Source of the DNA: Kitasatospora viridis
Lineage (GTDB): Bacteria; Actinomycetota; Actinomycetes; Streptomycetales; Streptomycetaceae
Length of the DNA stretch: 64,000 nt
Reading direction: 5' to 3'
Assembly: GCF_007829815.1 (NCBI RefSeq)
Contig: NZ_VIWT01000001.1
Location: 3,123,501-3,187,500 of the forward strand
Shown here: piece after piece, positions 1-64,000 of the stretch
Layout of the letters: the number at the start of each line of letters is the position of its first letter
How positions within the stretch are numbered: position 1 is the first letter of the stretch
Translations under genes and position numbers: made by a program
The notes under the pieces: generated by a model
The model's input: only the letters and a program-made list of their open reading frames with translations
The model's database searches: none
What the model was told of the DNA's origin: nothing

Positions 1-1
1 C

Positions 2-1375
<1,374 letters not shown>

Positions 1376-1384
1376 GCAGCCCGG

Positions 1385-1426
1385 CGTTGCGGCCCCCGGT
1401 GCCCACCGGCACCGGGGGCCGCAACG
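1385..1426 (+). terminator. Strong intrinsic-type terminator hairpin after the chitinase gene
   Basis: A 19-bp stem (1385-1403 paired with 1408-1426) closes a 4-base loop 9 bases after the chitinase stop codon. There is no U tract, as is usual for high-GC actinobacterial terminators. Confidence 0.85.
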
Positions 1427-1512
1427 TCCTAGCTGTCGTCAGCACCTGTTAGTCTCAGCCGATTTCCGCCGCGGCCAAGCCGGCGGACAAACGGGGTAAC
1501 AAGGACGGAATC

Positions 1513-2274
1513 ATGGCAATTCGCCGGGCCAAGCAGAAGGCGCAGGTCATCGAGAAGCTCTCCCAGGTGGCGCCGCCCGGGGAGCAGTTCATCGCCTGCG
1601 TGCACGTCGAGACCGGGCCGAGCCCGTGGCTGAACGCGATCTTCGACGAGGTCCCGGGTCTCGGCCTGATCGTCGCGCTGACCCGGAAGTTCTACTTCCT
1701 CACCCTCACCAGCAGCTCGGTCGTGGTGAACAACGCCAGCCGCTGGACCAACCGCCCCGGCGAGGTCGTCGCGGTCTTCCCGCGGCACGGCTTCCCGGTC
1801 AGCCGGGTGAAGCGGGCCACCATCTGGAGCTCGATGTACCTCCAGCTGCCCACCGACAGCAAGCCGAAGCGCCTCAACATCCACCGCTACTGGCGCAACG
1901 AGCTGGACCAGCTGAGCGCGGCCTTCCCGCCCGGATCGGTCGACCCGGGCTCGCAGGCCTTCGAGTTCGCCCCGCAGCCCGGCGCGCCGATGCCGTTCCC
2001 GCAGCAGGGCCAGCCCTACCCGGGCCCGCAGGACGGCATGCCGGGCCAGCCCTACCCGGGCCAGCCGGGCGCCCCGGTGCCGCCGCAGGCCGGCGCCCCG
2101 ATGCCCCCGCAGCAGCAGCCCTACCCGGGCCAGACCCCGCCGCCCTTCCCGCAGCAGCAGGGCCAGCCCTACCCGGCCCCGCAGCCCGGCGCCCCGGTCC
2201 CGCCGCCGGGCACCAACCCGTACACCGGCCAGCCGGGCCAGCCGGGCTACGCCCCGCACCCGGACCAGATGTGA
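1513..2274 (+). CDS. Uncharacterised protein with Pro/Gly/Gln-rich repeat tail
   Basis: A 253-residue protein with no signal peptide or membrane segment. Residues 1-145 form a compact domain rich in aromatic and basic residues that I do not recognise as a named family. Residues 150-253 are low complexity, with repeated PYPGQP, GAPVPP and FPQQQ units. The start ATG has an AAGGACGG sequence a few bases upstream. Pro/Gln-rich tails of this type occur in Streptomyces cytoplasmic proteins and often act as flexible tethers. It stands alone between two terminators, so it is probably monocistronic. The function is unknown. The repeat tail is encoded by short imperfect DNA repeats that could vary in copy number between strains. 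Confidence 0.75.
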   Translation: MAIRRAKQKAQVIEKLSQVAPPGEQFIACVHVETGPSPWLNAIFDEVPGLGLIVALTRKFYFLTLTSSSVVVNNASRWTNRPGEVVAVFPRHGFPVSRVKRATIWSSMYLQLPTDSKPKRLNIHRYWRNELDQLSAAFPPGSVDPGSQAFEFAPQPGAPMPFPQQGQPYPGPQDGMPGQPYPGQPGAPVPPQAGAPMPPQQQPYPGQTPPPFPQQQGQPYPAPQPGAPVPPPGTNPYTGQPGQPGYAPHPDQM

Positions 2275-2298
2275 CGCAGCCTCGACTGAGGTGAACCA

Positions 2299-2335
2299 GC
2301 GTCGGGCCCGCACCCCATGGGTGCGGGCCCGACGC
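2299..2335. terminator. Bidirectional terminator between convergent genes
   Basis: A perfect 17-bp stem (2299-2315 with 2319-2335) has a 3-base loop. It sits between the stop of the Pro-rich protein gene and the stop of the minus-strand sigma factor gene, so it can serve both. Confidence 0.85.
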
Positions 2336-2346
2336 GTTCCCGGTTT

Positions 2347-3216
2347 CTACGGGCGCTCCAGCTCCAGCTCCGCCACCCGCTCCGGGTCGGCCAGGATGTT
2401 GATCTCCACCACCTTGCCGTCGGCCACCGTGAACGACATCACCGAGAACACCTTGCCCTGCGGCGCGGTGACCAGGCCGTAGGCGCCGTTGACCAGGGCC
2501 AGCTCGGAGTACTGCGAGAACCGCTGGAACGTGATCGCCTGCGAGGCCACCGCCTGGGCACCGCGCACCAGTCGGCCGACCGCACCCTCGTCCGCGCGCA
2601 GCAGCACGTCCGGGTGGAGTACGGACACCAGGGCCTCGAAGTCGCCGCCCCGGGCCGCGGCCAGGAAGGCCTCCACCACCACCCGCTGGCGCGCCGTGTC
2701 CGGCTCCTCGGCCGGTGCGGCGCCCTGCACCCGCCTGCGCGCCCGGCTGGCCAACTGGCGAGTGGCAGCAGGGGACTTGTCGATGATGTCGGCGATCTCC
2801 TCGAACGGCACGGCGAACATGTCGTGCAGCACGAAGGCCAGCCGCTCCGCCGGGGAGAGCGTCTCCAGCACCACCAGCAGGGCCAGCCCGACCGAGTCGG
2901 CGAGCAGCGCCTGCTGCTCGGGGTCGGTGCCCTCGGCGGGCGCGATCACCACGTCGGGCACGTAGGTGTCGTCGAGCGGGTCCTCCCGGCGGGACTTGCG
3001 CGAGCGCAGCATGTCCAGGCAGACCCGGCCGACCACGGTGGTCAGCCAGCCGCCCAGGTTGTCGATCCGCTCGCTGTCCGAGCGGCTCAGCCGCAGCCAG
3101 GCCTCCTGGACCGCGTCCTCGGCCTCGCCCAGCGAGCCCAGCATCCGGTAGGCCACCGCGCGCAGGTGGCCCCGGTCGGCCTCGAAGCGCTCCGCCAGCC
3201 AGTCGTGCTCAGTCAT
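2347..3216 (-). CDS. ECF RNA polymerase sigma factor with SnoaL-like C-terminal domain (SigJ/ECF41 type)
   Basis: A 289-residue extracytoplasmic-function sigma factor. Region 2 is at about residues 10-80 (AYRMLGSLGEAEDAVQEAWLR, the -10 binding helix) and region 4 at about 130-165 (LSPAERLAFVLHDMF, then a helix-turn-helix with PAATRQLASRARRR). Residues 175-289 form an NTF2/SnoaL-like extension with a DGKV motif and a DPERV stretch, the hallmark of group ECF41. In that group the fused domain modulates sigma activity in place of a separate anti-sigma factor. Many ECF41 genes neighbour a carboxymuconolactone decarboxylase-type gene; none is seen here. The ATG is preceded by GGGGAGGC. It is divergent from the CoA-transferase gene, which may share its regulation. 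The target promoter is unknown. Confidence 0.9.
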   Translation of the reverse strand: MTEHDWLAERFEADRGHLRAVAYRMLGSLGEAEDAVQEAWLRLSRSDSERIDNLGGWLTTVVGRVCLDMLRSRKSRREDPLDDTYVPDVVIAPAEGTDPEQQALLADSVGLALLVVLETLSPAERLAFVLHDMFAVPFEEIADIIDKSPAATRQLASRARRRVQGAAPAEEPDTARQRVVVEAFLAAARGGDFEALVSVLHPDVLLRADEGAVGRLVRGAQAVASQAITFQRFSQYSELALVNGAYGLVTAPQGKVFSVMSFTVADGKVVEINILADPERVAELELERP

Positions 3217-3311
3217 GATCTTCGCCTCCCCGTCGGGACAGTTCCTACCACTGACGGATGCCGGCGGCGAAGTGTGACCGCCGGGCCGTGCGGAGCAGAA
3301 TGGAGCACGTG

Positions 3312-4649
3312 ATGATCGATCAGTTCACCTCGCAGGCCTGGGAGGCGCTCGGCGGCGCCCCGGAGGCCGCCGGCGCGGTCGCGTTCCGTGAGCAGCCGGG
3401 GGCGCTGCCTTCCCGGCTCCCGGTGCTGGCGATGGCCCGGGCGACCGTCGCCGCCTGCTCGCTGGCCGCCGCCGAGCTGCTGGCCGAGCGCAGCGGCACC
3501 GAGCCCGCGCCGGTGCTGGTGGACGAGGGCGCGGTGGACGCCGCCTTCCGCAGCGAGAAACTGCTGCTGATCGACGGCGAGCCGGGGGCCACCTTCGCGC
3601 CGTACTCGGGCTTCTGGCGCACCGCCGACGGGGGCTGGGTGCGCACCCACGCCAACTACCCGCACCACCGGGCCCGGCTGCTCGCCGCGCTCGGCCTGGC
3701 GGCGGACGCCACCCCCGAGCAGCTCGGCGCCGAACTGGCCCGCCGCACGGCGCTGGAGGTGCAGGAGACGGCCTACCCGGCCGGCGCCCTCGCGGTGGCG
3801 GTCGGCGACGCGGTGCCCACCGACCACCCGCTGGTCGCCTGCGGCGTGCCCGGGTCGAGCGAACGCCGCCTCGCGCCGGCCGCCCTCCCGGCCGCCGGGG
3901 TCCGGGTGCTCGACCTGACCCGGGTGATCGCCGGCCCGGTCGCCACCCGCACCCTGGGCCTGCTCGGCGCCGACGTGCTGCGGGTGGACTCGCCCCGGCT
4001 GCCGGAGAGCGCCGACGCGCACGCCGACACCGGCTTCGGCAAGCGCTCCACCCTGCTCGACCTGGCCGAGCCGGGCGACCTGGCGGTGCTGCGCGAGCTG
4101 GCCGAGGGCGCCGACGTGGTGATCACCGGCTACCGACCCGGTGCGCTGGACCGGTTCGGGCTGACCGCCGAACAGCTCCCCGGCGCGGTGCTGGTGCAGC
4201 TGGACGCCTGGGGCCGGCAGGGCCCGTGGGCCGGCCGGCGCGGCTTCGACAGCCTGGTGCAGGCCGGCACCGGGATCGCGATGCTGGAGTCCCCCGACGG
4301 CGAGCGGCCCGGCGTGCTGCCCGCCCAGGCGCTGGACCACGGCACCGGCTACCTGATCGCGGCGGGCGTGCTGCGCGCGCTGACCGAGCGTCAACGAACC
4401 GGCCGCACCCACCGGTTGCGCTACGCGCTGGCCGCCACGGCGCACTGGCTGCTCACCGCCCCGCGCCCGGAGCCGACCGCGGGCCCCGTGCCCGCCTTCG
4501 ACCCCGCGCCCCACCTGACGCACACCGCCTCCCCGTACGGCCGGCTGCACCACGCCCGCTCCCCGCTCGGCAACCTGGGCGCGCCGCGGGACTGGCCCGC
4601 CGGGCCGGGCCGCTGGGGCACCGATCGCCCCGAGTGGCTGACGGGCTGA
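3312..4649 (+). CDS. Family III (CaiB/BaiF-type) CoA-transferase
   Basis: Probably moves coenzyme A between organic acids in the cytoplasm; the acid substrates cannot be told from sequence. The central family III core begins LDLTRVIAGPVATRTLGLLGADVLRVDSP-like (3910-3995). It continues through KRSTLLDL, DVVITGYRPGALDRFGL and GRQGPWAGRRGFDSLVQAGTG, all characteristic blocks. The first 190 residues are a less conserved N-terminal half, giving 445 residues, near the upper family length. Starts at ATG 3300, GTG 3309 and ATG 3312 are possible; 3312 is chosen because GGAG at 3302-3305 lies 6 bases ahead. It is divergent from the ECF41 sigma gene with under 100 bp between them. No acyl-CoA dehydrogenase or ligase partner is adjacent. 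Confidence 0.85.
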   Translation: MIDQFTSQAWEALGGAPEAAGAVAFREQPGALPSRLPVLAMARATVAACSLAAAELLAERSGTEPAPVLVDEGAVDAAFRSEKLLLIDGEPGATFAPYSGFWRTADGGWVRTHANYPHHRARLLAALGLAADATPEQLGAELARRTALEVQETAYPAGALAVAVGDAVPTDHPLVACGVPGSSERRLAPAALPAAGVRVLDLTRVIAGPVATRTLGLLGADVLRVDSPRLPESADAHADTGFGKRSTLLDLAEPGDLAVLRELAEGADVVITGYRPGALDRFGLTAEQLPGAVLVQLDAWGRQGPWAGRRGFDSLVQAGTGIAMLESPDGERPGVLPAQALDHGTGYLIAAGVLRALTERQRTGRTHRLRYALAATAHWLLTAPRPEPTAGPVPAFDPAPHLTHTASPYGRLHHARSPLGNLGAPRDWPAGPGRWGTDRPEWLTG

Positions 4650-4693
4650 ACGAATCGTCTGCCGGACACCTGAGGTTCAGTCAGCTGTCGCCA

Positions 4694-4715
4694 ATTCACC
4701 GCGACTTCACCACTG
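4694..4715 (+). promoter_or_regulatory. PHO-box-like direct repeat (possible PhoP site)
   Basis: Two TTCACC cores lie at 4695-4700 and 4706-4711, exactly 11 bp apart, within units beginning ATTCACC and CTTCACC. Streptomyces PhoP binds 11-bp direct repeats with a GTTCACC-like core. The site is about 155 bp upstream of a secreted phosphoesterase gene, a fitting target. This is inferred from a pattern only. Confidence 0.45.
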
Positions 4716-4869
4716 AACCGTCAACGCCTCCTGTTGCGTTAAGGCTCGCTGTGGCAGCCTGTGGCACGCGTGCAGGGGGGTCGCAACGGCAGCTCCCCGC
4801 AGGCGTTCTACGCGCGTTCCGGTCGCGGGCGCGCGCTTCGTGCCCGCAGGCGCCCAGAGAGGGAGCAGG

Positions 4870-7002
4870 ATGCGCAGGAGCAAGTTGCTGGCGCTCTCGC
4901 TGACCGCGGGGTTGGGGCTCGGGATGGTCACCGCCGGTGCGGCGAGTGCCAACCCCGACCACCACCACCCGCAGCAGAGCAGCTGTCAGATCTCGGCCGA
5001 CGGCCGTGACGTGCAGCACGTGATCTACCTGCAGTTCGACAACGTGCACTTCACCCGGGACAACCCGAACGTGCCCTCCGACCTTGAGCAGATGCCGCAC
5101 CTGCTCAACTTCCTGGAGGACAACGGCACGGTGGACACCAACCACCACACGCCGCTGATCGCGCACACCGGCAACGACATCCTGACCTCGATCACCGGCC
5201 TGTACGGCGACCGGCAGGGCCAGGCGGTCTCCAACTCGTACCGGTACTACAACCCGGACGGCACCTCCAACTCGGCCAGCACCTTCGCCTACTGGACCGA
5301 CGGCGTGGCCGACTCCTCGGTGCCGACCCCGAGCGACTCCGCCCCGACCATGGTCGGCCAGGACGGCAAGATGGCCCCGGCGCCGTGGGCCGCCTACACC
5401 AAGGCGGGCTGCGACTTCGGCACCGTCTCCACGGCCAACACGGTGCTGGAGAACACCACCGTCGACATCAACAAGGTGTTCGGCGCGAGCTCCCCGCAGG
5501 CCGCCGAGGCCAAGGCCGACCCGACCAAGGCCCAGGCCGACTACGTCGGCATCGGCGTGCACTGCGCCAAGGACTCCAAGGTCTGCGCCAAGGGCACCAC
5601 CAGCCCCGACCTGCTGCCCGACGAGCCCGGCGGCTACAACGGCTACCAGGCGCTGTTCGGCGCCAAGGCGGTCGACCCGGCGATCAGCGCCGACGGCGTG
5701 GTGCGCTCCACCGCCGGTACCCCGATCGCCGACTACAAGGGCAACCCGGGCTTCCCCGGCTTCGACTCGATGACCGCCGACAACTCGCTCGGCTACGTGG
5801 CCCAGATGCAGGAGTCCGGCGTGCCGGTCACCTACGCCTACATCTCGGACGCGCACGACCAGCACGGCGCGAACACCGGCGCGATGGGCCCCGGCGCGGC
5901 CCCCTACACGGCCCAGCTGAAGTCCTACGACAACGCCTTCGCCTCGTTCTTCTCCCGGCTGAACAAGGACGGCATCAACAAGAGCAACACGCTCTTCGTC
6001 GTCACCGCCGACGAGAACGACCACTTCGTCGGCGGGCAGCCGACCCCGGCGAACTGCGACGGCGTCACGGTGGCGTGCAACTACTCGCAGATCGGCGAGG
6101 TGAACGCCAACGCCCGCGGCCTGCTGGCCACCCAGCAGGGCGTCACCACCCCGTTCCAGGTGCACGCCGACTCGGCGCCGAACTTCTACCTGAACGGCAA
6201 CCCCGGCGCGGACGACCCGAAGACCCGGGCCTTCGAGCAGGCCTGGTCCAAGGTGACGGCGGTCAACCCGATCACCGGGAAGACCGACACCATCTCCAGC
6301 TTCCTGGCCGACCGGGCGGAGCAGAAGATCCTGCACATGCAGACCGGTGACCCGCTGCGGACGCCGACCTTCACCTCCTTCTCCGACCCGAACTACTTCG
6401 TCTACGCGGGCGGGGCCAACTGCACCTCGGCCTCGGCCTGCGTGGCGCTCGGCCCGGCCTACGCCTGGAACCACGGCGACTTCTCGCCCGACATCAACAC
6501 CACCTGGCTGGGCCTGGTCGGCCCGGGCGTGAAGCACGAGGGCGTGACCAACAAGGTCTGGTCGGACCACACCGACATCCGCCCGACCATGCTGTCGCTG
6601 CTCGGCCTGACCGACCCGTACACCCACGACGGCCGGGTGCTCACCGAGTTCATCGACAACAGCGCCCGTCCGGGCAACCTGCGCGGCCACCACGGCGAGG
6701 ACTACCAGCAGCTGGCCGCGGCCTACAAGCAGCTGGACGCCGGCGTGGGCGCCTTCGCGGCCGCCACCCTGAAGGCCTCGACCGCCAACGTCGAGTCCAC
6801 CAGCCCGGGCGACCTGCAGTACCAGGTGGCCACCGCCAAGCTGGCCGCGCTCGGCGACCAGCGCGACGCGCTGGCCGGCCAGATCGCCAAGGTGCTGGAC
6901 GCGGACGCGTTCGGCCACCAGCGGATGGACCAGCCGCAGGCCGACCGGCTCACCGAGCAGGCCGACGCGCTGATCAAGCAGGCCCAGCAGCTGGCCGGCT
7001 GA
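4870..7002 (+). CDS. Secreted alkaline-phosphatase-superfamily phosphoesterase
   Basis: A 710-residue exported enzyme predicted to hydrolyse phosphoester substrates outside the cell. The first 28 residues form a signal peptide (MRRSK, a hydrophobic stretch, cleavage near ASANP). The mature part resembles the large alkaline-phosphatase-like family of actinobacteria. Landmarks are HVIYLQFDNVHFTRDN near the N terminus, HTGNDILTSITGLYGDR, a metal-site stretch VTADENDHF, and HTDIRPTMLSLLGLTDPY. The last 110 residues look helical (many AKLAALGDQRDALAGQIAKV-type stretches) and may be a wall- or self-association segment. The ATG has GGGAGCAG directly upstream; an in-frame start 10 codons earlier has no SD. 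A PHO-box-like repeat lies upstream and a terminator follows, so it is likely a single-gene unit induced by phosphate limitation. Confidence 0.85.
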   Translation: MRRSKLLALSLTAGLGLGMVTAGAASANPDHHHPQQSSCQISADGRDVQHVIYLQFDNVHFTRDNPNVPSDLEQMPHLLNFLEDNGTVDTNHHTPLIAHTGNDILTSITGLYGDRQGQAVSNSYRYYNPDGTSNSASTFAYWTDGVADSSVPTPSDSAPTMVGQDGKMAPAPWAAYTKAGCDFGTVSTANTVLENTTVDINKVFGASSPQAAEAKADPTKAQADYVGIGVHCAKDSKVCAKGTTSPDLLPDEPGGYNGYQALFGAKAVDPAISADGVVRSTAGTPIADYKGNPGFPGFDSMTADNSLGYVAQMQESGVPVTYAYISDAHDQHGANTGAMGPGAAPYTAQLKSYDNAFASFFSRLNKDGINKSNTLFVVTADENDHFVGGQPTPANCDGVTVACNYSQIGEVNANARGLLATQQGVTTPFQVHADSAPNFYLNGNPGADDPKTRAFEQAWSKVTAVNPITGKTDTISSFLADRAEQKILHMQTGDPLRTPTFTSFSDPNYFVYAGGANCTSASACVALGPAYAWNHGDFSPDINTTWLGLVGPGVKHEGVTNKVWSDHTDIRPTMLSLLGLTDPYTHDGRVLTEFIDNSARPGNLRGHHGEDYQQLAAAYKQLDAGVGAFAAATLKASTANVESTSPGDLQYQVATAKLAALGDQRDALAGQIAKVLDADAFGHQRMDQPQADRLTEQADALIKQAQQLAG

Positions 7003-7026
7003 CCCCGCACCAGTCGCTCCTCGAAG

Positions 7027-7058
7027 CCGCCGCCCCGGGCCCGTGCCCGGGGCGGCGG
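7027..7058 (+). terminator. Terminator hairpin after the phosphoesterase gene
   Basis: A perfect 14-bp GC stem (7027-7040 with 7045-7058) with a 4-base loop, 24 bases past the stop codon. Confidence 0.85.
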
Positions 7059-7168
7059 GTTCGGTTCCGGGTGGTTGTGGGCATGCCACTCAGGCGTTGC
7101 CCAGGCAACACCCGGTGGTCATGCGGCCACGAAATCGTTTGGGCGGACAACAAATGGGGAAGGACCGC

Positions 7169-8068
7169 ATGCCACGACCACCGTCACCCGCCAGGCTCGG
7201 CGAACGAGCCCTGGCCTGGGCCTTCCTGCTGCCCTCACTGGCCGTCTTCGCGGTCTTCCTCGGCTACCCGCTCTACCGCACGCTCTACCTGAGCACGCAC
7301 GCCAACGACCTGTTCGGCGCGCCCACCCGGTACATCGGCCTCCAGCACTACGCCGACCTGCTCGGCTCCGCCGAGTTCGCCCGCACCCTCGCCACCACCG
7401 GGCTCTTCGTCCTGCTCACCGTGCTGCCCGGAGTGCTCGGCGCGCTCGCCCTGGTGCTGCTGCTGGAGAGCCGGATCCGCGGCGTGCGGGCCTTCCGCTC
7501 GGCCTTCGCGCTGCCCTTCGCCTTCTCGGTGGCCAGCGCCTCGGTGGTCTTCGGCGTCTTCTACAACCCGGCCACCGGCGTGCTCGACGGGATCCTGTCG
7601 CGGCTCGGCATCGGACCGGTCGCCTGGCTGACCGACTCGAACTGGGCGCTGGTCTCGGTCGCCCTGGTCACGGTCTGGCTCAACCTCGGCTACAACGTCC
7701 TGGTGCTCTCCGCCGGGCTCGGCTCGATCACCCCGGAGATCACCGAGGCGGCCAGGCTGGACGGCGCCGGCGGCTGGCGGCTGGCCCGCTCGGTCACCGT
7801 GCCGCTGCTCGGCCCGCACCTCTTCTTCCTGGTCGTGGTCTCCACCATCAACTCGCTGCAGGCGCTGGGGCAGATCAACATCCTCACGCTGGGCGGCCCG
7901 GACCACTCCACCACCACGCTGAACTACGGGATCTACGAGAAGGCCTTCGCCAACGGCTCCAGCGACTTCGGCTCGGCCAGCGCGCAGGCCGTGGTGCTGC
8001 TGCTGGTGGTGCTCGCCTGCACCGCGGTGCAGTTCGGCGTGGTCGAGCGGAAGGTGCACTACTCGTGA
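7169..8068 (+). CDS. ABC sugar/glycerophosphate importer permease, MalF/UgpA type
   Basis: A 299-residue inner-membrane subunit with six predicted transmembrane segments. The cytoplasmic EAA loop that docks the ATPase is EAARLDGAGGWRLARSVTVPLLGP at about residues 190-215, with the conserved Gly. The chosen ATG is preceded by GGGGAAGGA with 5-6 base spacing; the open frame extends further up without a ribosome site. It is the first gene of a three-gene operon (two permeases, then the binding protein), and its stop overlaps the next start by four bases. No ATPase gene follows, so a shared ATPase such as MsiK, encoded elsewhere, probably powers it. A 14-bp palindrome at 7096-7109 upstream could be an operator. 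Confidence 0.9.
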   Translation: MPRPPSPARLGERALAWAFLLPSLAVFAVFLGYPLYRTLYLSTHANDLFGAPTRYIGLQHYADLLGSAEFARTLATTGLFVLLTVLPGVLGALALVLLLESRIRGVRAFRSAFALPFAFSVASASVVFGVFYNPATGVLDGILSRLGIGPVAWLTDSNWALVSVALVTVWLNLGYNVLVLSAGLGSITPEITEAARLDGAGGWRLARSVTVPLLGPHLFFLVVVSTINSLQALGQINILTLGGPDHSTTTLNYGIYEKAFANGSSDFGSASAQAVVLLLVVLACTAVQFGVVERKVHYS

Positions 8069-8883
8069 GGACCGTCCTGGGCCGCGCCGCGGTCTACCTG
8101 CTGCTCGGGGTGGCCGCACTGGCCGTCTGCTTCCCCATCTACTACGTGCTGGCCGGCGCCTTCATGACGCCCGCCGACCTGGCCACCTACCCGCCCGCGC
8201 TGCTGCCGCACCACGTGACCCTGGGCAACTTCGGCGGCGCCGCCCGCTCGGTGCCGCTCGGCCGGCAGTACCTCAACTCGGTGCTGGTGGCCACCGTGAT
8301 CACCCTCGCCCAGCTGCTCACCTCGATCCTGGCCGCCTACGCGCTGGTCTTCCTGCCGCTGCGCGGGCGCGGCGCGGTCTTCGGGATCTTCCTGGCCACC
8401 CTGATGGTGCCGTGGGAGGCCGTGATCATCCCCAACTACCTGACGCTGTCCGACTGGGGACTGAGCAACAGCTACTCCGCGCTGGTGCTGCCCTTCCTGG
8501 CCTCCGCCTTCGGCACCTTCATGCTCCGTCAGGCCTTCCGGCAGTTCCCGGCCGAACTGCGGGACGCGGCCCGGATCGACGGCGCCGGCCACTGGCGGTT
8601 CCTCTGGCGGATCCTGGTGCCGCTGAACAAGCCGGCGCTGGCCGCGATCGCCGTCTACGTCTTCCTCTCGGCCTGGAACCAGTACTTCTGGCCGCTGATC
8701 ATCACCCGCACCGCGCAGATGCAGACCCTGCAGATCGGCCTGGCGAGCCTGCGCAGCGCGGACAACGCCGACCCCGGGCTGATCCTCGCCGGGGTGCTGC
8801 TCTCGCTGCTGCCGACGCTGCTCCTGGTGGTCTTCGGCCAGCGCTTCATCGTGCGCGGGCTGACCGCCGGCGCGGTCCGGTGA
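8065..8883 (+). CDS. ABC importer permease, MalG/UgpE type
   Basis: A 272-residue second membrane subunit, with GTG start overlapping the previous stop as GTGA (translational coupling). It has six predicted membrane segments and an EAA-like loop (ELRDAARIDGAGHWRFLWRILVPLNKP) at about residues 165-190. Phrases such as CFPIYYVLAGAF near the N terminus and AWNQYFWPLI after the loop are typical of the carbohydrate uptake-1 (CUT1) family. It pairs with the preceding permease to form the heterodimeric channel. The only gap to the next gene is 32 bases, which holds a strong SD for the binding-protein gene. Confidence 0.9.
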   Translation: MRTVLGRAAVYLLLGVAALAVCFPIYYVLAGAFMTPADLATYPPALLPHHVTLGNFGGAARSVPLGRQYLNSVLVATVITLAQLLTSILAAYALVFLPLRGRGAVFGIFLATLMVPWEAVIIPNYLTLSDWGLSNSYSALVLPFLASAFGTFMLRQAFRQFPAELRDAARIDGAGHWRFLWRILVPLNKPALAAIAVYVFLSAWNQYFWPLIITRTAQMQTLQIGLASLRSADNADPGLILAGVLLSLLPTLLLVVFGQRFIVRGLTAGAVR

Positions 8884-8915
8884 ACCACATCCCCGTAGGA
8901 GAAGGAGACAGACAC

Positions 8916-10292
8916 GTGCGCAAGCTGCTGGCAGCGACGGTGGTGGCGGGCCTGGCCCTGACCGCCTGCAGTTCCTCGACCGGGAGCGGCGGTGACGCGG
9001 CGGGCTCGGCGCCCGGCGCCCAGGCGCTCGCCGACGCCAAGGGGGTGACCACGGTCACCTTCTGGCACGCCATGACCGGGACCAACGCCACCGTGCTGAA
9101 CAAGCTGGTGGACCAGTTCAACCAGGAGCACCAGGGCAAGATCGAGGTCAAGCCGGTCTTCCAGGGCACCTACGACGACGTGATCGCCAAGTACAAGGCC
9201 TCGGTGCAGCAGAAGGGCACCCCGTCGCTGGTGCAGGTCTACGACATCGGCACCCGGTTCATGATCGACTCCAAGCAGACCGTCCCGGCCCAGGCCTTCG
9301 CCGACAAGGACGGCTACTCGCTGAGCGACCTGCAGCCCGGCATCCGCAACTACTACACGGCCGGCGGCAAGTTGGCCTCGATGCCCTTCAACTCCTCGAT
9401 GCCGCTGCTCTACCTGAACGCCGACGCCTTCAAGGCGGCCGGCCTGGACCCGAGCAAGCCGCCGCAGACCCTGGCCGAGCTGGGCGACGACGCCAAGAAG
9501 CTGACGGTCAAGGACGCCAGCGGGCAGACCACCCAGTACGGCTTCGGCGCGGCGATCTACGGCTGGTTCGTCGAGGAGCTGCTGGCCGAGTCCGGCACCC
9601 TCTACTGCGACCAGGGCAACGGCCGGGACGCCAAGGCCACCAAGGTGGTCTACGACAGCAGCCAGGGCGTCCAGGTGCTCCAGTGGTGGGCCGACCTGGT
9701 CAAGGGCGGCTACGCGGTCAACACCGGCCCGGTCACCGCGGACGCCCAGGCCGCCTTCAAGGCCGGCCGGATGGCGATGAACCTGGAGTCCACCGGCGTG
9801 CTCGGCGGCTACGTGCAGGCGGCCAAGTTCCAGGTGGCCACCGCGCCCTACCCGAAGATCAACGCCGGCGACCCTGGCGGCCCGGCGATCGGCGGCGCCT
9901 CGCTCTGGATCGACGGCCCGGGCCACTCGGCCGCCGAGCAGCGGGCCTCCTGGGAGTTCGCCAAGTGGCTGGACGAGCCCGCCCAGCAGGCCGCCTGGCA
10001 CACCGGCACCGGCTACTTCCCGGTGAACACCAAGGCGCTCGACGACCCGACCGACAAGGCCTGGCTGGCGAAGAACCCCCAGTTCCAGACCGCGATCGAC
10101 GAGTTGAACGCGACCAAGCCCTCGCCCGCCAACGCGGGCTGCCTGCTCGGCGTGATGCCGCAGGCCCGCAAGGGCGTGGAGGACGCGATCCAGCAGACCA
10201 TCAGCGGCTCCAAGACCGCCCAACAGGCGCTCAGCGACGCGGCCAAGGCGATCCAGCCGGCCATCGACTCCTACAACCAGTCCGTGGGCTGA
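8916..10292 (+). CDS. ABC solute-binding lipoprotein, UgpB-like (glycerol-3-phosphate or sugar)
   Basis: A 458-residue lipoprotein that captures substrate outside the membrane and delivers it to the two upstream permeases. The lipobox LTAC with acylated Cys lies about 20 residues in, followed by a Ser/Gly linker. The fold is CUT1 binding protein. Several stretches look closer to UgpB than to maltose or cellobiose binders: TFWHAMTG, the block MPFNSSMPLLYLNADAFKAAG followed by LDPSKPPQTLAEL, and GVMPQARKGVEDAI near the end. This suggests sn-glycerol-3-phosphate or glycerophosphodiesters, but a sugar is not excluded. The GTG start has GGAGAAGGAG upstream. It is the last gene of the operon and is followed by a hairpin. 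If it is a glycerophosphate system, the UgpC ATPase and UgpQ phosphodiesterase are absent here; a GDPD gene exists 13 kb away. Confidence 0.85.
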   Translation: MRKLLAATVVAGLALTACSSSTGSGGDAAGSAPGAQALADAKGVTTVTFWHAMTGTNATVLNKLVDQFNQEHQGKIEVKPVFQGTYDDVIAKYKASVQQKGTPSLVQVYDIGTRFMIDSKQTVPAQAFADKDGYSLSDLQPGIRNYYTAGGKLASMPFNSSMPLLYLNADAFKAAGLDPSKPPQTLAELGDDAKKLTVKDASGQTTQYGFGAAIYGWFVEELLAESGTLYCDQGNGRDAKATKVVYDSSQGVQVLQWWADLVKGGYAVNTGPVTADAQAAFKAGRMAMNLESTGVLGGYVQAAKFQVATAPYPKINAGDPGGPAIGGASLWIDGPGHSAAEQRASWEFAKWLDEPAQQAAWHTGTGYFPVNTKALDDPTDKAWLAKNPQFQTAIDELNATKPSPANAGCLLGVMPQARKGVEDAIQQTISGSKTAQQALSDAAKAIQPAIDSYNQSVG

Positions 10293-10330
10293 CCCGCCCG
10301 GCCCGCCCGGCCCGCCTGACCAGGGGGACG

Positions 10331-10357
10331 GCCGACCGGTGAGCAGCGCCGGTCGGC
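10331..10357 (+). terminator. Terminator hairpin after the ABC importer operon
   Basis: A 9-bp stem (10331-10339 with 10349-10357) and 9-base loop, 38 bases after the binding-protein stop. Confidence 0.55.
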
Positions 10358-10418
10358 TGTTCCCACTGATCGCATAGGATGTCCGGCCGAGGGGGCCGGT
10401 GCGGGGAAGAGGAACCAG

Positions 10419-11762
10419 GTGCGCGGAGCGAGCGCAGACGAGGGCACGAAGGACTACGGGTCGAGGACCGGCCGGATCTGGCTGCTCCCTGTCCGCAGAC
10501 ACCACGCCTTGCTGTTGGGCTGGACGGTGCTCTGGTTCCTGATCGTCGAACCCAGCGGCGGCGTCTCCTGGCACTACCTGCGCGAGGGCGAGCAACTGCT
10601 CTTCACCAAGCAGGGCGGCGGTGGCCTGTCGCTCTACGCGCACCACCCCGAACTGCAGATCGGCCCGGTCAGCCTGCTGGCCGCCCGGCTCTTCTCGCCG
10701 TTCTCCGACCACCTGGGCCAAGTGCTGGCCGAGGGCACCATGTCGGTGCTCGGGCTGGTGATGCTGGTCCTGGTCGGGCGCACCGCCGCCTGGTACTACC
10801 GCGGCACCGGCACCAACCACCGCCGGCTCCAGCAGCGGATCCTGATCGCGGGCCTGGCCTTCATCCCGATGTGGGTCGAGGTCTCGGTCCGGTTCGCGCA
10901 CCTCGACGACGTGCTGGCGCTCTTCTTCACCATGCTCGCGGTGCACGCGCTGGTGCGGCAGCAACCCGTCGCGGTCGGCATCTTCCTGGCCCTCGCGGTG
11001 GACTCCAAACCGTGGGCGATCTCCTTCCTGCCGCTGATCCTGGCGCTGCCCCGGCAGTACTGGTGGCGCACCTTCCTCTGGTTCTGCGGCCTGGTCGCGA
11101 TCGCCTGGCTGCCGTTCTACCTGGGCAACCTGGGCTCGATGGCGGCGGCCAAGTTCACCATCCCCAACCAGCCCGCCTCCTCGCTGCGCTGGCTGGGCGT
11201 CTCCGACCCGTCCACCCCGGTGTGGGACCGGCCGGCCCAGTTCGCGATCGGCATGGGCCTGGGCGTCCTGGCGGTGCGGCGCGGGCGCTGGCCGGCCGTG
11301 GTGCTGGTCGGGGCGAACGCCCGGATCCTGCTCGACCCGAGCGTCTACACCTACTACACGGCCTCGATCCTGCTCGGCACCCTGCTCTGGGACGCGGTCG
11401 GCCAGCGCCGCCTGGTCCCGTGGTGGAGCTGGATCGCGCTGGCCGCGCTCTACGGCGGCGCGCTCGCGCCGGTCTCCGACTCGACCAAGGGCATGGTCCG
11501 GCTGGCCTTCGTGGTGGTCTCCACCGCCTACGTGCTGCTCTGGCCGACCAAACAGCCGCGCAAGCGCGGCCGGGCCGGCCGCGGCAGGGGCTCCGGCCGG
11601 CGCGGCGGCACCCCGGTGGAGCGGCCCACCCTGGCGCTCACCCCGGTCGCCGCACCGGTCGGCGCCCCGGTGCCCGCCCAGGGCGGCGGCCGCCGGGCCC
11701 GCGGCCGCGGCGGCCCGGTGCCGCGCGAGGGCGAGAACCGGGCGCCCGCGGCGACCCGCTAA
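10419..11762 (+). CDS. Polytopic membrane protein, GT-C glycosyltransferase-like
   Basis: A 447-residue protein with about nine to ten predicted membrane segments between residues 25 and 385 and a basic Arg/Gly-rich cytoplasmic tail (residues 385-447). The layout and an acidic pair after an early loop (FAHLDDVLAL) recall the GT-C fold of polyprenyl-phosphate-dependent mannosyltransferases (DUF2029-type). That fold adds sugars on the outer face of the membrane, but I see no decisive motif. The GTG start has GAAGAGGA upstream. The stop codon overlaps the stop of the convergent aquaporin gene. No glycan genes are adjacent. Alternative: a membrane protein of other function. Confidence 0.6.
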   Translation: MRGASADEGTKDYGSRTGRIWLLPVRRHHALLLGWTVLWFLIVEPSGGVSWHYLREGEQLLFTKQGGGGLSLYAHHPELQIGPVSLLAARLFSPFSDHLGQVLAEGTMSVLGLVMLVLVGRTAAWYYRGTGTNHRRLQQRILIAGLAFIPMWVEVSVRFAHLDDVLALFFTMLAVHALVRQQPVAVGIFLALAVDSKPWAISFLPLILALPRQYWWRTFLWFCGLVAIAWLPFYLGNLGSMAAAKFTIPNQPASSLRWLGVSDPSTPVWDRPAQFAIGMGLGVLAVRRGRWPAVVLVGANARILLDPSVYTYYTASILLGTLLWDAVGQRRLVPWWSWIALAALYGGALAPVSDSTKGMVRLAFVVVSTAYVLLWPTKQPRKRGRAGRGRGSGRRGGTPVERPTLALTPVAAPVGAPVPAQGGGRRARGRGGPVPREGENRAPAATR

Positions 11763-12463
11763 GCCTGCGTCACTTCGGTGCCGGCCGGCCCGAAGAGCGC
11801 CCGGACCAGCAGCAGCCCGAGCGCCGCGCCGGCCAGCTGGCCCAGCAGGTAGCCCGGCACCGAGGCGGGGGCGATCCCGGTGAAGCTGTCGTTCACCGCC
11901 CGGGCCAGGGTGAGCGCCGGGTTGGCGAAGCTCCCGGACGGGGTGCCCCAGATCCCGGCGGCGATCCAGGCCGCCACGGCCACCGGCGCGTACCGGGCCC
12001 GCCCGGCCCGGCCCAGCCCGAAGACGACCAGCAGTAGCACCGCGGTGGCCACCAGCTCGCCGGTCCACACCCCGGGGCCGCTGCGGCCGGTCCGGGCCGC
12101 GCCGATCGTGCCGGTGTCGAACATCAGCCCGGCCAGCACCGACCCGGCGATCCCGCCGAGCAGCTGCGCAGCCGCGTAGCCGGCGGCCTGGCGCCCGGGC
12201 AGCGCGCCGGGCGCGCCCCGCCCGGTCCACCAGACCCCGGCGGTGACCAGCGGGTTCAGGTGCGCCCCGGAGACCGGCGCGAGCAGCGCGATCAGCACGC
12301 CGAGGGTGCAGACCGAGGCGAGGGTGTTGGCCAGCAGCTGCACGCCGACGTCCTGGCTGAGCGCGGCGGCCTGGATGCCGGAGCCGATCAGCGCCAGGGC
12401 CAGCACGCCGGTGCCGACCGCTTCGGCGGCCAGCCGCCGGCCGAGCGGGATAGGTAGGATCAT
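11759..12463 (-). CDS. MIP-family aquaporin-like channel
   Basis: A 234-residue channel of the major intrinsic protein family, expected to carry water, glycerol or another small neutral solute. It has six membrane segments and two half-helices. The first NPA box is the variant NPL (residues 70-72, HLNPLV) and the second is canonical NPA (181-183, FANPAL). Other family marks are GAHLNP and the AEAVGTG start. The ATG at 12463 is chosen because homologous proteins begin just before this AEAxGT helix; a longer open frame has no SD. It converges on the preceding gene with overlapping stops (CTAA) and is divergent from the merR-type gene, so the shared 134-bp region may hold both promoters. The NPL change suggests altered selectivity; some NPA-variant MIPs pass metalloids, but no ars genes are adjacent. 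Confidence 0.85.
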   Translation of the reverse strand: MILPIPLGRRLAAEAVGTGVLALALIGSGIQAAALSQDVGVQLLANTLASVCTLGVLIALLAPVSGAHLNPLVTAGVWWTGRGAPGALPGRQAAGYAAAQLLGGIAGSVLAGLMFDTGTIGAARTGRSGPGVWTGELVATAVLLLVVFGLGRAGRARYAPVAVAAWIAAGIWGTPSGSFANPALTLARAVNDSFTGIAPASVPGYLLGQLAGAALGLLLVRALFGPAGTEVTQA

Positions 12464-12542
12464 TCGTCCATTTTCGGGTTCAGCCGGTCCGCGCCGCCAG
12501 ACCGTCCGGATAGCGGATGCCGGACGGCGCCGCCGATCGGGC

Positions 12543-12573
12543 TTGACCCTCACGTGACGTCAGGATCGAGGGT
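12543..12573 (+). promoter_or_regulatory. MerR-type operator/promoter of the tipA-like gene
   Basis: TTGACC (12543-12548) is a -35-like element. It is embedded in dyads: ACCCTC (12546-12551) with GAGGGT (12568-12573), and the near-palindrome CCTCACGTGACGTCAGG (12548-12564). MerR/TipA regulators bind such dyads between -35 and -10 and often regulate themselves. It lies 25 bases before the merR-type start codon. Confidence 0.6.
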
Positions 12574-12597
12574 GGAACCCAAGCGAGGAGGAGACCG

Positions 12598-13383
12598 ATG
12601 AGCGGTGGCAACGAGGGGTACTCGGTCGGCCAGGTGGCGAAGATCGCCAAGGTGACCGTGCGCACCCTGCACCACTACGACGGGATCGGCCTGCTGTCGC
12701 CCTCCGGGCGCACCGCCGCCGGGTACCGCAGGTACCGGGACGGCGACCTGGACCGGCTGCAGCAGATCCTGTTCTACCGCGCCCTCGGATTCCCCTTGGA
12801 GGAGATCGCGGCCATCCTGGACGACCCCGACAGCCGCCCCCGCGACCACCTGCGGCGCCAGCACGCGCTGCTGAGGGACCGGATCCGGCAGCTGGAGGAG
12901 TTGGCCACGGCCGTGGAACACGCCATGGAGGCAGAGAAGATGGGCATCCAACTGACGCCCGAGGAGAAGTTCGAGCTCTTCGGCCCCGACTACGACGAGT
13001 CCTGGGAGCAGGAGGCGGAGCAGCGCTGGGGCAACACCGAGGCCTGGGCCGAGTCGCAGCGCCGCACCGGGTCCTACAGCAAGGAGGACTGGGCGCGGAT
13101 CCAGGTCGAGGCCGACGCGCTCAACGAGCGGCTGGCCGCGGCCCTGAAGGCCGGCCTGCCGGCCTCCGGCGAGGAGGCGATGGACCTGGCGGAGGAGCAC
13201 CGCAGGCACATCTGCGACAACTTCTACGACTGCACCCCCGCCATCCACCGCGGCCTGGGCTGCCTCTACACCGACGACCCGAGGTTCACCGCGAACTTCG
13301 AGAAGCTGGCCGAGGGCCTGGCCGTCTGGCTCCGCGAGGCGATCACGGCCAACGCCGACCGGATCGAGCGCGCGGGCGCCTGA
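12598..13383 (+). CDS. MerR-family regulator with TipAS ligand-binding domain
   Basis: A 261-residue TipAL-like transcription factor. Residues 6-75 are the MerR winged helix-turn-helix (YSVGQVAKIAKVTVRTLHHYD, then GYRRYRDGDLDRLQQILFYRALGFPLEEI). A coiled-coil helix follows at about 80-115. Residues 130-255 are the TipAS domain (LAEEHRRHICDNFYDCTPAIHRGLG, DDPRFTANFEKLAEGLAVWL), which binds thiopeptides and other compounds in TipAL. Conserved Cys residues include C204 and C210 in this domain and C221 in GLGCLY. The start ATG has GAGGAGGAGA at ideal spacing. A MerR-type dyad lies just upstream, consistent with autoregulation. It is divergent from the MIP channel gene, which could be a co-regulated target. 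Confidence 0.92.
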   Translation: MSGGNEGYSVGQVAKIAKVTVRTLHHYDGIGLLSPSGRTAAGYRRYRDGDLDRLQQILFYRALGFPLEEIAAILDDPDSRPRDHLRRQHALLRDRIRQLEELATAVEHAMEAEKMGIQLTPEEKFELFGPDYDESWEQEAEQRWGNTEAWAESQRRTGSYSKEDWARIQVEADALNERLAAALKAGLPASGEEAMDLAEEHRRHICDNFYDCTPAIHRGLGCLYTDDPRFTANFEKLAEGLAVWLREAITANADRIERAGA

Positions 13384-13436
13384 CGGCGGCTCACGAGGGT
13401 GTTCCGAGGCCGCCGGAAAAAACTTCGGAACCACCT

Positions 13437-13462
13437 GCAACCCCCCGGGGGGATGGACGTCT
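13437..13462 (+). promoter_or_regulatory. ECF-sigma-type promoter candidate
   Basis: GCAACC (13437-13442) and CGTCT (13458-13462) are separated by 15 bases, resembling AAC/CGTC promoters used by ECF sigma factors. It lies 100 bp upstream of a lipoprotein gene and 1.5 kb upstream of an ECF sigma gene. This is a pattern only. Confidence 0.3.
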
Positions 13463-13561
13463 ATCAGGTTGAGAGCGAGGGGAACGGGACCGGCCAGGAG
13501 GCCAGCGCCTCGGTCGGAGCTCTCCGAATCTGCGACTTCCACACCCTTGGGGGGTTACGCC

Positions 13562-14845
13562 ATGCGCGCGTCCGTTATCAGCCGTTTTGCGAAGATCGTC
13601 ACGCCGGCCGCCGCGGTTGCCGACACCTCCTGGGTGCGTCGCCTGGCGGCGACCGTCCCGCTGGCGGCCGTGCTGATGACGGGCGCGGTGGCCTGCGGTC
13701 CGACCGGCGCCGCCCACGCCCCGGCCACCGGTGGGGCGGGCAGCCCGTCGGTCGCGGTGCCGGGCGCGGGCGTCTCGCCGGTGGCCACCCCGTCGGCCGC
13801 CCCGAGCACGTCCAGCACCCCCGGCGTTCAGACCGACCCGGGCGCGCCTTCGGCCGCGCCGAGCTCCCCGTCCGCCGCCCCGAGCTCCCCGTCCGCTGCC
13901 CCGAGCCGGAGTGCCGCGCCGTACAAGGCCTCCGCGGCTGCCGCGGGCGACACCAACCCCGCGCAGGAGGTGGCGATCAGCTTCCACGGCCTGGCCGGCA
14001 CCGAGCTGCCGGTGGCCGGCACCGCGCCGACCACCAACGGCTTCACCGTGACCTGGACCAACACCAGCGGTCACCGGATCGACGCCGTCGCCCCGGTGGT
14101 CGCCGCCCAGCACTACCAGGGCGCCCGCTGCCGGCAGACCAGCGAGGTCCAGGGCAACCTGCAGCGCCTGGACGGCTCGCACTGGACCGACCTGCCGCTC
14201 AGCCAGGGCACCGGCATGGACTACGCGTACACCGGCGACCCGGTCGCCTTCGCGCTGGCCCCGGGGGCCAGCCGCACCATCAGCTACCGGCTCGGCCTGG
14301 GCGCGGACAACGCCCCCGGCACCCTCGACATCGAGGCCGACGCCGTCCGCCCGGTGTCCGCCGACTCCCACCCGTTCCTCACCCGGGCCGTCCAGCCGGT
14401 CACCGTGGCCGACGCCCACCGGCCGACCGCCGCGATGCCCACCATGACCCCGCGCCCGACCTCGGTCGCGGTCGGCGGGCCGGCCGCCGAGGTCCAGGTA
14501 GAGGCGGGCAACTTCACCGGTGCGCCGATGGGTTGGCTGAAGCCGCGGCTGCTGCTGGCCGACCCGGCGGGCCTGCTCCGGGCCCAGGACGTCACGGTCG
14601 AGGTGATGGCCAACGGCAACTGGACGAAGCTCCCGGTGAGCGAGGACTGCGACGGCATCACGGCGGACGCCTCGGCGGTGCAGGTGCTGTCGGCGCCGAG
14701 CGGGCGGGTCTTCGAGTACGAGTTCCGGTTCGCCCTGGCGCCGACCACCGCCCAGGGGATCGGCAAGCTCACCGTCGCGGCCGGGGCGATCGGCGACGGC
14801 CACTACGCCGCGCCGGTCTCCACCGAGGTCTCCGTGACCCGCTGA
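13562..14845 (+). CDS. Secreted lipoprotein with Pro/Ser/Ala linker, unknown function
   Basis: A 427-residue exported protein. A long N-terminal region (about 25 residues) precedes a hydrophobic segment and a lipobox-like TGAVAC, so it is probably a lipoprotein anchored on the outer membrane face. Residues about 50-125 are a PSAAPSS-type linker. The rest is beta-rich, with phrases NGFTVTWTNTSG, RLDGSHWTDLPLSQG and APGASRTISYRLGLGAD. It may consist of two similar Ig-like halves. Related phrasing (DDGSW and PGKSKTVNYRISL) occurs in the membrane protein encoded at 15635, so the two may share a domain type. The ATG is preceded by a G-rich stretch. It lies immediately upstream of an ECF sigma/membrane-partner pair and may be a target of that system. 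Confidence 0.7.
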   Translation: MRASVISRFAKIVTPAAAVADTSWVRRLAATVPLAAVLMTGAVACGPTGAAHAPATGGAGSPSVAVPGAGVSPVATPSAAPSTSSTPGVQTDPGAPSAAPSSPSAAPSSPSAAPSRSAAPYKASAAAAGDTNPAQEVAISFHGLAGTELPVAGTAPTTNGFTVTWTNTSGHRIDAVAPVVAAQHYQGARCRQTSEVQGNLQRLDGSHWTDLPLSQGTGMDYAYTGDPVAFALAPGASRTISYRLGLGADNAPGTLDIEADAVRPVSADSHPFLTRAVQPVTVADAHRPTAAMPTMTPRPTSVAVGGPAAEVQVEAGNFTGAPMGWLKPRLLLADPAGLLRAQDVTVEVMANGNWTKLPVSEDCDGITADASAVQVLSAPSGRVFEYEFRFALAPTTAQGIGKLTVAAGAIGDGHYAAPVSTEVSVTR

Positions 14846-14951
14846 CGGTCGCCGGTACCGCAGCCTGCGAAAATCACCCATCGTTCAAATGATCATCACA
14901 TCTGCGGCGGCCGACTGCTCCGGCCGCCGCTCCAGGGGGAGTGGAACGCGC

Positions 14952-15638
14952 ATGTCGCTGGCACTGGGCCTGCCCACCGCAGGCCTGCCGCACCGTGGTC
15001 GTCGGGTCTGGCGGCCGACCGGCGTGGTGAGGGCGCTCTTCGGCGCGCCCGAGCCGGCCGCCGCGCTCGGTGAGGAGCCGACCGAGCAGCCGGTCGCCGC
15101 CCGCCGCTCCGGCTTCCGACTGTTGCGCGGCGGCCGGTCGGAGTCCGAGCCGCGCCCGACCCTCACCGAGCTCTACCACGCCCACCGGCTCGGCCTGGTG
15201 CGGCTGGCGATCCTGCTGGTGGACCGTCAGGACATCGCCGAGGACGTGGTGCAGGAGGCATTCGCCGCACTCTTCCAGAAGCACGGCGAACAGCTGGAGG
15301 ACGTCGACAACGCCCTCGGCTACCTGCGCACCTCGGTGGTGAACGGCTCCCGCTCGGTGCTGCGCCGCCGCAAGACGGCGCGGGACTACGTGCCGCCGCA
15401 CGAGGCCGACGCCGCCTCGGCCGAGGACCACGCCCTGCTCAACGACGAGCACCGCCGAGTGGTGCTCGCGCTGCGGGAGTTGACCGACCGCCAGCGCGAG
15501 GTGCTGGTGCTGCGCTACTACTCGGATCTGTCGGAGGCACAGATCGCCGAGGCGCTCGGACTCTCCCGAGGCGCCGTCAAGTCCACCGCGAGCCGGGCGC
15601 TCGACGCCCTGGAGAAGCAGCTGGAGAACGTCCGATGA
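14952..15638 (+). CDS. ECF-type RNA polymerase sigma factor
   Basis: A 228-residue sigma-70 family factor. A 70-residue N-terminal extension rich in Pro/Arg precedes region 2 (residues about 75-140: LTELYHAHRLGLVRLAILLV, then DIAEDVVQEAFAALF). Region 4 is at about 172-222 (LTDRQREVLVLRYYSDL, then AEALGLSRGAVKSTASRALDAL). The ATG at 14952 has GGGGGAG 10 bases ahead; an earlier ATG is in frame without a clear SD. Its stop overlaps the start of the next gene as ATGA, so the downstream membrane protein is translationally coupled and probably controls this sigma factor. That arrangement is typical of ECF/anti-sigma pairs. Confidence 0.9.
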   Translation: MSLALGLPTAGLPHRGRRVWRPTGVVRALFGAPEPAAALGEEPTEQPVAARRSGFRLLRGGRSESEPRPTLTELYHAHRLGLVRLAILLVDRQDIAEDVVQEAFAALFQKHGEQLEDVDNALGYLRTSVVNGSRSVLRRRKTARDYVPPHEADAASAEDHALLNDEHRRVVLALRELTDRQREVLVLRYYSDLSEAQIAEALGLSRGAVKSTASRALDALEKQLENVR

Positions 15639-17026
15639 ACGCAGGGAACGACCGATTCGACGACGGCGGTTCCGACGACGGCACCCCGATCGAGCGCCTG
15701 CTGCGCGAGGCGCTGACGGCCCGGGCCGAACAGGTCGGCGTGCACGACCTGCGCCCGGCCGAGCCGCCGAGCCGCAAGGTGCGCCGACTGCGCGCGGTCT
15801 ACGCCACCGTGCTGCCGCTGGGCCTGGCCGCCGCGCTCGCGATCGGCTACCTGGGCTTCAACGGCCACAACGTGGCGGACCACGTGAACCCCGGCCCGGC
15901 CGCCTCGGTGGGCACCAGCCACAGCCCCGAACCCAAGGCGAGCCCCTCGACCGACCCCTCGCCGAGCGCCAGTGCCCCGGCCAGCCAGCCGGCCGGCGAA
16001 CCGCCGGCGGGCAGCCTTTCCTCCGGGGCCGCCAGCACCTCGCCCGGCGCCGGCGGCAGCCCCTCCTCGGCGCCGGTGACGCTCGGCGCCACGCAGTCCT
16101 TCCGGGGCGTCACCTTCCGCCTGCCGACCGGCTGGACGACGTCGAACATGGGCCCGCTGAGCCCGCAGGAGTGCCTGGTCGTGCCCAACGGCCCGACCGG
16201 TCCGCCCACGGGCTGCCCGCTCGCGCTCACGGTCTACTCGACCGCGGGCGAGGTCTCCCAGGCCACCTACCCGACGGCGGGCGAACTCACCAGCAGCGAC
16301 GGGTGGGCCCACCAGCCGGAGTGCGACGCCCCGAACAACCCGCACCTCGTCGATCCCAACGGCAACTCGGACACGCAGACCCTCACCTCCTTCGACCACA
16401 GCCAGGTGACCGTCGCGGGCCAGCCGGCGACCAGGAGCACCTGGGGCCTGAAGTGCTCCTCGGGGGAGGCCTTCACCACCCGGATGTGGGGCCTGACCGG
16501 TCAGCAGGTCTTCCTCCGCGTCACCGGGTTGAGCCCGCAGTACGAGGCCGGCCTGCAGGCGGTGCTGGGCAGCCTCGACGCCAGCGGCGTGCTGCAGCCC
16601 CAGCAGACGAACCCCGTCGGCTTCACGCTCTACGGCTTCGGCCCCAACCAGTCGCTGCACGCCAACGGCGCCAAGACGCCCTTCTCGGTGACCGTCGGCA
16701 ACAACGGCAGCCAGCCGCTGGTGGACGTGATCCCGCAGGTGAACGTCGGGCAGCAGAACGGCACGCTGGAGGAGCAGTTGGACGACGGCTCGTGGATCTC
16801 GGTGGGCATGAGCTCCGCCACCGTGGGGCCGGTGCAGAACGTGCCGGGGTTCCCGCTCGACCCGGGGAAGAGCAAGACGGTCAACTACCGGATCTCGCTG
16901 GCGCCCAGCGCCACCCCGGTCACCCAGCTCACGCTCACCGAGATGGCCTGGCTCAAGTTCACGCCCGAGGGCAGCCTGAGCATGCTCGGCACCGGCACCG
17001 TCAACCTGCCGGTGGCGGCCAACTGA
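15635..17026 (+). CDS. Single-pass membrane partner of the ECF sigma factor (possible anti-sigma/sensor)
   Basis: A 463-residue membrane protein translated from an ATG that overlaps the sigma stop codon. Residues 1-54 are a cytoplasmic acidic/basic segment. One membrane helix is at about 55-73. Residues 85-150 are a Ser/Pro/Ala-rich linker and the remainder is an exported two-part domain with Cys residues (QECLV, GCPLA, PECDAP, LKCSSG). No HxxxCxxC zinc motif of ZAS anti-sigma factors is visible in the short cytoplasmic part, so the anti-sigma role is inferred from coupling and topology only. The C-terminal half (residues about 320-460) has a repeat-like beta pattern similar to the lipoprotein encoded at 13562. 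A bidirectional terminator follows. Confidence 0.75.
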   Translation: MNAGNDRFDDGGSDDGTPIERLLREALTARAEQVGVHDLRPAEPPSRKVRRLRAVYATVLPLGLAAALAIGYLGFNGHNVADHVNPGPAASVGTSHSPEPKASPSTDPSPSASAPASQPAGEPPAGSLSSGAASTSPGAGGSPSSAPVTLGATQSFRGVTFRLPTGWTTSNMGPLSPQECLVVPNGPTGPPTGCPLALTVYSTAGEVSQATYPTAGELTSSDGWAHQPECDAPNNPHLVDPNGNSDTQTLTSFDHSQVTVAGQPATRSTWGLKCSSGEAFTTRMWGLTGQQVFLRVTGLSPQYEAGLQAVLGSLDASGVLQPQQTNPVGFTLYGFGPNQSLHANGAKTPFSVTVGNNGSQPLVDVIPQVNVGQQNGTLEEQLDDGSWISVGMSSATVGPVQNVPGFPLDPGKSKTVNYRISLAPSATPVTQLTLTEMAWLKFTPEGSLSMLGTGTVNLPVAAN

Positions 17027-17030
17027 CGCG

Positions 17031-17063
17031 CCGGGGAGGGGCAGCGGCGCCGCCCCTCCCCGG
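17031..17063. terminator. Bidirectional terminator between convergent genes
   Basis: A perfect 12-bp stem (17031-17042 with 17052-17063) and 9-base loop between the stop at 17026 and the minus-strand stop at 17077. Confidence 0.8.
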
Positions 17064-17076
17064 ATCCGACGGTGCG

Positions 17077-18537
17077 TCAGCCGTTCAGCGCGGCCATCCA
17101 GCCCTCGACCTCGTCCGCGGTGCGCGGCAGGCCGGCCGAGAGGTTCTCGTTGCCGTCGGCGGTGACCAGGATGTCGTCCTCGATCCGCACGCCGATGCCG
17201 CGGTACTCCTCGGGCACGGTCAGGTCGTCGGCCTGGAAGTAGAGGCCGGGCTCGACGGTCAGGCACATGCCGGGGACCAGCTCGGCGTCCACGTACTCCT
17301 CGCGGCGGGCGTGCGCGCAGTCGTGCACGTCCAGGCCGAGCATGTGGCCGGTGCCGTGCAGGGTCCAGCGGCGCTGCAGGCCGAGCTCGATGACCTTCTC
17401 GACGTCGTACACCGAGGCGTCGAGCAGGCCCCAGGCGAGCAGGTGCTCGGCCAGCACGCGCTGGGCGGCGTCGTGGTAGTCGCGGTACTGGGCGCCCGGC
17501 CGGACCGCCGCGATGCCGGCCTCCTGGGCGGCCAGCACGGCGTCGTAGATCTTGCGCTGCAGCGGGTTGAAGGTGCCGTTGATCGGCAGCGTGCGGGTCA
17601 CGTCGGCGGTGTAGAGGGTGCTGGTCTCCACGCCGGCGTCGAGCAGCAGCAGCTCGCCGGGGCGCACGTCGCCGTCGTTGCGCACCCAGTGCAGGGTGGT
17701 GGCGTGCGGGCCGGCGGCGGCGATCGTGCCGTAGCCCACGTCGTTGCCCTCGACCCGGGCGCGGCGCCAGAAGGTGCCCTCGATCCAGCGCTCCGAGGTG
17801 GCGACGGCCTGGCCGAGCTCGCGCACCACGTCGGTGAAGCCGCGCACGGTGGCCTCGCAGGCGGCGCGCAGCTGCCCGACCTCCCACTCGTCCTTGACCA
17901 GGCGCAGGCCGCTGAGGAAGACCTTCAGCTCGTCGTCGCGCTCCTCGTCGGTGTCGAGCGCCTCGTCCAGGCCGGCGTCGTAGCCGCGGACCAGGCGGGT
18001 CGGCACGGCAGTGCCGGCGGTCAGCTCGGCGACGGCCTCGCGGACGTCCCGGGCGGGCAGGCCGAGCAGCAGCTCGGACTCGGTGAGCGAGTGGCGGCGG
18101 CCGACCCAGAGCTCGCCCTGGCCGTCCAGCCAGAACTCGCCGTTCTCCCGGTTGGAGCGGGGCAACAGGTAGAGCACCGCGTCGTGGCCCTCGGCGGCCG
18201 GGTTGAGCACCAGCACCGCGTCCTGGGTCTGGTCGCCGGTCAGGTGCACGTACTCGCTGGCGGCGCGGAAGGCGTACTCGGTGTCGTTGGACCGGGTGCG
18301 CAGGTTGCCGGCCGGCACCACCAGGCGCTCGCCGGGGAACGCGGCCGAGAGCGCGGCGCGGCGGGCGGCGGCGTACGGCGCCTGGGCGACCGGGCGCAGG
18401 TCGCGCAGCTCGGTGTCGGCCCAGCCGGTCTTCATCGACGCGGCGAGCTCCTCGGACACGTCGTCGTACAGCCCGTTCTTGCGCGCCTTGATCGGCTGCT
18501 CATCCGCCTCGGTAGCCGGGTTGCGGTCCTCGGTCAC
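17077..18537 (-). CDS. pepP: Xaa-Pro aminopeptidase (aminopeptidase P, family M24B)
   Basis: A cytoplasmic dinuclear metal peptidase of 486 residues that removes the first residue from peptides with Pro in position two. An N-terminal AMP_N domain (about 45-190) precedes the pita-bread catalytic domain (about 215-480). All five metal ligands are visible: D300 (LLLLDAG), D312 (TADVTRT), H398 (GTGHMLG), E429 (LTVEPG) and E453 (RIEDD). The start is set at GTG 18537, because GGAGG lies 8 bases ahead and known Streptomyces homologues begin with a TEE-type sequence shortly before QPIKxRKNGLY. An ATG five codons upstream contains that SD within its own codons and is less likely. It is transcribed alone. 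The region above it, to 18663, is Pro/Arg-rich when translated and is not protein. Confidence 0.95.
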   Translation of the reverse strand: MTEDRNPATEADEQPIKARKNGLYDDVSEELAASMKTGWADTELRDLRPVAQAPYAAARRAALSAAFPGERLVVPAGNLRTRSNDTEYAFRAASEYVHLTGDQTQDAVLVLNPAAEGHDAVLYLLPRSNRENGEFWLDGQGELWVGRRHSLTESELLLGLPARDVREAVAELTAGTAVPTRLVRGYDAGLDEALDTDEERDDELKVFLSGLRLVKDEWEVGQLRAACEATVRGFTDVVRELGQAVATSERWIEGTFWRRARVEGNDVGYGTIAAAGPHATTLHWVRNDGDVRPGELLLLDAGVETSTLYTADVTRTLPINGTFNPLQRKIYDAVLAAQEAGIAAVRPGAQYRDYHDAAQRVLAEHLLAWGLLDASVYDVEKVIELGLQRRWTLHGTGHMLGLDVHDCAHARREEYVDAELVPGMCLTVEPGLYFQADDLTVPEEYRGIGVRIEDDILVTADGNENLSAGLPRTADEVEGWMAALNG

Positions 18538-18685
18538 GTTCGTCGCCTCCATGGGGGTCCCCCGGCCGGAGGCTGGGGGAGTAGCACTCCGCCTTCGGCC
18601 GTGTCGGATCGCGACTGGTCGGGGCGGCTGTGGCTCCCATGGTACGGAGCCGCCCCGGAACACCCTCGGCCAGCCCGCGGCCCGG

Positions 18686-20248
18686 TCAGTCGAACCGGGC
18701 GGCGAGCAGCACCAGGTCGTCGGTGACCGGCCCGGAGGCGGGCAGGCAGCATTCCAGCAGGTGGGCGCAGAGCCGGTCGGGGTCGTGCCGCAGGTCGCGC
18801 GGCGCGTCGGCGGCGGCCTTGCGCAGCCGGGCCTGGCCGGCGTGCAGGGTCGGGCCGCAGCGCCGGGCCAGGCCCTCGGTGTAGAGCAGCAGCAGGTCGC
18901 CGCGCTCGGCGCTCAGCTCCACCCCGGGCGCCTCCCAGCAGCTGAGCATGCCGAGCGGGGCGGAGAGCGAGGTCTCGACGAAGTTGGCGCCGTACCGGGT
19001 GACCAGCACCGGCGGGCAGTGGCCGGCCCCGGCCAGGGTGATCCGCCGCTCGGCCGGGTCCACGCAGGCGTAGACGGCGGTGGCGGTGCGGGCCGGCTCG
19101 GTGGTCTTCAGCAGCAGCTCCAGGTCGCCGAGCACGGCCACCGGGTCCTCGCCCTCCAGCACCGCGTAGGCCCGCAGCGCGGCCCGCAGCCGGCCCATCG
19201 CGGTGGCCGCGCCGGGGGCCGAGCCGGGGCCGGCGCCAGGTCCGTCGCCGGCCACCGAGCCGACGGTGAGGCCGACCGAGCCGTCCGGCAGGGTGATCGC
19301 GTCGTACCAGTCGGCGCCGCTGGACTGGTCCAGGCCGGCCGGCACCCAGCGGGCGGCCAGCCGCAGCCCGGGCAGGTGCGGCAGGTGGTCGGGGAGCAGG
19401 CCGCGGCGCAGCGCCTCGGCGGCCCGCAGCGCGCGCTCGGCGGCCAGCCGCCCGGCCAGCAGTGGGGCGGCGAAGGCGGCGTAGCGGCGGGCCAGTTGCC
19501 GGCGCTCAAGGCTCGGCCGGCCCGGTTCGGCGAAGAACCAGGCGGCGGCGGCCAGCGGCCCGTCCTCCTCGGTGGCCAGCGGCAGCGCGTAGCTGGCGCC
19601 CAGGCCCAGGTCGGCGGCGACGGCGCGGAACCGGGGGGCCAGGTCGGGCCCGTCGACCAGGTCGGGCAGCAGCAGCTGCTCGAGCCGGCCGACCGGGTCG
19701 AGCAGGCCGGCGAACGGGCCCTGCTCGACCGGTACGGTCTCCAGCGCGCCGATCGCGCAGTGGTCCAGCGCCAGGCCGATCATCGGTCCGTGACCGGTGC
19801 GATCCGGCCAGTCGGCGCCCACCGGGCCGCCGAGCGCGCCCTGGCCGCACTCCTCGGAGGCCGGCCGGGCCAGCGTGACCAGCAGCGCGTGCCGGGCGCC
19901 GAGCAGTTCGGCGCCGGAGTCGAGCAGCACCCGCAGGGTGGCGGACAGCCCGCGGGCCCGGGCCAGCCGTTCGGTGTGACGCTGCAACAGGTCGAGTGCG
20001 GCGAGCGGCTCCAGGGGCTGGAGCGCTTCGGCGGCCGGGGCGGGGGCGGTCGGCCGGGCGGGGGTGGCGGGCGCCGGGGTGCCGGGTCCGGCCGCGCGGT
20101 GCGGCAGGTCGAGCAGCCTGGTCAGCCGCCCGACCGCGGTTGACGGACCGTCAACCTGGCCACCGGTCGGGCCGTTGCCGCGCTCGCCGCCGCCGTCACC
20201 CAGCTCGGGGGTGGTACCGCGTGCACCGGACGGACGCTTGTCACTCAT
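18686..20248 (-). CDS. GAF-domain PP2C/SpoIIE-type phosphatase regulator
   Basis: A 520-residue cytoplasmic protein. After a low-complexity N terminus, a GAF-like sensor domain spans about residues 75-245. A PPM/SpoIIE phosphatase domain follows at about 280-515 (SSGADWYDAITLPDGSVGLTVG, LAGAGHCPPVL, and DDLVLLAARF at the end). Such proteins normally dephosphorylate anti-anti-sigma factors and thereby release stress sigma factors. One oddity: the usual metal-binding GDVxGHG motif reads GSVAGDG, so the key Asp is Ser and the His is Asp. Activity may be lost or altered, although the first DWYDA Asp is retained. The ATG has GGGAG 7 bases ahead. It stands alone; two SigB/SigF-family sigma genes lie 37 kb away in the window. 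Confidence 0.85.
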   Translation of the reverse strand: MSDKRPSGARGTTPELGDGGGERGNGPTGGQVDGPSTAVGRLTRLLDLPHRAAGPGTPAPATPARPTAPAPAAEALQPLEPLAALDLLQRHTERLARARGLSATLRVLLDSGAELLGARHALLVTLARPASEECGQGALGGPVGADWPDRTGHGPMIGLALDHCAIGALETVPVEQGPFAGLLDPVGRLEQLLLPDLVDGPDLAPRFRAVAADLGLGASYALPLATEEDGPLAAAAWFFAEPGRPSLERRQLARRYAAFAAPLLAGRLAAERALRAAEALRRGLLPDHLPHLPGLRLAARWVPAGLDQSSGADWYDAITLPDGSVGLTVGSVAGDGPGAGPGSAPGAATAMGRLRAALRAYAVLEGEDPVAVLGDLELLLKTTEPARTATAVYACVDPAERRITLAGAGHCPPVLVTRYGANFVETSLSAPLGMLSCWEAPGVELSAERGDLLLLYTEGLARRCGPTLHAGQARLRKAAADAPRDLRHDPDRLCAHLLECCLPASGPVTDDLVLLAARFD

Positions 20249-20732
20249 GGCGCGACTCCCAGCGCGGTGGTCCGGACCGCCGGGGCCCCGATGGCCCAAG
20301 CCCGGCCAAACCACTCCTTAGTGCCCCGTTTCTACACAGGTCGGTCGGCGCGTGTCCAGGATCGGGAGCGCGCCGGATGGCTGGTTCTGCGCCGGGAGTG
20401 GACCGCCCCGGGAGCGGGCACAAGCTGGGCAGAAGGCTGCCGGACCCTGCCCGGAGCGTAGGGATCCCCCCTGCCGGCAACCCCGCTGACCAGAAGTCAC
20501 TCACTCGTACGGTGGAACCCGGGGGCGCCGAACGGCGTCCATCCGGTCGCATGAGGGATTCTCGATCCACGGCCCCGGCCGAACGCGTTCGAACCCCCGG
20601 CGTGGCCCGGCGGGGCCGTCGCGGACGGCGGCCGGCCACCTCGCGGCTCCCCGGCCGCTCCTCAGGTCGTGATCCACCCGCTCGCCCTTGGTCCACACCG
20701 GTCATGGATCTCATGGAGAGGAACGAGTGCCC
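20249..20732. other. 484-bp intergenic region between divergent genes
   Basis: It holds the divergent promoters of the phosphatase-type gene and the prim-pol gene. I see a 12-bp palindrome CGAACGCGTTCG at 20580-20591, which is similar to but two bases shorter than a LexA box, and a CACTCACTCGTACGG stretch near 20500. No reading frame here has an SD and family features. Confidence 0.5.
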
Positions 20733-21446
20733 ATGCGTGAGTCGCGGGAATCGTCCGGCAGGCGTCGGTGGAGCCGACACGCCCTGCTGCAAGCAGCACT
20801 GACGTGCAGTCAGGAGTGGAACTGGCCGGTGGTGCCGGGTGCTTCGCTGGTCCGGCGGAGCGGGGAGGGCGGCCCGCCCGCGGCGCACTGCTCCTGCGCC
20901 GACCCGAACTGCCCGGTGCCGGCCGCGCACCCGCACGACCAGTCGCTGCTGGCGGCCACCACTGATCCCCGGATGGTGCGTTGGTGGTGGGAGCGGCACT
21001 GCCCGCAGGCGCCGCTGCTGGTGGCCACCGGCACGGCGGTGGCGGCGGTCAGCCTGCCGGTCGCGGCGGGCGCCCGGCTGCTCGACTACCTGGACGCGCT
21101 GCGGATCGTGCCGGGCCCGGTGCTGGCCACACCGAGCCGCTGCGTGCTGCTGGTCGCGCCTTACGGCTACCCGGAGTTGGGCGAGCTGCTGGCGGCCCAG
21201 GAGGCGACGCTGTGCCCGGGCGGGGCGCCGGGGCGGGTGCCGAGCAGCGTGCGCTACCACGGGCCCGGCGGGTTCCTGGTGCTGCCGCCGTCCCGGGTGG
21301 GGCTGGGCGGGGCGCCGGTGCGCTGGCTGCGCCGGCCGGTTCCGGCGGCGGGCGGGGGCGTACGGCTGCCGGTGGTGGCGCAGTTGCTGGAGGCGCTGGT
21401 CGCGGCGGGTTCGGCGGTGCCGGACGGCAGCCGGCTGGCCTTCTGA
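20733..21446 (+). CDS. Small bifunctional primase/polymerase (prim-pol) domain protein
   Basis: A 237-residue protein of the small prim-pol N-terminal domain family common in Streptomyces. Visible family blocks are EWNWPVVPGASL, CSCADPNCPVPAAHPHD with Cys/His that probably bind zinc, MVRWWWERHCPQAPLLVATG and VRYHGPGGFLVLPPS. The classic prim-pol is an archaeo-eukaryotic primase-like domain. This short form lacks a helicase partner, and its cellular role is not established. The ATG at 20733 is chosen on homologue-like start MRESR; GTG 20727 has better SD spacing (GAGAGG, 5 bases) and would add two residues. It is preceded by a long regulatory gap, and no phage genes surround it, so it is a resident chromosomal gene and not a phage remnant. 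Confidence 0.8.
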   Translation: MRESRESSGRRRWSRHALLQAALTCSQEWNWPVVPGASLVRRSGEGGPPAAHCSCADPNCPVPAAHPHDQSLLAATTDPRMVRWWWERHCPQAPLLVATGTAVAAVSLPVAAGARLLDYLDALRIVPGPVLATPSRCVLLVAPYGYPELGELLAAQEATLCPGGAPGRVPSSVRYHGPGGFLVLPPSRVGLGGAPVRWLRRPVPAAGGGVRLPVVAQLLEALVAAGSAVPDGSRLAF

Positions 21447-21495
21447 CCGGGGCGCCCGCACCGGGTCGGCCCAACTGCGCGGCGCCAATGGAAAA

Positions 21496-21533
21496 TCCGG
21501 CCGCTGGCGACGGGGGATGCACCAGCGACCGGA
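21496..21533 (+). terminator. Imperfect hairpin after the prim-pol gene
   Basis: A 12-bp stem with one C.A mismatch (21496-21507 with 21522-21533) and 14-base loop, 50 bases past the stop. It is probably a terminator; the region to 21673 otherwise holds no gene. Confidence 0.5.
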
Positions 21534-21673
21534 CTGTTTAGACAGTAACAAGGATTGGCCGCTACGCCAAAGTCCCTGGCGGAACCGATTCCGATATTTC
21601 CGGGTCGGGCCGCTTCGATGTGACCGGTTTCACGTTGAGGCGATCAAAAACGATCACACTCCGCCAGGTCCGG

Positions 21674-22651
21674 TCAGTTGAGCGTGACCTGACGGCTCAC
21701 CAGGTTCGCCCGGGCCCGGCGCTCCTCCGCACTCAGGGGCGCGTCGGCGGCGAGTGCGCCCGTCAGCTTCTCGGCGAAGGCGGCGGCCGGCTTCTCGCAC
21801 TCGGCGGCGGTCATCGCCACCGGCAGGTCCCAGACCGGCACGGTCAGACCGTGCGCCCGGAACGAGCCGACCAGCTTGGTGCCCTCACCGAGCGAGGTCT
21901 CGCCGGCCACCGAGAGCCGGGCCAGCGCGTCCAGCAGCTGCTCCTCCGGCACCGTCATCACCCAGCGCAGGTGGTTCTTGTCCGGCGTGCCGCACCAGTA
22001 GGCGCTGTCCACGCCGGCCAGCTTCTCGGTCGGGATCGCTGAGGCGTTGGCCCGCTCCAGCGAGGCGGCCACCTCGCCGGTGGCCGAGTCGGCGTCCTCC
22101 AGCCAGAACTCGAAGCCGGTGTGCACGGCCGGCGCGAACGGCGCCGAGAGGTCCAGCAGGTCCTGCAGCCGGGGGCCCTCGGCGGGGGCCCGGCGGGTCG
22201 GCACCGGGTTTCCCGGCTCGGTGGTCAGGGCCGCCACCAGCGCGTCGGCCAGGTCCCGGCTCAGGTCGCCGGAGGAGGACTGGGTCTGCAGGCCGAGCAG
22301 CACCGAGCCGTCCGGGCGGCGCAGCGCCGGCCAGGCCAGCGGCAGCACGGTGGCCAGGGTGACCGACGGGACGTCACCTTCGGCGCCCGCGGCCGTCGCG
22401 GCGTTCAGCACCAGCGGCACGGTGGCGGCCGGCACCAGCTCGCGCAGCGCCACCCAGTCGGCCTCGCCGGGCAGCCCCTCGAACGGACGGTGCACCAGTT
22501 CCTGCACGGCGTGCGCGGCCTCGCGGCCGTGGCAGGCCTTGTAGCGGCGGCCGGAGCCGCACGGGCAGGCCTCGCGGGCACCGACCACGGGCACGGTGCC
22601 GGTGGCGCTCGCGGTGGACGGGGCGGACTTCTTGGCGGCCTTCTTGGCCAT
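21674..22651 (-). CDS. DUF5926 family protein with N-terminal SEC-C zinc motif
   Basis: A 325-residue cytoplasmic protein. A Lys/Ala-rich start (MAKKAAKKSAP) leads into a SEC-C motif (CPCGSGRRYKACHG, residues about 30-43), the zinc-binding module also found at the end of SecA. The rest (about 60-325) is the DUF5926 domain, highly conserved in actinobacteria, with blocks FEGLPGEADWVALRELVPA and HTGFEFWLEDA. The function is unknown. The SEC-C motif suggests contact with protein-export or ribosome-associated partners, which is an inference. It lies 93 bp downstream of the ATPase gene on the same strand and could be co-transcribed. Confidence 0.88.
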   Translation of the reverse strand: MAKKAAKKSAPSTASATGTVPVVGAREACPCGSGRRYKACHGREAAHAVQELVHRPFEGLPGEADWVALRELVPAATVPLVLNAATAAGAEGDVPSVTLATVLPLAWPALRRPDGSVLLGLQTQSSSGDLSRDLADALVAALTTEPGNPVPTRRAPAEGPRLQDLLDLSAPFAPAVHTGFEFWLEDADSATGEVAASLERANASAIPTEKLAGVDSAYWCGTPDKNHLRWVMTVPEEQLLDALARLSVAGETSLGEGTKLVGSFRAHGLTVPVWDLPVAMTAAECEKPAAAFAEKLTGALAADAPLSAEERRARANLVSRQVTLN

Positions 22652-22744
22652 GGCGCTGTTCTCCCGGTGGTGGCGGTTGTGTCTCCGGGGCAGCCTACTG
22701 AGACCCGACGGCGATGTGGCGGCGCCCGGGGCGGGCCGAGCGGT

Positions 22745-23323
22745 TCAGGCCGAGCGGGCCTGCCGGGTCGCGCCCTCCCGGTCGCGCACCGCCCGGTCGT
22801 GCGCGGGCAGCGCCGCCCAGACCGTCACCTCGCCGGGGGCGTCGCGCACGCCCCAGTCGGTGGCCAGCTCGCCGACGATGCTCAGGCCGCGTCCGCCGCG
22901 GGCGGTGAGCGAGGGCCGGGCCGGCAACGGCCGGGTGGCCGCGCCGCCGTCGGTGACCTCCAGGGTCAGCACGCCGTCGGTGTGCATCTGCCAGCGCACC
23001 AGGATCCCGCCGAGATCCTCCGTGGCCGAATCCCCCGGTTCCGCACCCACCGTCAAATCCCGGCCATTCACCGGAAATTCTTCGACCGCCGCGTTTCGCG
23101 CGTCCGCCAGATCCAGCAATGGCGCGAGCGGACGGGCATAGCGACATGAATTGCTGAGCAGTTCGGAAAGGATCAGAACCGCGTCGTCGATGACCGCGGC
23201 GGGTACCGCGCGGTCGCCCAGATCACGCCGCAGCCTTCGCCGCGCCGCACCGACGCTGGCCGGACCGTGCGGCACCGCCATGGTCGATGAAGTCGGCACT
23301 TCGCGCGCCACCATCAACGCCAC
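22745..23323 (-). CDS. ATP-binding anti-sigma-factor-like protein (GHKL/HATPase_c_2)
   Basis: A 192-residue protein of the RsbW/SpoIIAB-like kinase group that is expanded in Streptomyces. N box: LSELLSNSCRYA (about 50-61). G1: VTDGGAATRPLP. G2: GGRGLSIVGELATDWGV. These form a GHKL ATP site. A 30-residue insert between N box and G1 (VEEFPVNGRDLTVGAEPG) is longer than usual. Members bind sigma or anti-anti-sigma proteins and may phosphorylate the latter; the partner is not adjacent. The GTG start at 23323 is fixed by GGAGGTCC with 7-base spacing; an internal ATG three codons later has none. GC falls in the 23000-23160 part of this gene compared with its ends. Confidence 0.85.
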   Translation of the reverse strand: MALMVAREVPTSSTMAVPHGPASVGAARRRLRRDLGDRAVPAAVIDDAVLILSELLSNSCRYARPLAPLLDLADARNAAVEEFPVNGRDLTVGAEPGDSATEDLGGILVRWQMHTDGVLTLEVTDGGAATRPLPARPSLTARGGRGLSIVGELATDWGVRDAPGEVTVWAALPAHDRAVRDREGATRQARSA

Positions 23324-23549
23324 CCCCGGACCTCCTTCAGCGTTTGCCGAGGGATGGATGCCCCGGCGGAATCCGCCGGAAACGGGGGCGGATGCTTAAG
23401 GTGCGTCAATTGTGAAGTCATCGGCGCAGGACATCTGGACCGCGACCCAGTGTACGCAAGAGGTGATTATCCGCTTACGCTGCGTCAGGTTTAGCGGGCG
23501 CCGCGCGGTGGATTCCGCGCGGTGCAATCCGGATGCGCCGGGCGTGCGC

Positions 23550-24380
23550 TCAGCGCCCGAGCTGGTCCAGCACGGCGCGCGGGCGGTTGGTGATGATCGC
23601 CGAGACGCCGAGCTCCAGGCACAGCTCCACATCGGCCGGCTCGTCCACGGTCCACACGTGCACCTGGTGCCCGGCCGCGCGCAGCGCCCGCACCAGTCCC
23701 GGCCGGCGGCGCACCAGGTCGATGCCCGGGCCGGCCACCACCGCGCCGGCCGGCAGCCCCGCACCCGGCCACATCCGCAGCACCGCCGGGTGCTCGAACA
23801 GGAACACCCGGGGGAAGGCCGGCGCCGCCTTGCGCACCCGGCCCAGCGCCACCCCGGAGAAGCTCATGATCCTGGCGTGCGGCCGCTCCGGGTCGCCCTG
23901 GCCCGGCCCGGTCGCGCCCTCGACGCCGAACCGCTTGAGCATCGCCAGCAGCTCGGCCTCCACCCGGCCGCGGAAGCGCACCGGGTGCTTGGTCTCGATC
24001 GCCAGGTCCACCCGGCGCCCGGCGTCCGCCACCAGCCCCAGCAACTGCTCCAGGGTGAGCACCGGCTGCGGCTCCGGCTGCTCCGGGTGCTTCCAGGAGC
24101 CGAAGTCGTAGGCCTCCAGCTGCTCCAGGGTGAGCGTGGAGACCACCCGGCGGCCGCCGTCCGAGACCCGGGCGATGGTCCGGTCGTGCACGCAGACCAG
24201 CTGCCCGTCGGAGGTCACCCGGACATCGCACTCCAGCGCGTCCGCGCCCTCCGCCAGGGCCCGCTGATAGGCCGCCAGGGTGTGCTCGGGCAGCGCGGCG
24301 GAGGAACCGCGGTGCGCCACCACCTGCACCTGGTCGGCGGTGCGGGAGCGGTCGGCGGCGGAGCGGGAGGCACTGGTCAC
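23550..24380 (-). CDS. Glycerophosphodiester phosphodiesterase (GDPD) family protein
   Basis: A 276-residue TIM-barrel enzyme that cleaves glycerophosphodiesters to glycerol-3-phosphate and an alcohol. Catalytic motifs are HRG (AHRGSSAALPEHT, about residue 23), the metal pair EcD in ECDVRVTSDGQLVCVHD, the second His in VHD, and ETKHP. There is no signal peptide, so it is cytoplasmic. A UgpQ-like role is possible, working with the UgpB-like importer at 7-10 kb, though the genes are not linked. The GTG at 24380 is the only start before AHRG that gives a normal length; the SD is weak. It follows the NCS1 permease gene on the same strand, separated by 132 bp that hold a 23-bp tandem repeat. Confidence 0.9.
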   Translation of the reverse strand: MTSASRSAADRSRTADQVQVVAHRGSSAALPEHTLAAYQRALAEGADALECDVRVTSDGQLVCVHDRTIARVSDGGRRVVSTLTLEQLEAYDFGSWKHPEQPEPQPVLTLEQLLGLVADAGRRVDLAIETKHPVRFRGRVEAELLAMLKRFGVEGATGPGQGDPERPHARIMSFSGVALGRVRKAAPAFPRVFLFEHPAVLRMWPGAGLPAGAVVAGPGIDLVRRRPGLVRALRAAGHQVHVWTVDEPADVELCLELGVSAIITNRPRAVLDQLGR

Positions 24381-24445
24381 GCCCCCACCCTAGGGGGAAC
24401 AGGTGACCGGTGGACGACCTGCTCCCCAACCCTGCGTGCCTGGTC

Positions 24446-24514
24446 AGGCCTTCGGCGGTGTTCTTCCTAGGCCTTCGGCGGTGTGCTTCCTAGGCCTTCG
24501 GCAGTGTTCTTCCT
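24446..24514. repeat. Three tandem 23-bp repeats at the permease 3' end
   Basis: Direct copies at 24446-24468, 24469-24491 and 24492-24514 share a core AGGCCTTCGGCGGTGTTCTT-like sequence with one or two changes. A fourth partial copy (24515-24529) lies inside the last codons of the permease gene. The copies carry repeated versions of that gene's stop-codon region. Confidence 0.85.
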
Positions 24515-25877
24515 AAGCCTTCGGCAGGGCCTTCGTGAGCGCCAGCGTGGCCAACCCCGCGACCAGGAAGGAGAAGAGCGAGGCCGAGGTCCACTCCTGC
24601 GGCGTGAAGTGCACCAGCGACTGCAGCCCGGTCCAGATCGAGCTCCAGCCCTTGATGTCCGTCGGGGAGAGGAACTGGTAGGTGGCGAAGCCCAGCGCCC
24701 ACGGCAGCAGCATCAGCGGCCGGCCCGGCGCGTGGCCGTCCAGCGCCCAGTCGCGCCGCCGCCCGCCGCCGAGGAAGAAGTCCACCGCCAGCACCGCGAG
24801 CAGCGGCACGAAGACCGAGCCGATCAGGTAGAGGAAGTTCGAGTACCAGTCGGCCAGCGCGTTGATCTGGGTGGCCACCACGGTGACCAGCACGCCGATC
24901 CCGCCGGTCAGCCACCGCCGGTCCACCCGGGGGAAGAGGTTGTGCAGCGACATCGCGGTCGAGTAGACGTTGGCGAACGACTGGTCCGCCTCGCGCAGCA
25001 CCAGCACCAGCAGGAAGGCCCAGCCGGCCGCGACCCCGGTGAACGAGGTCAGCAGGTTCTGCACGTCGCCCCGGGACTGCAGCAGCGCGATCAGGCCGAG
25101 CCCGTAGCACCAGACCTGGGCGATCGTGTAGCCGCCGAAGGTGCCCCAGAACGAGGACCGGACGGTGCGCGAGTGCCGGGTGTAGTCGGCGGCCAGCGGC
25201 ACGAAGGAGACCGAGACCGCGATGATCGCGTCGGTGGCGGAGAGGAAGCCGTGCCAGTTGCCCCGGCCCGGGTTCGGGATGTGGTGCCGGCCGAGCTGCA
25301 CGGTGAGGTAGACCATCGTGACGGCCACCGCGATCGCCACGTACTTGCGCAGCGCCGCGATCGAGCCGAGCGGCCAGATCGTCAGCACCGTGGTCAGCAC
25401 GCCGGCCCCCAGCGCGAAGGCCCAGTGCCAGCCCTGGGTGCCGACCACGGTCTGCGCACCGGTGGAGATCACCAGCAGCTCGTAGATGCCCCAGCCGACG
25501 CACTGCAGCACGTTCAGCACGGTCGGCAGGTAGGAGAGCCGGGTGCCGAACAGCCCGCGCAGCACGGCCATCGCGGGCGCGCCGGTGCGGGCGCCGATCA
25601 GTGCGGCCACCGCGAGCATCGCGGTGCCGATCACGGTGCCCAGCACGATCGCGGTGGCCGACGCGGCGATCGACAGCGGCTGGTCGGAGGCGTTCAGCAC
25701 GGTGGTCGCGCTGGTGAAGCCGATCAGGCTGATCCCGAGGTTGGCCCAGAGCGCGAACTGGTCGCGCAGGCCCAGCGTGCGGGGCGGTGCGGTGTCCAGC
25801 ACCAGCGGCGCCTCGGCGCGGCCGGGGGGTTCCAGCACCGCCGACGCGGTGGCAGGAGAGGGCGAAGCAGCCGTCAT
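24513..25877 (-). CDS. cytX: NCS1-family permease under TPP control (probable hydroxymethylpyrimidine transporter CytX)
   Basis: A 454-residue nucleobase:cation symporter-1 protein with about twelve membrane segments. The family N-terminal pattern is visible (LGLRDQFALWANLGISL at about residue 35). It belongs to the cytosine/purine group. The TPP riboswitch directly upstream strongly suggests that its substrate is the thiamine precursor hydroxymethylpyrimidine, not cytosine. That is the role assigned to CytX. The ATG is preceded by GGGAG 8 bases ahead, and this SD is the 3' end of the riboswitch itself. A signal peptide is absent. The stop TAG lies inside a 23-bp tandem repeat array, so the C terminus (LTKALPKA) may vary between strains. 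Confidence 0.85.
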   Translation of the reverse strand: MTAASPSPATASAVLEPPGRAEAPLVLDTAPPRTLGLRDQFALWANLGISLIGFTSATTVLNASDQPLSIAASATAIVLGTVIGTAMLAVAALIGARTGAPAMAVLRGLFGTRLSYLPTVLNVLQCVGWGIYELLVISTGAQTVVGTQGWHWAFALGAGVLTTVLTIWPLGSIAALRKYVAIAVAVTMVYLTVQLGRHHIPNPGRGNWHGFLSATDAIIAVSVSFVPLAADYTRHSRTVRSSFWGTFGGYTIAQVWCYGLGLIALLQSRGDVQNLLTSFTGVAAGWAFLLVLVLREADQSFANVYSTAMSLHNLFPRVDRRWLTGGIGVLVTVVATQINALADWYSNFLYLIGSVFVPLLAVLAVDFFLGGGRRRDWALDGHAPGRPLMLLPWALGFATYQFLSPTDIKGWSSIWTGLQSLVHFTPQEWTSASLFSFLVAGLATLALTKALPKA

Positions 25878-25883
25878 GGCGGT

Positions 25884-26010
25884 ACTCCCTACGCCGGCAT
25901 TACCCGGACAGGTTCCGGCGGTCAGCGCTCCCTCGCCGCACCGGCGTCACAGCCATGGCGTACGGTCGACCAGCGCACTCTCAGCCTGGTGGGTCCAAGC
26001 TCCCGCGTGT
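25884..26010 (-). promoter_or_regulatory. TPP riboswitch (THI element) controlling the permease
   Basis: On the minus strand the conserved thiamine-pyrophosphate aptamer cores are present. GGGAGC and GCTGAGAG come first (the latter 25977-25985). They are followed after a long P3 arm by GAACCTG, GGTAATGCC and CGTAGGGAGT (25884-25914). The aptamer ends 6 bases before the ATG, and its final GGGAG is the only SD. Binding of TPP would therefore block translation directly. The P3 arm is about 60 bases, longer than the textbook form. Confidence 0.9.
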
Positions 26011-26267
26011 GTCAGATTTGGCAGCGCAAGGGTAGCCCGGCACAAGGATTACGCCAAGGTGGGGCAAAGCGCCGTCCGGATCGCGGGACAGCACGTTCGG
26101 TCGAGGCCGATCGAGTGGCGACCGGGGGGCGCGGGGGGAGTTGCTGATCAGGTGTCGTCTGGTCCGCCTAAGGATTCTTACCAGTTCTTCAGGAGGCCCC
26201 TTACGACAACCAGATCAGGCATGGGAAAAACTATGGGCCAAGGTCCTGTCAGCGATGGAGGTCGTCC

Positions 26268-28097
26268 GTGAGCACCGAGCACGAGAGTGGTTCCACCGGA
26301 CCGCAGGGGGAGCAGCTCTCCAGCGGCCACGGCGAGCCGGGGGGCACTCCGGCGGTCGGTGGGGCGGCGGCGGGGGAGCCCACGCCGACCGTCGCCTTCG
26401 GCAGGGTGACCCCGCCCGAGCAGCCCGCCGAGGCCGCGCAGGCTGACGAGGCGGCGGAGCCGGCCGGGGAGGTCACCCCGACCGTGGTGTTCGGCAAGGT
26501 GACCCCGCCCGAGCCGCAGCCGGAGCCGGCGCCGCAGGCGTCCGACGCACCGTCGGCTGACGCTCCGTCGGCCGCCGCCGAGTACCTGGACGCGCCGCCG
26601 CCCGAGCTGCCGGCCGCCGCCGACTCGCGCTCGCCGTTCGCGCCGCCGGCCGCCGACCCGGCCCCGACCGCCCCCGGCTACCTGGACGCGCCGCCGCCGG
26701 TGCTGCCGCCGTCCCCGGTGCAGCCGGCGCCCGCGGCCGAGTCGCCCGGCAACCCGTACGCGGTCCCGACCGCCCCGGTCGGCGCGCCGACGATCTCCGC
26801 CGGCGTGCCCGCGGCCTCGGCGCTCGGCGCCGAGGGCCACCACCCCTTCGGCGCCGGCCACCCGGTCGGCGACACCTGGGGCGGCGGGCCCGGCGCGCCC
26901 GGCGGCCCGGGCTTCCCCGGCTACCCGGGTGGCGAGTACCCCGGCGGGTACCCGCAGCCGCCGCGGAAGAAGGGCAAGGGCGGCCTGATCGCCCTGGTCG
27001 CCGCCGTCGCCCTGGTGGCCGGCCTGGCCGGCGGGGTGGCCGGCGCCGCGTTCAAGGGCAACTCGTCCAACAGCGCGGGCGGCCACTCCAGCACCACCGT
27101 CTCGGTGGCCGGCTCCGGCGGCACCAGCCGGGCCCCCGACTCGATCGCCGGGATCGCGGCCAAGGCCACGCCCAGCGTGGTCACCATCAAGGCCGTGGGC
27201 AGCAGCGAGTCCGGCATCGGCACCGGCTTCGTCTTCGACACCCAGGGCCGGATCCTGACCAACAACCACGTGGTGGCACCCGCCGCCAACGGCGGCAAGC
27301 TGACCGTCAAGTTCTCCGACGGCAGCACCTACCCCGCCTCCGTGGTCGGCCAGGCCAAGGGCTACGACGTGGCCGTCATCAAGATCGACAACCCGCCGGC
27401 CGGCAAGCTGGTCCCGCTCCCGCTGGCCGACTCCGACCAGGTGCAGGTCGGCGACCCGACCATCGCCATCGGCGCCCCCTTCGACCTGGAGGACACCGTC
27501 ACCTCCGGCATCGTCAGCGCCAAGAACCGCCCGGTGGCCTCCGGCGACGAGGCCGGCACCCAGGTCTCCTACATGAGCGCGCTGCAGACCGACGCCTCGA
27601 TCAACCCCGGCAACTCCGGCGGCCCGCTGCTGAACGGCCAGGGCGCGGTGATCGGCATCGACTCGGCGATCCAGTCCAGCACCCAGAGCAGCGGCAGCGG
27701 CGGCCAGGCCGGCAGCATCGGCCTCGGCTTCGCGATCCCGATCAACCAGGCCAAGAAGGTCGCCGAGATGCTGATCCAGACCGGCACCCCGGTCTACGCG
27801 ACCCTCGGCATCCTGCGCAACGACGACTACCAGAACGGCGACGGCGCCCAGATCATGACCTCCCCGGTCCAGGGCACCGCGCCGGTCACCGCGGGCGGCC
27901 CGGCCGACAAGGCCGGCCTGAAGCCGGGCGACGTCATCACCAAGCTCGGCAACACCCAGATCGACGGCAGCCCCGCCCTGGTCGCGACCATCTGGTCGCA
28001 CTCCCCGGGCGACCAGGTGCAGGTCCAGTACCTGCGCAACGGCCAGCCCGGCACCACCACGGTCACCCTCGGCAGCCGCAGCGGGGACACCAACTGA
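26268..28097 (+). CDS. HtrA/DegP-type membrane-anchored serine protease with PDZ domain
   Basis: A 609-residue quality-control protease acting outside the cell on misfolded exported proteins. Residues 1-235 are a cytoplasmic Pro/Gly/Glu-rich region with repeats TPTVAFGRVTPPE (39-51) and TPTVVFGKVTPPE (70-82), and YLDAPPPELP (106-115) with YLDAPPPVLP (138-147). One membrane helix spans 239-261. The protease domain (about 295-490) has triad H334 (NNHVV), D367 (YDVAVIK) and S450 (GNSGGPL). A PDZ domain follows at about 510-600 (GPADKAGLKPGDVI). The GTG start has GGAGGT 6 bases ahead. HtrA genes in this family are usually induced by secretion stress through two-component systems; TTCTTACC/TTCTTCAG at 26175-26192 could be a regulator site. 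It is divergent from the riboswitch-controlled permease. Confidence 0.92.
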   Translation: MSTEHESGSTGPQGEQLSSGHGEPGGTPAVGGAAAGEPTPTVAFGRVTPPEQPAEAAQADEAAEPAGEVTPTVVFGKVTPPEPQPEPAPQASDAPSADAPSAAAEYLDAPPPELPAAADSRSPFAPPAADPAPTAPGYLDAPPPVLPPSPVQPAPAAESPGNPYAVPTAPVGAPTISAGVPAASALGAEGHHPFGAGHPVGDTWGGGPGAPGGPGFPGYPGGEYPGGYPQPPRKKGKGGLIALVAAVALVAGLAGGVAGAAFKGNSSNSAGGHSSTTVSVAGSGGTSRAPDSIAGIAAKATPSVVTIKAVGSSESGIGTGFVFDTQGRILTNNHVVAPAANGGKLTVKFSDGSTYPASVVGQAKGYDVAVIKIDNPPAGKLVPLPLADSDQVQVGDPTIAIGAPFDLEDTVTSGIVSAKNRPVASGDEAGTQVSYMSALQTDASINPGNSGGPLLNGQGAVIGIDSAIQSSTQSSGSGGQAGSIGLGFAIPINQAKKVAEMLIQTGTPVYATLGILRNDDYQNGDGAQIMTSPVQGTAPVTAGGPADKAGLKPGDVITKLGNTQIDGSPALVATIWSHSPGDQVQVQYLRNGQPGTTTVTLGSRSGDTN

Positions 28098-28161
28098 CCC
28101 CACCCCTCCCGGAACCCGGTGCACCGACCCCCTCGGAACCCGTTAGGCTGACCTCCGCCTG

Positions 28162-28249
28162 GGAGAGCTGCCCGAGCGGCCTAAGGGAACAGTCTTGAAA
28201 ACTGTCGTGCGGTGACCCCGTACCGTGGGTTCGAATCCCACGCTCTCCG
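28162..28249 (+). tRNA. tRNA-Ser (anticodon UGA)
   Basis: An 88-base class II tRNA. The acceptor stem GGAGAGC (28162-28168) pairs with GCTCTCC (28242-28248), discriminator G. The anticodon TGA at 28196-28198 sits in a CTTGAAA loop. A long variable arm and GGTTCGAATCC T-arm are present. CCA is not encoded. Confidence 0.97.
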
Positions 28250-28258
28250 CCGGAGCGC

Positions 28259-28295
28259 AGTGGCCCCCGACCGTTCGTGACGGTCGGGGGCCACT
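28259..28295 (+). terminator. Terminator after tRNA-Ser
   Basis: A perfect 15-bp stem (28259-28273 with 28281-28295) and 7-base loop, directly after the tRNA. Confidence 0.85.
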
Positions 28296-28324
28296 GTGGT
28301 TCCCGGCTCCCCCCGCGCCGCCCG

Positions 28325-28344
28325 CGTCTTCAGCTCGTCTTCAG
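28325..28344 (+). promoter_or_regulatory. 11-bp-spaced direct repeat, possible OmpR-family response-regulator site
   Basis: CGTCTTCAG occurs at 28325-28333 and again at 28336-28344, 11 bp apart, followed by a GGGATATT stretch that could be a -10. This is the spacing used by OmpR/PhoB-type regulators. It precedes the membrane protein gene by 24 bases. Confidence 0.4.
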
Positions 28345-28367
28345 GTGCGGCTGGGATATTGGCGGCC

Positions 28368-29159
28368 ATGACGACTGCTCAAGTGCGGCCCAGCGGGCCG
28401 GGGACGACCGGGCGGCGGCAGCTGCTGAGCAAGGTGCCCGAGGTGACGGTGCTCTTCTGGGTGGCCAAGGTGCTGACCACCGGGATGGGTGAGACCACGT
28501 CGGACTTCCTGGCGAACTCGCTGGGGCCGGTGGTCGCGGTCGGGATCGGCGGGCTGGGCCTGCTGGTGGCGCTGGCCCTGCAGTTCCGGGCGACGCGGTA
28601 CGTGACCGCGGTGTACTGGTTCGCCATCGTCATGGTGAGCGTGTTCGGCACGATGGCCGCGGACGGGCTGCACGTGGTGATCGGCGTGCCGTACGTGATC
28701 TCGGCGCCGCTCTTCCTGTTCTCGCTGGTGGTGGTCTTCGCCTGGTGGCGGATCAGCGAGGGCACCCTGGACATCCACAGCGTGCGGACGGTGCGCCGGG
28801 AGCTCTTCTACTGGGCCGCGGTGCTGTCCACCTTCGCGATGGGCACGGCGGTCGGCGACCTGGCGGCCTCGGCCGGCAAGCTGGGCTACTTCGAGGCGGG
28901 CCTGGTCTTCACCGCCGCGATCGCGGTGCCGGCGCTGGCGCACTGGAAGCTGCGGATGAACCCGGTGCTGGCCTTCTGGCTGGCCTACGTGCTGACCCGC
29001 CCGCTGGGCGCCTCGTTCGCCGACTGGCTGGGCGCGCCCAAGGCGCACCACGGCATGGGCCTCGGCTACGGGCCGGTCAGCGCGGTGCTGGCGGTGGTGA
29101 TCGTGCTGGTGGTGGCCGTGTTGTGGCGCGTTGAGCATGGTCGTGTCAAGAAGGTCTGA
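28368..29159 (+). CDS. COG4705-type integral membrane protein, unknown function
   Basis: A 263-residue membrane protein with seven to eight predicted helices. It begins with a short cytoplasmic tail and the conserved stretch KVPEVTVLFWVAKVLTTGMGETTSDFLANSLGP; the related MGTAVGDLAASAGKLGYFEAG recurs in the second half. The protein is thus an internal duplication, each half carrying a MGExxxD or MGTAxGD signature. No transport or enzymatic role is established for this family. The ATG is chosen at 28368; upstream frame residues come from the tRNA terminator region. The 11-bp direct repeat immediately upstream suggests control by a two-component system. No sensor-kinase gene is present in the window. 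Confidence 0.8.
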   Translation: MTTAQVRPSGPGTTGRRQLLSKVPEVTVLFWVAKVLTTGMGETTSDFLANSLGPVVAVGIGGLGLLVALALQFRATRYVTAVYWFAIVMVSVFGTMAADGLHVVIGVPYVISAPLFLFSLVVVFAWWRISEGTLDIHSVRTVRRELFYWAAVLSTFAMGTAVGDLAASAGKLGYFEAGLVFTAAIAVPALAHWKLRMNPVLAFWLAYVLTRPLGASFADWLGAPKAHHGMGLGYGPVSAVLAVVIVLVVAVLWRVEHGRVKKV

Positions 29160-29168
29160 CGAGGCGTA

Positions 29169-29215
29169 GGCTCCGTTCCGTCCCCAGGTCCGCTACGACC
29201 GAACGGAACGGAGCC
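29169..29215 (+). promoter_or_regulatory. RBS-containing hairpin upstream of the GlcD-like gene
   Basis: A perfect 13-bp inverted repeat (29169-29181 with 29203-29215) with a 21-base loop. The right arm contains the GGAACGGAG that serves as SD for the ATG at 29220, so the fold would hide the ribosome site. It lies 9 bases after the preceding stop and could also act as a terminator. Confidence 0.6.
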
Positions 29216-29219
29216 CGCG

Positions 29220-30608
29220 ATGACCGAAATCGCGAGTAACGCGCACGGCGAACTGACCACCCGTCTGCTGGCCGGCCTGCCCGGCTCGGCGGTGGTGGAG
29301 GATCCGGCGGTGCTGGCCGCCTACCGCAACGACATGGCCGGCTTCTGCGAGTCCGGCGACCCGGCGGTGCTGGTCTTCCCGACCACCGTCGAGCAGGTGC
29401 GGCACGTGCTGCGCACCGCGACGGAGCTGCGGGTGCCGGTGGTCCCGCAGGGCGCCAGGACGGGGCTGTCCGGCGGGGCGAACGCGGTGCCCGGCTGCAT
29501 CCTGCTCTCGCTGGTGAAGATGGACCGGATCCTGGAGCTGGACCGGGTGAACCGGCTGGCCGAGGTCGAGCCGGGGGTGGTGAACGCGGTGCTCTCCCGG
29601 GCCGCCGAGGAGGTCGGGCTGGCCTACCCGCCGGACCCGTCCAGCTGGGAGTCCTGCACCATCGGCGGCAACATCGGCACCGGCGCGGGCGGCCTGTGCT
29701 GCGTGAAGTACGGGGTGACCAGCGAGTACGTGCTCGGCCTGGACGTGGTGCTGGCCGACGGCCGACTGCTGCGCACCGGCCGGCGCACCGCGAAGGGCGT
29801 GGCCGGCTACGACCTGACCCGGCTCTTCGTCGGCTCCGAGGGCACCCTGGGCGTGGTGGTCGGCGCGACGCTGGCGCTGCGGCCCAAGCCCGCCCCGCAG
29901 CTGGCGCTGGCCGCCGAGTTCCCCTCCACCGAGGCGGCCTGCGCGGCGGTGAACGCGGTGGTGGAGGCCGGCTTCACGCCCTCGCTGATGGAGCTGATGG
30001 ACGCCGTGGTGGTCCGGGCGGTGAACCGGCTCGGGCAGATGGGCCTGCCGGAGTCCACCCGGGCGCTGCTGCTGGTCGCCTTCGACGGGCCGGAGCGGCA
30101 GCGCGAGGTCCAGCGGGTGGCCGAGCTGTGCCGGGCGGCGGGCGCCACCGAGGCGGTGCCGGCCGACGACCAGGCGGAGTCGGACCTGCTGCTGGCGGCC
30201 CGCCGGCTGGCGCTGCCGGCGCTGGAGACGCTGGGCACCACGATGATCGACGACGTGGCGGTGCCGCGCTCCCGGCTGGCCGAGATGCTCGACGGGGTGG
30301 CCCGGATCGCCGAGCGCTGCGGGGTGCTGATCGGGGTGGTGAGCCACGCCGGGGACGGCAACACCCACCCGGTGGTGGCCTTCGACGCCAAGGATCCGGA
30401 GCAGGCGCAGCGGGCTCAGCGGTCCTTCGACGAGATCATGGCGCTGGGCCTGGAACTGGGCGGCACGGTGACCGGTGAGCACGGGGTCGGACTGTTGAAG
30501 AAGGAGTGGCTGGCGCGCGAGTTGGGTCCGGTCGGGGTCGAGGTGCAAAGGCAGATGAAATCACTTTTCGACCCGCTGGGAATCCTCAACCCGGGCAAGC
30601 TTTTCTAG
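29220..30608 (+). CDS. FAD-linked 2-hydroxyacid dehydrogenase (GlcD / D-lactate dehydrogenase type)
   Basis: A 462-residue cytoplasmic flavoprotein oxidising D-lactate, glycolate or a related 2-hydroxyacid. The PCMH FAD-binding domain covers about 40-220 (PVVPQGARTGLSGGA, GGNIGTGAGG and the cofactor block RLFVGSEGTLGVV). The FAD-oxidase C domain covers about 220-460 (VSHAGDGNTHPVV and TVTGEHGVGLLKKEWL with catalytic-site His residues). The length matches single-polypeptide GlcD-type enzymes. No GlcE, GlcF or lactate permease is adjacent, so the physiological acceptor is unknown. The start ATG overlaps the end of a hairpin that can sequester its SD. Confidence 0.92.
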   Translation: MTEIASNAHGELTTRLLAGLPGSAVVEDPAVLAAYRNDMAGFCESGDPAVLVFPTTVEQVRHVLRTATELRVPVVPQGARTGLSGGANAVPGCILLSLVKMDRILELDRVNRLAEVEPGVVNAVLSRAAEEVGLAYPPDPSSWESCTIGGNIGTGAGGLCCVKYGVTSEYVLGLDVVLADGRLLRTGRRTAKGVAGYDLTRLFVGSEGTLGVVVGATLALRPKPAPQLALAAEFPSTEAACAAVNAVVEAGFTPSLMELMDAVVVRAVNRLGQMGLPESTRALLLVAFDGPERQREVQRVAELCRAAGATEAVPADDQAESDLLLAARRLALPALETLGTTMIDDVAVPRSRLAEMLDGVARIAERCGVLIGVVSHAGDGNTHPVVAFDAKDPEQAQRAQRSFDEIMALGLELGGTVTGEHGVGLLKKEWLARELGPVGVEVQRQMKSLFDPLGILNPGKLF

Positions 30609-30923
30609 CCATTCCGGGGGTGGCGCGAGGGGGGTGGCGCGGCTCCACCGCGCCGCCGACCCAGCTGGTCAGGGTGGTTATCGGCCGGGCTCCGACCGGT
30701 GGTTATCGGCATTTCCCGGTCCAGGGTTTAGCACGCGGTAGTCACGCGTTCGAGCGAATAGCCCCCGTCGACCCTGGCGGTTCGGTGCCCGGGCGTACCA
30801 GTCTGGATCCCGGCGTCGCAGCCCGCAGGGGTTCGTCTGGCCGCGAACTCCCGCACCAGTTATCCGAATTCGGCCGACCACGGTCGGCCGGTTCGACAGT
30901 TCCAAGCTTTGTGGAGGATTCCC
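30609..30923. other. 315-bp region upstream of the small secreted protein
   Basis: There is no gene here. It contains a compact palindrome at 30871-30890 (9-bp arms CGGCCGACC/GGTCGGCCG, 2-base loop) about 35 bp before the next gene. The stretch 30690-30760 is relatively AT-rich (TTATCGGC twice, near 30677 and 30705). Promoters for the downstream gene are expected here, probably developmental. Confidence 0.5.
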
Positions 30924-31256
30924 ATGGCTCGCACCCGCTCCGCCCGGATGATCGCCGCTCTGGCCGCCGCCCCGCTCGCCGCAGGTCTGCTGCTGGCGGG
31001 CGCCGGCTCCGCCTTCGCCGACAACGCCGGTGGCGCGCAGGACGGCTCCAACGCCGCTGTGGTGTCCAACGTGGGCAGCGGCAACATCTTCGGCGGCGTC
31101 GACGGCAACGCCAACTCGACCCAGCAGGTGGCCACCGGCAGCGGTGCCTCCAACCAGAACAACACCCTCGGGGTGAAGGACAACTCCGGGAACATCTGGT
31201 CCGACCAGTCCAACAAGAACGTGGACATCACCTTCGCCCCGGTGATCAGCGAGTAG
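30924..31256 (+). CDS. Small secreted Asn/Gly/Ser-rich protein
   Basis: A 110-residue protein with signal peptide (MARTRSARMIAALAAAPLAAG, cleavage near AFADN at residue 32). The mature 78 residues are rich in Asn, Gly, Ser and Gln, with no Cys, and have repeating patterns SNVGSGN, GNANSTQQ, SNQNNTLG and DNSGN. Asn/Gln ladders of this kind recall rodlins and curli-type amyloid subunits. It is not a chaplin, as it lacks the two-Cys chaplin domain and its hydrophobic end. It may be a surface or fibril component. GGAGG lies 6 bases before the ATG. A strong terminator follows at 31321. Confidence 0.75.
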   Translation: MARTRSARMIAALAAAPLAAGLLLAGAGSAFADNAGGAQDGSNAAVVSNVGSGNIFGGVDGNANSTQQVATGSGASNQNNTLGVKDNSGNIWSDQSNKNVDITFAPVISE

Positions 31257-31320
31257 CCCGGGCGAGACGGAGACGACCGACAGGCCGGCGGTGCGGAAAG
31301 GGTCCCGCGAGCCGGAGCGA

Positions 31321-31352
31321 GCAGGGGCGGTGCCACCAGGCACCGCCCCTGC
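31321..31352 (+). terminator. Terminator hairpin
   Basis: A perfect 14-bp stem (31321-31334 with 31339-31352), 4-base loop, 65 bases after the small secreted protein gene. Confidence 0.8.
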
Positions 31353-31356
31353 CGCG

Positions 31357-31458
31357 TCGCTGACGCTCCGTCGCCGCGGTCGGCGTGCTGACGGTCCGTC
31401 GGCACGGTCGGTGTGCTGACGGTCCGTCGGCACGGTCGGTGTGCTGACGGTCCGTCGG
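31357..31458. repeat. 28-bp tandem repeat made of near-palindromic units
   Basis: Exact copies at 31385-31412 and 31413-31440, a third truncated copy at 31441-31458, and a degenerate copy at 31357-31384. The start of each full unit (GTGCTGACGG-T-CCGTCGGCAC) is an imperfect 21-bp palindrome. Single copies of the GACGG(T/A)CCGT core occur elsewhere, for example near 38336, 53808 and 59106. Confidence 0.85.
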
Positions 31459-31549
31459 AGCGCCCGCCGCGCCTCCGAACGGGTGGACCGGCCCGCGCGT
31501 CCGGGCCCGCCTGCGCCGCCGCGCCGCCGGCCGCCCGCAGGCTCGAAGG

Positions 31550-32482
31550 ATGGTCCGCTACCTGCGCACGACGGCCTTCGGCGCCGCCGCCCTCGTCCTG
31601 CTGCTGGCCACCGACGCGACGGCCGGCCACACCCCGGTCACCCGCCTGCTCGCCGCCCCGGTCGGCGCGGCGCTGCCCGCCACCGTCCGGGCCCCGGCCA
31701 AGCTGCCGCCCGCCCCGCTGCCGCCCACCGTGCTCGCCGACCCCGGCCAGGCCCGGCTGGCCACCGTGCACCGCACCGTCTTCACCGGCAGCGGCTTCGA
31801 CGCCTGCAGCGCGCCCTCGCTGGACGCCATGCGGGCCTGGCGCGGCGCCTCCCCGTACAGCGCGGTCGGCATCTACATCAGCGGCAGCCAACGGGCCTGC
31901 GCGCAGACCCGGTTGACGAAGGAGTGGGTCCGCCAGGTCCGCTCGCTCGGCTGGCGGCTGCTGCCCACCCACGTCGGGCGGCAGGCGCCGTGCGCCGCGC
32001 TGCCGGCCAAGCCGGTCCGGATCGACCCGGCGCAGGCCGTCCAGCAGGGGCGGGACGAGGCCGCCGGGGCGGTGCGCGCGGCCCGGGCGCTCGGGCTCGG
32101 CACCGGCACCCCGGTCTACCTGGACATCGAGGCCTACCAGCCGGGCAACGCGCCGTGCGCCAAGGCGGCGGTCGACTACACCCTGGGCTGGACCCAGGCG
32201 CTGCACAAGGCGGGCTACTTCGCCGGCTTCTACTCCAGCCTGGACTCCGGGATCAGCGACCTGGCCGCCGCCGCCCGGGCCGGGGCCACCCCGATGCCCG
32301 ACTCGATCTGGTACGCCCGCTGGGACAACCGGAACTCCACCGACGGCGCGGGCGTGCTGGGCGCGGACCAGTGGGCCCCGCACCGCCGGGTCCACCAGCT
32401 GCGCGGCGAGGGCAAGGAGAGCTACGGCGGCGTGGAGCTTGAGGTGGACCGGGACCAGCTGGACTCTCTGGTCGGTGCCTGA
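31550..32482 (+). CDS. Secreted DUF1906 glycoside-hydrolase-like protein
   Basis: A 310-residue exported protein of the Rv2525c-like group, a TIM-barrel fold related to GH25 lysozymes. A hydrophobic signal-like stretch starts at residue 9 (AFGAAALVLLLATDATAG) and is followed by a Pro/Ala linker. The DUF1906 domain starts at about residue 80 (GFDACSAPSLDAMRAW) and includes GIYISGSQRAC, VYLDIEAYQPG (carrying the family acidic residues) and IWYARWDNRN. Cys residues flanking the barrel could form disulfides. Peptidoglycan or other wall glycan is the likely but unproven substrate. The SD is poor (GAAGG directly abutting the ATG), so the start is uncertain by some codons. It is convergent with the NTF2-like gene. 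Confidence 0.82.
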   Translation: MVRYLRTTAFGAAALVLLLATDATAGHTPVTRLLAAPVGAALPATVRAPAKLPPAPLPPTVLADPGQARLATVHRTVFTGSGFDACSAPSLDAMRAWRGASPYSAVGIYISGSQRACAQTRLTKEWVRQVRSLGWRLLPTHVGRQAPCAALPAKPVRIDPAQAVQQGRDEAAGAVRAARALGLGTGTPVYLDIEAYQPGNAPCAKAAVDYTLGWTQALHKAGYFAGFYSSLDSGISDLAAAARAGATPMPDSIWYARWDNRNSTDGAGVLGADQWAPHRRVHQLRGEGKESYGGVELEVDRDQLDSLVGA

Positions 32483-32506
32483 CAGGTGCTCAGGGTGCGG
32501 GCGCCG

Positions 32507-32917
32507 TCACGCTTCCGGGAAGAGCACCCGGCCGACCATCCGGGTGTCCAGGTACTCCCTGACGCTGGTGATCCGCCCGTCCGCCACCGTGAAGATGCCC
32601 GCGCACCGGTTGTCGTAGTGCCCGCCGCCCGCCGCCGTGCCGTCGGCGAGCCACTCGGCGAGCACCTGGTCGCCGTCGGCCAGCACGTTGGTCAGCGTCA
32701 CCTTCGGCGCGCCGCCGGGGGCGAAGAACCGGCCGGCCCCGACCAGGAAGTCGTCCACGATCGCGTCCCGCCCGGTCCACACCCGGCTCAGCGGCAGGTC
32801 GCCGGGGTACTCCCAGGTGGCGTCCTCGGCGAAGCTGTCCCGGATCACCGCGAGGTCGCCCTCGATGACGGCGTTGACGTACCGGACCACCACGGTCTTC
32901 GGGTCGAGCTCGTTCAT
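32507..32917 (-). CDS. NTF2-like / SnoaL-like protein
   Basis: A 136-residue single-domain protein of the ketosteroid-isomerase-like fold. Features are an N-terminal helix pair (VVVRYVNAVIEGDLAVIRDSFAEDATWEYPG), a strand-rich core with HYDNRCAGIFTVADGRI, and the closing REYLDTRMVGRVLF. Such proteins can be small isomerases or cyclases, or simply ligand binders. The start ATG has AGGAGAAG ahead. It lies 57 bp downstream of the MDR oxidoreductase gene on the same strand and may be co-transcribed with it as part of one LysR-controlled unit. Confidence 0.85.
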   Translation of the reverse strand: MNELDPKTVVVRYVNAVIEGDLAVIRDSFAEDATWEYPGDLPLSRVWTGRDAIVDDFLVGAGRFFAPGGAPKVTLTNVLADGDQVLAEWLADGTAAGGGHYDNRCAGIFTVADGRITSVREYLDTRMVGRVLFPEA

Positions 32918-32974
32918 CGGTCTTCTCCTTCTGGAACGTGATTCAGTCTTCTGGAACAGGTTCTTGATCGATTA

Positions 32975-33910
32975 TCAGCAGATGGTCAGTACGGCATTGC
33001 CGCGGATCCGACGCCCGCGCAGCTCGGCCAGCACCTCGGGCGTCCCGTGCCAGTCCCGCACGGTGCCGAGCTCCGGGTGCAGCCGCCCCTCGGCGGCGAG
33101 GCGGACCAGGGTCGCCAGGTCGGCGCCGTCCGGCTCGTCCACGTCGGCGTAGCTGAACTGCCGGATGGTGGCGCTGGTCGGGCCGGTGAGCAGCCGGAAG
33201 AAGTCCAGGGTGACCGGCTGCCGGCTGGCCTGGCCGAACCAGAGCAGCAGCCCGCGCTTGGCCAGCCGGTCCAGCGCCACCGGCAGGTCGGCCCCGCCGG
33301 TGGACTCCAGCACCAGGTCGAACGGCCCCTCGGCGTCCGCCACCCGGTGCACCACCTCCACCGCCCCGAGCTCGGCCAGCCGCTGCCCGCGCTCGGCCGA
33401 GGAGCTCACCGCGGTGATCCGGGCGCCGGCCGCGGCGGCCAGCTCGGTCAGGTAGTGGCCCACCCCTCCGGAGGCCCCGGTGAGCAGCACCCGCCGCCCG
33501 GCCAGGTGCCCGGTGTGCCGGGTGGCGGTGCGCAGCAGGCGCAGCGCGGTGAGCCCGGCCAGCGGCAGCGCGGCGGCCTGCTCGACCGTCAACCGGTCCG
33601 GCAGCACGGCGAGCTGGCCGGTCGGCACCGCCGCGTACTCGGCCCAGCCGAGCGCCGGCGGGTGTCCCACCACCCGGCTGCCGACCGCCGGCCCCGACCC
33701 GTCCGGCGCGGCCTGCACCACCAGGCCGGCCACGTCCTTCCCGGGCCGCCAGCCGTCCCCGGGCGGGCGCTCCAGCTGGAAGGTCTCGCCCCGGTTGACC
33801 GAGTAGGCCTCGACCTTGACCAGCGCCTGATCGGCGGCCGGCTGCGGCTCGGGGACCTCGCTGAGCCGGACCGTCGCGGCCTCGTCGCGGGTTGCGGTGA
33901 ACGCCTTCAT
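32975..33910 (-). CDS. Zinc-free MDR-family NAD(P)H:quinone oxidoreductase-like enzyme
   Basis: A 311-residue medium-chain dehydrogenase/reductase. A GroES-like domain (about 1-120, KVEAYSVNRGETFQLER) precedes a Rossmann domain (about 125-270) with VLLTGASGGVGHYLTELA as the nucleotide-binding loop. There are no Cys/His zinc ligands of alcohol dehydrogenases, so it is of the quinone oxidoreductase type. The ATG at 33910 has GGGAGGAG 8 bases ahead; the frame extends upstream only by chance over the lysR start. It is divergent from lysR with a palindromic LysR-type box between them, so LysR probably controls it. Confidence 0.9.
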   Translation of the reverse strand: MKAFTATRDEAATVRLSEVPEPQPAADQALVKVEAYSVNRGETFQLERPPGDGWRPGKDVAGLVVQAAPDGSGPAVGSRVVGHPPALGWAEYAAVPTGQLAVLPDRLTVEQAAALPLAGLTALRLLRTATRHTGHLAGRRVLLTGASGGVGHYLTELAAAAGARITAVSSSAERGQRLAELGAVEVVHRVADAEGPFDLVLESTGGADLPVALDRLAKRGLLLWFGQASRQPVTLDFFRLLTGPTSATIRQFSYADVDEPDGADLATLVRLAAEGRLHPELGTVRDWHGTPEVLAELRGRRIRGNAVLTIC

Positions 33911-33983
33911 CGTGTGCTCCTCCCTGTTGCCCCCACCCTCCTCCCGGCGCCGCCCGGTGATCCAACAACCGGTCAGCACCCTT

Positions 33984-34000
33984 GACAACCAACGGTTGTC
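33984..34000. promoter_or_regulatory. LysR-type palindromic operator
   Basis: GACAACC (33984-33990), AAC, GGTTGTC (33994-34000): a perfect 7-bp inverted repeat in the 100-bp gap between the divergent oxidoreductase and lysR genes, overlapping a TTGACA. It fits the LysR T-N11-A pattern. Confidence 0.65.
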
Positions 34001-34010
34001 GGCGCACATC

Positions 34011-34964
34011 ATGGCGTCCGTGGACCTCGATCCGGCCCAGTTGCGGGCCTTCCTCGCCGTCGCCGAGCACGGGCACTTCGGCCGCGCCGCGACCGAACTG
34101 ACCATCACTCAGCAAGCGCTGTCCAAGCGCGTCGCCCGGCTGGAGGAGCTCCTGGGCGAGCGCCTGCTCGACCGGGACGGCCGCGGCGCCCACCCGACCC
34201 CGGCCGGCGAGCGCCTGCTCGAACCGGCCCGCGCGGTGCTCGCCGCCTGCGCGGCGGCGGTGACGGCCGTGCGCGGTGCGGCCCGCCCGCTCCGCCTCGA
34301 CGTCTGGGGCCACCTGTTCGCGCCCCTGCGCACCGTCGGCGCAGTGGAGTTCGACGCCCTCGAAGTCGGCCACGGCCGCGACCTCCCCTCGGTCCTCGGC
34401 GCCCTGCTCCGCGGCGAGATCGACGCCGGCTTCGGCCGCCACCACGCCCTCCCGGACGGCCGCGAGCACGAGCTCTCCCACCGCCTGGTCCGCCTCGAAC
34501 CGGTGGACGCCGTCCTCGGCGCTGACCACCCGCTCGCCGGCGCCGCCGCCCTGCGCCCCGCCGACCTCCGGGACAGCACGCTGCTGCTCCCCGCCGCCCT
34601 GGCCCGCCTGGAGTTCCTGCAGCGCTTCGCCGAACGCTTCGACCTGGCCTGCGAGAGCACCACCAACATGGGCGCCGAGCACTTCCTCGCCCACCTCGCC
34701 GCCACCCCGAACGCCGTCACCCTGCTGCCCGCCGACGCACCGCTGCCCCTCACCCCCGGCCTGCGCACCGTCCCCCTGGTCGATCCCACCCCCCTCTACG
34801 CCTGGTCCCTGGTCTGGCCGCGCAGCAACGCCCACCCCGCCGTCCCCGCCCTGCTGCGCGCCTTCGCCGAGACCGGCCGCCGCAACCGCTGGCTGGAGTA
34901 CCGCCCGGACCGCGACTGGCTCCCGGAGGCGGAGCGGGCCGAACTCGGCCCGCTCGGCGGCTGA
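34011..34964 (+). CDS. LysR-family transcriptional regulator
   Basis: A 317-residue regulator. The N-terminal winged helix-turn-helix (residues about 5-62, LRAFLAVAEHGHFGRAATELTITQQALSKRVARLEE) is followed by a periplasmic-binding-like effector domain (about 85-300). It is divergent from the MDR oxidoreductase with a palindromic box between, so it probably activates that gene in response to a substrate. The ATG at 34011 lacks an SD, and GTG 34020 is an alternative; leaderless transcription is possible. The last 61 codons (34778-34961) recur 6.9 kb downstream at 41704, which makes the gene end the likely entry point of an accessory segment. GC is very high here and drops just after the stop codon. 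Confidence 0.92.
   Translation: MASVDLDPAQLRAFLAVAEHGHFGRAATELTITQQALSKRVARLEELLGERLLDRDGRGAHPTPAGERLLEPARAVLAACAAAVTAVRGAARPLRLDVWGHLFAPLRTVGAVEFDALEVGHGRDLPSVLGALLRGEIDAGFGRHHALPDGREHELSHRLVRLEPVDAVLGADHPLAGAAALRPADLRDSTLLLPAALARLEFLQRFAERFDLACESTTNMGAEHFLAHLAATPNAVTLLPADAPLPLTPGLRTVPLVDPTPLYAWSLVWPRSNAHPAVPALLRAFAETGRRNRWLEYRPDRDWLPEAERAELGPLGG
34778..34961 (+). repeat. Left direct repeat: lysR 3' end (copy A)
   Basis: 184 bases matching 41704-41887 at 172 positions by my count (12 differences), same orientation. Six changed codons are synonymous and four alter residues. Homology starts and stops sharply. Confidence 0.9.
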
Positions 34965-34968
34965 TCGC

Positions 34969-35424
34969 TCATGCCCGGTGGAAGGGCCGGAGGACGAGCC
35001 GCATCGTCCGGGGGCTCGGTGTGAAGCCGAGCGATGCGTACAGCGGCGCACCAACGTCACTGGCCGTGAGGGTGAGCAGTGTGCAGCCCTGGTCGGTCAG
35101 CCACTCCACAAGCGCGTAGGTGACGGCTCGTCCGTAGCCGCGTCGGCGGAACGGCCATCCGGTGACGACCGTCTGCACCTGCCCGAAGATTCCGGCATGG
35201 TCGGGCCCGGGGAGGCCCTGGTGGACGAGGCCGATCGCACACGCAGTGATGTCACCGCCCGGGCCCTCGATCACGAACGCGGCGACCCGGTCCCCGCCCA
35301 ACTGCGAACGCAAGTACTCGGCGAGTCGGTCGCGCCACGGCCCAGAGGTATCGACCCCCACCATCTCGGCGTGCAGGATCGCGAGTTCGTCGGCATCGGT
35401 CGGCGAGGCCCGGCGTACGTTCAG
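34969..35424 (-). CDS. GNAT-family N-acetyltransferase with apparent CTG start
   Basis: A 151-residue acetyl-CoA-dependent acetyltransferase. The first beta strand is NVRRASPTDADELAILHAEM. The acetyl-CoA loop is RRRGYGRAVTYALVEWL (Q/RxxGxG/A motif, about 93-110), and the C-terminal LYASLGFTPSPRTMRLVL matches the family. The frame holds no ATG, GTG or TTG before this first strand. CTG at 35422-35424 fits precisely and overlaps the upstream stop as CTGA, so coupled initiation at CTG is likely. An ATG at residue 21 would remove the first strand. It is the last gene of a four-gene overlapping operon in the accessory segment, and it ends 4 bases from the convergent lysR stop. The substrate is unknown. 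Confidence 0.8.
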   Translation of the reverse strand: MNVRRASPTDADELAILHAEMVGVDTSGPWRDRLAEYLRSQLGGDRVAAFVIEGPGGDITACAIGLVHQGLPGPDHAGIFGQVQTVVTGWPFRRRGYGRAVTYALVEWLTDQGCTLLTLTASDVGAPLYASLGFTPSPRTMRLVLRPFHRA

Positions 35425-36263
35425 AGCGGCACCGCCGACAGCAGGTCGGCGAGTCCGCCCGCCGTGGACCGCTCCGTGCCGGGAGCGGTGAGAACCCTGG
35501 CGAGCTGCGCCTGGAGCTCCGGCCACGGTCGTGCGCTGCACAGCGGGATGCCGGAGGCGATCGCCACCCGCAGGCCGTCCGGGCTGCTGCCCTTCACATC
35601 GACTCCGGCGGCTTCGTAGTCCAGGGGCCACCGGCCGGTGACGCAGGTCCACAAGGTCCCGGCAAGCGCGTACACGTCCGATGCGGCTGTTGGTCTCACC
35701 GGCTGGGGGCCACGAGCGATCCTGGCGGCGAGCTCCGGCGCGATCAGGTGCGTGATTCCGCCGTTGAACTCCCACCATGGGTCGGTGCCTTCGCGCCAGG
35801 ACCAGGCGAAGTCGATCAGCCGGACCCCACCAGCCGTGTGGATGCCGTGGGACGGTTGAAGGTCCCCGTGTACCCAGCCGGTGGCGTGGAAGTCGGCGAC
35901 GGCCCGGCACAGGGCAACAGCCCCAGCGAGAGCGGTGATGCGGCCGTTCTGCCCGTCCCGCACTGCCTGGAACAACTCCCAGGTGGACGGCCCGTTCAGC
36001 CAGGGCGTGGCGTACCAGACATCGGCGCCGGAGCGTCCTGCGAGTACGGTGCAGCCCGGCAGGGCATCGAGCACCGCCGCCTCCCGCGCCGTGGTCTCCG
36101 CGCCGACGCCGTACCCGAGTTTGACCGCCACCGAGCCGAGCGGGCCGGTGGCCTGCCACACCGCAGAACCGCGCCGGTCGGTGACCTCTCTCAATTGCAC
36201 AGGTCCACACAGCGCCTGTGCGGCAGCTACCGCTTCGGGGGGACAGGGAGCGAACCGGCCCAT
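35421..36263 (-). CDS. Hanks-type kinase-like protein with variant catalytic motifs
   Basis: A 280-residue protein with an essentially complete protein-kinase core in a compact form. The VAVK lysine is K48, the alpha-C glutamate candidate E61, the catalytic loop VHGDLQPSH with D134, the DFG position DFA at 151-153, APE at 175-177, and the F-helix Asp in SDVYALAGTL (D196). The glycine-rich loop is not obvious. HGDLQPSH in place of HRDLKPxN and DFA in place of DFG set it apart from classic Ser/Thr kinases and make it closer to small-molecule or atypical kinases. It is cytoplasmic, with no membrane segment or PASTA. ATG 36263 has GGAAGG ahead and overlaps the DUF6875-like gene by 37 bases. The target may be a product of the neighbouring genes. 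Confidence 0.75.
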   Translation of the reverse strand: MGRFAPCPPEAVAAAQALCGPVQLREVTDRRGSAVWQATGPLGSVAVKLGYGVGAETTAREAAVLDALPGCTVLAGRSGADVWYATPWLNGPSTWELFQAVRDGQNGRITALAGAVALCRAVADFHATGWVHGDLQPSHGIHTAGGVRLIDFAWSWREGTDPWWEFNGGITHLIAPELAARIARGPQPVRPTAASDVYALAGTLWTCVTGRWPLDYEAAGVDVKGSSPDGLRVAIASGIPLCSARPWPELQAQLARVLTAPGTERSTAGGLADLLSAVPL

Positions 36264-36925
36264 GCCCGTACCGCCTTCCACTCACAGGGGATGTGCTCGA
36301 ACACGTCTCTTCCGTCGTCGTCGGCCACCGCCAGCGCATGTGCGAGATCGGGTGTGTCCCTCAGGAACCGCGGATCACTGTGCCGAACTGCGGCCCGCAC
36401 CGGAAGGAACGAGAACGGAGGTGGCGGGATGCTCCGGCCGAACTTGTCACGCTCGCCGGCTCCCTGGGTGAACTTGCCGAACATCACGCCCACGGGCCCG
36501 TAGAGATGCTTCAACGCCCAGTGCGGCCAGGTCATCAACTCGCGGTGGTCGGCGTCTGGGACGCTGCCCGTGATGACGATGTTCTCGCAGACGAGCGCGC
36601 CCTGTGAGTGGGCGAGTTGTGGTCGGATCCACTCCGCTCCCCGAACAGCGGCATGGAACAGCTCGGCTTCGACCGCGTCCCGGTGGGCTCCGGGCGCGAT
36701 CTCGTACACCGTCCAACCGGTCAGTCCACGCCGGATGGATGGTTCCAGGAACGGGCAGTGCCCGACCATCGCCATGGTGTAGCCGGTGGTGTCCACAGTG
36801 GTCGGACTCGGCGAGCGGGACTCGATGAGGCGGAGCGCCCCGGTGGTGGACCGGGACGCTCCGTCGTTGTGCACGGCGTTCAACGGGTCACCGGGTGTTC
36901 CCGGCCGGAGCGTTGCCGTCGTCAC
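36227..36925 (-). CDS. DUF6875-like protein
   Basis: A 232-residue cytoplasmic protein. The core, from about residue 50, has GHCPFLEPSIRRGLTGWTV, then LYGPVGVMFGKFTQG, and a Pro-rich block IPPPPFSFLPVRAAVRHSDPRFL. This arrangement (CPF, a Gly-rich centre, then a PxPxLxxR-type strand before a DxxFL) resembles the uncharacterised DUF6875 family; I could not confirm it by search. The GTG at 36925 is the ORF limit and GTG 36874 is an alternative 13 bases past the previous stop. It overlaps both neighbours (38 and 37 bases at the starts chosen), which implies tight co-translation with the kinase-like gene. Confidence 0.6.
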   Translation of the reverse strand: MTTATLRPGTPGDPLNAVHNDGASRSTTGALRLIESRSPSPTTVDTTGYTMAMVGHCPFLEPSIRRGLTGWTVYEIAPGAHRDAVEAELFHAAVRGAEWIRPQLAHSQGALVCENIVITGSVPDADHRELMTWPHWALKHLYGPVGVMFGKFTQGAGERDKFGRSIPPPPFSFLPVRAAVRHSDPRFLRDTPDLAHALAVADDDGRDVFEHIPCEWKAVRAWAGSLPVPPKR

Positions 36926-37307
36926 CGTCGCCGGGGGCCGGCGCGCAGTTCCACTCAGCGACCACGTGGCCGGTCTCCCGGTAGGCGATGAGCGCCGCGG
37001 TGTCGACGACTCCGTCGGCGTTGGTGAACCAGATTTCCGGAAGCGCGCCGTACGCCTCCTCGTAGGCGGCCACCCACTCGATGAACCCCCGGCCGCTCGT
37101 CTCCGAATGGGTGATCACGCGCCCGGCGTGCTCCGCGGTGAACGCACGGTGCGCCTCGGCGTCCTCGGCGAGTCGGTGCCAGGCGGCGTCGATCGCCGTG
37201 CTGAACATCTCGGGCGCGCTCTGCCCGGCGTCGAAGCGGCGCGCGGCGATGCCGAAGAACTTGCCGAGCTCGACGAGTTCGATGCTGGTTCCGGTGGGGG
37301 TGCTCAT
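36888..37307 (-). CDS. Uncharacterised 139-residue protein, first gene of the accessory operon
   Basis: A cytoplasmic protein with pattern AWHRLAEDAEAHRAF, then HAGRVITHSETSG, AYEEAYGALPEIWFTNADG and a closing VVAEWNCAP. This weakly recalls the glycine-rich-domain-like family (WHxxLxDxxxYxxFC, then GxxIHH), though the first Cys and one His are missing. I would not name a function. The start ATG has a strong AGGAGGAGCAC sequence. It is divergent from the glycosyltransferase gene (76-bp gap) and leads a chain of four overlapping genes. Confidence 0.65.
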   Translation of the reverse strand: MSTPTGTSIELVELGKFFGIAARRFDAGQSAPEMFSTAIDAAWHRLAEDAEAHRAFTAEHAGRVITHSETSGRGFIEWVAAYEEAYGALPEIWFTNADGVVDTAALIAYRETGHVVAEWNCAPAPGDGDDGNAPAGNTR

Positions 37308-37383
37308 GTGCTCCTCCTGCGGGTATCAGCCGCGGTCTTGCGGCTACAGTTAGTGAACCTTTGATCACGCAACTGGAGTACCG

Positions 37384-38337
37384 TTGGACAGTGGGAAGCC
37401 CGTTCAAAGTGTTCAAGATCCAACCCAGGGGCACATCTTGACCGAGAGTCCGACAGTCGATGGCCGAGGTCTCACGGTGGGCGTGGTCGTGCTGACGATG
37501 GGGGACCGGTCCGATGAACTGCGCGCTCTGCTGGAGTCCGTGGCGGCCCAGGAGGGCGATTCCGCGGTGGTCGTCGTGCTTGGCCAGGGCGTACGGCTTC
37601 CCGAACTTCCCCCGGAGGTCGCCGGGGTGGAGTTGCCGGAGAACCTCGGCATCCCGGGGGGCCGGAACAAGGGCGTGGAGTGGTTGCGCGACTGTGGCGG
37701 TGTGGATCTGGTCGTGATCCTGGACGACGACGGGCTGCTCCCGAGGACGGACACCTTTCGTCTCGTCCGGGAGGCGTTCGCCGCCAACTCCCATCTGGGA
37801 GTGGTGAGTTTCCGGATCGTGGACGAGGACGGGCAGACGGCGCGCCGGCATGTGCCACGCCTCGGCGCCTCCGACCCGCTGCGCTCATCCGAGGTCACCA
37901 CGTTCCTCGGTGGCGCGCACGCCATCCGGATGAGCGTGATCGACCAAGTCGGCGAGTTCCCGGCGGCCTTCTTCTATGCGCACGAGGAGACGGATTTCGC
38001 ATGGCGTGCGTTGGATGCCGGCTGGGAGATCCACTACCGGTCCGACCTGGTCCTCAGGCATCCCCGAACCAATCCTGCCCGGCACGCCACGTACTACCGG
38101 CTCACGGCACGCAACCGGGTGTGGCTGGCCAAGCGGCACTTGCCGGCCGTTCTGGTACCGGTGTACCTCGCGTCGTGGACCGCCTACACCGTGGCCCGCA
38201 GGCCTCCGCTGGCCGGACTCAGGGCATGGTGGGCGGGATTCTTCGAGGGAGTGCGGACCCCGTCTCCGCCGCGCCGACCGATGCGGTGGCGCACGGTCTG
38301 GCGGATGGCGCGGCTGGGTCGGCCGCCGGTGATCTGA
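37384..38337 (+). CDS. Family 2 glycosyltransferase
   Basis: A 317-residue GT-A fold enzyme that transfers a sugar from a nucleotide donor. The nucleotide-binding start is LTVGVVVLTMGDRSDELRALLESV (about 30-53). NLGIPGGRNKGVEWL and the metal-binding LDDDG (about 116-120) are typical of rhamnosyl- and related transferases. HEETDFAWRALDAGWEI carries the ED-type catalytic acid. A C-terminal hydrophobic patch may contact the membrane. The start is TTG 37384 with GGAG 5 bases ahead; TTG 37438 is an alternative. It is divergent from the four-gene operon and upstream of a TPR regulator on the same strand. Acceptor unknown. It sits in the lower-GC accessory segment. Confidence 0.85.
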   Translation: MDSGKPVQSVQDPTQGHILTESPTVDGRGLTVGVVVLTMGDRSDELRALLESVAAQEGDSAVVVVLGQGVRLPELPPEVAGVELPENLGIPGGRNKGVEWLRDCGGVDLVVILDDDGLLPRTDTFRLVREAFAANSHLGVVSFRIVDEDGQTARRHVPRLGASDPLRSSEVTTFLGGAHAIRMSVIDQVGEFPAAFFYAHEETDFAWRALDAGWEIHYRSDLVLRHPRTNPARHATYYRLTARNRVWLAKRHLPAVLVPVYLASWTAYTVARRPPLAGLRAWWAGFFEGVRTPSPPRRPMRWRTVWRMARLGRPPVI

Positions 38338-38380
38338 CGGTCCGTAGGTCGAGTTCGAGAGCGGTACCGGGGGTGAGTTG

Positions 38381-39739
38381 GTGATTCGAAGGGAACCGAA
38401 CGAGCAACTGGCCGCTGTGATCGCGGAAGCCGGATGCACGTACGAGGTCCTGGCCAAGCAGGTCCGGGTCGTCGCAGCCGAAGCGGGTGAGGCCCTCCAC
38501 ACGTCACGGTCGGCCGTCTTCTCCTGGGTGAACGGTGGCATCCCGACAGGCAGGACCAGGTCCTACGTCGCCGAAGCTCTGAGCAGGTTGGCGAAGCGAA
38601 AGGTGACAGTCGGTGAGATCGCCCTGGGTTCCGACGAGATGCCGGAGCCGATGAGTGCTGATCCGCTGGCCGCCGCCGCTGACCTCGGGAGATTCGCCAT
38701 GCTGCACCGCAGGGACTTCCTCACCACCACCTTCGCAGCTGCGGCTGTGGGCCTTCCGGTCAGCTACGACCATGGTGCCGTCGCTGTCACGCTCAGGGCC
38801 GCGACCGGAGACGGGGTCGTCGGCACCGGAGAGGTCTCCTCCATCCGGCAACTCACCGAGACCTTCAGGAGCGCGGATGACCGGCTCGGTGGTGGTCACG
38901 GTCTGACCGCAGTCACCGCGTACTTCACGGACACCGTCATCCCATTGCTGTCACGGCGCTTCCCCACCGAGCAAGTCCGCCTTGATGCCTATGGTGCGGC
39001 GGCCACTTTGGCGTGCCTCGCCGGGTGGAAGCACCATGACCTCGGCCGTGAGGGCGCGGCCCAGCGGTTCTACCTCTTGGGCTACCAACTGGCGTGCGAG
39101 TCCGACCCGGCCGGGCACCCGGCCTGGATGATGCGAGCGCTGACGCACCAGGCCCTCGACCTGCGGCAGTCCCGGCACTGTGTGGACTTGGCAGAAGCGG
39201 CGCTGTCCCGCGCACGGGGAAAGGTGGACGGGAGCACCGAGGCACTGCTGCTGGTGACGGCCGCCCGGGCCTACGGTGCCGGCGGTGAGGGTGCGAAGGC
39301 CGCATCCGCGCTGCTTTCGGCCGAGGACGCCATGCTCGGCACCGATGACGCCGTTCCCTCGTACGCGGCCGCTTCCGGACCGGTGGCCGCCACGGTCGCA
39401 TCCCACACGGCCAAGACCCTGACCGAACTCCGCGACCACCGGGCAGCCGAGCGGTACTACCGCCTGGCGCTCCGGGACCGCGTCCCGGAGACGTACCAGC
39501 GGGTGCACGCCCTGACCATGGCGAACCTTGCGAAGTCGGTGGCTGCCCAACGGCGCCACGAGGAGGCCCTGAGCCTGTGGAACAGGTCTTTGGACTTCAT
39601 GGCCGGTGTCGCCTCGGACCGCAACAGGAAGGAGATCACCACCATGCGGTCGATGATGGTCGGCTACCGGAAACGCGGCATCCCCGGCGCTGGAGAGGTC
39701 GACCAGCGGGCGGCCGACATGCTCCGCGCGATGGCGTAG
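38381..39739 (+). CDS. Transcriptional regulator with N-terminal HTH-like region and TPR-rich C terminus
   Basis: A 452-residue protein of the Streptomyces NsdA-like regulator type. An N-terminal region (REPNEQLAAVIAEAGCTYEVLAKQVRVVA, then SRSAVFSWVNGGIPTGRTRSYVAEALS) is an unusual helix-turn-helix resembling XRE proteins. A hydrophobic stretch at about 110-125 (DFLTTTFAAAAVGLPVSYD) looks like a cryptic signal/TAT-type segment common in this group. From about 150 to 440 there are TPR-like helical pairs (RALTHQALDLRQSR; AERYYRLALRDR; VHALTMANLAKSVAAQRRHEEALSLWNRSL). Such proteins may sense a peptide or partner. GTG 38381 is preferred over TTG 38378 by GGGGG spacing. It is co-directional with the glycosyltransferase (43-base gap). 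Confidence 0.8.
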   Translation: MIRREPNEQLAAVIAEAGCTYEVLAKQVRVVAAEAGEALHTSRSAVFSWVNGGIPTGRTRSYVAEALSRLAKRKVTVGEIALGSDEMPEPMSADPLAAAADLGRFAMLHRRDFLTTTFAAAAVGLPVSYDHGAVAVTLRAATGDGVVGTGEVSSIRQLTETFRSADDRLGGGHGLTAVTAYFTDTVIPLLSRRFPTEQVRLDAYGAAATLACLAGWKHHDLGREGAAQRFYLLGYQLACESDPAGHPAWMMRALTHQALDLRQSRHCVDLAEAALSRARGKVDGSTEALLLVTAARAYGAGGEGAKAASALLSAEDAMLGTDDAVPSYAAASGPVAATVASHTAKTLTELRDHRAAERYYRLALRDRVPETYQRVHALTMANLAKSVAAQRRHEEALSLWNRSLDFMAGVASDRNRKEITTMRSMMVGYRKRGIPGAGEVDQRAADMLRAMA

Positions 39740-39780
39740 AGCGCGCGACTCGGCAGGTCGAATGCGGACTGCCTCATGGC

Positions 39781-39981
39781 CTACCCGACGAAGTGGTCGA
39801 ACTCGCCGCGCTTGACGCCCTCCAACCACAGGGCGAACTTCGTGCGGGTCGTGACGACAATGGCCGCAGGTGACGCTGACTCACGAATCTCGATCAGTCC
39901 GTCGCCGTTGACCGACACCTCGACCGAGTTGCCGCCGTCCTGGCTGCTGGACGAGGACTTCTGCCAGTTCTGGCCGGTCAT
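39781..39981 (-). CDS. DUF397 protein (partner of the XRE regulator)
   Basis: A 66-residue protein with the DUF397 hallmark: a WQKSSSSSQDGGNSVEV start (W.KSS), a middle IEIRESASP and an ending FALWLEGVKRGEFDHFV. The Cys often found in the NCVEV position is replaced by Ser (NSVEV). The start overlaps the XRE stop by ATGA. In Streptomyces, DUF397 proteins act with XRE/DUF5753 regulators (BldB/WhiJ-like modules), probably by direct binding. Confidence 0.93.
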   Translation of the reverse strand: MTGQNWQKSSSSSQDGGNSVEVSVNGDGLIEIRESASPAAIVVTTRTKFALWLEGVKRGEFDHFVG

Positions 39982-40886
39982 GACTGCCCTCCCATTTCAA
40001 GGCTGTGTTTGGCGTGCTGAATGACGGCCCACGAGTCCCTGGGCGAGTTCGGCTCGGCGTAGGATTTCGCGTCGCCCGAGGGGAGCGCAAGCCTGCTGAG
40101 GTCGGCGAACCTGGACCGGTAGCGCTGCACGGCTTCCGGGGAATCCGTGAATCCCGAGGCGCCCGGATGGTCGATGACCACGGTCGACAACTCGACCGGG
40201 CCCGGTTCGGCGATCAGGAAGGGGCCGCTGAACGGCGGCGTGGCCCGGACGTTGAACGGGTAGATCTGCACGTCCACGTTCGGCAGCTCCGACACCTTCA
40301 GAAGGTGGGTGAGCTGGCGGCGCATCGCAGCCGCGCCGGCGAAGTTCATCAGCAAGGCAGCTTCGTGCAGGACGAAAGTGAACCGAGTGCGGGCTGAAGA
40401 GGTGAGGATCCGCTGGCGATCGAGTCGGAACCTGACCGTGTCCTCGATCTGGGCTGGGGAAAGGGAAGTGTCGCCGTTCTCGAAGAGGCGGCGAACGTAC
40501 TCCTCGGTCTGGAGCAGCCCGGGTACGAAGAAGGTCTCGTAGTTCAGGTAGCGCGCGATCCCGCTGCTCTCCAACTCGGCCAGGTCGAGCGCAAATCCCG
40601 GAATCCGCCCCTTGTATGAGCTCCACCACCCCTTGCCGCTGCTCGCCCCCATCGTGGCGAGTGCATCCATGTAGGGATCATCCGTGCATCCGTAGAAGCG
40701 CGCCAACGTACGCATGCGCGCCTCGTCCAGGCCGGTTCGCGCCGCCTCGATGTGGTTCAACTGGGGACCGCGAATGCCGATATGCGTGGCTGCGTCCTGC
40801 ACCGCGATGTCGGCGCTGAGGCGCAGTCGACGAAGCTCGGTTCCGAACCGTCGCTGCCGTTCGCTGATCTGCGTTCGCAGTGCCAT
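39978..40886 (-). CDS. XRE-family regulator with DUF5753 domain (WhiJ-like)
   Basis: A 302-residue transcription factor. The helix-turn-helix (about 10-65: FGTELRRLRLSADIAVQDAATHIGIRGPQLNHIEAARTG) is followed by a DUF5753 ligand-type domain (about 95-290: YLNYETFFVPGLLQTEEYVRRLFE, VLHEAAL, VDVQIYPF). Together with the DUF397 protein coupled to it and the divergent ATPase-like gene, it forms the typical development- or antibiotic-related regulatory trio of streptomycetes. ATG 40886 has GAGAGGGGC upstream; the frame extends 59 codons further without family content. Confidence 0.92.
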   Translation of the reverse strand: MALRTQISERQRRFGTELRRLRLSADIAVQDAATHIGIRGPQLNHIEAARTGLDEARMRTLARFYGCTDDPYMDALATMGASSGKGWWSSYKGRIPGFALDLAELESSGIARYLNYETFFVPGLLQTEEYVRRLFENGDTSLSPAQIEDTVRFRLDRQRILTSSARTRFTFVLHEAALLMNFAGAAAMRRQLTHLLKVSELPNVDVQIYPFNVRATPPFSGPFLIAEPGPVELSTVVIDHPGASGFTDSPEAVQRYRSRFADLSRLALPSGDAKSYAEPNSPRDSWAVIQHAKHSLEMGGQS

Positions 40887-41158
40887 TGCTGTCCGCCCCT
40901 CTCGTAGCAGGGGCAGTCTGGCGCGCGGGCATGTCCTGACGCCAACCAGTCCAGGGGAGCGGGCCCACGGGTCTCGCGAACAAGGTTGCACGAATGAACC
41001 CATCTGCTCTACCGTCTGTGATGTTCCCCTCACTGACTGGTCGTCAGGAAGTCCGAAGTGCACCCCGGATGCTTGGCTCGTGCCATGTCGTCAGCCATGG
41101 GGCGAGTCACGGGTGATGGTCAGTCTGAGACGTTGATATGGCTGAACTGGAGAGCCTC

Positions 41159-41584
41159 ATGCGTCTTGTCTCTTCCCTTCCTGTACGGCGCCTGTCGGTT
41201 GGCCCGGTCGATCCCCCGTTTCAACTCCTCGCGCTCGTGGTGCGATCCACCCTGCGGGCCGCGCGCCACCGGCTCCGCGACCACCTCGCCGCTCATGGGC
41301 TCGACCCGGACGACGCGTGTCTCCTGCTCTCCGAGCTGGTGGGCAATGCGCTGCTGCACGGCGGGGACAGCGCCGCAGTCGTCTGGGAGGTGCGTGGCGA
41401 TCGGCTCTACATCGGCGTGGCCGACGGCTCGCCGGCCGAGCTGGCGCTGGTGCCGGACGGCGGCGAACGTGACGGCGGTCGCGGGCTCTTCCTGGTGGAC
41501 CTGCTCGCAGTGGAGTGGGGCGTGCGCCCGCTCGGTGAGAGTGGCAAGGAGATCTGGTGCGAGCTGGCGGTCAAGGCTGCCTGA
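41159..41584 (+). CDS. ATP-binding anti-sigma-like protein (GHKL), partner of the XRE/DUF397 pair
   Basis: A 141-residue RsbW-like protein. N box: LLLSELVGNALLHGG. G1: IGVADGSPAELALVP. G2: GGRGLFLVDLLAVEWGV. It is divergent from the XRE gene, a conserved arrangement in which the three proteins are thought to work together. The ATG at 41159 has GGAGAG 4 bases ahead; an ATG 21 bases earlier also exists with a weaker site. It is the last intact gene before the right copy of the lysR repeat. Confidence 0.88.
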   Translation: MRLVSSLPVRRLSVGPVDPPFQLLALVVRSTLRAARHRLRDHLAAHGLDPDDACLLLSELVGNALLHGGDSAAVVWEVRGDRLYIGVADGSPAELALVPDGGERDGGRGLFLVDLLAVEWGVRPLGESGKEIWCELAVKAA

Positions 41585-41703
41585 GACGAGCCCTGCTGCC
41601 CAGCTGCTGGTACTCGCAGGCGTGGCTCTGGCGCTTGGGGCCCGGGTGGGTGGCGTGCTGGCCCAGGGCTCCGATGCGTAGGTCGGCAGCTCTGGCAGCC
41701 AAC

Positions 41704-41887
41704 GGTCGACCCCACCCACCTCTACGCCTGGTCCCTGGTCTGGCCGCGGAACAACGCGCACCCCGCCGTCCCCGCCCTGCTGAAGGCCTTCGCCGAGACC
41801 GGCCGCCGCAACCGCTGGCTGGAATACCGCCCGGACCGCGACTGGCTCCCGGAGGCCGAGCGGGCCGAAGTCGGCCCGCTCGGCGGT
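41704..41887 (+). repeat. Right direct repeat: lysR 3' end (copy B)
   Basis: The counterpart of 34778-34961 in the same orientation, 12 differences in 184. Unlike copy A, it lacks the stop codon at the end (GGT GGA instead of GGC TGA). Confidence 0.9.
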
Positions 41888-41920
41888 GGACCGACCGTCA
41901 GGCCCGCGGCCGCAGACTGA
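41705..41920 (+). pseudogene. lysR C-terminal fragment
   Basis: An open frame of 71 codons encoding the last 61 residues of the LysR regulator with four substitutions (for example DPTHLYAW against DPTPLYAW), then ten extra residues ending in TGA at 41918. No start or DNA-binding domain is present, so it cannot make a regulator. Its stop region overlaps the end of the convergent PQQ-repeat gene. It is the counterpart of the intact lysR at 34011 and marks the right edge of the accessory segment. Confidence 0.85.
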
Positions 41921-43400
41921 GGTCCGGGCGGAGCGAACGCGGCTCCGGCCGCGCGCCGACCGCGTCCCGGTGGGTGGCCGGGTCGAGGGCCACGGCGTAG
42001 AGGTTCTGGTCCTCCGAGCCGAAGTACACCCGGCCGTCCGCCACCGTCGGCGAGCCCTCGACGGAGCCGCCGGTGGTGAACGCCCACAGGCGGTTGCCGC
42101 TGGCGGCGTCCAGGGCGTAGAGCCGGCCGTCGAACGACCCGACGTAGACCACGCCGTCGGCCACGGCCGGAGCGGTGCCCACCTGGGGGGCGGCGGCGAA
42201 CGCCCACACCTGGCCGCCGGTGACGGCGTCGAGGGCGTAGACGTTGCCGTCGTCGGAGCCGACGTAGACGGTGCCGTTCGCGACGGCCGGTTCGGTCAGC
42301 ACCTGGTTGCCGGTGGTGAAGGTCCACGCCTGCTTGCCGGTGACGGCGTCGACGGCGTAGACCTTGCCGTCGAGCGAGCCGACGTACACCACGCCGTTGG
42401 CCACGGCCGCGCTGCCGGCCACCGGGCCCCCGGTGCTGAAGGCCCAGCGCTGCGCGCCGGTGGCGGCGTCGAGCGCGTACAGCTTGTCGTCGTACGAGCC
42501 GACGTAGACGACCCCGTCGGCCACGACGGGGGAGCCGCCCACGGCGTTGCCGGTGGTGAAGGCCCAGCGCTGCGCGCCGGTGGCCGCGTCCAGGGCGTAC
42601 ACCTTGCCGTCGAACGAGCCGATGTAGACCAGGCCGCCCACCACGACGGGCGAGGAGACCACGGTGCCGCCGGTGGCGAAGCTCCAGCGGACCGCGCCGG
42701 TGGCCGCGTCCAGCGCGTACACCTTGCGGTCCACCGAGCCGACGTAGACCAAGCCGTTCGCGACGGCCGGACCGGAGATCACCGAGTTGCCGGTGGTGAA
42801 GGTCCAGTGCGACGCGCCGGTGGCCGCGTCCACCGCGTGCACCTGGCCGTCCTCCGAGCCGAAGTAGGCCGTGCCGGCCACGACGGCGGGGGAGGAGGAG
42901 TCGCCGCCGAACGTGCCGACCCGCCAGGACTCCTGCAGCCGGCCCACGGTGCTCGGCGACAGCAGGTTCTCGTACGGGTTCGTCCGGCGGCCCTCGGGCG
43001 TGAAGCCCTGCTCGGTCCAGTCGGTGCGGACCGTGAACGCCGCCTGCGCCGCCTGCGAGCTGCCGCGGTCCACCGCGGTGACCCAGTGCTGCCCCGGCCC
43101 GGCCTCGGCGGGCACGGTGATCCCGACGCTGAACCGGCCCTGGCCGTCGGTCACCGCGAGCGCGTGGTCGTGGTCGTCGAAGTACACGTCCACCGGCTCG
43201 TTCCGCAGCCCGAACCCGGACCCGGACACGGTGACCCGCGTCGTCGGCGGCCCCGCGGACACCGACAGGCTCGCGGCCGGCGGCGCGGCGGCCCCCGCCG
43301 GCGTCGCACCTGGGAGCACCGGGACGAGCGCCGTCCCGGCCAGCACCAGCCCCAGCGGCCAGCTGACCTTCTTCGATCCCCACTGCCTCGGTCCGCGCAT
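41898..43400 (-). CDS. Secreted PQQ-like eight-bladed beta-propeller protein
   Basis: A 500-residue exported protein. The signal peptide is about residues 1-38 (LVLAGTALVPVLPGATPAGAAA). Residues about 40-130 form an Ig/IPT-like domain (TTRVTVSGSGFGL, FDDHDHALAVTDGQGRF). Residues about 165-475 carry eight repeats of about 40 residues, each with VYVGSFDGKVYALDAATGAQRWAF-type sequence. These are PQQ-like/PQQ_2 blades that would close a ring. The repeats are also visible as 120-bp DNA periodicity at 42000-42950. A quinone dehydrogenase would need specific PQQ ligands, which I do not see, so a scaffold or binding role is more likely. ATG 43400 has GAGGGA 6 bases ahead. The 3' end overlaps the lysR remnant. 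Confidence 0.9.
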   Translation of the reverse strand: MRGPRQWGSKKVSWPLGLVLAGTALVPVLPGATPAGAAAPPAASLSVSAGPPTTRVTVSGSGFGLRNEPVDVYFDDHDHALAVTDGQGRFSVGITVPAEAGPGQHWVTAVDRGSSQAAQAAFTVRTDWTEQGFTPEGRRTNPYENLLSPSTVGRLQESWRVGTFGGDSSSPAVVAGTAYFGSEDGQVHAVDAATGASHWTFTTGNSVISGPAVANGLVYVGSVDRKVYALDAATGAVRWSFATGGTVVSSPVVVGGLVYIGSFDGKVYALDAATGAQRWAFTTGNAVGGSPVVADGVVYVGSYDDKLYALDAATGAQRWAFSTGGPVAGSAAVANGVVYVGSLDGKVYAVDAVTGKQAWTFTTGNQVLTEPAVANGTVYVGSDDGNVYALDAVTGGQVWAFAAAPQVGTAPAVADGVVYVGSFDGRLYALDAASGNRLWAFTTGGSVEGSPTVADGRVYFGSEDQNLYAVALDPATHRDAVGARPEPRSLRPDLSLRPRA

Positions 43401-43668
43401 CGCCGTCCCTCATGACACGAAGTGATGATCCGTCACTTGGAGTATCAGTCATGACTCCTCCGCCCGCGCAGCTCAGGACCGCCACTCGGGTCCGCCGGTC
43501 ACGGCGGCGTGGGGGGAGCTCCCGTTGAGCCGCTCGTCTCAATTCGCCCGTACCTGCTGACACCGGACACCCGCCCGCGACAGAATTCCCGCACGGCCCG
43601 CGTGCTACCGGTCGGTAGCCGATCAGCCCGCGGTGCCGCCAGCCAGCCCGGTCAAGGAGGACCTCCGC

Positions 43669-45345
43669 GTGTTCAGCACCATGCAGGACGTACCGCTCAC
43701 CGTTGCCCGCATCCTGGAGCACGGGGCGACGATCCACGCCCGGTCCACCGTGACGACCTGGGACGGCACCGGGCCGCAGGTCCGCACCTTCGCCGAGGTC
43801 GGGGCCCGGGCGGCGCAGCTCGCGCACGCGCTGCGGGACGAGCTGGACGTGTCCGCCGAGACCGTGGTCGCCACGCTGATGTGGAACAACGCCGACCACC
43901 TGGAGGCCTACCTCACCGTCCCGTCCATGGGATCGGTGCTGCACACGCTCAACCTGCGGCTCCCCCCGGCCCAGCTGGCGTTCATCATCAACCACGCCGC
44001 CGACCACGCGATCATCGTCAGCGGCAGCGTGCTGCCGCTGCTGGCGGGCGTGCTGCCGCACCTCGCGCCGACGCTCAAGCACATCGTGGTCAGCGGCCCG
44101 GCGGACCTCTCGCTGCTGGCCGGCTTCGGCGGCACCGTGCACGAGTACGAGGAGCTGATCGCGGGGCGGCCCACCGAGTTCCCGTGGCGCGGCGAGATCG
44201 ACGAGCGCGACCCGGCGATGATCTGCTACACCTCCGGCACCACCGGCGACCCCAAGGGCGTGGTCTACAGCCACCGCTCGATCTACCTGCACTGCATGCA
44301 GGTCAACTCCGCCGCCACCTTCGCCCTCACCCCGGCCGACATCGCACTGCCCGTCGTGCCGATGTTCCACGTCGGCGCCTGGGGCATCCCGCACGCCGCC
44401 TTCATGTCCGGCGCGAGCCTGCTGATGCCGGACCGGTTCCTCCAGCCGCAGCCGCTCGCCGCGATGATCGACCAGGTCAGGCCGACCGTCAGCGCGGCCG
44501 TGCCGACCATCTGGAACGGCCTGCTGGACGAGCTGGACCACCCGACCGGCCGTCAGACCCCGTACGACGTCTCCTCGCTGCGCCAGGTGGTGATCGGCGG
44601 CTCGGCCTGCCCGCCCGCCCTGATGCGCGCCTTCCAGGAGCGGCACGGCATCCGGGTCATCCACGCCTGGGGGATGACCGAGACCTCCCCGCTCGGCACC
44701 TTCGGCCTGCCCCCGGCCGGGCTCGGCGCGGACGACGAGTGGCACTACCGGGCGATGCAGGGCGTCTTCCCGTCCTCGGTGCAGGCCCGGCTCACCGGCC
44801 CGAACGGCGAGCGGGTGCCGCACGACGGCCACAGCGCCGGCGAGCTGGAGGTGCGCGGCCCGTGGATCGCGGGCGCCTACTTCGGCGGCGTGGGCAACGA
44901 ACCCGAGCGTCCGGAGGACAAGTTCACCGAGGACGGCTGGCTGCGCACCGGCGACGTCGGCACCATCACCCCGGACGGCTTCCTCACCCTCACCGACCGG
45001 GCCAAGGACGTGATCAAGTCCGGCGGCGAGTGGATCTCCTCGGTCGAGCTGGAGAACGAGCTGATGGCCCACCCGGAGGTCGCCGAGGCGGCCGTGGTCG
45101 CCGTGCCGGACGAGAAGTGGGGCGAGCGCCCGCTGGCCACCGTGGTGCTCCGCCCGGACGCCACCGTCGACCTGCCCGGCCTGCGCGCCTTCCTGGCCGG
45201 CCGGATCGCCTCCTGGCAGCTGCCCGAGCGCTGGACGTTGGTCGAGGCGGTGCCGAAGACCAGCGTCGGCAAGTTCGACAAGAAGGTGATCCGGGCCCAG
45301 TACGCCGAGGGCGCGCTCGACGTCACGGTGCTCGGCAAGGAGTAG
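43669..45345 (+). CDS. Long-chain fatty-acyl-CoA ligase (AMP-binding family)
   Basis: A 558-residue adenylate-forming enzyme that activates a fatty acid with ATP and CoA. P-loop: YTSGTTGDPKGVVYSHR (about 185-200). A5/A8 motifs: WGMTETSP, LRTGDVG, DRAKDVIKSGGEWIS. The catalytic Lys is in TSVGKFDKK near the end. The N-terminal DVPLTVARILEHG matches the FadD-like group acting on medium to long chains. GTG 43669 has AAGGAGG 8 bases ahead, and homologues begin just before STMQDVPLT; the longer frame is not supported. It is transcribed alone, with a 19-bp terminator following. The chain-length preference cannot be read from sequence. Confidence 0.94.
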   Translation: MFSTMQDVPLTVARILEHGATIHARSTVTTWDGTGPQVRTFAEVGARAAQLAHALRDELDVSAETVVATLMWNNADHLEAYLTVPSMGSVLHTLNLRLPPAQLAFIINHAADHAIIVSGSVLPLLAGVLPHLAPTLKHIVVSGPADLSLLAGFGGTVHEYEELIAGRPTEFPWRGEIDERDPAMICYTSGTTGDPKGVVYSHRSIYLHCMQVNSAATFALTPADIALPVVPMFHVGAWGIPHAAFMSGASLLMPDRFLQPQPLAAMIDQVRPTVSAAVPTIWNGLLDELDHPTGRQTPYDVSSLRQVVIGGSACPPALMRAFQERHGIRVIHAWGMTETSPLGTFGLPPAGLGADDEWHYRAMQGVFPSSVQARLTGPNGERVPHDGHSAGELEVRGPWIAGAYFGGVGNEPERPEDKFTEDGWLRTGDVGTITPDGFLTLTDRAKDVIKSGGEWISSVELENELMAHPEVAEAAVVAVPDEKWGERPLATVVLRPDATVDLPGLRAFLAGRIASWQLPERWTLVEAVPKTSVGKFDKKVIRAQYAEGALDVTVLGKE

Positions 45346-45355
45346 TGGCCGAACG

Positions 45356-45394
45356 GTTCTGACGGGGCGCCAGCAGCTGGCGCCCCGTCAGAAC
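45356..45394. terminator. 39-base near-perfect palindrome, bidirectional terminator
   Basis: A 19-bp perfect stem (45356-45374 with 45376-45394) with a single-base centre, between the ligase stop and the minus-strand PAS protein stop at 45418. Confidence 0.85.
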
Positions 45395-45417
45395 ACGTCA
45401 GGACCCGTCAGAACTGG

Positions 45418-48400
45418 TCAGTGCGCGTGCTGCCGCTGCTCGCCGAGCGAGCCGATCCGGCCCAGCAGGTCGACGATCCGCTCCTGCACGTCCGGGCTGG
45501 TCGAGCGCTCGGCCAGGAACAGCACCGTCTCGCCGGTGCGCAGCCGGGGCAGCTCGGCCGGGTCCAGGTTCGCCGAGGTGTAGACGACCAGCGGCGTGCG
45601 GTGCAGCCGGTCGTTGGTGCGAAGCCAGTCCAGCAGGCCCAGCTGGCGACGGCCGATCCGCATCAGGTCCATCACCACCAGGTTCGGCTGCACGCTGCTG
45701 GCCTTGGAGACCGCGTCGGTCTCCGAGACCGCGTGCTCCACGTGCATGCCGCGCCGCTCCAGGCTCGCGGTCAGTGCCGCGGCGATGTCCGGGTCGCCCT
45801 CCACCAGCAGCACCCGGGCCGCGTGGTTCTCGCTGTCCCGGGGGGCCAGCGCGCGCAGCAGCACCGCCGGGTCCGCGCCGTAGGCGGCGTCCCTGGTGGC
45901 CTGGCCGAGGCCCGCGGTGACCAGCACCGGGACCCGGGAGTTGAGCGCGGCGGTGCGCAGCGACTGCAGCGCGGTGCGGGTGATCGGCCCGGTCAGCGGA
46001 TCGACGAAGAGCGCGGCCGGGAAGCCGGCGACCTGGGCGTCCACCTCCTCGCGGGAGCGCACTATCACCGGGCGGTAGCCCCGCTCCTGCAGGGCCTGCT
46101 TGGTGGACGGGTCGGGCTCAGGCCAGACCAGCAGGCGGCGCGGGCGACCGTCCGCAGCCGGGCCGACCACCGTCGGGTAGTCCGGGTACTCGGGGGTGCG
46201 CACCGGCGCCGGGCCGGCCGTGCCCTCGTCCTCACCGGTCAGCCGGGGCAGTCGGTCGGCCCCGCCGGCGGGCGCCGCCGGGGGCAGCTCGGCCATCGGG
46301 CGCGGCGGGGTGCGCTGCTCCAACGGGGCGGCCGGGGCCGGGAAGGCGGCGGGGAAGGCACTGGCGAAGCCGCCCGGGCGGGGCGGGGCCAGCTCGCCCA
46401 GGCCGGTGCCGACCGGCACGGCGTCCGAACCGGTGGGCGCACCGCCGGCCGCGTCGGGCACCGGCGGCAGCTGGCTGGGCACGCCGGGCAGTGCGAGCGC
46501 GCCGCCGCTCGACTGGCCGGGCTCGCCGGCGGGCCGGGCCGGCTCCAGCGAGCGGCGCTCGGGGGCGGCCGGCTGCGGGTCCCGCGCGGCGGGCAGGTTG
46601 GCCTCGCCGGACTCCGCCGGGGTGTCGCCGCCCGGCATCCCGAGCCGGCGGCGCCGGCCGGTCGGCACCGGCGACTCGGCCGGGGGCAGCGGCTGCGCGA
46701 CGGGCAGCGCGTGCTCCAGCCCGGGGTAGACCGGCAGGCCGGGCTCGGGGTGGTCGGCGGCCTCGACCGGAGCGGGCAGCGCCCGGCGGCGGCGCGACGG
46801 CGCGGCCTTGGGCGGCTCGGGAACGGCCACGGCCCGTGGCGGCTCGACGGGTTCGGCCGGCTCCTCCAGTGCGACCGGCGCGACCGGCTCCTCGGCGGTG
46901 GGGCGTGCCGGCGCGGCCGGACCCAGCGCGATCGGGCCGGGCGCGGAGCGGGCGGATCCGGCGGGCCCGGTCTCCTCGCCCGCCTCGGTGCTCTCGCCGG
47001 ACCCTTCCGGCTCCGGGCCGAGCGGGCCGCCGGCCAGTCCGGGCAGGTCGGGCAGCACCGCGGTGTCGGTCTCCCGGGGCACCTGGTGGTTGCCGGCGGC
47101 GGCCCGGGCGGCCGCGGCGGCCGCCGCGTCGTCGTCCAGCGGCAGCTCCACCACATAGGTGGTGCCCGCGTGGTTGGGCAGTTCGTGCGGCTGCAGCACC
47201 CCGCCGTGCCGCTCGACCAGGGCGCGCGCGATCGGCAGGTAGACCCGGCTGCCGCCCTTGCCCGGGCCGCGCACCTCGATCCGGGCCATGTCGGCGCGCT
47301 GCGCGGCGGCCAGCACCACGGCCGGCGGCTCGCCGCCGTCGGTCACCGAGCCGGTCAGCTCGGCGCCGCTGACGTCGGCCACCAGGTAGGCCAGCGCCTG
47401 CGCCAGCCGCTCCCGGTCGGCGGTGAGTTCGACGGGCGCCGCGTGCACCGCGAACCGCAGCCGGCCGGGGCCGACCAGCCGGTTCGACTGGTCCACCGCC
47501 TCGGCGACCACCTTGTCCAGGGAGGTGGTGGTGCGCTGCAGCGCCTGCTCGGGGCGGTCGGCCCGCTCGTGCGCGAGCACGCCGTCGATCAGCACGCCGA
47601 ACCGGCGGCAGTCGTCGGCCAGCGCGCGCAGCATCCAGTTGGCCTCGGGCCAGAGCTGCCCGGCCGGGTCGGCGGCCAGCGTGTCGATCCGCGCCCGCAG
47701 CGCCTGCAGCGCCCCGCTCACCTCGGTCTCCAGCACCGCGCTGAGGTGTTCGGCGCGGTCGGTCAGGGCGAGTTCGCGGGTCCGGTCGGTGAAGGTCATG
47801 ACGGCGCCGACCAGTTGTTCGCCGTCCCGCACCGGAGCGGTCGTCAGGTCGACGGTGACCGGGCGGCCGTCCTTGCGCCAGAGGGTGGCGCCGCGCACCC
47901 GGTGCTTGCGGCCGGAGGAGAGGGTGTCCAGCAGCGCAGACTCGTCGGCGGCCAGCGGGGTGCCGTCGGCCCGGGAGTGCTGCACCAGCGGGTGCAGCTC
48001 GCGGCCGCCCAGCTCGCTGGCCCGGAAGTCCAGGATGTGCGCGGCGGCCGGGTTGACCAGGACGACCCGGCCCTCCAGGTCCACCCCCAGCACGCCCTCG
48101 GCGGCGGCCCGCAGGATCATCTCGGTCTGCTTGTGCTGGCGGCGCAGTTCGGCCTCGACGCCGAGCCGGCCGGTGAGGTCGCGGACCAGCAGGAGCAGCA
48201 GGTCGTTGGCGCTGGAGCCGCTGCGGTAGGGGTCGTAGGACTGGGGGGAGAGCGAGTAGCCGCGGCCCTCGGAGCCCTCTTCGGTGAAGTCGTTGCCGAG
48301 CACCTCCACCGGGAAGGTGCTGCCGTCGGTGCGCCGGGCGGTCATCCGCACCGCCTTGGCGGCCTCGTCGGAGTCCCGCAGCGCGGGCCGCATCGAGCCG

Positions 48401-48603
48401 GGGATCCGGCTCGGGTCGAAGTCCGGCAGCAGGTCGAGCACCCCGCGCCCGACCAACGAGGTGCCGGGGGTCTGCATCGCCCGCACGGCCGCCTGGTTGG
48501 CGTCCACGACGGTGCCGTTGCTGTTGACCAGCAGCAGCGCGTCGGGCAGCGCGTCGAGTATCGCGGCGAGGCGAGCAGCGCCTCGGGTCGGCCTGCTGCT
48601 CAC
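45418..48603 (-). CDS. PAS-domain pseudokinase with C-terminal receiver-like domain
   Basis: A 1,061-1,062 residue cytoplasmic signalling protein. Two PAS domains lie at about 10-100 (LAAILDALPDALLLVNSNGTVVDAN) and about 165-285 (ILRAAAEGVLGVDLEGRVVLVNPAA). A histidine-kinase-like part (about 290-510) follows, but the phospho-His helix and N box are degenerate (ERLAQALAYLVADV without the Asn). Residues about 520-830 are a Pro/Ala/Glu-rich linker. A receiver-like domain at about 925-1045 keeps the phospho-Asp position (LVVMDLM) but has LAER where the conserved Lys region should be. It likely works as a scaffold or sensor rather than an active kinase. GTG 48603 is chosen with GAGGAG 9 bases ahead; GTG 48621 is the ORF limit. 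Confidence 0.8.
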   Translation of the reverse strand: MSSRPTRGAARLAAILDALPDALLLVNSNGTVVDANQAAVRAMQTPGTSLVGRGVLDLLPDFDPSRIPGSMRPALRDSDEAAKAVRMTARRTDGSTFPVEVLGNDFTEEGSEGRGYSLSPQSYDPYRSGSSANDLLLLLVRDLTGRLGVEAELRRQHKQTEMILRAAAEGVLGVDLEGRVVLVNPAAAHILDFRASELGGRELHPLVQHSRADGTPLAADESALLDTLSSGRKHRVRGATLWRKDGRPVTVDLTTAPVRDGEQLVGAVMTFTDRTRELALTDRAEHLSAVLETEVSGALQALRARIDTLAADPAGQLWPEANWMLRALADDCRRFGVLIDGVLAHERADRPEQALQRTTTSLDKVVAEAVDQSNRLVGPGRLRFAVHAAPVELTADRERLAQALAYLVADVSGAELTGSVTDGGEPPAVVLAAAQRADMARIEVRGPGKGGSRVYLPIARALVERHGGVLQPHELPNHAGTTYVVELPLDDDAAAAAAARAAAGNHQVPRETDTAVLPDLPGLAGGPLGPEPEGSGESTEAGEETGPAGSARSAPGPIALGPAAPARPTAEEPVAPVALEEPAEPVEPPRAVAVPEPPKAAPSRRRRALPAPVEAADHPEPGLPVYPGLEHALPVAQPLPPAESPVPTGRRRRLGMPGGDTPAESGEANLPAARDPQPAAPERRSLEPARPAGEPGQSSGGALALPGVPSQLPPVPDAAGGAPTGSDAVPVGTGLGELAPPRPGGFASAFPAAFPAPAAPLEQRTPPRPMAELPPAAPAGGADRLPRLTGEDEGTAGPAPVRTPEYPDYPTVVGPAADGRPRRLLVWPEPDPSTKQALQERGYRPVIVRSREEVDAQVAGFPAALFVDPLTGPITRTALQSLRTAALNSRVPVLVTAGLGQATRDAAYGADPAVLLRALAPRDSENHAARVLLVEGDPDIAAALTASLERRGMHVEHAVSETDAVSKASSVQPNLVVMDLMRIGRRQLGLLDWLRTNDRLHRTPLVVYTSANLDPAELPRLRTGETVLFLAERSTSPDVQERIVDLLGRIGSLGEQRQHAH

Positions 48604-48801
48604 GTCGACAGGTCTCCTCACGACTTACGGTCCGGTCGTGCGGATGCGGACCGGCTGCCTGGCGGGGGTTGGAGTATCCCATTGTTTTTGCCGAGAGGAC
48701 GACCCGCCTAGTAACGTAATCAGCGGTTGGTGTCGGAGCCCCGAGCTGTGGCATCATCGCATGCACGCGGTCGCAACCGGAGACGGTTCGATCGGGTGGA
48801 T

Positions 48802-48895
48802 GGAGGCTTCGCCTAGTCCGGTCTATGGCGCCGCACTGCTAATGCGGTTTGGGTCTTAAAGCCCATCGAGGGTTCAAATCCCTCAGCCTCCGCCA
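48802..48895 (+). tRNA. tRNA-Ser (anticodon GCU)
   Basis: A class II tRNA. The acceptor stem GGAGGCT (48802-48808) pairs with AGCCTCC (48885-48891). The anticodon GCT is at 48838-48840 in loop CTGCTAA. There is a long variable arm, and CCA is encoded (48893-48895). Confidence 0.97.
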
Positions 48896-48897
48896 TG

Positions 48898-48931
48898 AAG
48901 GGCCCCACCGACTCCGGTCGGTGGGGCCCTT
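48898..48931 (+). terminator. Terminator after tRNA-Ser(GCU)
   Basis: A perfect 15-bp stem (48898-48912 with 48917-48931) with a 4-base loop, starting 3 bases after CCA. Confidence 0.85.
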
Positions 48932-49116
48932 CGGCGTTGGGGTCCTTCGGTGTTGGGGGTCCGAGAGTCAGGGGTCCGGGGCCGGAGGTCCAAGACCCGG
49001 GCCGCCCGGGGGCGGAGGCGCCACGAGGGGTGCCCGGAAGGAATCGATTTCACCCCAGGTCGGCGGTCATGTAATGTTGTCCCCGCAACGCCCCGCAGGC
49101 TCAGGCCTTGGGGCGA

Positions 49117-49192
49117 GCGCTCATAGCTCAACGGATAGAGCACTTGACTACGGATCAAGAGGTTGCAGGTTCGAATCCTGCTGAGCGCACCA
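49117..49192 (+). tRNA. tRNA-Arg (anticodon ACG), first copy
   Basis: GCGCTCA (49117-49123) pairs with TGAGCGC (49182-49188). Anticodon ACG at 49150-49152, T loop TTCGAAT, encoded CCA at 49190-49192. Confidence 0.97.
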
Positions 49193-49223
49193 ACATCCGC
49201 TCGCGGCCCCCGTGGCCGTCCGA

Positions 49224-49299
49224 GCGCTCATAGCTCAACGGATAGAGCACTTGACTACGGATCAAGAGGTTGCAGGTTCGAATCCTGCTGAGCGCACCA
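49224..49299 (+). tRNA. tRNA-Arg (anticodon ACG), second identical copy
   Basis: Identical over the full tRNA and CCA to the copy at 49117, 107 bp downstream. Anticodon ACG at 49257-49259. A 13-bp terminator stem follows. Confidence 0.97.
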
Positions 49300-49304
49300 C
49301 CACG

Positions 49305-49333
49305 AAGGCCCCTCGCCCCAGGCGAGGGGCCTT
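49305..49333 (+). terminator. Terminator after the tRNA-Arg pair
   Basis: A 13-bp perfect stem (49305-49317 with 49321-49333), 3-base loop. Confidence 0.85.
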
Positions 49334-49473
49334 CGGCGTGTTCGGGGTCGGGTCGTGGCCCCTGGACTGCTCCGCCGGACGGGTGGACCGCGGCGCGGCG
49401 GGGCGGGTGGCTCCTCTGATGACTCGTTAGATCGTGATTCCTTTTTGTCACATCGTGTGCACAGGAGGATCTG

Positions 49474-52197
<2,724 letters not shown>

Positions 52198-52213
52198 CGC
52201 CGATGCCGACCCA

Positions 52214-52252
52214 GGACGCCCGCCACCCCCGCCAATCGGGTGGCGGGCGTCC
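52214..52252 (+). terminator. Terminator hairpin after the surface-protein gene
   Basis: A 15-bp perfect stem (52214-52228 with 52238-52252) and 9-base loop. Confidence 0.8.
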
Positions 52253-52424
52253 CGTTCCGCGGAGCTGGCGCACCGTCAGTGAGCTGCGCACGGACCGGTG
52301 GTCGGATCCGACACACCGTCGGCTAAATGTCGCATTTAAAGGCTTATGTACTTAGCCTGACTTTCGCACTGCTCGTCAGATCCGGATCGGCAGCGCGTGC
52401 CACCCCGACCCTGAGGACCCACGC

Positions 52425-53642
52425 ATGGACGTCCCCCGCGACCCCGACCGCCGCACTCCCGCCGGGGCGACCCCCCTGCCGAAGAAGACCCCGTTGCCGG
52501 AGAGGCCGGAGAAGCAGCAGACAGCGCAGACGTCGGGGGAGTCGACCGAGCTGCTGGTGCTGCCCGCGCCGACCCAGCCCGGACTGAAGCATCCACAGCC
52601 TGTGGACAGTCGCACCGAGTCGACGGCGACCTCCCGGCGACCGCCGAAGACGGATCCGGACCTGAAGGAGCGCCCGGCCCTCACCCTGCCCGGCTGGGTC
52701 GCGCTGCTCGCGATCCTGCTGGCGGCGGGGTCGGTGCTGGTGGTGCTGTCCCGGGCCGGGGTGCTGCCGATCCTCAGCGGGGTGCCGGACCTGCGGACGG
52801 CGGCGGCGCGGGAGGCCGGCGGTGCCGTGGTGACCGGCTGGATGCTGGCCGCCGTCACGGTGGCGGGGCTGGCCGCGCTGGTCGCGCTGACCGGCCTGCT
52901 GGCCAACCGTTCCGGCGAGACCCGGGTGCTCAGCCGCTGGGGCCGGTACCGGGGCACGGTGCGGCGGGCCGGTCTGCTCTGGGTCAACCCGATGCTGCGC
53001 CGGCGCCGGGTGGACGTCCGGCTGCGGCACTGGCGCAGCGAGCCGGTGCAGGTGACCGACCGGGCGGGGATGCCGATCGTGGTCCGGCTGCTGGTGGTCT
53101 GGCGGATCAAGGACACGGCCCGGGCGGTGTTCGTGGTCGCCGACTACGAGGACTACCTGCGCGAGCAGATCCACGCCGTGCTCACCCGCACCGCCAGCAC
53201 CCTGCCCTGCGACAGCAACGCCGCCCCCGGTCCCGCGCTGCGGGACGGGCAGTGGTTCGGCGACGAGCTGAGCCGCGCACTGGCCGCCGAGGCGGCGCCG
53301 GCCGGCCTGGAGGTCTTCTCGGTGCAGCCGCTGGCCCTGGACTACGCGCCCGAGGTGGCCGAGTCGATGCGCCGGCGCCGGCTCGCCGACCTGGACGCGG
53401 GCCTGCGCACGGTGCTGGTGGACGACGCGGTGGAGGCGGCCGCCCTGGCGGTGCGCCGACTGGAGCGCGCCACCGCCCACGAGTTGGACGAGGCGGCCCG
53501 CAGCGCCCTGATGGAGCAGCTGCTGGTCGCGTTCGTCGCGCCCGCCGGGGTGGCGAGCGCGCTGACCGGTACCGTCCCGGCGCCGGTGGCCCGCGCGGTC
53601 GCCCGCAACGGGACGGCCCGCAAGGAAGGGAACCTCGCATGA
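52425..53642 (+). CDS. SPFH (stomatin/flotillin-like) membrane protein
   Basis: A 405-residue protein with a 75-residue Pro/Lys/Glu-rich cytoplasmic start, two membrane helices (about 88-108 and 135-160) and a SPFH/band 7 domain (about 165-320). Visible blocks are RYRGTVRRAGLLWVNPM, SEPVQVTDRAGMPIVVRLLVVWRI and VAESMRRRRLADLDAG. SPFH proteins form ring- or raft-like scaffolds that organise other membrane proteins. The stop overlaps the start of the NlpC/P60 hydrolase gene (ATGA), so the two probably function together in the cell envelope. ATG 52425 has GAGGA at about 9 bases. Confidence 0.88.
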   Translation: MDVPRDPDRRTPAGATPLPKKTPLPERPEKQQTAQTSGESTELLVLPAPTQPGLKHPQPVDSRTESTATSRRPPKTDPDLKERPALTLPGWVALLAILLAAGSVLVVLSRAGVLPILSGVPDLRTAAAREAGGAVVTGWMLAAVTVAGLAALVALTGLLANRSGETRVLSRWGRYRGTVRRAGLLWVNPMLRRRRVDVRLRHWRSEPVQVTDRAGMPIVVRLLVVWRIKDTARAVFVVADYEDYLREQIHAVLTRTASTLPCDSNAAPGPALRDGQWFGDELSRALAAEAAPAGLEVFSVQPLALDYAPEVAESMRRRRLADLDAGLRTVLVDDAVEAAALAVRRLERATAHELDEAARSALMEQLLVAFVAPAGVASALTGTVPAPVARAVARNGTARKEGNLA

Positions 53643-54739
53643 AGATAGCCACCGGCCCCGCGTTGATCGGCTTCGAGGAGCGGATCGGCGACCTGCCGGC
53701 GCCCCAGCGCTGCGGCTGCGGCCCGTGCCGCTCGCGGGCGGCGCTGCTGGCGCTCCGTCAGCAGCGGGCGTCGGCCCGGGCCGGCCGAATACCGCCGCTG
53801 GCCCTGACGGTCCGTGGGGCCTGCCTGGCCACCACGGTGCTCTCCGGGGCCGGCGTGCTCGGCCTCGGCGCGGGCGTCGCGCACGCCGAGCCGGCCCCCA
53901 GCCACGCGGGGTGGGACGGCTCGCGCTACTGGTTCAAGAACGCGGCCGGTGAGTGGCGCTACACCAGCCATTACGACGTCTACCTGAGCCGCACGGGTCA
54001 GACGGATCAGCAGTCGCAGCAGTCCCAGCAGTCCCAGCAGTCGCAGGCCGATGACGGCAGCGGGATGAAGCAGGGCTGGGACGGTTCGGTCTACTGGTTC
54101 AAGAACGCGGCGGGCGAGTGGCGCTACACCAGCCATTACGACGTCTACCTGAGCCGGACCGGTCAGACGGATCAGCAGTCGCAGCAGTCCCAACAGTCCC
54201 AGCAGTCGCAGGCCGATGACGGCAGCGGGATGAAGCAGGGCTGGGACGGTTCGGTCTACTGGTTCAAGAACGCGGCGGGCGAGTGGCGCTACACCAGCCA
54301 CTACGACATCTACCTGAGCCGCACCCAGTCCCAGCAACCGACCACCCCGTCGCCCACCGGTACCAGCAGCAGTACCAACAGCACCGAACCCGCCATCGCC
54401 TACGCCCTCGCCCAGCTGGGCAAGCCGTACGTCTGGGGCGGCGACGGGCCGGACGGCTTCGACTGCTCGGGCCTGGTCCAGCAGGCGTACCGCCGGGCCG
54501 GGATCGACCTGCCCCGGGTGGCCGACGACCAGTACGCGGCCACCACCCCGATCAGCCCGGCCCAGCTGCGCCGCGGCGACCTGATCTTCTGGTCCGACAA
54601 CGGCCGCGCCTCCGGCATCCACCACGTGGCCATCTACCTGGGCGACAACCAGTACCTGGAGGCCCCGCGCCCGGGCAAGAACGTCCGCATCTCCACCCTG
54701 AACAGCGGCTACTACCCGACCCAGCTGGGCCGCCCGTAA
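53639..54739 (+). CDS. Secreted NlpC/P60 peptidoglycan endopeptidase with tandem aromatic repeats
   Basis: A 366-residue exported DL-endopeptidase that cuts peptidoglycan cross-bridges. The N-terminal 56 residues before the hydrophobic part include a Cys cluster (RCGCGPC, residues 24-30). The signal-like hydrophobic helix is at about 57-82, with cleavage near AHAEP. Three aromatic repeats begin GWDG at residues 91, 146 and 201 (GWDGSVYWFKNAAGEWRYTS), the first two followed by a Gln/Ser-rich linker. The NlpC/P60 domain (about 250-366) keeps C276 (FDCSG), H329 (HVAIYLG) and a third polar residue near E341 (YLEAP). It is coupled to the SPFH gene by ATGA. The SPFH partner may position it in the membrane. 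Confidence 0.92.
   Translation: MKIATGPALIGFEERIGDLPAPQRCGCGPCRSRAALLALRQQRASARAGRIPPLALTVRGACLATTVLSGAGVLGLGAGVAHAEPAPSHAGWDGSRYWFKNAAGEWRYTSHYDVYLSRTGQTDQQSQQSQQSQQSQADDGSGMKQGWDGSVYWFKNAAGEWRYTSHYDVYLSRTGQTDQQSQQSQQSQQSQADDGSGMKQGWDGSVYWFKNAAGEWRYTSHYDIYLSRTQSQQPTTPSPTGTSSSTNSTEPAIAYALAQLGKPYVWGGDGPDGFDCSGLVQQAYRRAGIDLPRVADDQYAATTPISPAQLRRGDLIFWSDNGRASGIHHVAIYLGDNQYLEAPRPGKNVRISTLNSGYYPTQLGRP
53909..54325 (+). repeat. 165-bp in-frame tandem repeats inside the NlpC/P60 gene
   Basis: Units at 53909-54073 and 54074-54238 and a third partial unit 54239-54325 differ at only a few bases. Each codes 29 aromatic-rich residues plus (in the full units) a 26-residue Gln/Ser linker made of CAGTCG/CAGTCC repeats. 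Confidence 0.95.
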
Positions 54740-54751
54740 AGCCCGCCGCGA

Positions 54752-54786
54752 CGTGCCCGGCACCCACCCCGTGGGCGCCGGGCACG
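54752..54786. terminator. Bidirectional terminator between convergent genes
   Basis: A 15-bp stem with one mismatch (54752-54766 with 54772-54786) between the NlpC stop and the aldo/keto reductase stop. Confidence 0.75.
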
Positions 54787-54791
54787 CGCCG

Positions 54792-55760
54792 TCAGGCGGA
54801 GGCGGCGTCCAGCAGTTCCAGCTGCTCGGCCGTCAGCACCAGCCGAGCCCCCGTCAGCAGCGGGACGAGCTGCTCCGGGGTGCGGGCGCTGGCGATCGGC
54901 GCGACCACGGTCGGCTGGGCGGCCAGCCAGGCGGTCGCCACCGAGGAGGGCTGCACGCCGTGCGCGGCGGCCACCTGTTCCACGGCCTCCAGCACCCGCA
55001 GCGCCCGCGGGTCGGCCAGGCGCTTGGTCGCGCCCTCGGCCCGCGGGCTCGGCACGGACGGGCCGCCCGGCCGGTACTTGCCGGTGAGGAACCCGCCCGC
55101 GAGCGCGGCGTAGGGCACCACGCCGATCCCGTGGGCGGCGGCCACCTCGGCCAGCGGGCCCTCGTAGGTGTCCCGGGAGAGCAGGTTGTAGTGCGGCTGC
55201 AGCGCCTCGTACCGGGCCAGGCCCTCCTTCGCGGAGAACTCCAGCGCGGCGGTGAGCCGCTCGGCCGAGATGTTGGAGGCGGCGACGGCCCGGACCTTGC
55301 CCTCCCGCACCAGCTGGTCCAGGGTCGAGACGATCTCCTCGACCGGCACCTCCGGGTCGTCCTTGTGGGTGTAGAGCAGGTCGATGGTCTCCACGCCGAG
55401 GCGGCGCAGCGAGTCCTCGGTGGCCGAGCGGATGTTGGCGGCGCCGAGCCCGAGGGCCGCCGGGTGCGCCCCGACCTTGGAGGCGATGAGCACCGAGTCG
55501 CGGTTGCCGCGCTCGCGCACCCACTCGCCGATGATCGTCTCGGATTCCCCGCCCTGGTGGCCCGGGGCCCAGACCGAGTACACGTCGGCGGTGTCGATGA
55601 AGTTGCCGCCGGCGGCGGTGTAGGCGTCCAGCACGGCGAAGGAGGCGTCCCGGTCGGCGGTCCAGCCGAAGACGTTGCCGCCCAGGGAGAAGGGGTGGAC
55701 GGCCAGCTCGGAGCGGCCCAGCCGGACCCGTTCCGGAATGAGGTGCGCGGTATCGGTCAT
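54792..55760 (-). CDS. Aldo/keto reductase
   Basis: A 322-residue NADPH-dependent oxidoreductase with a TIM barrel, reducing an aldehyde or ketone. The catalytic tetrad is visible: Asp and Tyr in FIDTADVY, Lys in LIASKVG, His in LLYTHKDD. The start is set to ATG 55760, although its SD is weak; in-frame starts further up (55793, 55811) would add 11-17 residues. It is a single gene, convergent with the NlpC gene and divergent from a small membrane protein gene. Confidence 0.92.
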   Translation of the reverse strand: MTDTAHLIPERVRLGRSELAVHPFSLGGNVFGWTADRDASFAVLDAYTAAGGNFIDTADVYSVWAPGHQGGESETIIGEWVRERGNRDSVLIASKVGAHPAALGLGAANIRSATEDSLRRLGVETIDLLYTHKDDPEVPVEEIVSTLDQLVREGKVRAVAASNISAERLTAALEFSAKEGLARYEALQPHYNLLSRDTYEGPLAEVAAAHGIGVVPYAALAGGFLTGKYRPGGPSVPSPRAEGATKRLADPRALRVLEAVEQVAAAHGVQPSSVATAWLAAQPTVVAPIASARTPEQLVPLLTGARLVLTAEQLELLDAASA

Positions 55761-55868
55761 GAAGGTGGTCAACAGGCCCGGTGCGGCGGCCATTCCGGGG
55801 TCGGCGGTCACTCCCCGGAGGGGTCCGGGCTGTCCGGGGACGTACCGGATTGGCTAGAGTCCGGTGCC

Positions 55869-56069
55869 ATGGCTGAGAACAACTATGACGACCCCGCCGG
55901 CAGCACCCAGATGTTCCGGGCCTTCGTCGAGACTCCGCAGGCCCAGGCACCGTCCAACGTCTCCGTGCACCGCAGCGGTTCCGGCGGCAGCCGCACCGGC
56001 GTGATCGCGATCGGCGTGGTGGTCGCGCTGGTCGTGGTGGTCGGCGTGATCTGGCTCGCCGTCAAGTAA
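55869..56069 (+). CDS. Small tail-anchored membrane protein (66 residues)
   Basis: A short protein with a cytoplasmic part (MAENNYDDPAGSTQMFRAFVET, about 1-42) and one C-terminal helix (GVIAIGVVVALVVVVGVIWLAVK). The last charged residue is Lys at the end, so the helix is membrane-inserted with the N terminus inside. No domain is recognised. It is conserved-looking in codon use and has its own start between an aldo/keto reductase and a phosphatase gene. Such small proteins in Streptomyces often regulate membrane enzymes. Confidence 0.7.
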   Translation: MAENNYDDPAGSTQMFRAFVETPQAQAPSNVSVHRSGSGGSRTGVIAIGVVVALVVVVGVIWLAVK

Positions 56070-56189
56070 TCCCCTCCGGGACCGCGGGGCCCGGACCACC
56101 GGTGCCGGACTCCTGTCCGGGCCCGGCCGGGCTCCGTACCCTGGTCGCACGCGGCCCGAGCGGCGCGCCGTGCCGAGCCAGGAGGTCCC

Positions 56190-57092
56190 GTGACCGAGCA
56201 GCCCGACCAGTCCGCGCCGACCGCCCGCAGTCTCGGGCTGGCCGGGGCGGTGAACGCCCGCGACCTGGGCGGCTACCGGACGGTGGACGGCCGGGTGCTG
56301 CGCTCCGGCGTCGCGCTGCGCAGCGACGGGCTGCACCGGCTGCGGGCCGCCGACCACGAGGTGCTCGGCGGGTTCGGGGTGCGCCACGTGGTGGACCTGC
56401 GCTCGCTGGACGAGGTCCGCGACGCCGGGCCGGACCTGCTGCCGGGCCTGCCGGTGGCCGAGCTGCCGACCGGCGCGCCGGACCTGACGCTGACCGTGCG
56501 CGGCGCCGGCCCGGACGGGCCGACCATGCACCACCTGCCGGTCTACGCGGCCGACTTCGACGTGCACGCGGCGCTGCGCGGCGCGCTGGCCGACCCCGAT
56601 CCCACGACCCAGCGGGCCCTGCTGGGCGACGGCCGGGCGGACCGGATGATGCTCCGGCTCTACCGGTGGTTCGTCACCGGCCCGGCGGCCCGGGAGCGGT
56701 TCGCCGCGGTGCTGCGGCTGCTGGCCGAGCCGCAGGCCCCGCCGGTGCTCTTCCACTGCACGGCCGGCAAGGACCGCACCGGCTGGACGGCCGCGCTGCT
56801 GCTGACCGCGCTCGGGGTGGACCGGGAGACGGTGGTCGAGGACTACCTGGTGACCAACCTGCGCTCCGCGGCGGCGGTGGAGCGGGTGCTGGCGGCCTTC
56901 CGGGCGCGGGGGATGGCCGAGCCGGAGCTGCTGCGGCCGCTGTTCACCGCCGACCGCCGCTACCTGGAGGCCGCCTTCGAGGAGCTGGACGCCGGCTGGG
57001 CCGACTTCCCGCAGTTCTGGCGGTCCGGCCTGGGCCTGGACGGGGCCATGCTGGCCGGACTGCGCGAGAACCTGCTGGAGGAGCCGCTCTGA
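56190..57092 (+). CDS. Protein tyrosine phosphatase (PtpB/LipA type)
   Basis: A 300-residue single-domain phosphatase. The signature CX5R is HCTAGKDRTGW with C190 and R196. The N-terminal NARDLGGYRTVDGRVLRSG and HVVDLRSLDEV are typical of the MptpB-like tyrosine/lipid phosphatases. It dephosphorylates phosphotyrosine or phosphoinositides and is probably cytoplasmic, as no signal peptide is seen. The GTG start has AGGAGG 5-6 bases ahead. It ends 7 bases from the convergent sigma gene stop. Confidence 0.9.
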   Translation: MTEQPDQSAPTARSLGLAGAVNARDLGGYRTVDGRVLRSGVALRSDGLHRLRAADHEVLGGFGVRHVVDLRSLDEVRDAGPDLLPGLPVAELPTGAPDLTLTVRGAGPDGPTMHHLPVYAADFDVHAALRGALADPDPTTQRALLGDGRADRMMLRLYRWFVTGPAARERFAAVLRLLAEPQAPPVLFHCTAGKDRTGWTAALLLTALGVDRETVVEDYLVTNLRSAAAVERVLAAFRARGMAEPELLRPLFTADRRYLEAAFEELDAGWADFPQFWRSGLGLDGAMLAGLRENLLEEPL

Positions 57093-57099
57093 GGCCGCG

Positions 57100-57978
57100 T
57101 CAGGCCTCGGCGGTCAGCCCCTCGCGCAGCTGGGTGAGGGTCTTGGTGAGCAGCCGGGAGACGTGCATCTGGGAGATGCCGATCTCCTCGCCGATCTGCG
57201 ACTGGGTCAGGTTGCCGAAGAACCGGAGCATGATGATCCGCCGCTCCCGGGCCGGCAGCTTGGCCAGCAGCGGCTTGAGCGACTCGCGGTACTCGACGCC
57301 CTCCAGCGCCAGGTCCTCGTAGCCGAGCCGGTCGGCCAGCGGGCCGTCGCCGTCCTCCTCGCCCGGGCCGGAGTCCAGGGAGCTGGCGGTGTAGGCGTTG
57401 CCGACGGCCAGGCCCTCGACCACGTCCTCCTCGCTGACCCCGAGGCTGACGGCCAGTTCGGCGACGGTGGGGGAGCGGTCCAGCCGCTGGGAGAGCTCGT
57501 CGCCGGCCTTGGTCAGGGCCAGCCGCAGCTCCTGCAGCCGCCGCGGCACCCGGACCGACCAGCTGGTGTCCCGGAAGAACCGCTTGATCTCGCCGACCAC
57601 GGTGGGCATCGCGAAGGTCGGGAACTCCACCCCGCGGTCCGGGTCGAACCGGTCGATCGCCTTGATCAGGCCGATCGTGCCGACCTGGACGATGTCCTCC
57701 ATCGGCTCGTTGCGGCTGCGGAACCGGGCGGCCGCGTAGCGCACCAGCGGCAGGTTCAGCTCGATCAGGGTGTCCCGGACGTAGCCGTGCTCGGTGCTGC
57801 CGGGGGCCGTGCCGGCCAGTCGGCGGAAGAGCGAGCGGGAGAGCGTGCGGGTGTCCAGGGCCGGCGGTGCCGCCGCCGCGGGGCCCGGCTCCGGAGCGTG
57901 CTCGGCGACCGCCGTGCCGGCCTGGGCCGTGCCTTGGCTCGCGCCGTGGATCTCTGTGCCGTCCGGCTCTGCGGACAT
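57100..57978 (-). CDS. SigB/SigF-family stress/development sigma factor (copy 1)
   Basis: A 292-residue sigma factor of the SigB/SigF/SigG group. Regions: 2 (about 72-140, [39 protein letters not shown]), 3 (about 145-225, [19 protein letters not shown]), and 4 (about 240-290, [37 protein letters not shown]). Such factors need anti-sigma/anti-anti-sigma partners; none is adjacent, though GHKL and SpoIIE-type genes exist elsewhere in the window. ATG 57978 has GAGGGGGTGGG ahead. A close paralogue is upstream on the same strand. Confidence 0.93.
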
Positions 57979-58153
57979 GCACCCACCCCCTCGTGACAGG
58001 TCGAACGGGAGCTCACCGGCCGCGGTGGCTCCCCGGTCCGCGCCGAGTTGATCGACGCCCCCCAACCGCTTGCATACCGGAACAACGCCGACGGCAAACC
58101 CGAACGTCGCCAGATGTCACTCGCCGGTAACGCGCAGCAACCCTGACCTGGGC

Positions 58154-59011
58154 TCACTCCTCCCAGGAGTTACCGGTCCTGAGCCTGGTCAGGATCCTGG
58201 AGAGCAGGCGGGAGACGTGCATCTGCGACATACCGAGCTCGTTGGAGATCTGCGACTGCGTCAGGTTGGCGAAGAACCGCAGCATCACGATCCGGCGCTC
58301 CCGCTCCGGCAGCTGCACCAGCAGGTGGCGCACCATGTCCCGGTGCTCCACGTCGGTGAGCGCGGAGTCCTCGTAGCCGAGCCGGTCGAGCAGGGCCAGG
58401 CCGCCCTCGTGCTCCTGGGCTGCCTCCAGCGAGGCGGCGTTGTAGGCCCGGCCGGCGTCCAGGCAGGCCCGCACGTCCTCCTCCGGGATCCGCAGGCAGG
58501 CGGCGATCTCCGGCACCTTGGGGGTGCGGCCCTGGGTGACCGTCAGTTCCTCCATCGCGCCGCTGACCTGGACCCAGAGCTCCTGGAGCCGGCGCGGCAC
58601 GTGCATGGTGCGCACGTTGTCCCGGAAGTAACGTTTGATCTCCCCCAGGATGGTCGGCAGCGCGTAGGTGGGGAACTGCACGCCGCGGCTCGGGTCGAAC
58701 CGGTCGATCGCGTTGATCAGGCCGATGGTGCCGACCTGGACCACGTCCTCCATCGGCTCGTTGCGGCTGCGGAACCGGGTCGCGGCGTACCGCACCAGCG
58801 GGATGTTGACCTCGATCAGCGCGGCCCGGACCTGCTCGCGCTCGGGCGCCTCGGCGGGCAGCTCGGCCAGCCGTTCGAACAGCACCCTGGTCAGGGTGCG
58901 GACGTCGATCGGCCCGCCGGTCCCGGCCGGCTCCGCGGTGGTCCCGCTGGCCGTCCCGCTGTCCGTGCCGCTGTCCGTGCCGGTGTCCGGCTGGCTCTCC
59001 TGGATCGGCAC
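58154..59011 (-). CDS. SigB/SigF-family sigma factor (copy 2)
   Basis: A 285-residue paralogue of the adjacent gene, same domain order: region 2 ([22 protein letters not shown]), region 3 ([19 protein letters not shown]) and region 4 ([37 protein letters not shown]). The N terminus has a short [13 protein letters not shown] repeat encoded by 12-bp DNA repeats. GTG 59011 is the only start after an in-frame stop; GAGGAGGG lies somewhat far (about 12 bases). It is separated from copy 1 by 175 bp and is probably regulated independently, though both lie in one direction. Confidence 0.92.
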
Positions 59012-59150
59012 GGTCCGTCACCCCCTCCTCGTTCACCGCCTCGTCCTGCCCGGCAAAATCGGTCATAGCATCACAAGCCGGGCGTGGTCCGTTCAAGTAC
59101 CGGACTCAGGCGTGTTGACGGACCGTCGGCCGTCCGGGGAGCACGGCAGT

Positions 59151-59207
59151 GCGGCCCGCCGCTCCGCAGGCCGGCCGCACGGGGGCCTGGTGGGAGCGGC
59201 GGGCCGC
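59151..59207 (-). terminator. Large hairpin downstream of the Dabb gene
   Basis: A 15-bp outer stem (59151-59165 with 59193-59207) and an inner 6-bp stem (59167-59172 with 59184-59189), 38 bases past the minus-strand stop at 59245. Confidence 0.7.
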
Positions 59208-59244
59208 CGGGTCGTGCGGGCACGACCGGTGGGTCGGGGCCGGA

Positions 59245-59538
59245 TCAGACCTCGAAGTCCGCGACCACCAGGGTGGCGATCTCCAGCATCCGCTGGGCGG
59301 CGGCCACGTGCGCCGGATGGGTGGCGTAGGCCTTCAGCGCGTCCTCGTCGGCGACCAGGCTGTTGATCGCGTAGTCGTAGGCGACGTCGCGCGGGCTGAA
59401 GTTCCAGCCGGTCTGCCACTCCAGCAGGACCGGGATCTCCTTGTCGAGGCCGACGAAGCCCTCGGCGGCGGCCAGCGCGCGCGGGTCGTCCTTGGCGATG
59501 CCCTCGTGCAGCTTGAACAGGACCAGGTGGCGGATCAC
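59245..59538 (-). CDS. Dabb (stress-responsive A/B barrel) family protein
   Basis: A 97-residue dimeric alpha/beta-barrel protein. The sequence MIRHLVLFKLHEG, then YDYAINSLVADEDALKAYATHPAHVAA, is characteristic. It may bind a small aromatic or polyketide-like ligand; the role in Streptomyces is mostly unknown. GTG start with TAGGAG ahead. Confidence 0.92.
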   Translation of the reverse strand: MIRHLVLFKLHEGIAKDDPRALAAAEGFVGLDKEIPVLLEWQTGWNFSPRDVAYDYAINSLVADEDALKAYATHPAHVAAAQRMLEIATLVVADFEV

Positions 59539-59623
59539 GGGGTGCTCCTAGGAGAGGGTGCGGGACCGGGTCAGGACCGGGTCACGGTACTCGACCCGGG
59601 CCGCAGCGCCCTGCGGCGTACCA

Positions 59624-59788
59624 CTACTTGATCAGGCCGGTCATGAACGCGCCGATCGACTTGGCGGCCTCGGAGATCCCCTCGAAACCCGACTGGACCA
59701 GTTCGGCCGCGCGTGCGGGCGAGTGGATGATCGTGTAGCCCACGAAGATCACCAGCACGTACATGCCGACCTTCTTTGCCTGCGCCAT
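59624..59788 (-). CDS. 54-residue single-helix membrane protein
   Basis: A short gene not evident from long ORFs. The product MAQAKKVGMYVLVIFVGYTI has one helix from about residue 9 to 24, followed by a short amphipathic segment (HSPARAAELVQSGFEGISEAAKSIG). The frame, one GGAGG upstream at about 12 bases, the coding-like GC3 pattern and position between Dabb and the intergenic region support it. It resembles small conserved actinobacterial membrane proteins, but I cannot name it. Confidence 0.65.
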   Translation of the reverse strand: MAQAKKVGMYVLVIFVGYTIIHSPARAAELVQSGFEGISEAAKSIGAFMTGLIK

Positions 59789-60141
59789 CTGAACCGCCCA
59801 CCTCCGCCGTCTGCCCGGCCCCGCGCCCGGCGAACGCCCTTCGTTCGCTCGGCGACCGCTGGGCGCAGCTTATCCACCGTTCGGCTCAATGCGATGAGCA
59901 ACGCGTTCACTCCGCGGGACGAAGGTCCCGGCGGGCGGGGCCCTTGTACGGATGCCCCGGCCCGGGCGCTTCGGCAGGATGGTTGTTGTACCGAGGGTCT
60001 GGCAGGAATCCTCCGGTACGTGGGTCCGGAGGTCCCCGCTGTGGGACCGGGCGCTGCGGCTTCCCCCGACGCGGCGCCGGTTGTGGGACCTCCGCCGGGG
60101 GAGGCCTTCGTCCCCCCGGAAGGCCTCCCCCCTTCCCCGTT
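59789..60141. other. 353-bp intergenic region
   Basis: There is no gene. It carries the terminator at 60097-60131 and the putative promoter of the 54-residue protein gene near 59830-59900, where the sequence is slightly less GC-rich. Confidence 0.5.
60097..60131 (-). terminator. Terminator of the four-gene operon
   Basis: A perfect 13-bp stem (60097-60109 with 60119-60131), 9-base loop, 10 bases beyond the minus-strand stop at 60142. Confidence 0.85.
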
Positions 60142-60594
60142 CTAACGCTGGGTGAAGCGCACCTCGGCCTCCGGGGCCAGCCCCAGCTCCTCACCGGTCA
60201 CCGGCTCCCCGGTGCTGATCAGGATGTTGTAGTGGTTCGGGAAGTGGCAGGCGTCGAAGCCGAGCACGGTGCCGACCGGCCGCCCGCCGATCCAGACCGT
60301 GTCGCCCCGGTCGATCACGCCGGCCCGGGAGATCTCGGTGAAGCCCAGGAAGCCGACCCGGTCCACCCGGGTGCCCGGGGCGCCGTCCGCCACGTCGGTG
60401 GTGACCAGCTCGTGCAGCTCGCCCGCCCGCACGCACCGGCTGGCGTACGGCTCCACCGTCATCCCCCGGTCCTCCCGGCGGTGCACCAGCACCTTGACCA
60501 GCTCGCCGGCCACCGCGCGCTTGGCGCCGTCCTCCTGACTGCCGGCGAGCTGACGGCCCGTCGGTGCGGTGCCAGCCAGCGGGCGGGGGATCAT
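60142..60594 (-). CDS. Uncharacterised small protein, last gene of the dehydrogenase operon
   Basis: A 150-residue cytoplasmic protein with no catalytic motif I can recognise. The N-terminal 40 residues are basic, then MTVEPYASRCVRAGELHELV, GFLGFTEISRAGVIDRGDTVWIG, and a C-terminal FDACHFPNHYNILIS. It resembles small uncharacterised proteins found beside amino-acid-type biosynthetic dehydrogenases (possibly the DUF6917 group, not verified). The ATG overlaps the Gfo/Idh stop as ATGA. An operon role, perhaps cyclisation, isomerisation or binding, is an inference. Confidence 0.6.
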   Translation of the reverse strand: MIPRPLAGTAPTGRQLAGSQEDGAKRAVAGELVKVLVHRREDRGMTVEPYASRCVRAGELHELVTTDVADGAPGTRVDRVGFLGFTEISRAGVIDRGDTVWIGGRPVGTVLGFDACHFPNHYNILISTGEPVTGEELGLAPEAEVRFTQR

Positions 60595-61553
60595 CGGGCC
60601 TCCTGGGGGACGCGGATCGCGGTGTGGGTCGCGGTGGTGGCGGCCAGCCGGTAGGCGGCGTGCACCAGTTGCAGGGCGTGCGCGCCGCCGTCGCGGTGGC
60701 GGGCCGGGTCGTCCAGCGCGGCGCCGAAGGCTGCCAGGATCCCCCGGTACTCGTGCCAGAGCGACTCCTTGAAGGCCGGGTGACCGGCCAGCAGGTCGGC
60801 CTGCCGGACGGTGCCGTCGGCCAGCGTCAGCCGGACGTCCTTGCGCTCGCCCGGGTACGACCAGTCGAGCTCCACCCGGGCCCGCACCGGCCGGGCGCCG
60901 TCGGCGACCAGGTCGATCACCGCCTCCCGGTCCAGCCCGGTGGCGTCCCGGTCCACCTCGGCCCGGGTCACCGTCAACGGTGCCTCGCCCAGGCAGCGGC
61001 GGACCAGGTCGAAGGCGTTCGGCCCGTTGTCGGCCACGCAGCCGCCGCCGCAGCGGGCCGGGTCCAGGTACCAGCGGTCCCGGCCGACGTGCTCCTCGAT
61101 CTGCTCGAAGTAGCGCACCCGCACGTGCTTGACGGGCTGGTCCAGGCCGGCCAGCAGCTCCAGCAGCGGGGCGTTGTAGCGGCGGTGGAAGGCGGTGAAG
61201 AGCAGCGTGCCGCGCTCGGCCGCCAGCCGTTCCAGCTCCCGGGCGTCGACCGGGTCGGTGGCCAGCGGCTTCTCCACGCAGACCGGCACGCCCGCCGCCA
61301 GCAGGTCGCGGCAGACCGGGGCGTGCGCGTCGTTGGGGACCGTCACCACCGCGCCGTCCAGCGCCGGTCCGTCGGCCAGCAAGGTCCGGTGGTCGCGGAA
61401 GACCGCCCGGCCGGCCGCCCGGTGCTCGGTCAGCGCGAAGTCGTCCAGGTCGCAGACGGCGGCCAGTTCGAAGCGCGGGTCGGCCTCGATCGCGGCCAGG
61501 TAGAACCGGGAGATGACGCCCAGTCCGATCACGGCGATCCGACGCGGCGTCAT
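60591..61553 (-). CDS. Gfo/Idh/MocA-family oxidoreductase
   Basis: A 320-residue NAD(P)-dependent dehydrogenase. Rossmann motif IGLGVISRFYLAA (about 8-20); the EKPLA motif with catalytic Lys in VCVEKPLATDP (about 93-104); a substrate domain with CGGGCVADNGPNAFDLV and a conserved His in the later part (FKESLWHEYRG). The family acts on sugars, inositols, and in some pathways amino-acid-like imines. ATG overlaps the Ldh-type stop by ATGA, so coupling is strict. The adjoining Ldh-type dehydrogenase and peptidase suggest a dedicated small-molecule route. Confidence 0.88.
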   Translation of the reverse strand: MTPRRIAVIGLGVISRFYLAAIEADPRFELAAVCDLDDFALTEHRAAGRAVFRDHRTLLADGPALDGAVVTVPNDAHAPVCRDLLAAGVPVCVEKPLATDPVDARELERLAAERGTLLFTAFHRRYNAPLLELLAGLDQPVKHVRVRYFEQIEEHVGRDRWYLDPARCGGGCVADNGPNAFDLVRRCLGEAPLTVTRAEVDRDATGLDREAVIDLVADGARPVRARVELDWSYPGERKDVRLTLADGTVRQADLLAGHPAFKESLWHEYRGILAAFGAALDDPARHRDGGAHALQLVHAAYRLAATTATHTAIRVPQEAR

Positions 61554-62761
61554 GCCCGCACCTGCGCAGCCGCGGTGGCGCCGATCGGGCGCGGCGGGGT
61601 CAGGCCGCAGTCCGCGGCCAGCTCGGTCAGCTCCTGGAACCGGGCCGGCGACAGGTGCACCCCGCCGATCAGCTGACGCTGCGCCAATTGGCCCTCCGGG
61701 TGGCCCGGGTAGCCGACCGGGTGCGCCGGGTCGATCGGCGGGCAGCCGAGCAGGGTGGTGAACAGCCCGGCCGCCTGCTCGGCGAAGTCCGCGCCGTCGC
61801 GCAGCGTGCCCGGGGCGATCGCCAGCGCCAGGTAGCCGATGTCGTCGTCCCGGCCGCTCGGACGGCCGTCGCCGTCGAGCGCGGCCGGCTCCGGGCCCAG
61901 GCCCGCGCCGGCCAGCAGCGCGCCCAGCACCTCCACCACCAGGCCCAGCCCGTAGCCCTTGAACGCGCCGGTCGCCGGGTCGCCGCCGAGCCAGAGCAGG
62001 TGCGCCTCGCCCCGGTCGAAGGCGGCCGGGTCGGTCACCGGCGCGCCCTGCTGGTCGGCCAGCCAGCCCGCCGGGACCGGCTGCCCGGCCCGGGCGGCGG
62101 CCCGCACCCGGCCGGTCGGCACCGCCGTGGTGCTCATGTCCAGCACGAACGGGTGCAACCGCCCGCCGGCCGGGGCGGCCACGCTCAGCGGGTTGGTGCC
62201 GAGCATGGTGACCCGCCCGCCCGGCGGCCGGGCGATCCGCTGCCGCCCGCAGTTGGCCGCCAGCAGCCCGATGGCGCCGCGCCGGGCCGCCCGCAGGGTG
62301 TGGAACCCGGCGCAGCCCAGGTGGGTCGCGCCGCGCACCGAGACCAGGCCCACGCCGTACTGCTCGGCCCGTTCGACGGCCAGGTCCATCGCGGCCGGCG
62401 CCGACCAGAGGCCGAGCGCCCGGTGGTCGTCCAGCAGCACGGCGGCGCCCCGGTCGGCCAGCACCTCGGGCTCGGCGGCCGGGTCGGCCCGGCCCTCGTC
62501 GAGCAGCGGCAGGTAGAGCCGGGTGAGGTTGACCAGGCCGTGCGAGGTCAGCCCGGTCAGGTCGCCGTAGCAGAGCGCCTCGGCGGCGGTCCGGGCCCGG
62601 GCGGCGGGCAGCCCGCGGCTGCCGAACACCTCGGCGGTGAAGCGCAGCAGCTCCGGGTAGCGGACGGCCACGCCGGGGCGCGGGCCGGGCGGGGCGGTGC
62701 CGAGCCGGGCGCCGTCGCCCTCGGCGGGGTGGGCGTCGAGCGTGGGGGTCGTCAGCGACAT
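61550..62761 (-). CDS. Ldh/MDH2-family NAD(P)-dependent oxidoreductase
   Basis: A 403-residue member of the malate/L-lactate dehydrogenase-like family (type 2), including delta1-piperideine-2-carboxylate and pyrroline-2-carboxylate reductases. Blocks: YGDLTGLTSHGLVNLTRLY (catalytic His), VSVRGATHLGCAGFHTLRA, TNPLSVAAP, DMSTTAV and AFKGYGLGLVVEVLGALLAG. The substrate is probably a keto or cyclic imino acid. Compared with typical members (about 340 residues), this one is longer by about 30 N-terminal residues. ATG 62761 overlaps the peptidase stop by ten bases. Confidence 0.88.
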   Translation of the reverse strand: MSLTTPTLDAHPAEGDGARLGTAPPGPRPGVAVRYPELLRFTAEVFGSRGLPAARARTAAEALCYGDLTGLTSHGLVNLTRLYLPLLDEGRADPAAEPEVLADRGAAVLLDDHRALGLWSAPAAMDLAVERAEQYGVGLVSVRGATHLGCAGFHTLRAARRGAIGLLAANCGRQRIARPPGGRVTMLGTNPLSVAAPAGGRLHPFVLDMSTTAVPTGRVRAAARAGQPVPAGWLADQQGAPVTDPAAFDRGEAHLLWLGGDPATGAFKGYGLGLVVEVLGALLAGAGLGPEPAALDGDGRPSGRDDDIGYLALAIAPGTLRDGADFAEQAAGLFTTLLGCPPIDPAHPVGYPGHPEGQLAQRQLIGGVHLSPARFQELTELAADCGLTPPRPIGATAAAQVRA

Positions 62762-64000
62762 GCGGCGCGGGCCTCCTGAGCGGATTGGGGGTGCGGGACG
62801 GCGGTGGGGCGGTCGGTGGGCGGGCCGGTGTGCGGTCCGGCGTCGAAGGCCGCCAGCAGGTCGCGGACCGAGCGGGCGAAGCCGGCCAGTTCGGTGGTCC
62901 GGACGAACTCGCCCTCCGCGTGGGCGTGGTTGCCGGCCAGGGTGCCCGGGCCGAGCACCACGGTGCCGGTGCCCGGGTGGCCGGCCAGCCAGATCGCGTC
63001 GCAGGTGAAGCCGGGTTCGCCGGCCGGCCACTCGGCGATCCCGGCCCGGGCCAGCAGCGCGGGCAGCCAGCGCTCGCCGGTCGGCCGCTCCAGCGCGGGC
63101 AGGCCGCGCTTGAGCCAGTCAAGGCGGGTGATCCGGGCCGCGTCCACGGCGGTGCGGGCCAGCAGCGGGTTGGCGGCGAACCGGTCGGCGAAGGCCCGCA
63201 GCCCGTCCGCCAGCGCCTCGGTGACGGCGTGTTCGAGCCGGGCGGCGGTGGCCCGGTCCGGGTAGGCCAGGTTGAGCAGCAGCTCGCCGCGGCCGTACAC
63301 CCGGTTGTGCAGGTGGCCGGTGTGCAGGCCGGCGATGCAGAGCCGGCCGTCGCCCGGGGTGATCGCGCCGGCCAGGTGCTGGGCCAGGAAGCCGAGCAGC
63401 ACGGTGGCGTTGTGGCCGGCGGCGGGCTGGTCGTCCACCGCGTCCTGGCCGTCGGTGGTGATCCGGGCGGTCATCGCGGCCGTGCAGTGGGTCAGCGCGA
63501 GGTTGCCGGTGGGTTCGCAGAAGACGTTGAGCCGGCCGTAGTGGCCGGCCGCGACCAGCGGGCGGGTGCCGATGGTGCCGAGCGCGCCGCCCTCCTCGCC
63601 GGCCACCGCCTGGACCAGCACGGCCAGCCGGTCGGCCAGTCCGGGGCGCTCGGCCAGCGCCGCCCGGATCCCGGCCAGCAGGGCGACCGCCGGGCCCTTG
63701 GCGTCCACCGCGCCGCGGCCGTGGAAGGTGCCGGTGGCCGGGTCGTGCCGGACCGGCTCCAGGCCGGCCACGGTGTCCAGGTGCACGTTGAACATCACGG
63801 TGCGCTCGCGCGGGGTGCCCGGGCGGCCGAGCCGCAGCAGCAGCGAGGGCTGCTCGGTGAGGAAGCCGGGGTCGGCGGCGGCGCCGCGCACCGGCAGCGG
63901 CACGTCCGGCAGTTCGGCCCAGGCGCGGTCCGGGGCGGCGTGCCGGGCGACCGTGAAGCCGAGCGGGGCGGCGGCCGCCGCGTACACCCGCTGGGCCTCC
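62752..64000 (-). CDS. M20-family metallopeptidase/deacylase, N terminus outside window
   Basis: At least 416 residues in view; the frame is open at the right edge of the window, so the start lies beyond 64000. Metal and catalytic motifs: NVHLDTV (His, Asp), GRGAVDAKGP (bridging Asp), GEEGG (catalytic Glu), FCEPT (Glu) and GNHAHAEGEF (His). It belongs to the ArgE/DapE/LysK group of deacylases. The DAKGP loop resembles LysK-type enzymes that release amino acids from carrier protein LysW more than classic DMKGG ArgE or DapE, which is an inference from memory. It is the first visible gene of the operon with the two dehydrogenases and may release a pathway intermediate. Confidence 0.85.
   Translation of the reverse strand, partial: EAQRVYAAAAAPLGFTVARHAAPDRAWAELPDVPLPVRGAAADPGFLTEQPSLLLRLGRPGTPRERTVMFNVHLDTVAGLEPVRHDPATGTFHGRGAVDAKGPAVALLAGIRAALAERPGLADRLAVLVQAVAGEEGGALGTIGTRPLVAAGHYGRLNVFCEPTGNLALTHCTAAMTARITTDGQDAVDDQPAAGHNATVLLGFLAQHLAGAITPGDGRLCIAGLHTGHLHNRVYGRGELLLNLAYPDRATAARLEHAVTEALADGLRAFADRFAANPLLARTAVDAARITRLDWLKRGLPALERPTGERWLPALLARAGIAEWPAGEPGFTCDAIWLAGHPGTGTVVLGPGTLAGNHAHAEGEFVRTTELAGFARSVRDLLAAFDAGPHTGPPTDRPTAVPHPQSAQEARAACR

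Follow-up and report, generated by a model that had tools for sequence, protein, structure and literature searches.

A conserved four-gene unit of streptomycetes as a possible RiPP-like cassette acting on its own first gene product

Within the window of DNA from the soil bacterium Kitasatospora viridis considered here (64,000 nucleotides in its full length), a tightly packed group of minus-strand genes raises two questions: do these genes form one functional unit, and if so, on which molecule would their products act? The first-pass annotation had suggested that a kinase-like enzyme, an acetyltransferase and a divergent glycosyltransferase could modify one common molecule, such as a small peptide, a sugar or a tRNA-like compound. 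The four open frames of the group can indeed be seen in the reading frames of the window, spanning 34969-37307, and encode a 139-residue protein (P139), a DUF6875-like protein, a kinase-like protein and a GNAT acetyltransferase.

Table 1 Coordinates of the four-gene unit, its sites of interest and its surroundings in the window.
Feature	Position	Strand	Remarks
P139 (first gene; proposed substrate)	36888..37307	-	residues 9-126 folded P139-like domain, acidic Gly/Asp tail
P139 residues 117-123, motif A-E-W-(N/D)-C-x-P	36939..36959	-	codons of conserved residues
P139 residues 127-139, GDGD-core tail, predicted disordered	36891..36929	-	AF2 pLDDT
DUF6875-like protein, predicted heme-binding oxygenase	36227..36883	-	TTG start, stop included
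Invariant Cys of (H)CPFL motif, candidate heme ligand	36755..36757	-	invariant in 22/22
Kinase-like protein	35421..36263	-	ATG start; GTG 36281 also possible
GNAT acetyltransferase	34969..35424	-	CTG start, 4-base overlap with kinase
GT2 glycosyltransferase, neighbor	37384..38337	+	PF00535 25.4 bits; divergent
NsdA-family TPR-like regulator, neighbor	38378..39739	+	NF053720, 326 bits
DUF397 protein and XRE-DUF5753 regulator pair, island context	39781..41063	-	PF04149 39.4, PF19054 155.1 bits
HATPase_c_2 protein, island context	41138..41584	+	PF13581 28.6 bits

The reported overlaps between these genes (38, 37 and 4 bases) depend on the choice of start codons. The 38-base overlap of P139 with the DUF6875-like gene is an artefact of starting at GTG 36925. 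It disappears with the start that matches the relatives, TTG 36883 (MITAPSDGAS versus LNAVHNDGAS), which falls 4 bases past the P139 stop; in most relatives this junction is a 4-base overlap. The 37 bases between the DUF6875-like and kinase genes are plausible with ATG 36263, but the alternative GTG 36281 gives 55, the value computed for the nearest relatives. The 4-base overlap between kinase and GNAT is correct, but the window start there is a CTG; relatives with the same GNAT use ATG or GTG, again with a 4-base overlap. Across the measured loci the latter two junctions overlap by 22-103 and 4-19 bases, respectively. Scans for sigma-70-type promoters and terminators gave nothing above chance.

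Is this arrangement conserved? A genome scan with P139 returned 56 homologous loci, almost all in Streptomyces, Kitasatospora and close kin, so that the unit recurs in dozens of species of these two genera. The co-conservation on which the first-pass annotation had made its module depend is found in 47 of them, which keep all four genes in the same order and on the same strand, and the kinase is present in 52. Among 1035 locus pairs, a mere 5 have downstream flanks in common; inherited synteny therefore does not explain the co-conservation of the unit. The cassette may be horizontally mobile. Pairwise protein distances among the four genes correlate at 0.77-0.91, values that carry no species-tree control and so serve as supporting evidence. 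The GNAT slot holds orthologues of the window GNAT in 5 loci and a different GNAT in 43, and has been taken over once by a second GNAT subfamily (support 96/89); the conserved feature may therefore be acetylation as such. The combination still appears to be unnamed: no named system with these four families was found in the profile libraries or the literature searched.

The neighbors on the other strand are a different matter. A divergent GT2 glycosyltransferase and a TPR-type regulator adjoin the unit as first described, but the GT2 and NsdA-family genes stand divergently beside it in only 1 of the 56 loci, which rules them out as parts of the unit and removes the glycosyltransferase from the proposed module. 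The two gaps that had been singled out for small peptides, 37308-37383 (76 bases) and 39740-39780 (41 bases), fit none of useful length. A separate precursor peptide would be unneeded if P139 itself is the substrate.

What kind of protein is P139? Comparisons with Pfam, NCBIfam, PDB sequences and PDB folds yielded no usable match, and the missing PDB fold match does not show that the fold is new. Remote homology connects it to the P139-like family A5 (hhalign probability 84, E 7.8e-6). A GRDP-like (DUF1399) identity of the P139-like family is not supported: four relatives gave no DUF1399 match in Pfam. The AF2 model is mostly folded (pLDDT 88.5), which weakens a simple leader-core precursor model. 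In an alignment of 48 sequences W119 and C121 are present in 47 and P123 in all, and D40, H44, H67 and C121 are invariant or nearly so. Both W119 and C121 sit within a confidently predicted strand and not in a free core peptide. The tail falls below a pLDDT of 50 at residues 128-134 and 136-139; its GDGD-type core is kept among homologues, and the final residues vary.

The second protein is, as judged by profile comparison, homologous to DUF6875. The local family aligns to the DUF6875 profile with an hhalign probability of 81 (E 1.2e-5), and PF21780 finds every one of the 22 local-family proteins at E values of up to 1 (lowest 9.8e-7). The label first given to the protein thus names a real homology, although the window match itself stays at 20.7-21.0 bits, under the cut-off of 24.5. 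Besides the profile homology, both share matching strands and an invariant Cys-Pro motif: C38 is invariant in 22/22 sequences, P39 nearly so, and C38 aligns with the invariant CP cysteine of DUF6875. In contrast, the invariant histidines of the canonical FH and HD motifs (H136, H167) lack a counterpart in the local family, and the window protein sits in an operon with P139, the kinase and the GNAT. DUF6875 proteins have been reported as heme-binding tryptophan oxidizers, for example ZigI, with free Trp-type small molecules as substrates (PMC13307353). In structure comparisons of the DUF6875-like model, AglA entries come out best, with Z of 5.8-6.2 over 137-158 residues, a middling match given that Z is under 8 and the model pLDDT is 70. 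The heme of AglA, a member of the YqcI/YcgG enzymes, is ligated by Cys44 (PMC12866846), and the window protein likewise has a cysteine near its N-terminus, but no significant sequence-profile match to these heme enzymes (local family versus YqcI/YcgG profile: hhalign probability 0.15, E 0.4). A direct profile link between DUF6875 and YqcI/YcgG was not significant either (probability 1.2). The DUF6875-like protein is predicted to bind heme.

The window kinase shows weak Pkinase and LanL-kinase similarity in Pfam and NCBIfam, with 36.3 bits to the LanL kinase domain, and keeps the lysine, HGDLQP and D(F/L)AW motifs. It weakly resembles this part of class III/IV lanthipeptide synthetases, but it is a 286-residue kinase-like protein only, with no lyase or cyclase domain. 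The GNAT passes PF00583 (29.1 bits against a cut-off of 20.7).

Further hints come from loci in which the partners of the kinase have changed. There, graspetide or imiditide-like genes take the place of those that otherwise precede the kinase-GNAT pair. In locus G114 the pair stands downstream of a graspetide operon: the precursor, the ATP-grasp enzyme and the methyltransferase of that operon score above the cut-offs of TIGR04186, TIGR04187 and TIGR04188, and G143 has the same gene order. In G161 it comes after a PIMT gene and a small Gly-rich ORF (imiditide-like), and in G027 the same holds for the kinase. Remnants of the DUF6875 3'-end persist ahead of some kinases in these exchanged loci, which is consistent with cassette swapping. 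The window unit shares with these systems the kinase-GNAT pair, and similar XRE-DUF5753/HATPase surroundings have been described for graspetide loci (PMC8939145); unlike graspetides with PIMT and imiditides, it has no ATP-grasp, PIMT or GRASP_targ precursor. Kinase paralogues, in turn, come after a P139-like protein in 6 loci and after a free peptide of 39-42 residues in 2 (L193 and L201, tail NPPTGDSDDGRDYY). In L196 this peptide is not free but forms the C-terminus of a P139-like protein (87.5% identity over 24 residues). Another partner family shows the same alternation: a P139-like protein precedes it in L221, such peptides in L245 and L246.

How might these parts work together? At a probability of roughly 45%, we favor a horizontally mobile, RiPP-like protein-modification cassette with P139 as its ribosomal substrate. 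In this view the folded part of P139 serves as a carrier domain, edged by the conserved W-x-C-x-P motif and followed by a disordered, acidic tail with the GDGD core. Oxidation of a P139 residue, most obviously the invariant Trp, would fall to the DUF6875-like protein as a divergent heme enzyme with Cys as its probable heme ligand; phosphorylation of the tail would be the task of the kinase, and the GNAT would acetylate P139. We infer the substrate role of P139, the modified residues and the nature of the product. RiPP operons place a precursor gene beside its modifying enzymes; the gene order here fits, and exchange and fusion support P139 as the putative precursor. Enzymes acting on one common molecule, the likeliest being P139, remain the best reading of the first suggestion once the glycosyltransferase is taken out, and no result pointed to a tRNA or a sugar.

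Several observations count against this reading. P139 is mostly folded, with W119 and C121 in a strand; no conserved peptidase or exporter adjoins the unit among the P139 loci, whose downstream flanks differ; and DUF6875 proteins have been reported to act on free small molecules of the Trp type. The missing FH and HD histidines and the middling AglA match belong here as well, as does locus L141, where P139 and a kinase occur but the DUF6875-like gene is absent.

The heme enzyme, kinase and GNAT might instead tailor a Trp- or guanidine-like metabolite, with P139 as an accessory or a metal- or heme-handling protein. We hold this to be unlikely, if the best placed of the rivals. P139 D40, H44, H67 and C121 could make a metal site, and the kinase motif is like that of small-molecule phosphotransferases. 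The substrates reported for DUF6875 and YqcI/YcgG enzymes are small molecules too (PMC13307353; PMC12866846); yet no conserved biosynthetic gene for such a metabolite is linked to the unit across the P139 loci, and the same kinase-GNAT pair comes after RiPP precursor operons. Less probable still is a signaling or regulatory module in which P139, as a sensor or adaptor, is phosphorylated and acetylated and works with the XRE, DUF397 and DUF6879 regulators that often lie upstream. The predicted fold of P139 would suit such a role, as would DUF6879, which lies upstream in the same orientation in 26 of the 56 loci, 21 times along with an XRE gene; in S. coelicolor, antibiotic production and differentiation are under the control of XRE-DUF397 pairs (PMC10364602). 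However, the same kinds of regulator adjoin graspetide loci and have been proposed as guides to natural-product genes (PMC13097080; PMC8939145), and a heme enzyme would be unusual in this setting. The sporadic distribution, the islands with XRE regulators and the weak similarity of the kinase to PD-T4-6 and MkoA profiles would also fit a defence or toxin-antitoxin module on a mobile island, which we consider very improbable and have set aside: of the four proteins, the kinase alone has PADLOC matches, and these are generic.

Returning to P139 as the substrate, one may go a step further, to a less probable proposal: a new RiPP-like class whose precursor is an exchangeable, folded P139-like carrier ending in a short C-terminal tail, or else that tail alone as a free peptide. 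A DUF6875-type heme enzyme, a stand-alone kinase and a GNAT would modify this precursor, and the class would belong to a larger network of swappable precursor and partner cassettes in streptomycetes. If the reading of P139 as substrate is right, RiPP-type chemistry would reach a family of heme enzymes whose link to tryptophan oxidation is recent, and it would suggest that kinase-GNAT pairs are portable add-ons common to several peptide-modification systems. P139 would then be a searchable marker for dozens of cryptic clusters, and its unannotated family now presents a directly testable substrate hypothesis.

The four-gene unit is real and conserved. Among 150 genomes of the host's family, P139 matches occur in 18 and DUF6875-like matches in 17, mostly adjacent. 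A wider P139 scan, using one genome per species, returned 56 loci, with Streptomyces, Kitasatospora, Streptacidiphilus or Actinacidiphila named in almost every record title. P139 is accompanied there by the DUF6875-like gene in 50, the kinase in 52 and the GNAT gene in 48 cases, and all four stand in a single order on a single strand at 47 of the 56, bearing out the module proposed in the first-pass annotation; kinases without P139, several of which exist, fall outside a scan seeded in this way. The nearest relatives bearing the unit are also Kitasatospora: K. mediocidica (L123) and Kitasatospora sp. GAS204B (L124). As far as the libraries and literature searched show, the unit is undescribed.

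Of 1035 locus pairs, 5 have downstream neighbours in common and 213 have upstream ones, the latter probably owing to DUF6879/XRE genes. GT2, together with NsdA, is kept at one of the 56 loci, which removes the glycosyltransferase from the module as formerly drawn. Since GC falls to 65-71% across 35 to 41 kb of the window, against mostly 70-77% on the flanks, this region is consistent with an island.

Features in the window and at loci of other genomes (L-numbers)
Feature	Position	Strand	Context
Four-gene unit	window 37307 down to 34969	minus	P139, DUF6875-like, kinase-like, GNAT
GT2 glycosyltransferase, then NsdA-family TPR-like regulator	window	plus	divergent from the four-gene unit
DUF397/XRE-DUF5753 pair and HATPase protein	window		beyond the NsdA-family gene
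500-residue protein	window 41898-43400	minus	many repeated YALDAATG-type motifs; resembles PQQ-repeat proteins
Short peptide around NPPTGDSDDGRDY	L193:6983-7102	plus	directly before LanL-like kinase
Short peptide around NPPTGDSDDGRDY	L201:7888-8016	minus	directly before LanL-like kinase
P139-like fusion	L196:7754-8278	minus	NPPTGDSDDGRDY as C-terminus
GRASP_targ graspetide precursor	L055:6255-6470	plus	kinase-GNAT pair stands after its operon
55-residue ORF ending PLCECPRCRI	L095:8896-9063 (genome G134)	minus	directly before a close kinase relative
Split kinase	L043:8265-8774 and 7933-8268	minus	frames overlap by 4 bases

Comparison with relatives places the DUF6875-like start at TTG (36881-36883), 4 bases past the P139 stop, and not at the GTG behind the 38-base overlap given earlier. 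The kinase has two start candidates, ATG at 36263 and GTG at 36281. Its annotated 4-base overlap with GNAT is present, the GNAT frame appearing to begin at CTG (35422-35424, minus strand) where relatives have ATG or GTG; this codon would be either a rare start or early decay.

P139, a protein of 139 residues, gave no family match in Pfam and NCBIfam searches. Its predicted model is confident at residues 9-126 (pLDDT 88.5 overall) and has a disordered tail. Five residues never vary (D40, W43, H44, H67, P123), and W119 and C121 are nearly invariant. Because the model places these last two in the final strand, a plain leader-core precursor would be ruled out, leaving a folded protein substrate or a metal- or heme-handling partner. 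We favour the folded substrate on the evidence of exchange and fusion. In other Streptomyces, kinase paralogues (35-40% identity) are preceded at six loci by a 147-174-residue protein, A5, related to P139 by profile comparison (probability 84, E 7.8e-6, 66 columns). At L193 and L201 a peptide of 39 or 42 residues, ending in NPPTGDSDDGRDY plus two residues, replaces A5; at L196 the same sequence forms the C-terminus of a P139-like protein. In other genomes, relatives stand ahead of two more protein families, both unnamed. Another P139-like protein (L221) precedes a second partner family, which at L245 and L246 follows such peptides. As the same partner families follow either one, P139-like proteins and short peptides occupy one slot. 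The P139 tail (C-x-P...GDGD) resembles these peptides, a short, low-complexity match that is only suggestive. A SAM-dependent methyltransferase-like gene directly follows P139-like proteins at L222 and L224.

The kinase, mostly with GNAT, also stands downstream of genes from outside the unit. In genome G114 the pair comes after a graspetide operon that scores above the cut-offs of TIGR04186, TIGR04187 and TIGR04188 (precursor, ATP-grasp, methyltransferase), with the same order in G143; in G027 and G161 the kinase follows PIMT and a small Gly-rich ORF. Leftover DUF6875 3' ends before the kinase at several loci suggest that recombination may occur at this junction. The window-type GNAT (PF00583) recurs at five other loci, forming with the window one clade of the P139 tree (support 96/89). 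At 43 loci the GNAT is of another kind, the one member tested matching PF13302. The kinase is broken into two frames near residues 117-171 at four loci in three genomes (L043; L054, the second copy in G084; G199; G081).

All 22 relatives of the DUF6875-like protein hit PF21780 at E up to 1, the window's own copy scoring below the curated cut-off, and alignment of the two family profiles (probability 81, E 1.2e-5) keeps the CPF-motif Cys in register. One paper (PMC13307353) describes members of DUF6875 as heme-binding Trp oxidisers, citing a preprint on cytochrome P422. Chains of AglA, a YqcI/YcgG enzyme whose Cys44 ligates heme (PMC12866846), make up five of the six best structural matches at Z 5.8-6.2, where values below 8 may reflect a common arrangement; the model compared is a prediction with pLDDT 70 and a poor C-terminal quarter. 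Profile comparisons gave no link between the DUF6875 and YqcI/YcgG families, the DUF6875-like protein included, and, unlike canonical DUF6875 proteins, it lacks both invariant His. Heme binding is therefore graded as predicted only.

What the unit acts on can be read in three ways. Tailoring of a small molecule appears unlikely, and a signalling role slightly more so. The exchange and fusion evidence that favours P139 as a folded substrate bears on the most likely reading, which we hold tentatively at a probability of roughly 0.45: the four genes would act as a RiPP-like cassette that modifies P139.

Follow-up and report, generated by a model that had tools for sequence, protein, structure and literature searches.

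What pathway is served by four overlapping genes at the right edge of an analysed stretch of the Kitasatospora viridis genome? The stretch, hereafter the window, comprised 64,000 nucleotides (positions 3123501-3187500 of the contig; genome 10.1 Mb). A sequence-only reading of the window had placed the four genes in one pathway, possibly a specialised amino-acid pathway running on a LysW-type carrier and continuing beyond the edge.

Gene content of the operon and the surrounding cluster

The four reading frames and their families agreed with Pfam (Table 1), and the overlaps were as first described: 10 bases between M20 and Ldh_2, 4 between Ldh_2 and Gfo/Idh 1, and 4 between Gfo/Idh 1 and DUF6917. 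The DAKGP loop reported for the M20 protein was present, and an alignment of 79 M20 sequences showed it to be at least 97% conserved. The M20 gene likely starts at the GTG at 64122, 122 bases beyond the window edge. A GTG at 63987 was ruled out as the start because upstream of it lie residues that at least 97% of the 79 homologues share.

Table 1. Genes of the cluster, numbered from the first letter of the window; positions above 64000 lie beyond its right edge.
Feature	Position	Strand	Score or remark
DUF6917 (PF21891) protein	60142..60594	-	150 aa as called; last operon gene; Pfam 188.8 bits, cut-off 27
Gfo/Idh/MocA oxidoreductase 1 (Gfo/Idh 1)	60591..61553	-	PF01408 74.6 bits, PF22725 35.9 bits
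Ldh_2 (malate/L-lactate dehydrogenase family) oxidoreductase	61550..62761	-	PF02615 309.3 bits
M20 metallohydrolase, DAKGP loop	62752..64000, past window edge	-	PF01546 48.3 bits, cut-off 24.6
Xylose-isomerase-like TIM barrel	64116-65090	-	family score 101.4 bits
Second Gfo/Idh (Gfo/Idh 2)	65080-66114	-	11-base overlap with TIM barrel
DegT1 aminotransferase	66352-67554	+	357.9 bits (DegT/DnrJ/EryC1/StrS family)
DegT2 aminotransferase	67551-68687	+	286.9 bits (DegT/DnrJ/EryC1/StrS family)
Secreted protein, 167 residues	68979-69482	+	apparent signal peptide; no Pfam match
Methyltransferase	69488-70360	+	
UbiA prenyltransferase	70386-71348	+	65.0 bits, cut-off 34.2
AMP-forming ligase (AMP-binding PF00501)	71345-72934	+	171.1 bits
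FAD oxidoreductase	72980-74299	+	last gene of divergent arm

The predicted continuation past the right edge was borne out: two more overlapping genes lie upstream, followed by a divergent arm. The four genes in the window form the downstream part of a six-gene arm, namely Gfo/Idh 2, TIM barrel, M20, Ldh_2, Gfo/Idh 1 and DUF6917. Aminotransferases, which the sequence-only reading had listed among the genes to look for within 10 kb, were represented by the two DegT genes at the start of the divergent arm. The six-gene arm is best read as part of a specialised-metabolism cluster with 12 or more genes. Genes outside both ends of the cluster were unrelated in appearance: sigma factors, a Dabb protein and a upp-like gene.

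Conservation and distribution

Tight gene overlap alone is ordinary in a high-GC actinomycete; the above-chance signal is gene order conserved in other genomes, not the overlap itself. A DUF6917 scan of named genomes returned 242 relatives, and the best 80 loci were analysed; the conservation values below therefore describe close relatives only. Most of these loci came from named actinomycete genera, including Streptomyces, Amycolatopsis, Lentzea, Saccharopolyspora and Actinomadura. Counts were made on the 75 loci whose upstream flank reached 6.5 kb or more, five of the 80 being too short. The six-gene order was kept in 72 of the 75 loci (exceptions: L053, L066 and L076), and both DegT genes were found in 70. 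The expectation of a set conserved in other genomes and belonging to one pathway was supported.

Within the limited flank available, 47 of the 75 loci carried UbiA, 51 carried a nucleotide-sugar dehydrogenase and 52 encoded an EF-hand protein. Eight further genomes were viewed over 39-60 kb, and all twelve genes common to the window's cluster were present in each (8/8). The same eight genomes all carried the EF-hand gene, and two carried a UDP-sugar dehydrogenase in the cluster.

These counts bear on whether the cluster is one functional unit. The eight-gene core (six-gene arm and DegT pair) might by itself make an amino-sugar or aminocyclitol unit, with UbiA, the FAD enzyme and the ligase serving a separate neighbouring function. 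The lower frequency of UbiA relative to the DegT pair would fit such a division, as would accessory genes that vary between groups of loci. However, the missing UbiA genes are at least partly a product of flank length, as UbiA, FAD enzyme, ligase and methyltransferase were found together in 8/8 wider views, and in one group isoprenoid genes directly adjoin the core. We hold a self-sufficient core to be unlikely.

As a flank control, the 80 loci were searched for five genes from the left of the cluster and three from the right. For four of the five left-flank genes the sole match was L032, the locus of the nearest relative, Streptomyces tateyamensis; the fifth had one 28% match, and the three right-flank genes had no match in the 80 loci. 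Since the flanks are not common to the relatives, the cluster is a unit sitting in different places.

The cluster was uncommon in the class sample, occurring in 11 of 394 genomes (own genome included). DUF6917 was found in one of 396 genomes of the phylum sample, the genome studied here, and in one of 60 genomes sampled separately around G249 (own or seed genome included). Two of 72,556 plasmid records had a DUF6917 match; the only one of these records from outside the actinomycetes was that of Thermomicrobium roseum. Two copies were present in S. violens (L037, L053) and in S. ochraceiscleroticus (L047, L064). A divergent locus, L031, keeps only the TIM barrel, M20, Gfo/Idh 1 and DUF6917.

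The same families would also suit an ordinary operon for the breakdown of a sugar derivative or a peptide, each being known in catabolism too. Against this, the distribution is patchy, the DegT pair, UbiA, methyltransferase and AMP-forming ligase travel along with the operon, and no transporter or regulator was recognised among the genes of the window's cluster. Catabolism is accordingly a very unlikely role.

The LysW-carrier question

The DAKGP loop had suggested a LysK-like deacylase acting on LysW-bound amino acids. On the [LysW]-lysine hydrolase model NF003367 (NCBIfam; cut-off 363) the operon M20 scored 38.3 bits. Another M20 of the same genome with a DAKGP loop (L136:14403-15500) scored 349.5 bits and adjoins a true LysW. 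This LysW, the sole LysW-like match in the genome (contig positions 940154-940309; 51 bits; ending in EEDWGE), lies 2.24 Mb from the operon; its neighbours are a gene resembling ArgC/LysY, an NRPS-like gene and the DAKGP M20, a LysK belonging to this locus. Because the LysW locus owns a DAKGP LysK, the loop is not diagnostic.

Neither of the other two partners named by the sequence-only reading was found: the cluster holds no LysW carrier, and no ATP-grasp domain (LysX/ArgX type) was detected in the scanned cluster proteins, the ligase being AMP-forming. Besides the loop, one observation pointed towards LysW chemistry, namely that a distant DUF6917 homologue in Thermomicrobium roseum, located beside a thiamine-diphosphate enzyme, has a lysX gene in its vicinity. 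The M20 score, the missing carrier and ATP-grasp ligase, and the existence of a LysW locus elsewhere that has a LysK of its own led us to reject the LysW/LysK hypothesis, which we regard as extremely improbable. With no LysW or ATP-grasp protein, an AMP-forming ligase and DegTs of the sugar type, an amino-acid pathway is the least likely part of what had been proposed for these genes.

Putative sugar-processing enzymes

Catalytic residues were intact throughout the core. The PLP lysines of the DegT family members, DegT1 K206 and DegT2 K193, were at least 97% conserved, as was the EKP motif of Gfo/Idh 1 (89 sequences). The best solved relatives of the DegTs included 2oga, 7b0d, WbpE and QdtB (245-181 bits over both proteins); 2oga, WbpE and QdtB are C3 aminotransferases of nucleotide sugars. 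WbpE scored 225 bits for DegT1 and 202 bits for DegT2, compared with 125 and 98 bits for the 2-deoxy-scyllo-inosose aminotransferase 2c7t and 125 and 113 bits for AHBA synthase. By these scores, both DegTs are far closer to nucleotide-sugar aminotransferases such as WbpE and QdtB than to the cyclitol or AHBA types. The extra dehydrogenase of many relatives passed the cut-off of an NDP-sugar dehydrogenase model, and the UDP-HexNAc types scored second best.

The TIM barrel conserves E169, D199, H223 and E267, presumably the metal ligands known for the family. It had one weak solved relative by sequence. Its predicted model (pLDDT 94.7) matched ketose epimerases and isomerases at Z of about 26; 2-hydroxy-3-keto-glucal hydratase was among the structural matches (Z 24.3), and the 3-keto-glucoside 4-epimerase YcjR was in the Foldseek list. 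A substrate could not be assigned because these various isomerases and epimerases lie within a few Z units of one another.

The M20 protein has a complete metal and catalytic set, with H127, D129, D153, E189, E190, E216 and H414 at least 97% conserved (79 sequences). In Ldh_2, His74 and His147 were conserved to the same degree (87 sequences). M20 and Ldh_2, which overlap here and are neighbours in the 72 complete loci, might together form a nitrogen heterocycle: M20 would release the amino group of an amino-uronic or keto acid, this group would close on the ketone as a cyclic imine, and Ldh_2 would reduce the imine. The Ldh_2 family includes cyclic-imine reductases, and a 6-dehydrogenase of the UDP-HexNAc type could supply the acid. 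However, among named models Ldh_2 scored best on malate/lactate/ureidoglycolate and sulfolactate dehydrogenases, all far below cut-off, and we consider ring closure unlikely.

The DUF6917 protein

Eleven aligned DUF6917 homologues share the stretch GFDxCHxPNHYN. The predicted model (mean pLDDT 94.6) is an all-beta barrel with no Foldseek match at E <=0.001. The best VIA-align match (Z 4.4; 75 residues at 3.3 A) was to domain-II-type barrels of translation factors. Matches to a predicted model at this level are too weak to suggest a function, nor are they proof of a new fold. As a guess, DUF6917 may be an enzyme or a subunit working with the TIM barrel, because the linkage of the two is constant and persists even in the divergent locus L031.

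UbiA and the isoprenoid link

Both Asp-rich motifs of UbiA were kept across 55 sequences (D74, D75, D81 and D84; N213, D216 and D220). Compared with the named subfamilies (4-hydroxybenzoate, DHNA, ChlG; cut-offs of at least 225), its best score was 23.7 bits and no cut-off was reached. A prenyl-transfer gene, as expected of a meroterpenoid cluster, is present in the window's cluster and in 8/8 wider-view genomes.

In 9 of the 80 loci DUF6917 is followed by dxs; ispG occurs in eight and ispH in six. These genes were identified by eye, and dxs also by its resemblance to a gene in an annotated plasmid sequence. DUF6917 and DXS form a single reading frame in L105 and in plasmid L112. The annotated record of this plasmid lists DegT, DegT, methyltransferase, UbiA, an adenylate-forming enzyme and a nucleotide-sugar dehydrogenase; some 30 kb separate this set from the six-gene arm on the plasmid. 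The isoprenoid-linked loci group together with L066 at a support of 0.49, too weak for a firm clade.

Two further observations concern isoprenoid genes. An apparent MEP link of L101 and L102 comes solely from 28% FAD-monooxygenase matches. GGPP-synthase gave five tentative matches, obtained with a query that contains stop codons, and these were left out of account.

Proposed pathway

At a probability of roughly 55%, we read the locus from its gene families as a biosynthetic cluster for a prenylated, sugar-derived amine. Each step of the following scheme, including substrate, order, pairing of enzymes with substrates and product, is one that we infer from family membership and linkage. The starting sugar would probably be nucleotide-linked, and in many strains the UDP-sugar 6-dehydrogenase would first oxidise it to the uronic acid. 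A Gfo/Idh enzyme would oxidise the sugar to a keto-sugar and a DegT enzyme would aminate it, and this sequence would run twice. Isomerisation or epimerisation of a keto intermediate may fall to the metal-dependent TIM barrel, possibly together with DUF6917. M20 would remove an N-acyl group, and Ldh_2 would reduce a keto or imino function. UbiA would then join the amine-bearing unit to an isoprenoid, with finishing by the AMP-forming ligase, the methyltransferase and the FAD enzyme. The nucleotide-sugar substrate, the target of M20 hydrolysis and the UbiA acceptor are the least certain elements of the scheme.

Several features count against a prenylated, sugar-derived amine. The window's own cluster is without a UDP-sugar 6-dehydrogenase, with only 44%-identical homologues elsewhere in the genome, and just two of the eight wider views show one in the cluster. 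No glycosyltransferase was recognised in the cluster, nor, in the window's case, a prenyl-diphosphate synthase. UbiA scored weakly on all the named subfamilies, and the conservation counts cover close relatives only.

A more specific proposal, which we hold to be improbable, is that of a new meroterpenoid pathway widespread among actinomycetes. In it, a UDP-amino-uronic sugar would be doubly aminated, deacylated, closed to an N-heterocycle and prenylated by UbiA. DUF6917 would represent a new family of enzymes or subunits acting with the TIM barrel and Gfo/Idh on keto-sugars, and one group of strains would bring its own isoprenoid supply, including the DUF6917-DXS fusion.

The fixed order and intact catalytic residues behind the 242 DUF6917 matches from a single public genome collection (80 read) imply a product that many actinomycetes keep. 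The pathway proposed here, a route to a prenylated sugar-derived amine, would couple sugar-derived amine chemistry to prenylation and would give DUF6917 a first function and genome mining a concrete target. No paper recognisably on the cluster was found in the open-access library searched; subscription journals lay mostly outside this scope, and a published name may exist. If the product has already been published under another name, the value would lie in naming the pathway of DUF6917.

Comparison with known systems

LysW-dependent pathways, such as those of the vazabitide type, share with the cluster an M20 with a DAKGP loop. The cluster differs in having no recognised carrier, ATP-grasp ligase or LysY/LysZ-type gene and an M20 far below the LysK cut-off.

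The 3-keto-glycoside systems combine a Gfo/Idh 3-dehydrogenase with a TIM barrel (e.g., YcjR, 2-hydroxy-3-keto-glucal hydratase), and the cluster likewise has Gfo/Idh enzymes with a xylose-isomerase-like TIM barrel. No glycosidase was recognised in the cluster, which adds aminotransferases, M20 and Ldh_2.

Aminocyclitol pathways of the hygromycin A and streptomycin type use Gfo/Idh and DegT pairs. The cluster has such pairs too, but its DegTs score about 100 bits lower on 2c7t than on WbpE.

WbpA, WbpB and WbpE form the route to the UDP-2,3-diamino uronic acids of the Pseudomonas O-antigen. The likeness extends to the Gfo/Idh and DegT types, to the UDP-sugar 6-dehydrogenase of many relatives and to WbpE itself, one of the best solved relatives of DegT1 and DegT2 alike. 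The window's cluster differs from this route in its lack of a 6-dehydrogenase and of recognised polysaccharide genes, and in its possession of two DegT and two Gfo/Idh genes together with the TIM barrel, M20, Ldh_2, DUF6917 and prenylation genes.

Accessory genes and DUF6917 in other contexts

Among the best 80 of 242 DUF6917 relatives, 75 loci had at least 6.5 kb of upstream sequence, and 52 of these 75 carried a cluster-linked EF-hand (calerythrin-like) protein; none was found in the window's own cluster. The nucleotide-sugar dehydrogenase was repeatedly adjoined by a small, apparently secreted protein with no Pfam match.

In two Streptomyces records, DUF6917 and 1-deoxy-D-xylulose-5-phosphate synthase formed a single in-frame fusion. 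A distant DUF6917 homologue on a Thermomicrobium roseum plasmid (L113:8898-14194) had as neighbours lysX, a gene of the proline racemase family and one for a thiamine-diphosphate enzyme.

Streptomyces violens held two copies: a complete one (L037) and another (L053) in which Ldh_2 and DUF6917 were the only six-gene-arm members detected. The latter is either degenerate or divergent in sequence.

Other genes in the window and the LysW locus

Two sigma-70 genes in the window were adjacent, and both had homologues at the locus of the nearest relative, S. tateyamensis (L032). An NlpC/P60 protein encoded in the window contained three near-identical copies of a repeat centred on WDGSxYWFKNAAGEWRYTSHYD, separated by SQQ-rich linkers.

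The K. viridis LysW region (L136), a locus separate from the window cluster, encoded LysW, an ArgC/LysY-like protein, its own LysK-type M20 and NRPS-like and acyl-CoA-dehydrogenase-like proteins. Its product is probably an NRPS compound containing an amino acid built on LysW.

Coordinates of accessory, fused and neighboring genes
Feature	Location	Strand	Remark
EF-hand (calerythrin-like) protein	L095:10472-11023		also at further loci
Small, apparently secreted protein	L048:12339-12662		and similar
DUF6917-1-deoxy-D-xylulose-5-phosphate synthase fusion	L105, about 9986-12331		
DUF6917-1-deoxy-D-xylulose-5-phosphate synthase fusion	L112:19986-22313		
NlpC/P60 protein	window 53252-54739		
Sigma-70 factor (regions 2, 3, 4)	window 57100-58065	minus	
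Sigma-70 factor (regions 2, 3, 4)	window 58154-59011	minus	
LysW gene	G000:C1:940154-940309		inside L136 (G000:C1:930000-950000)
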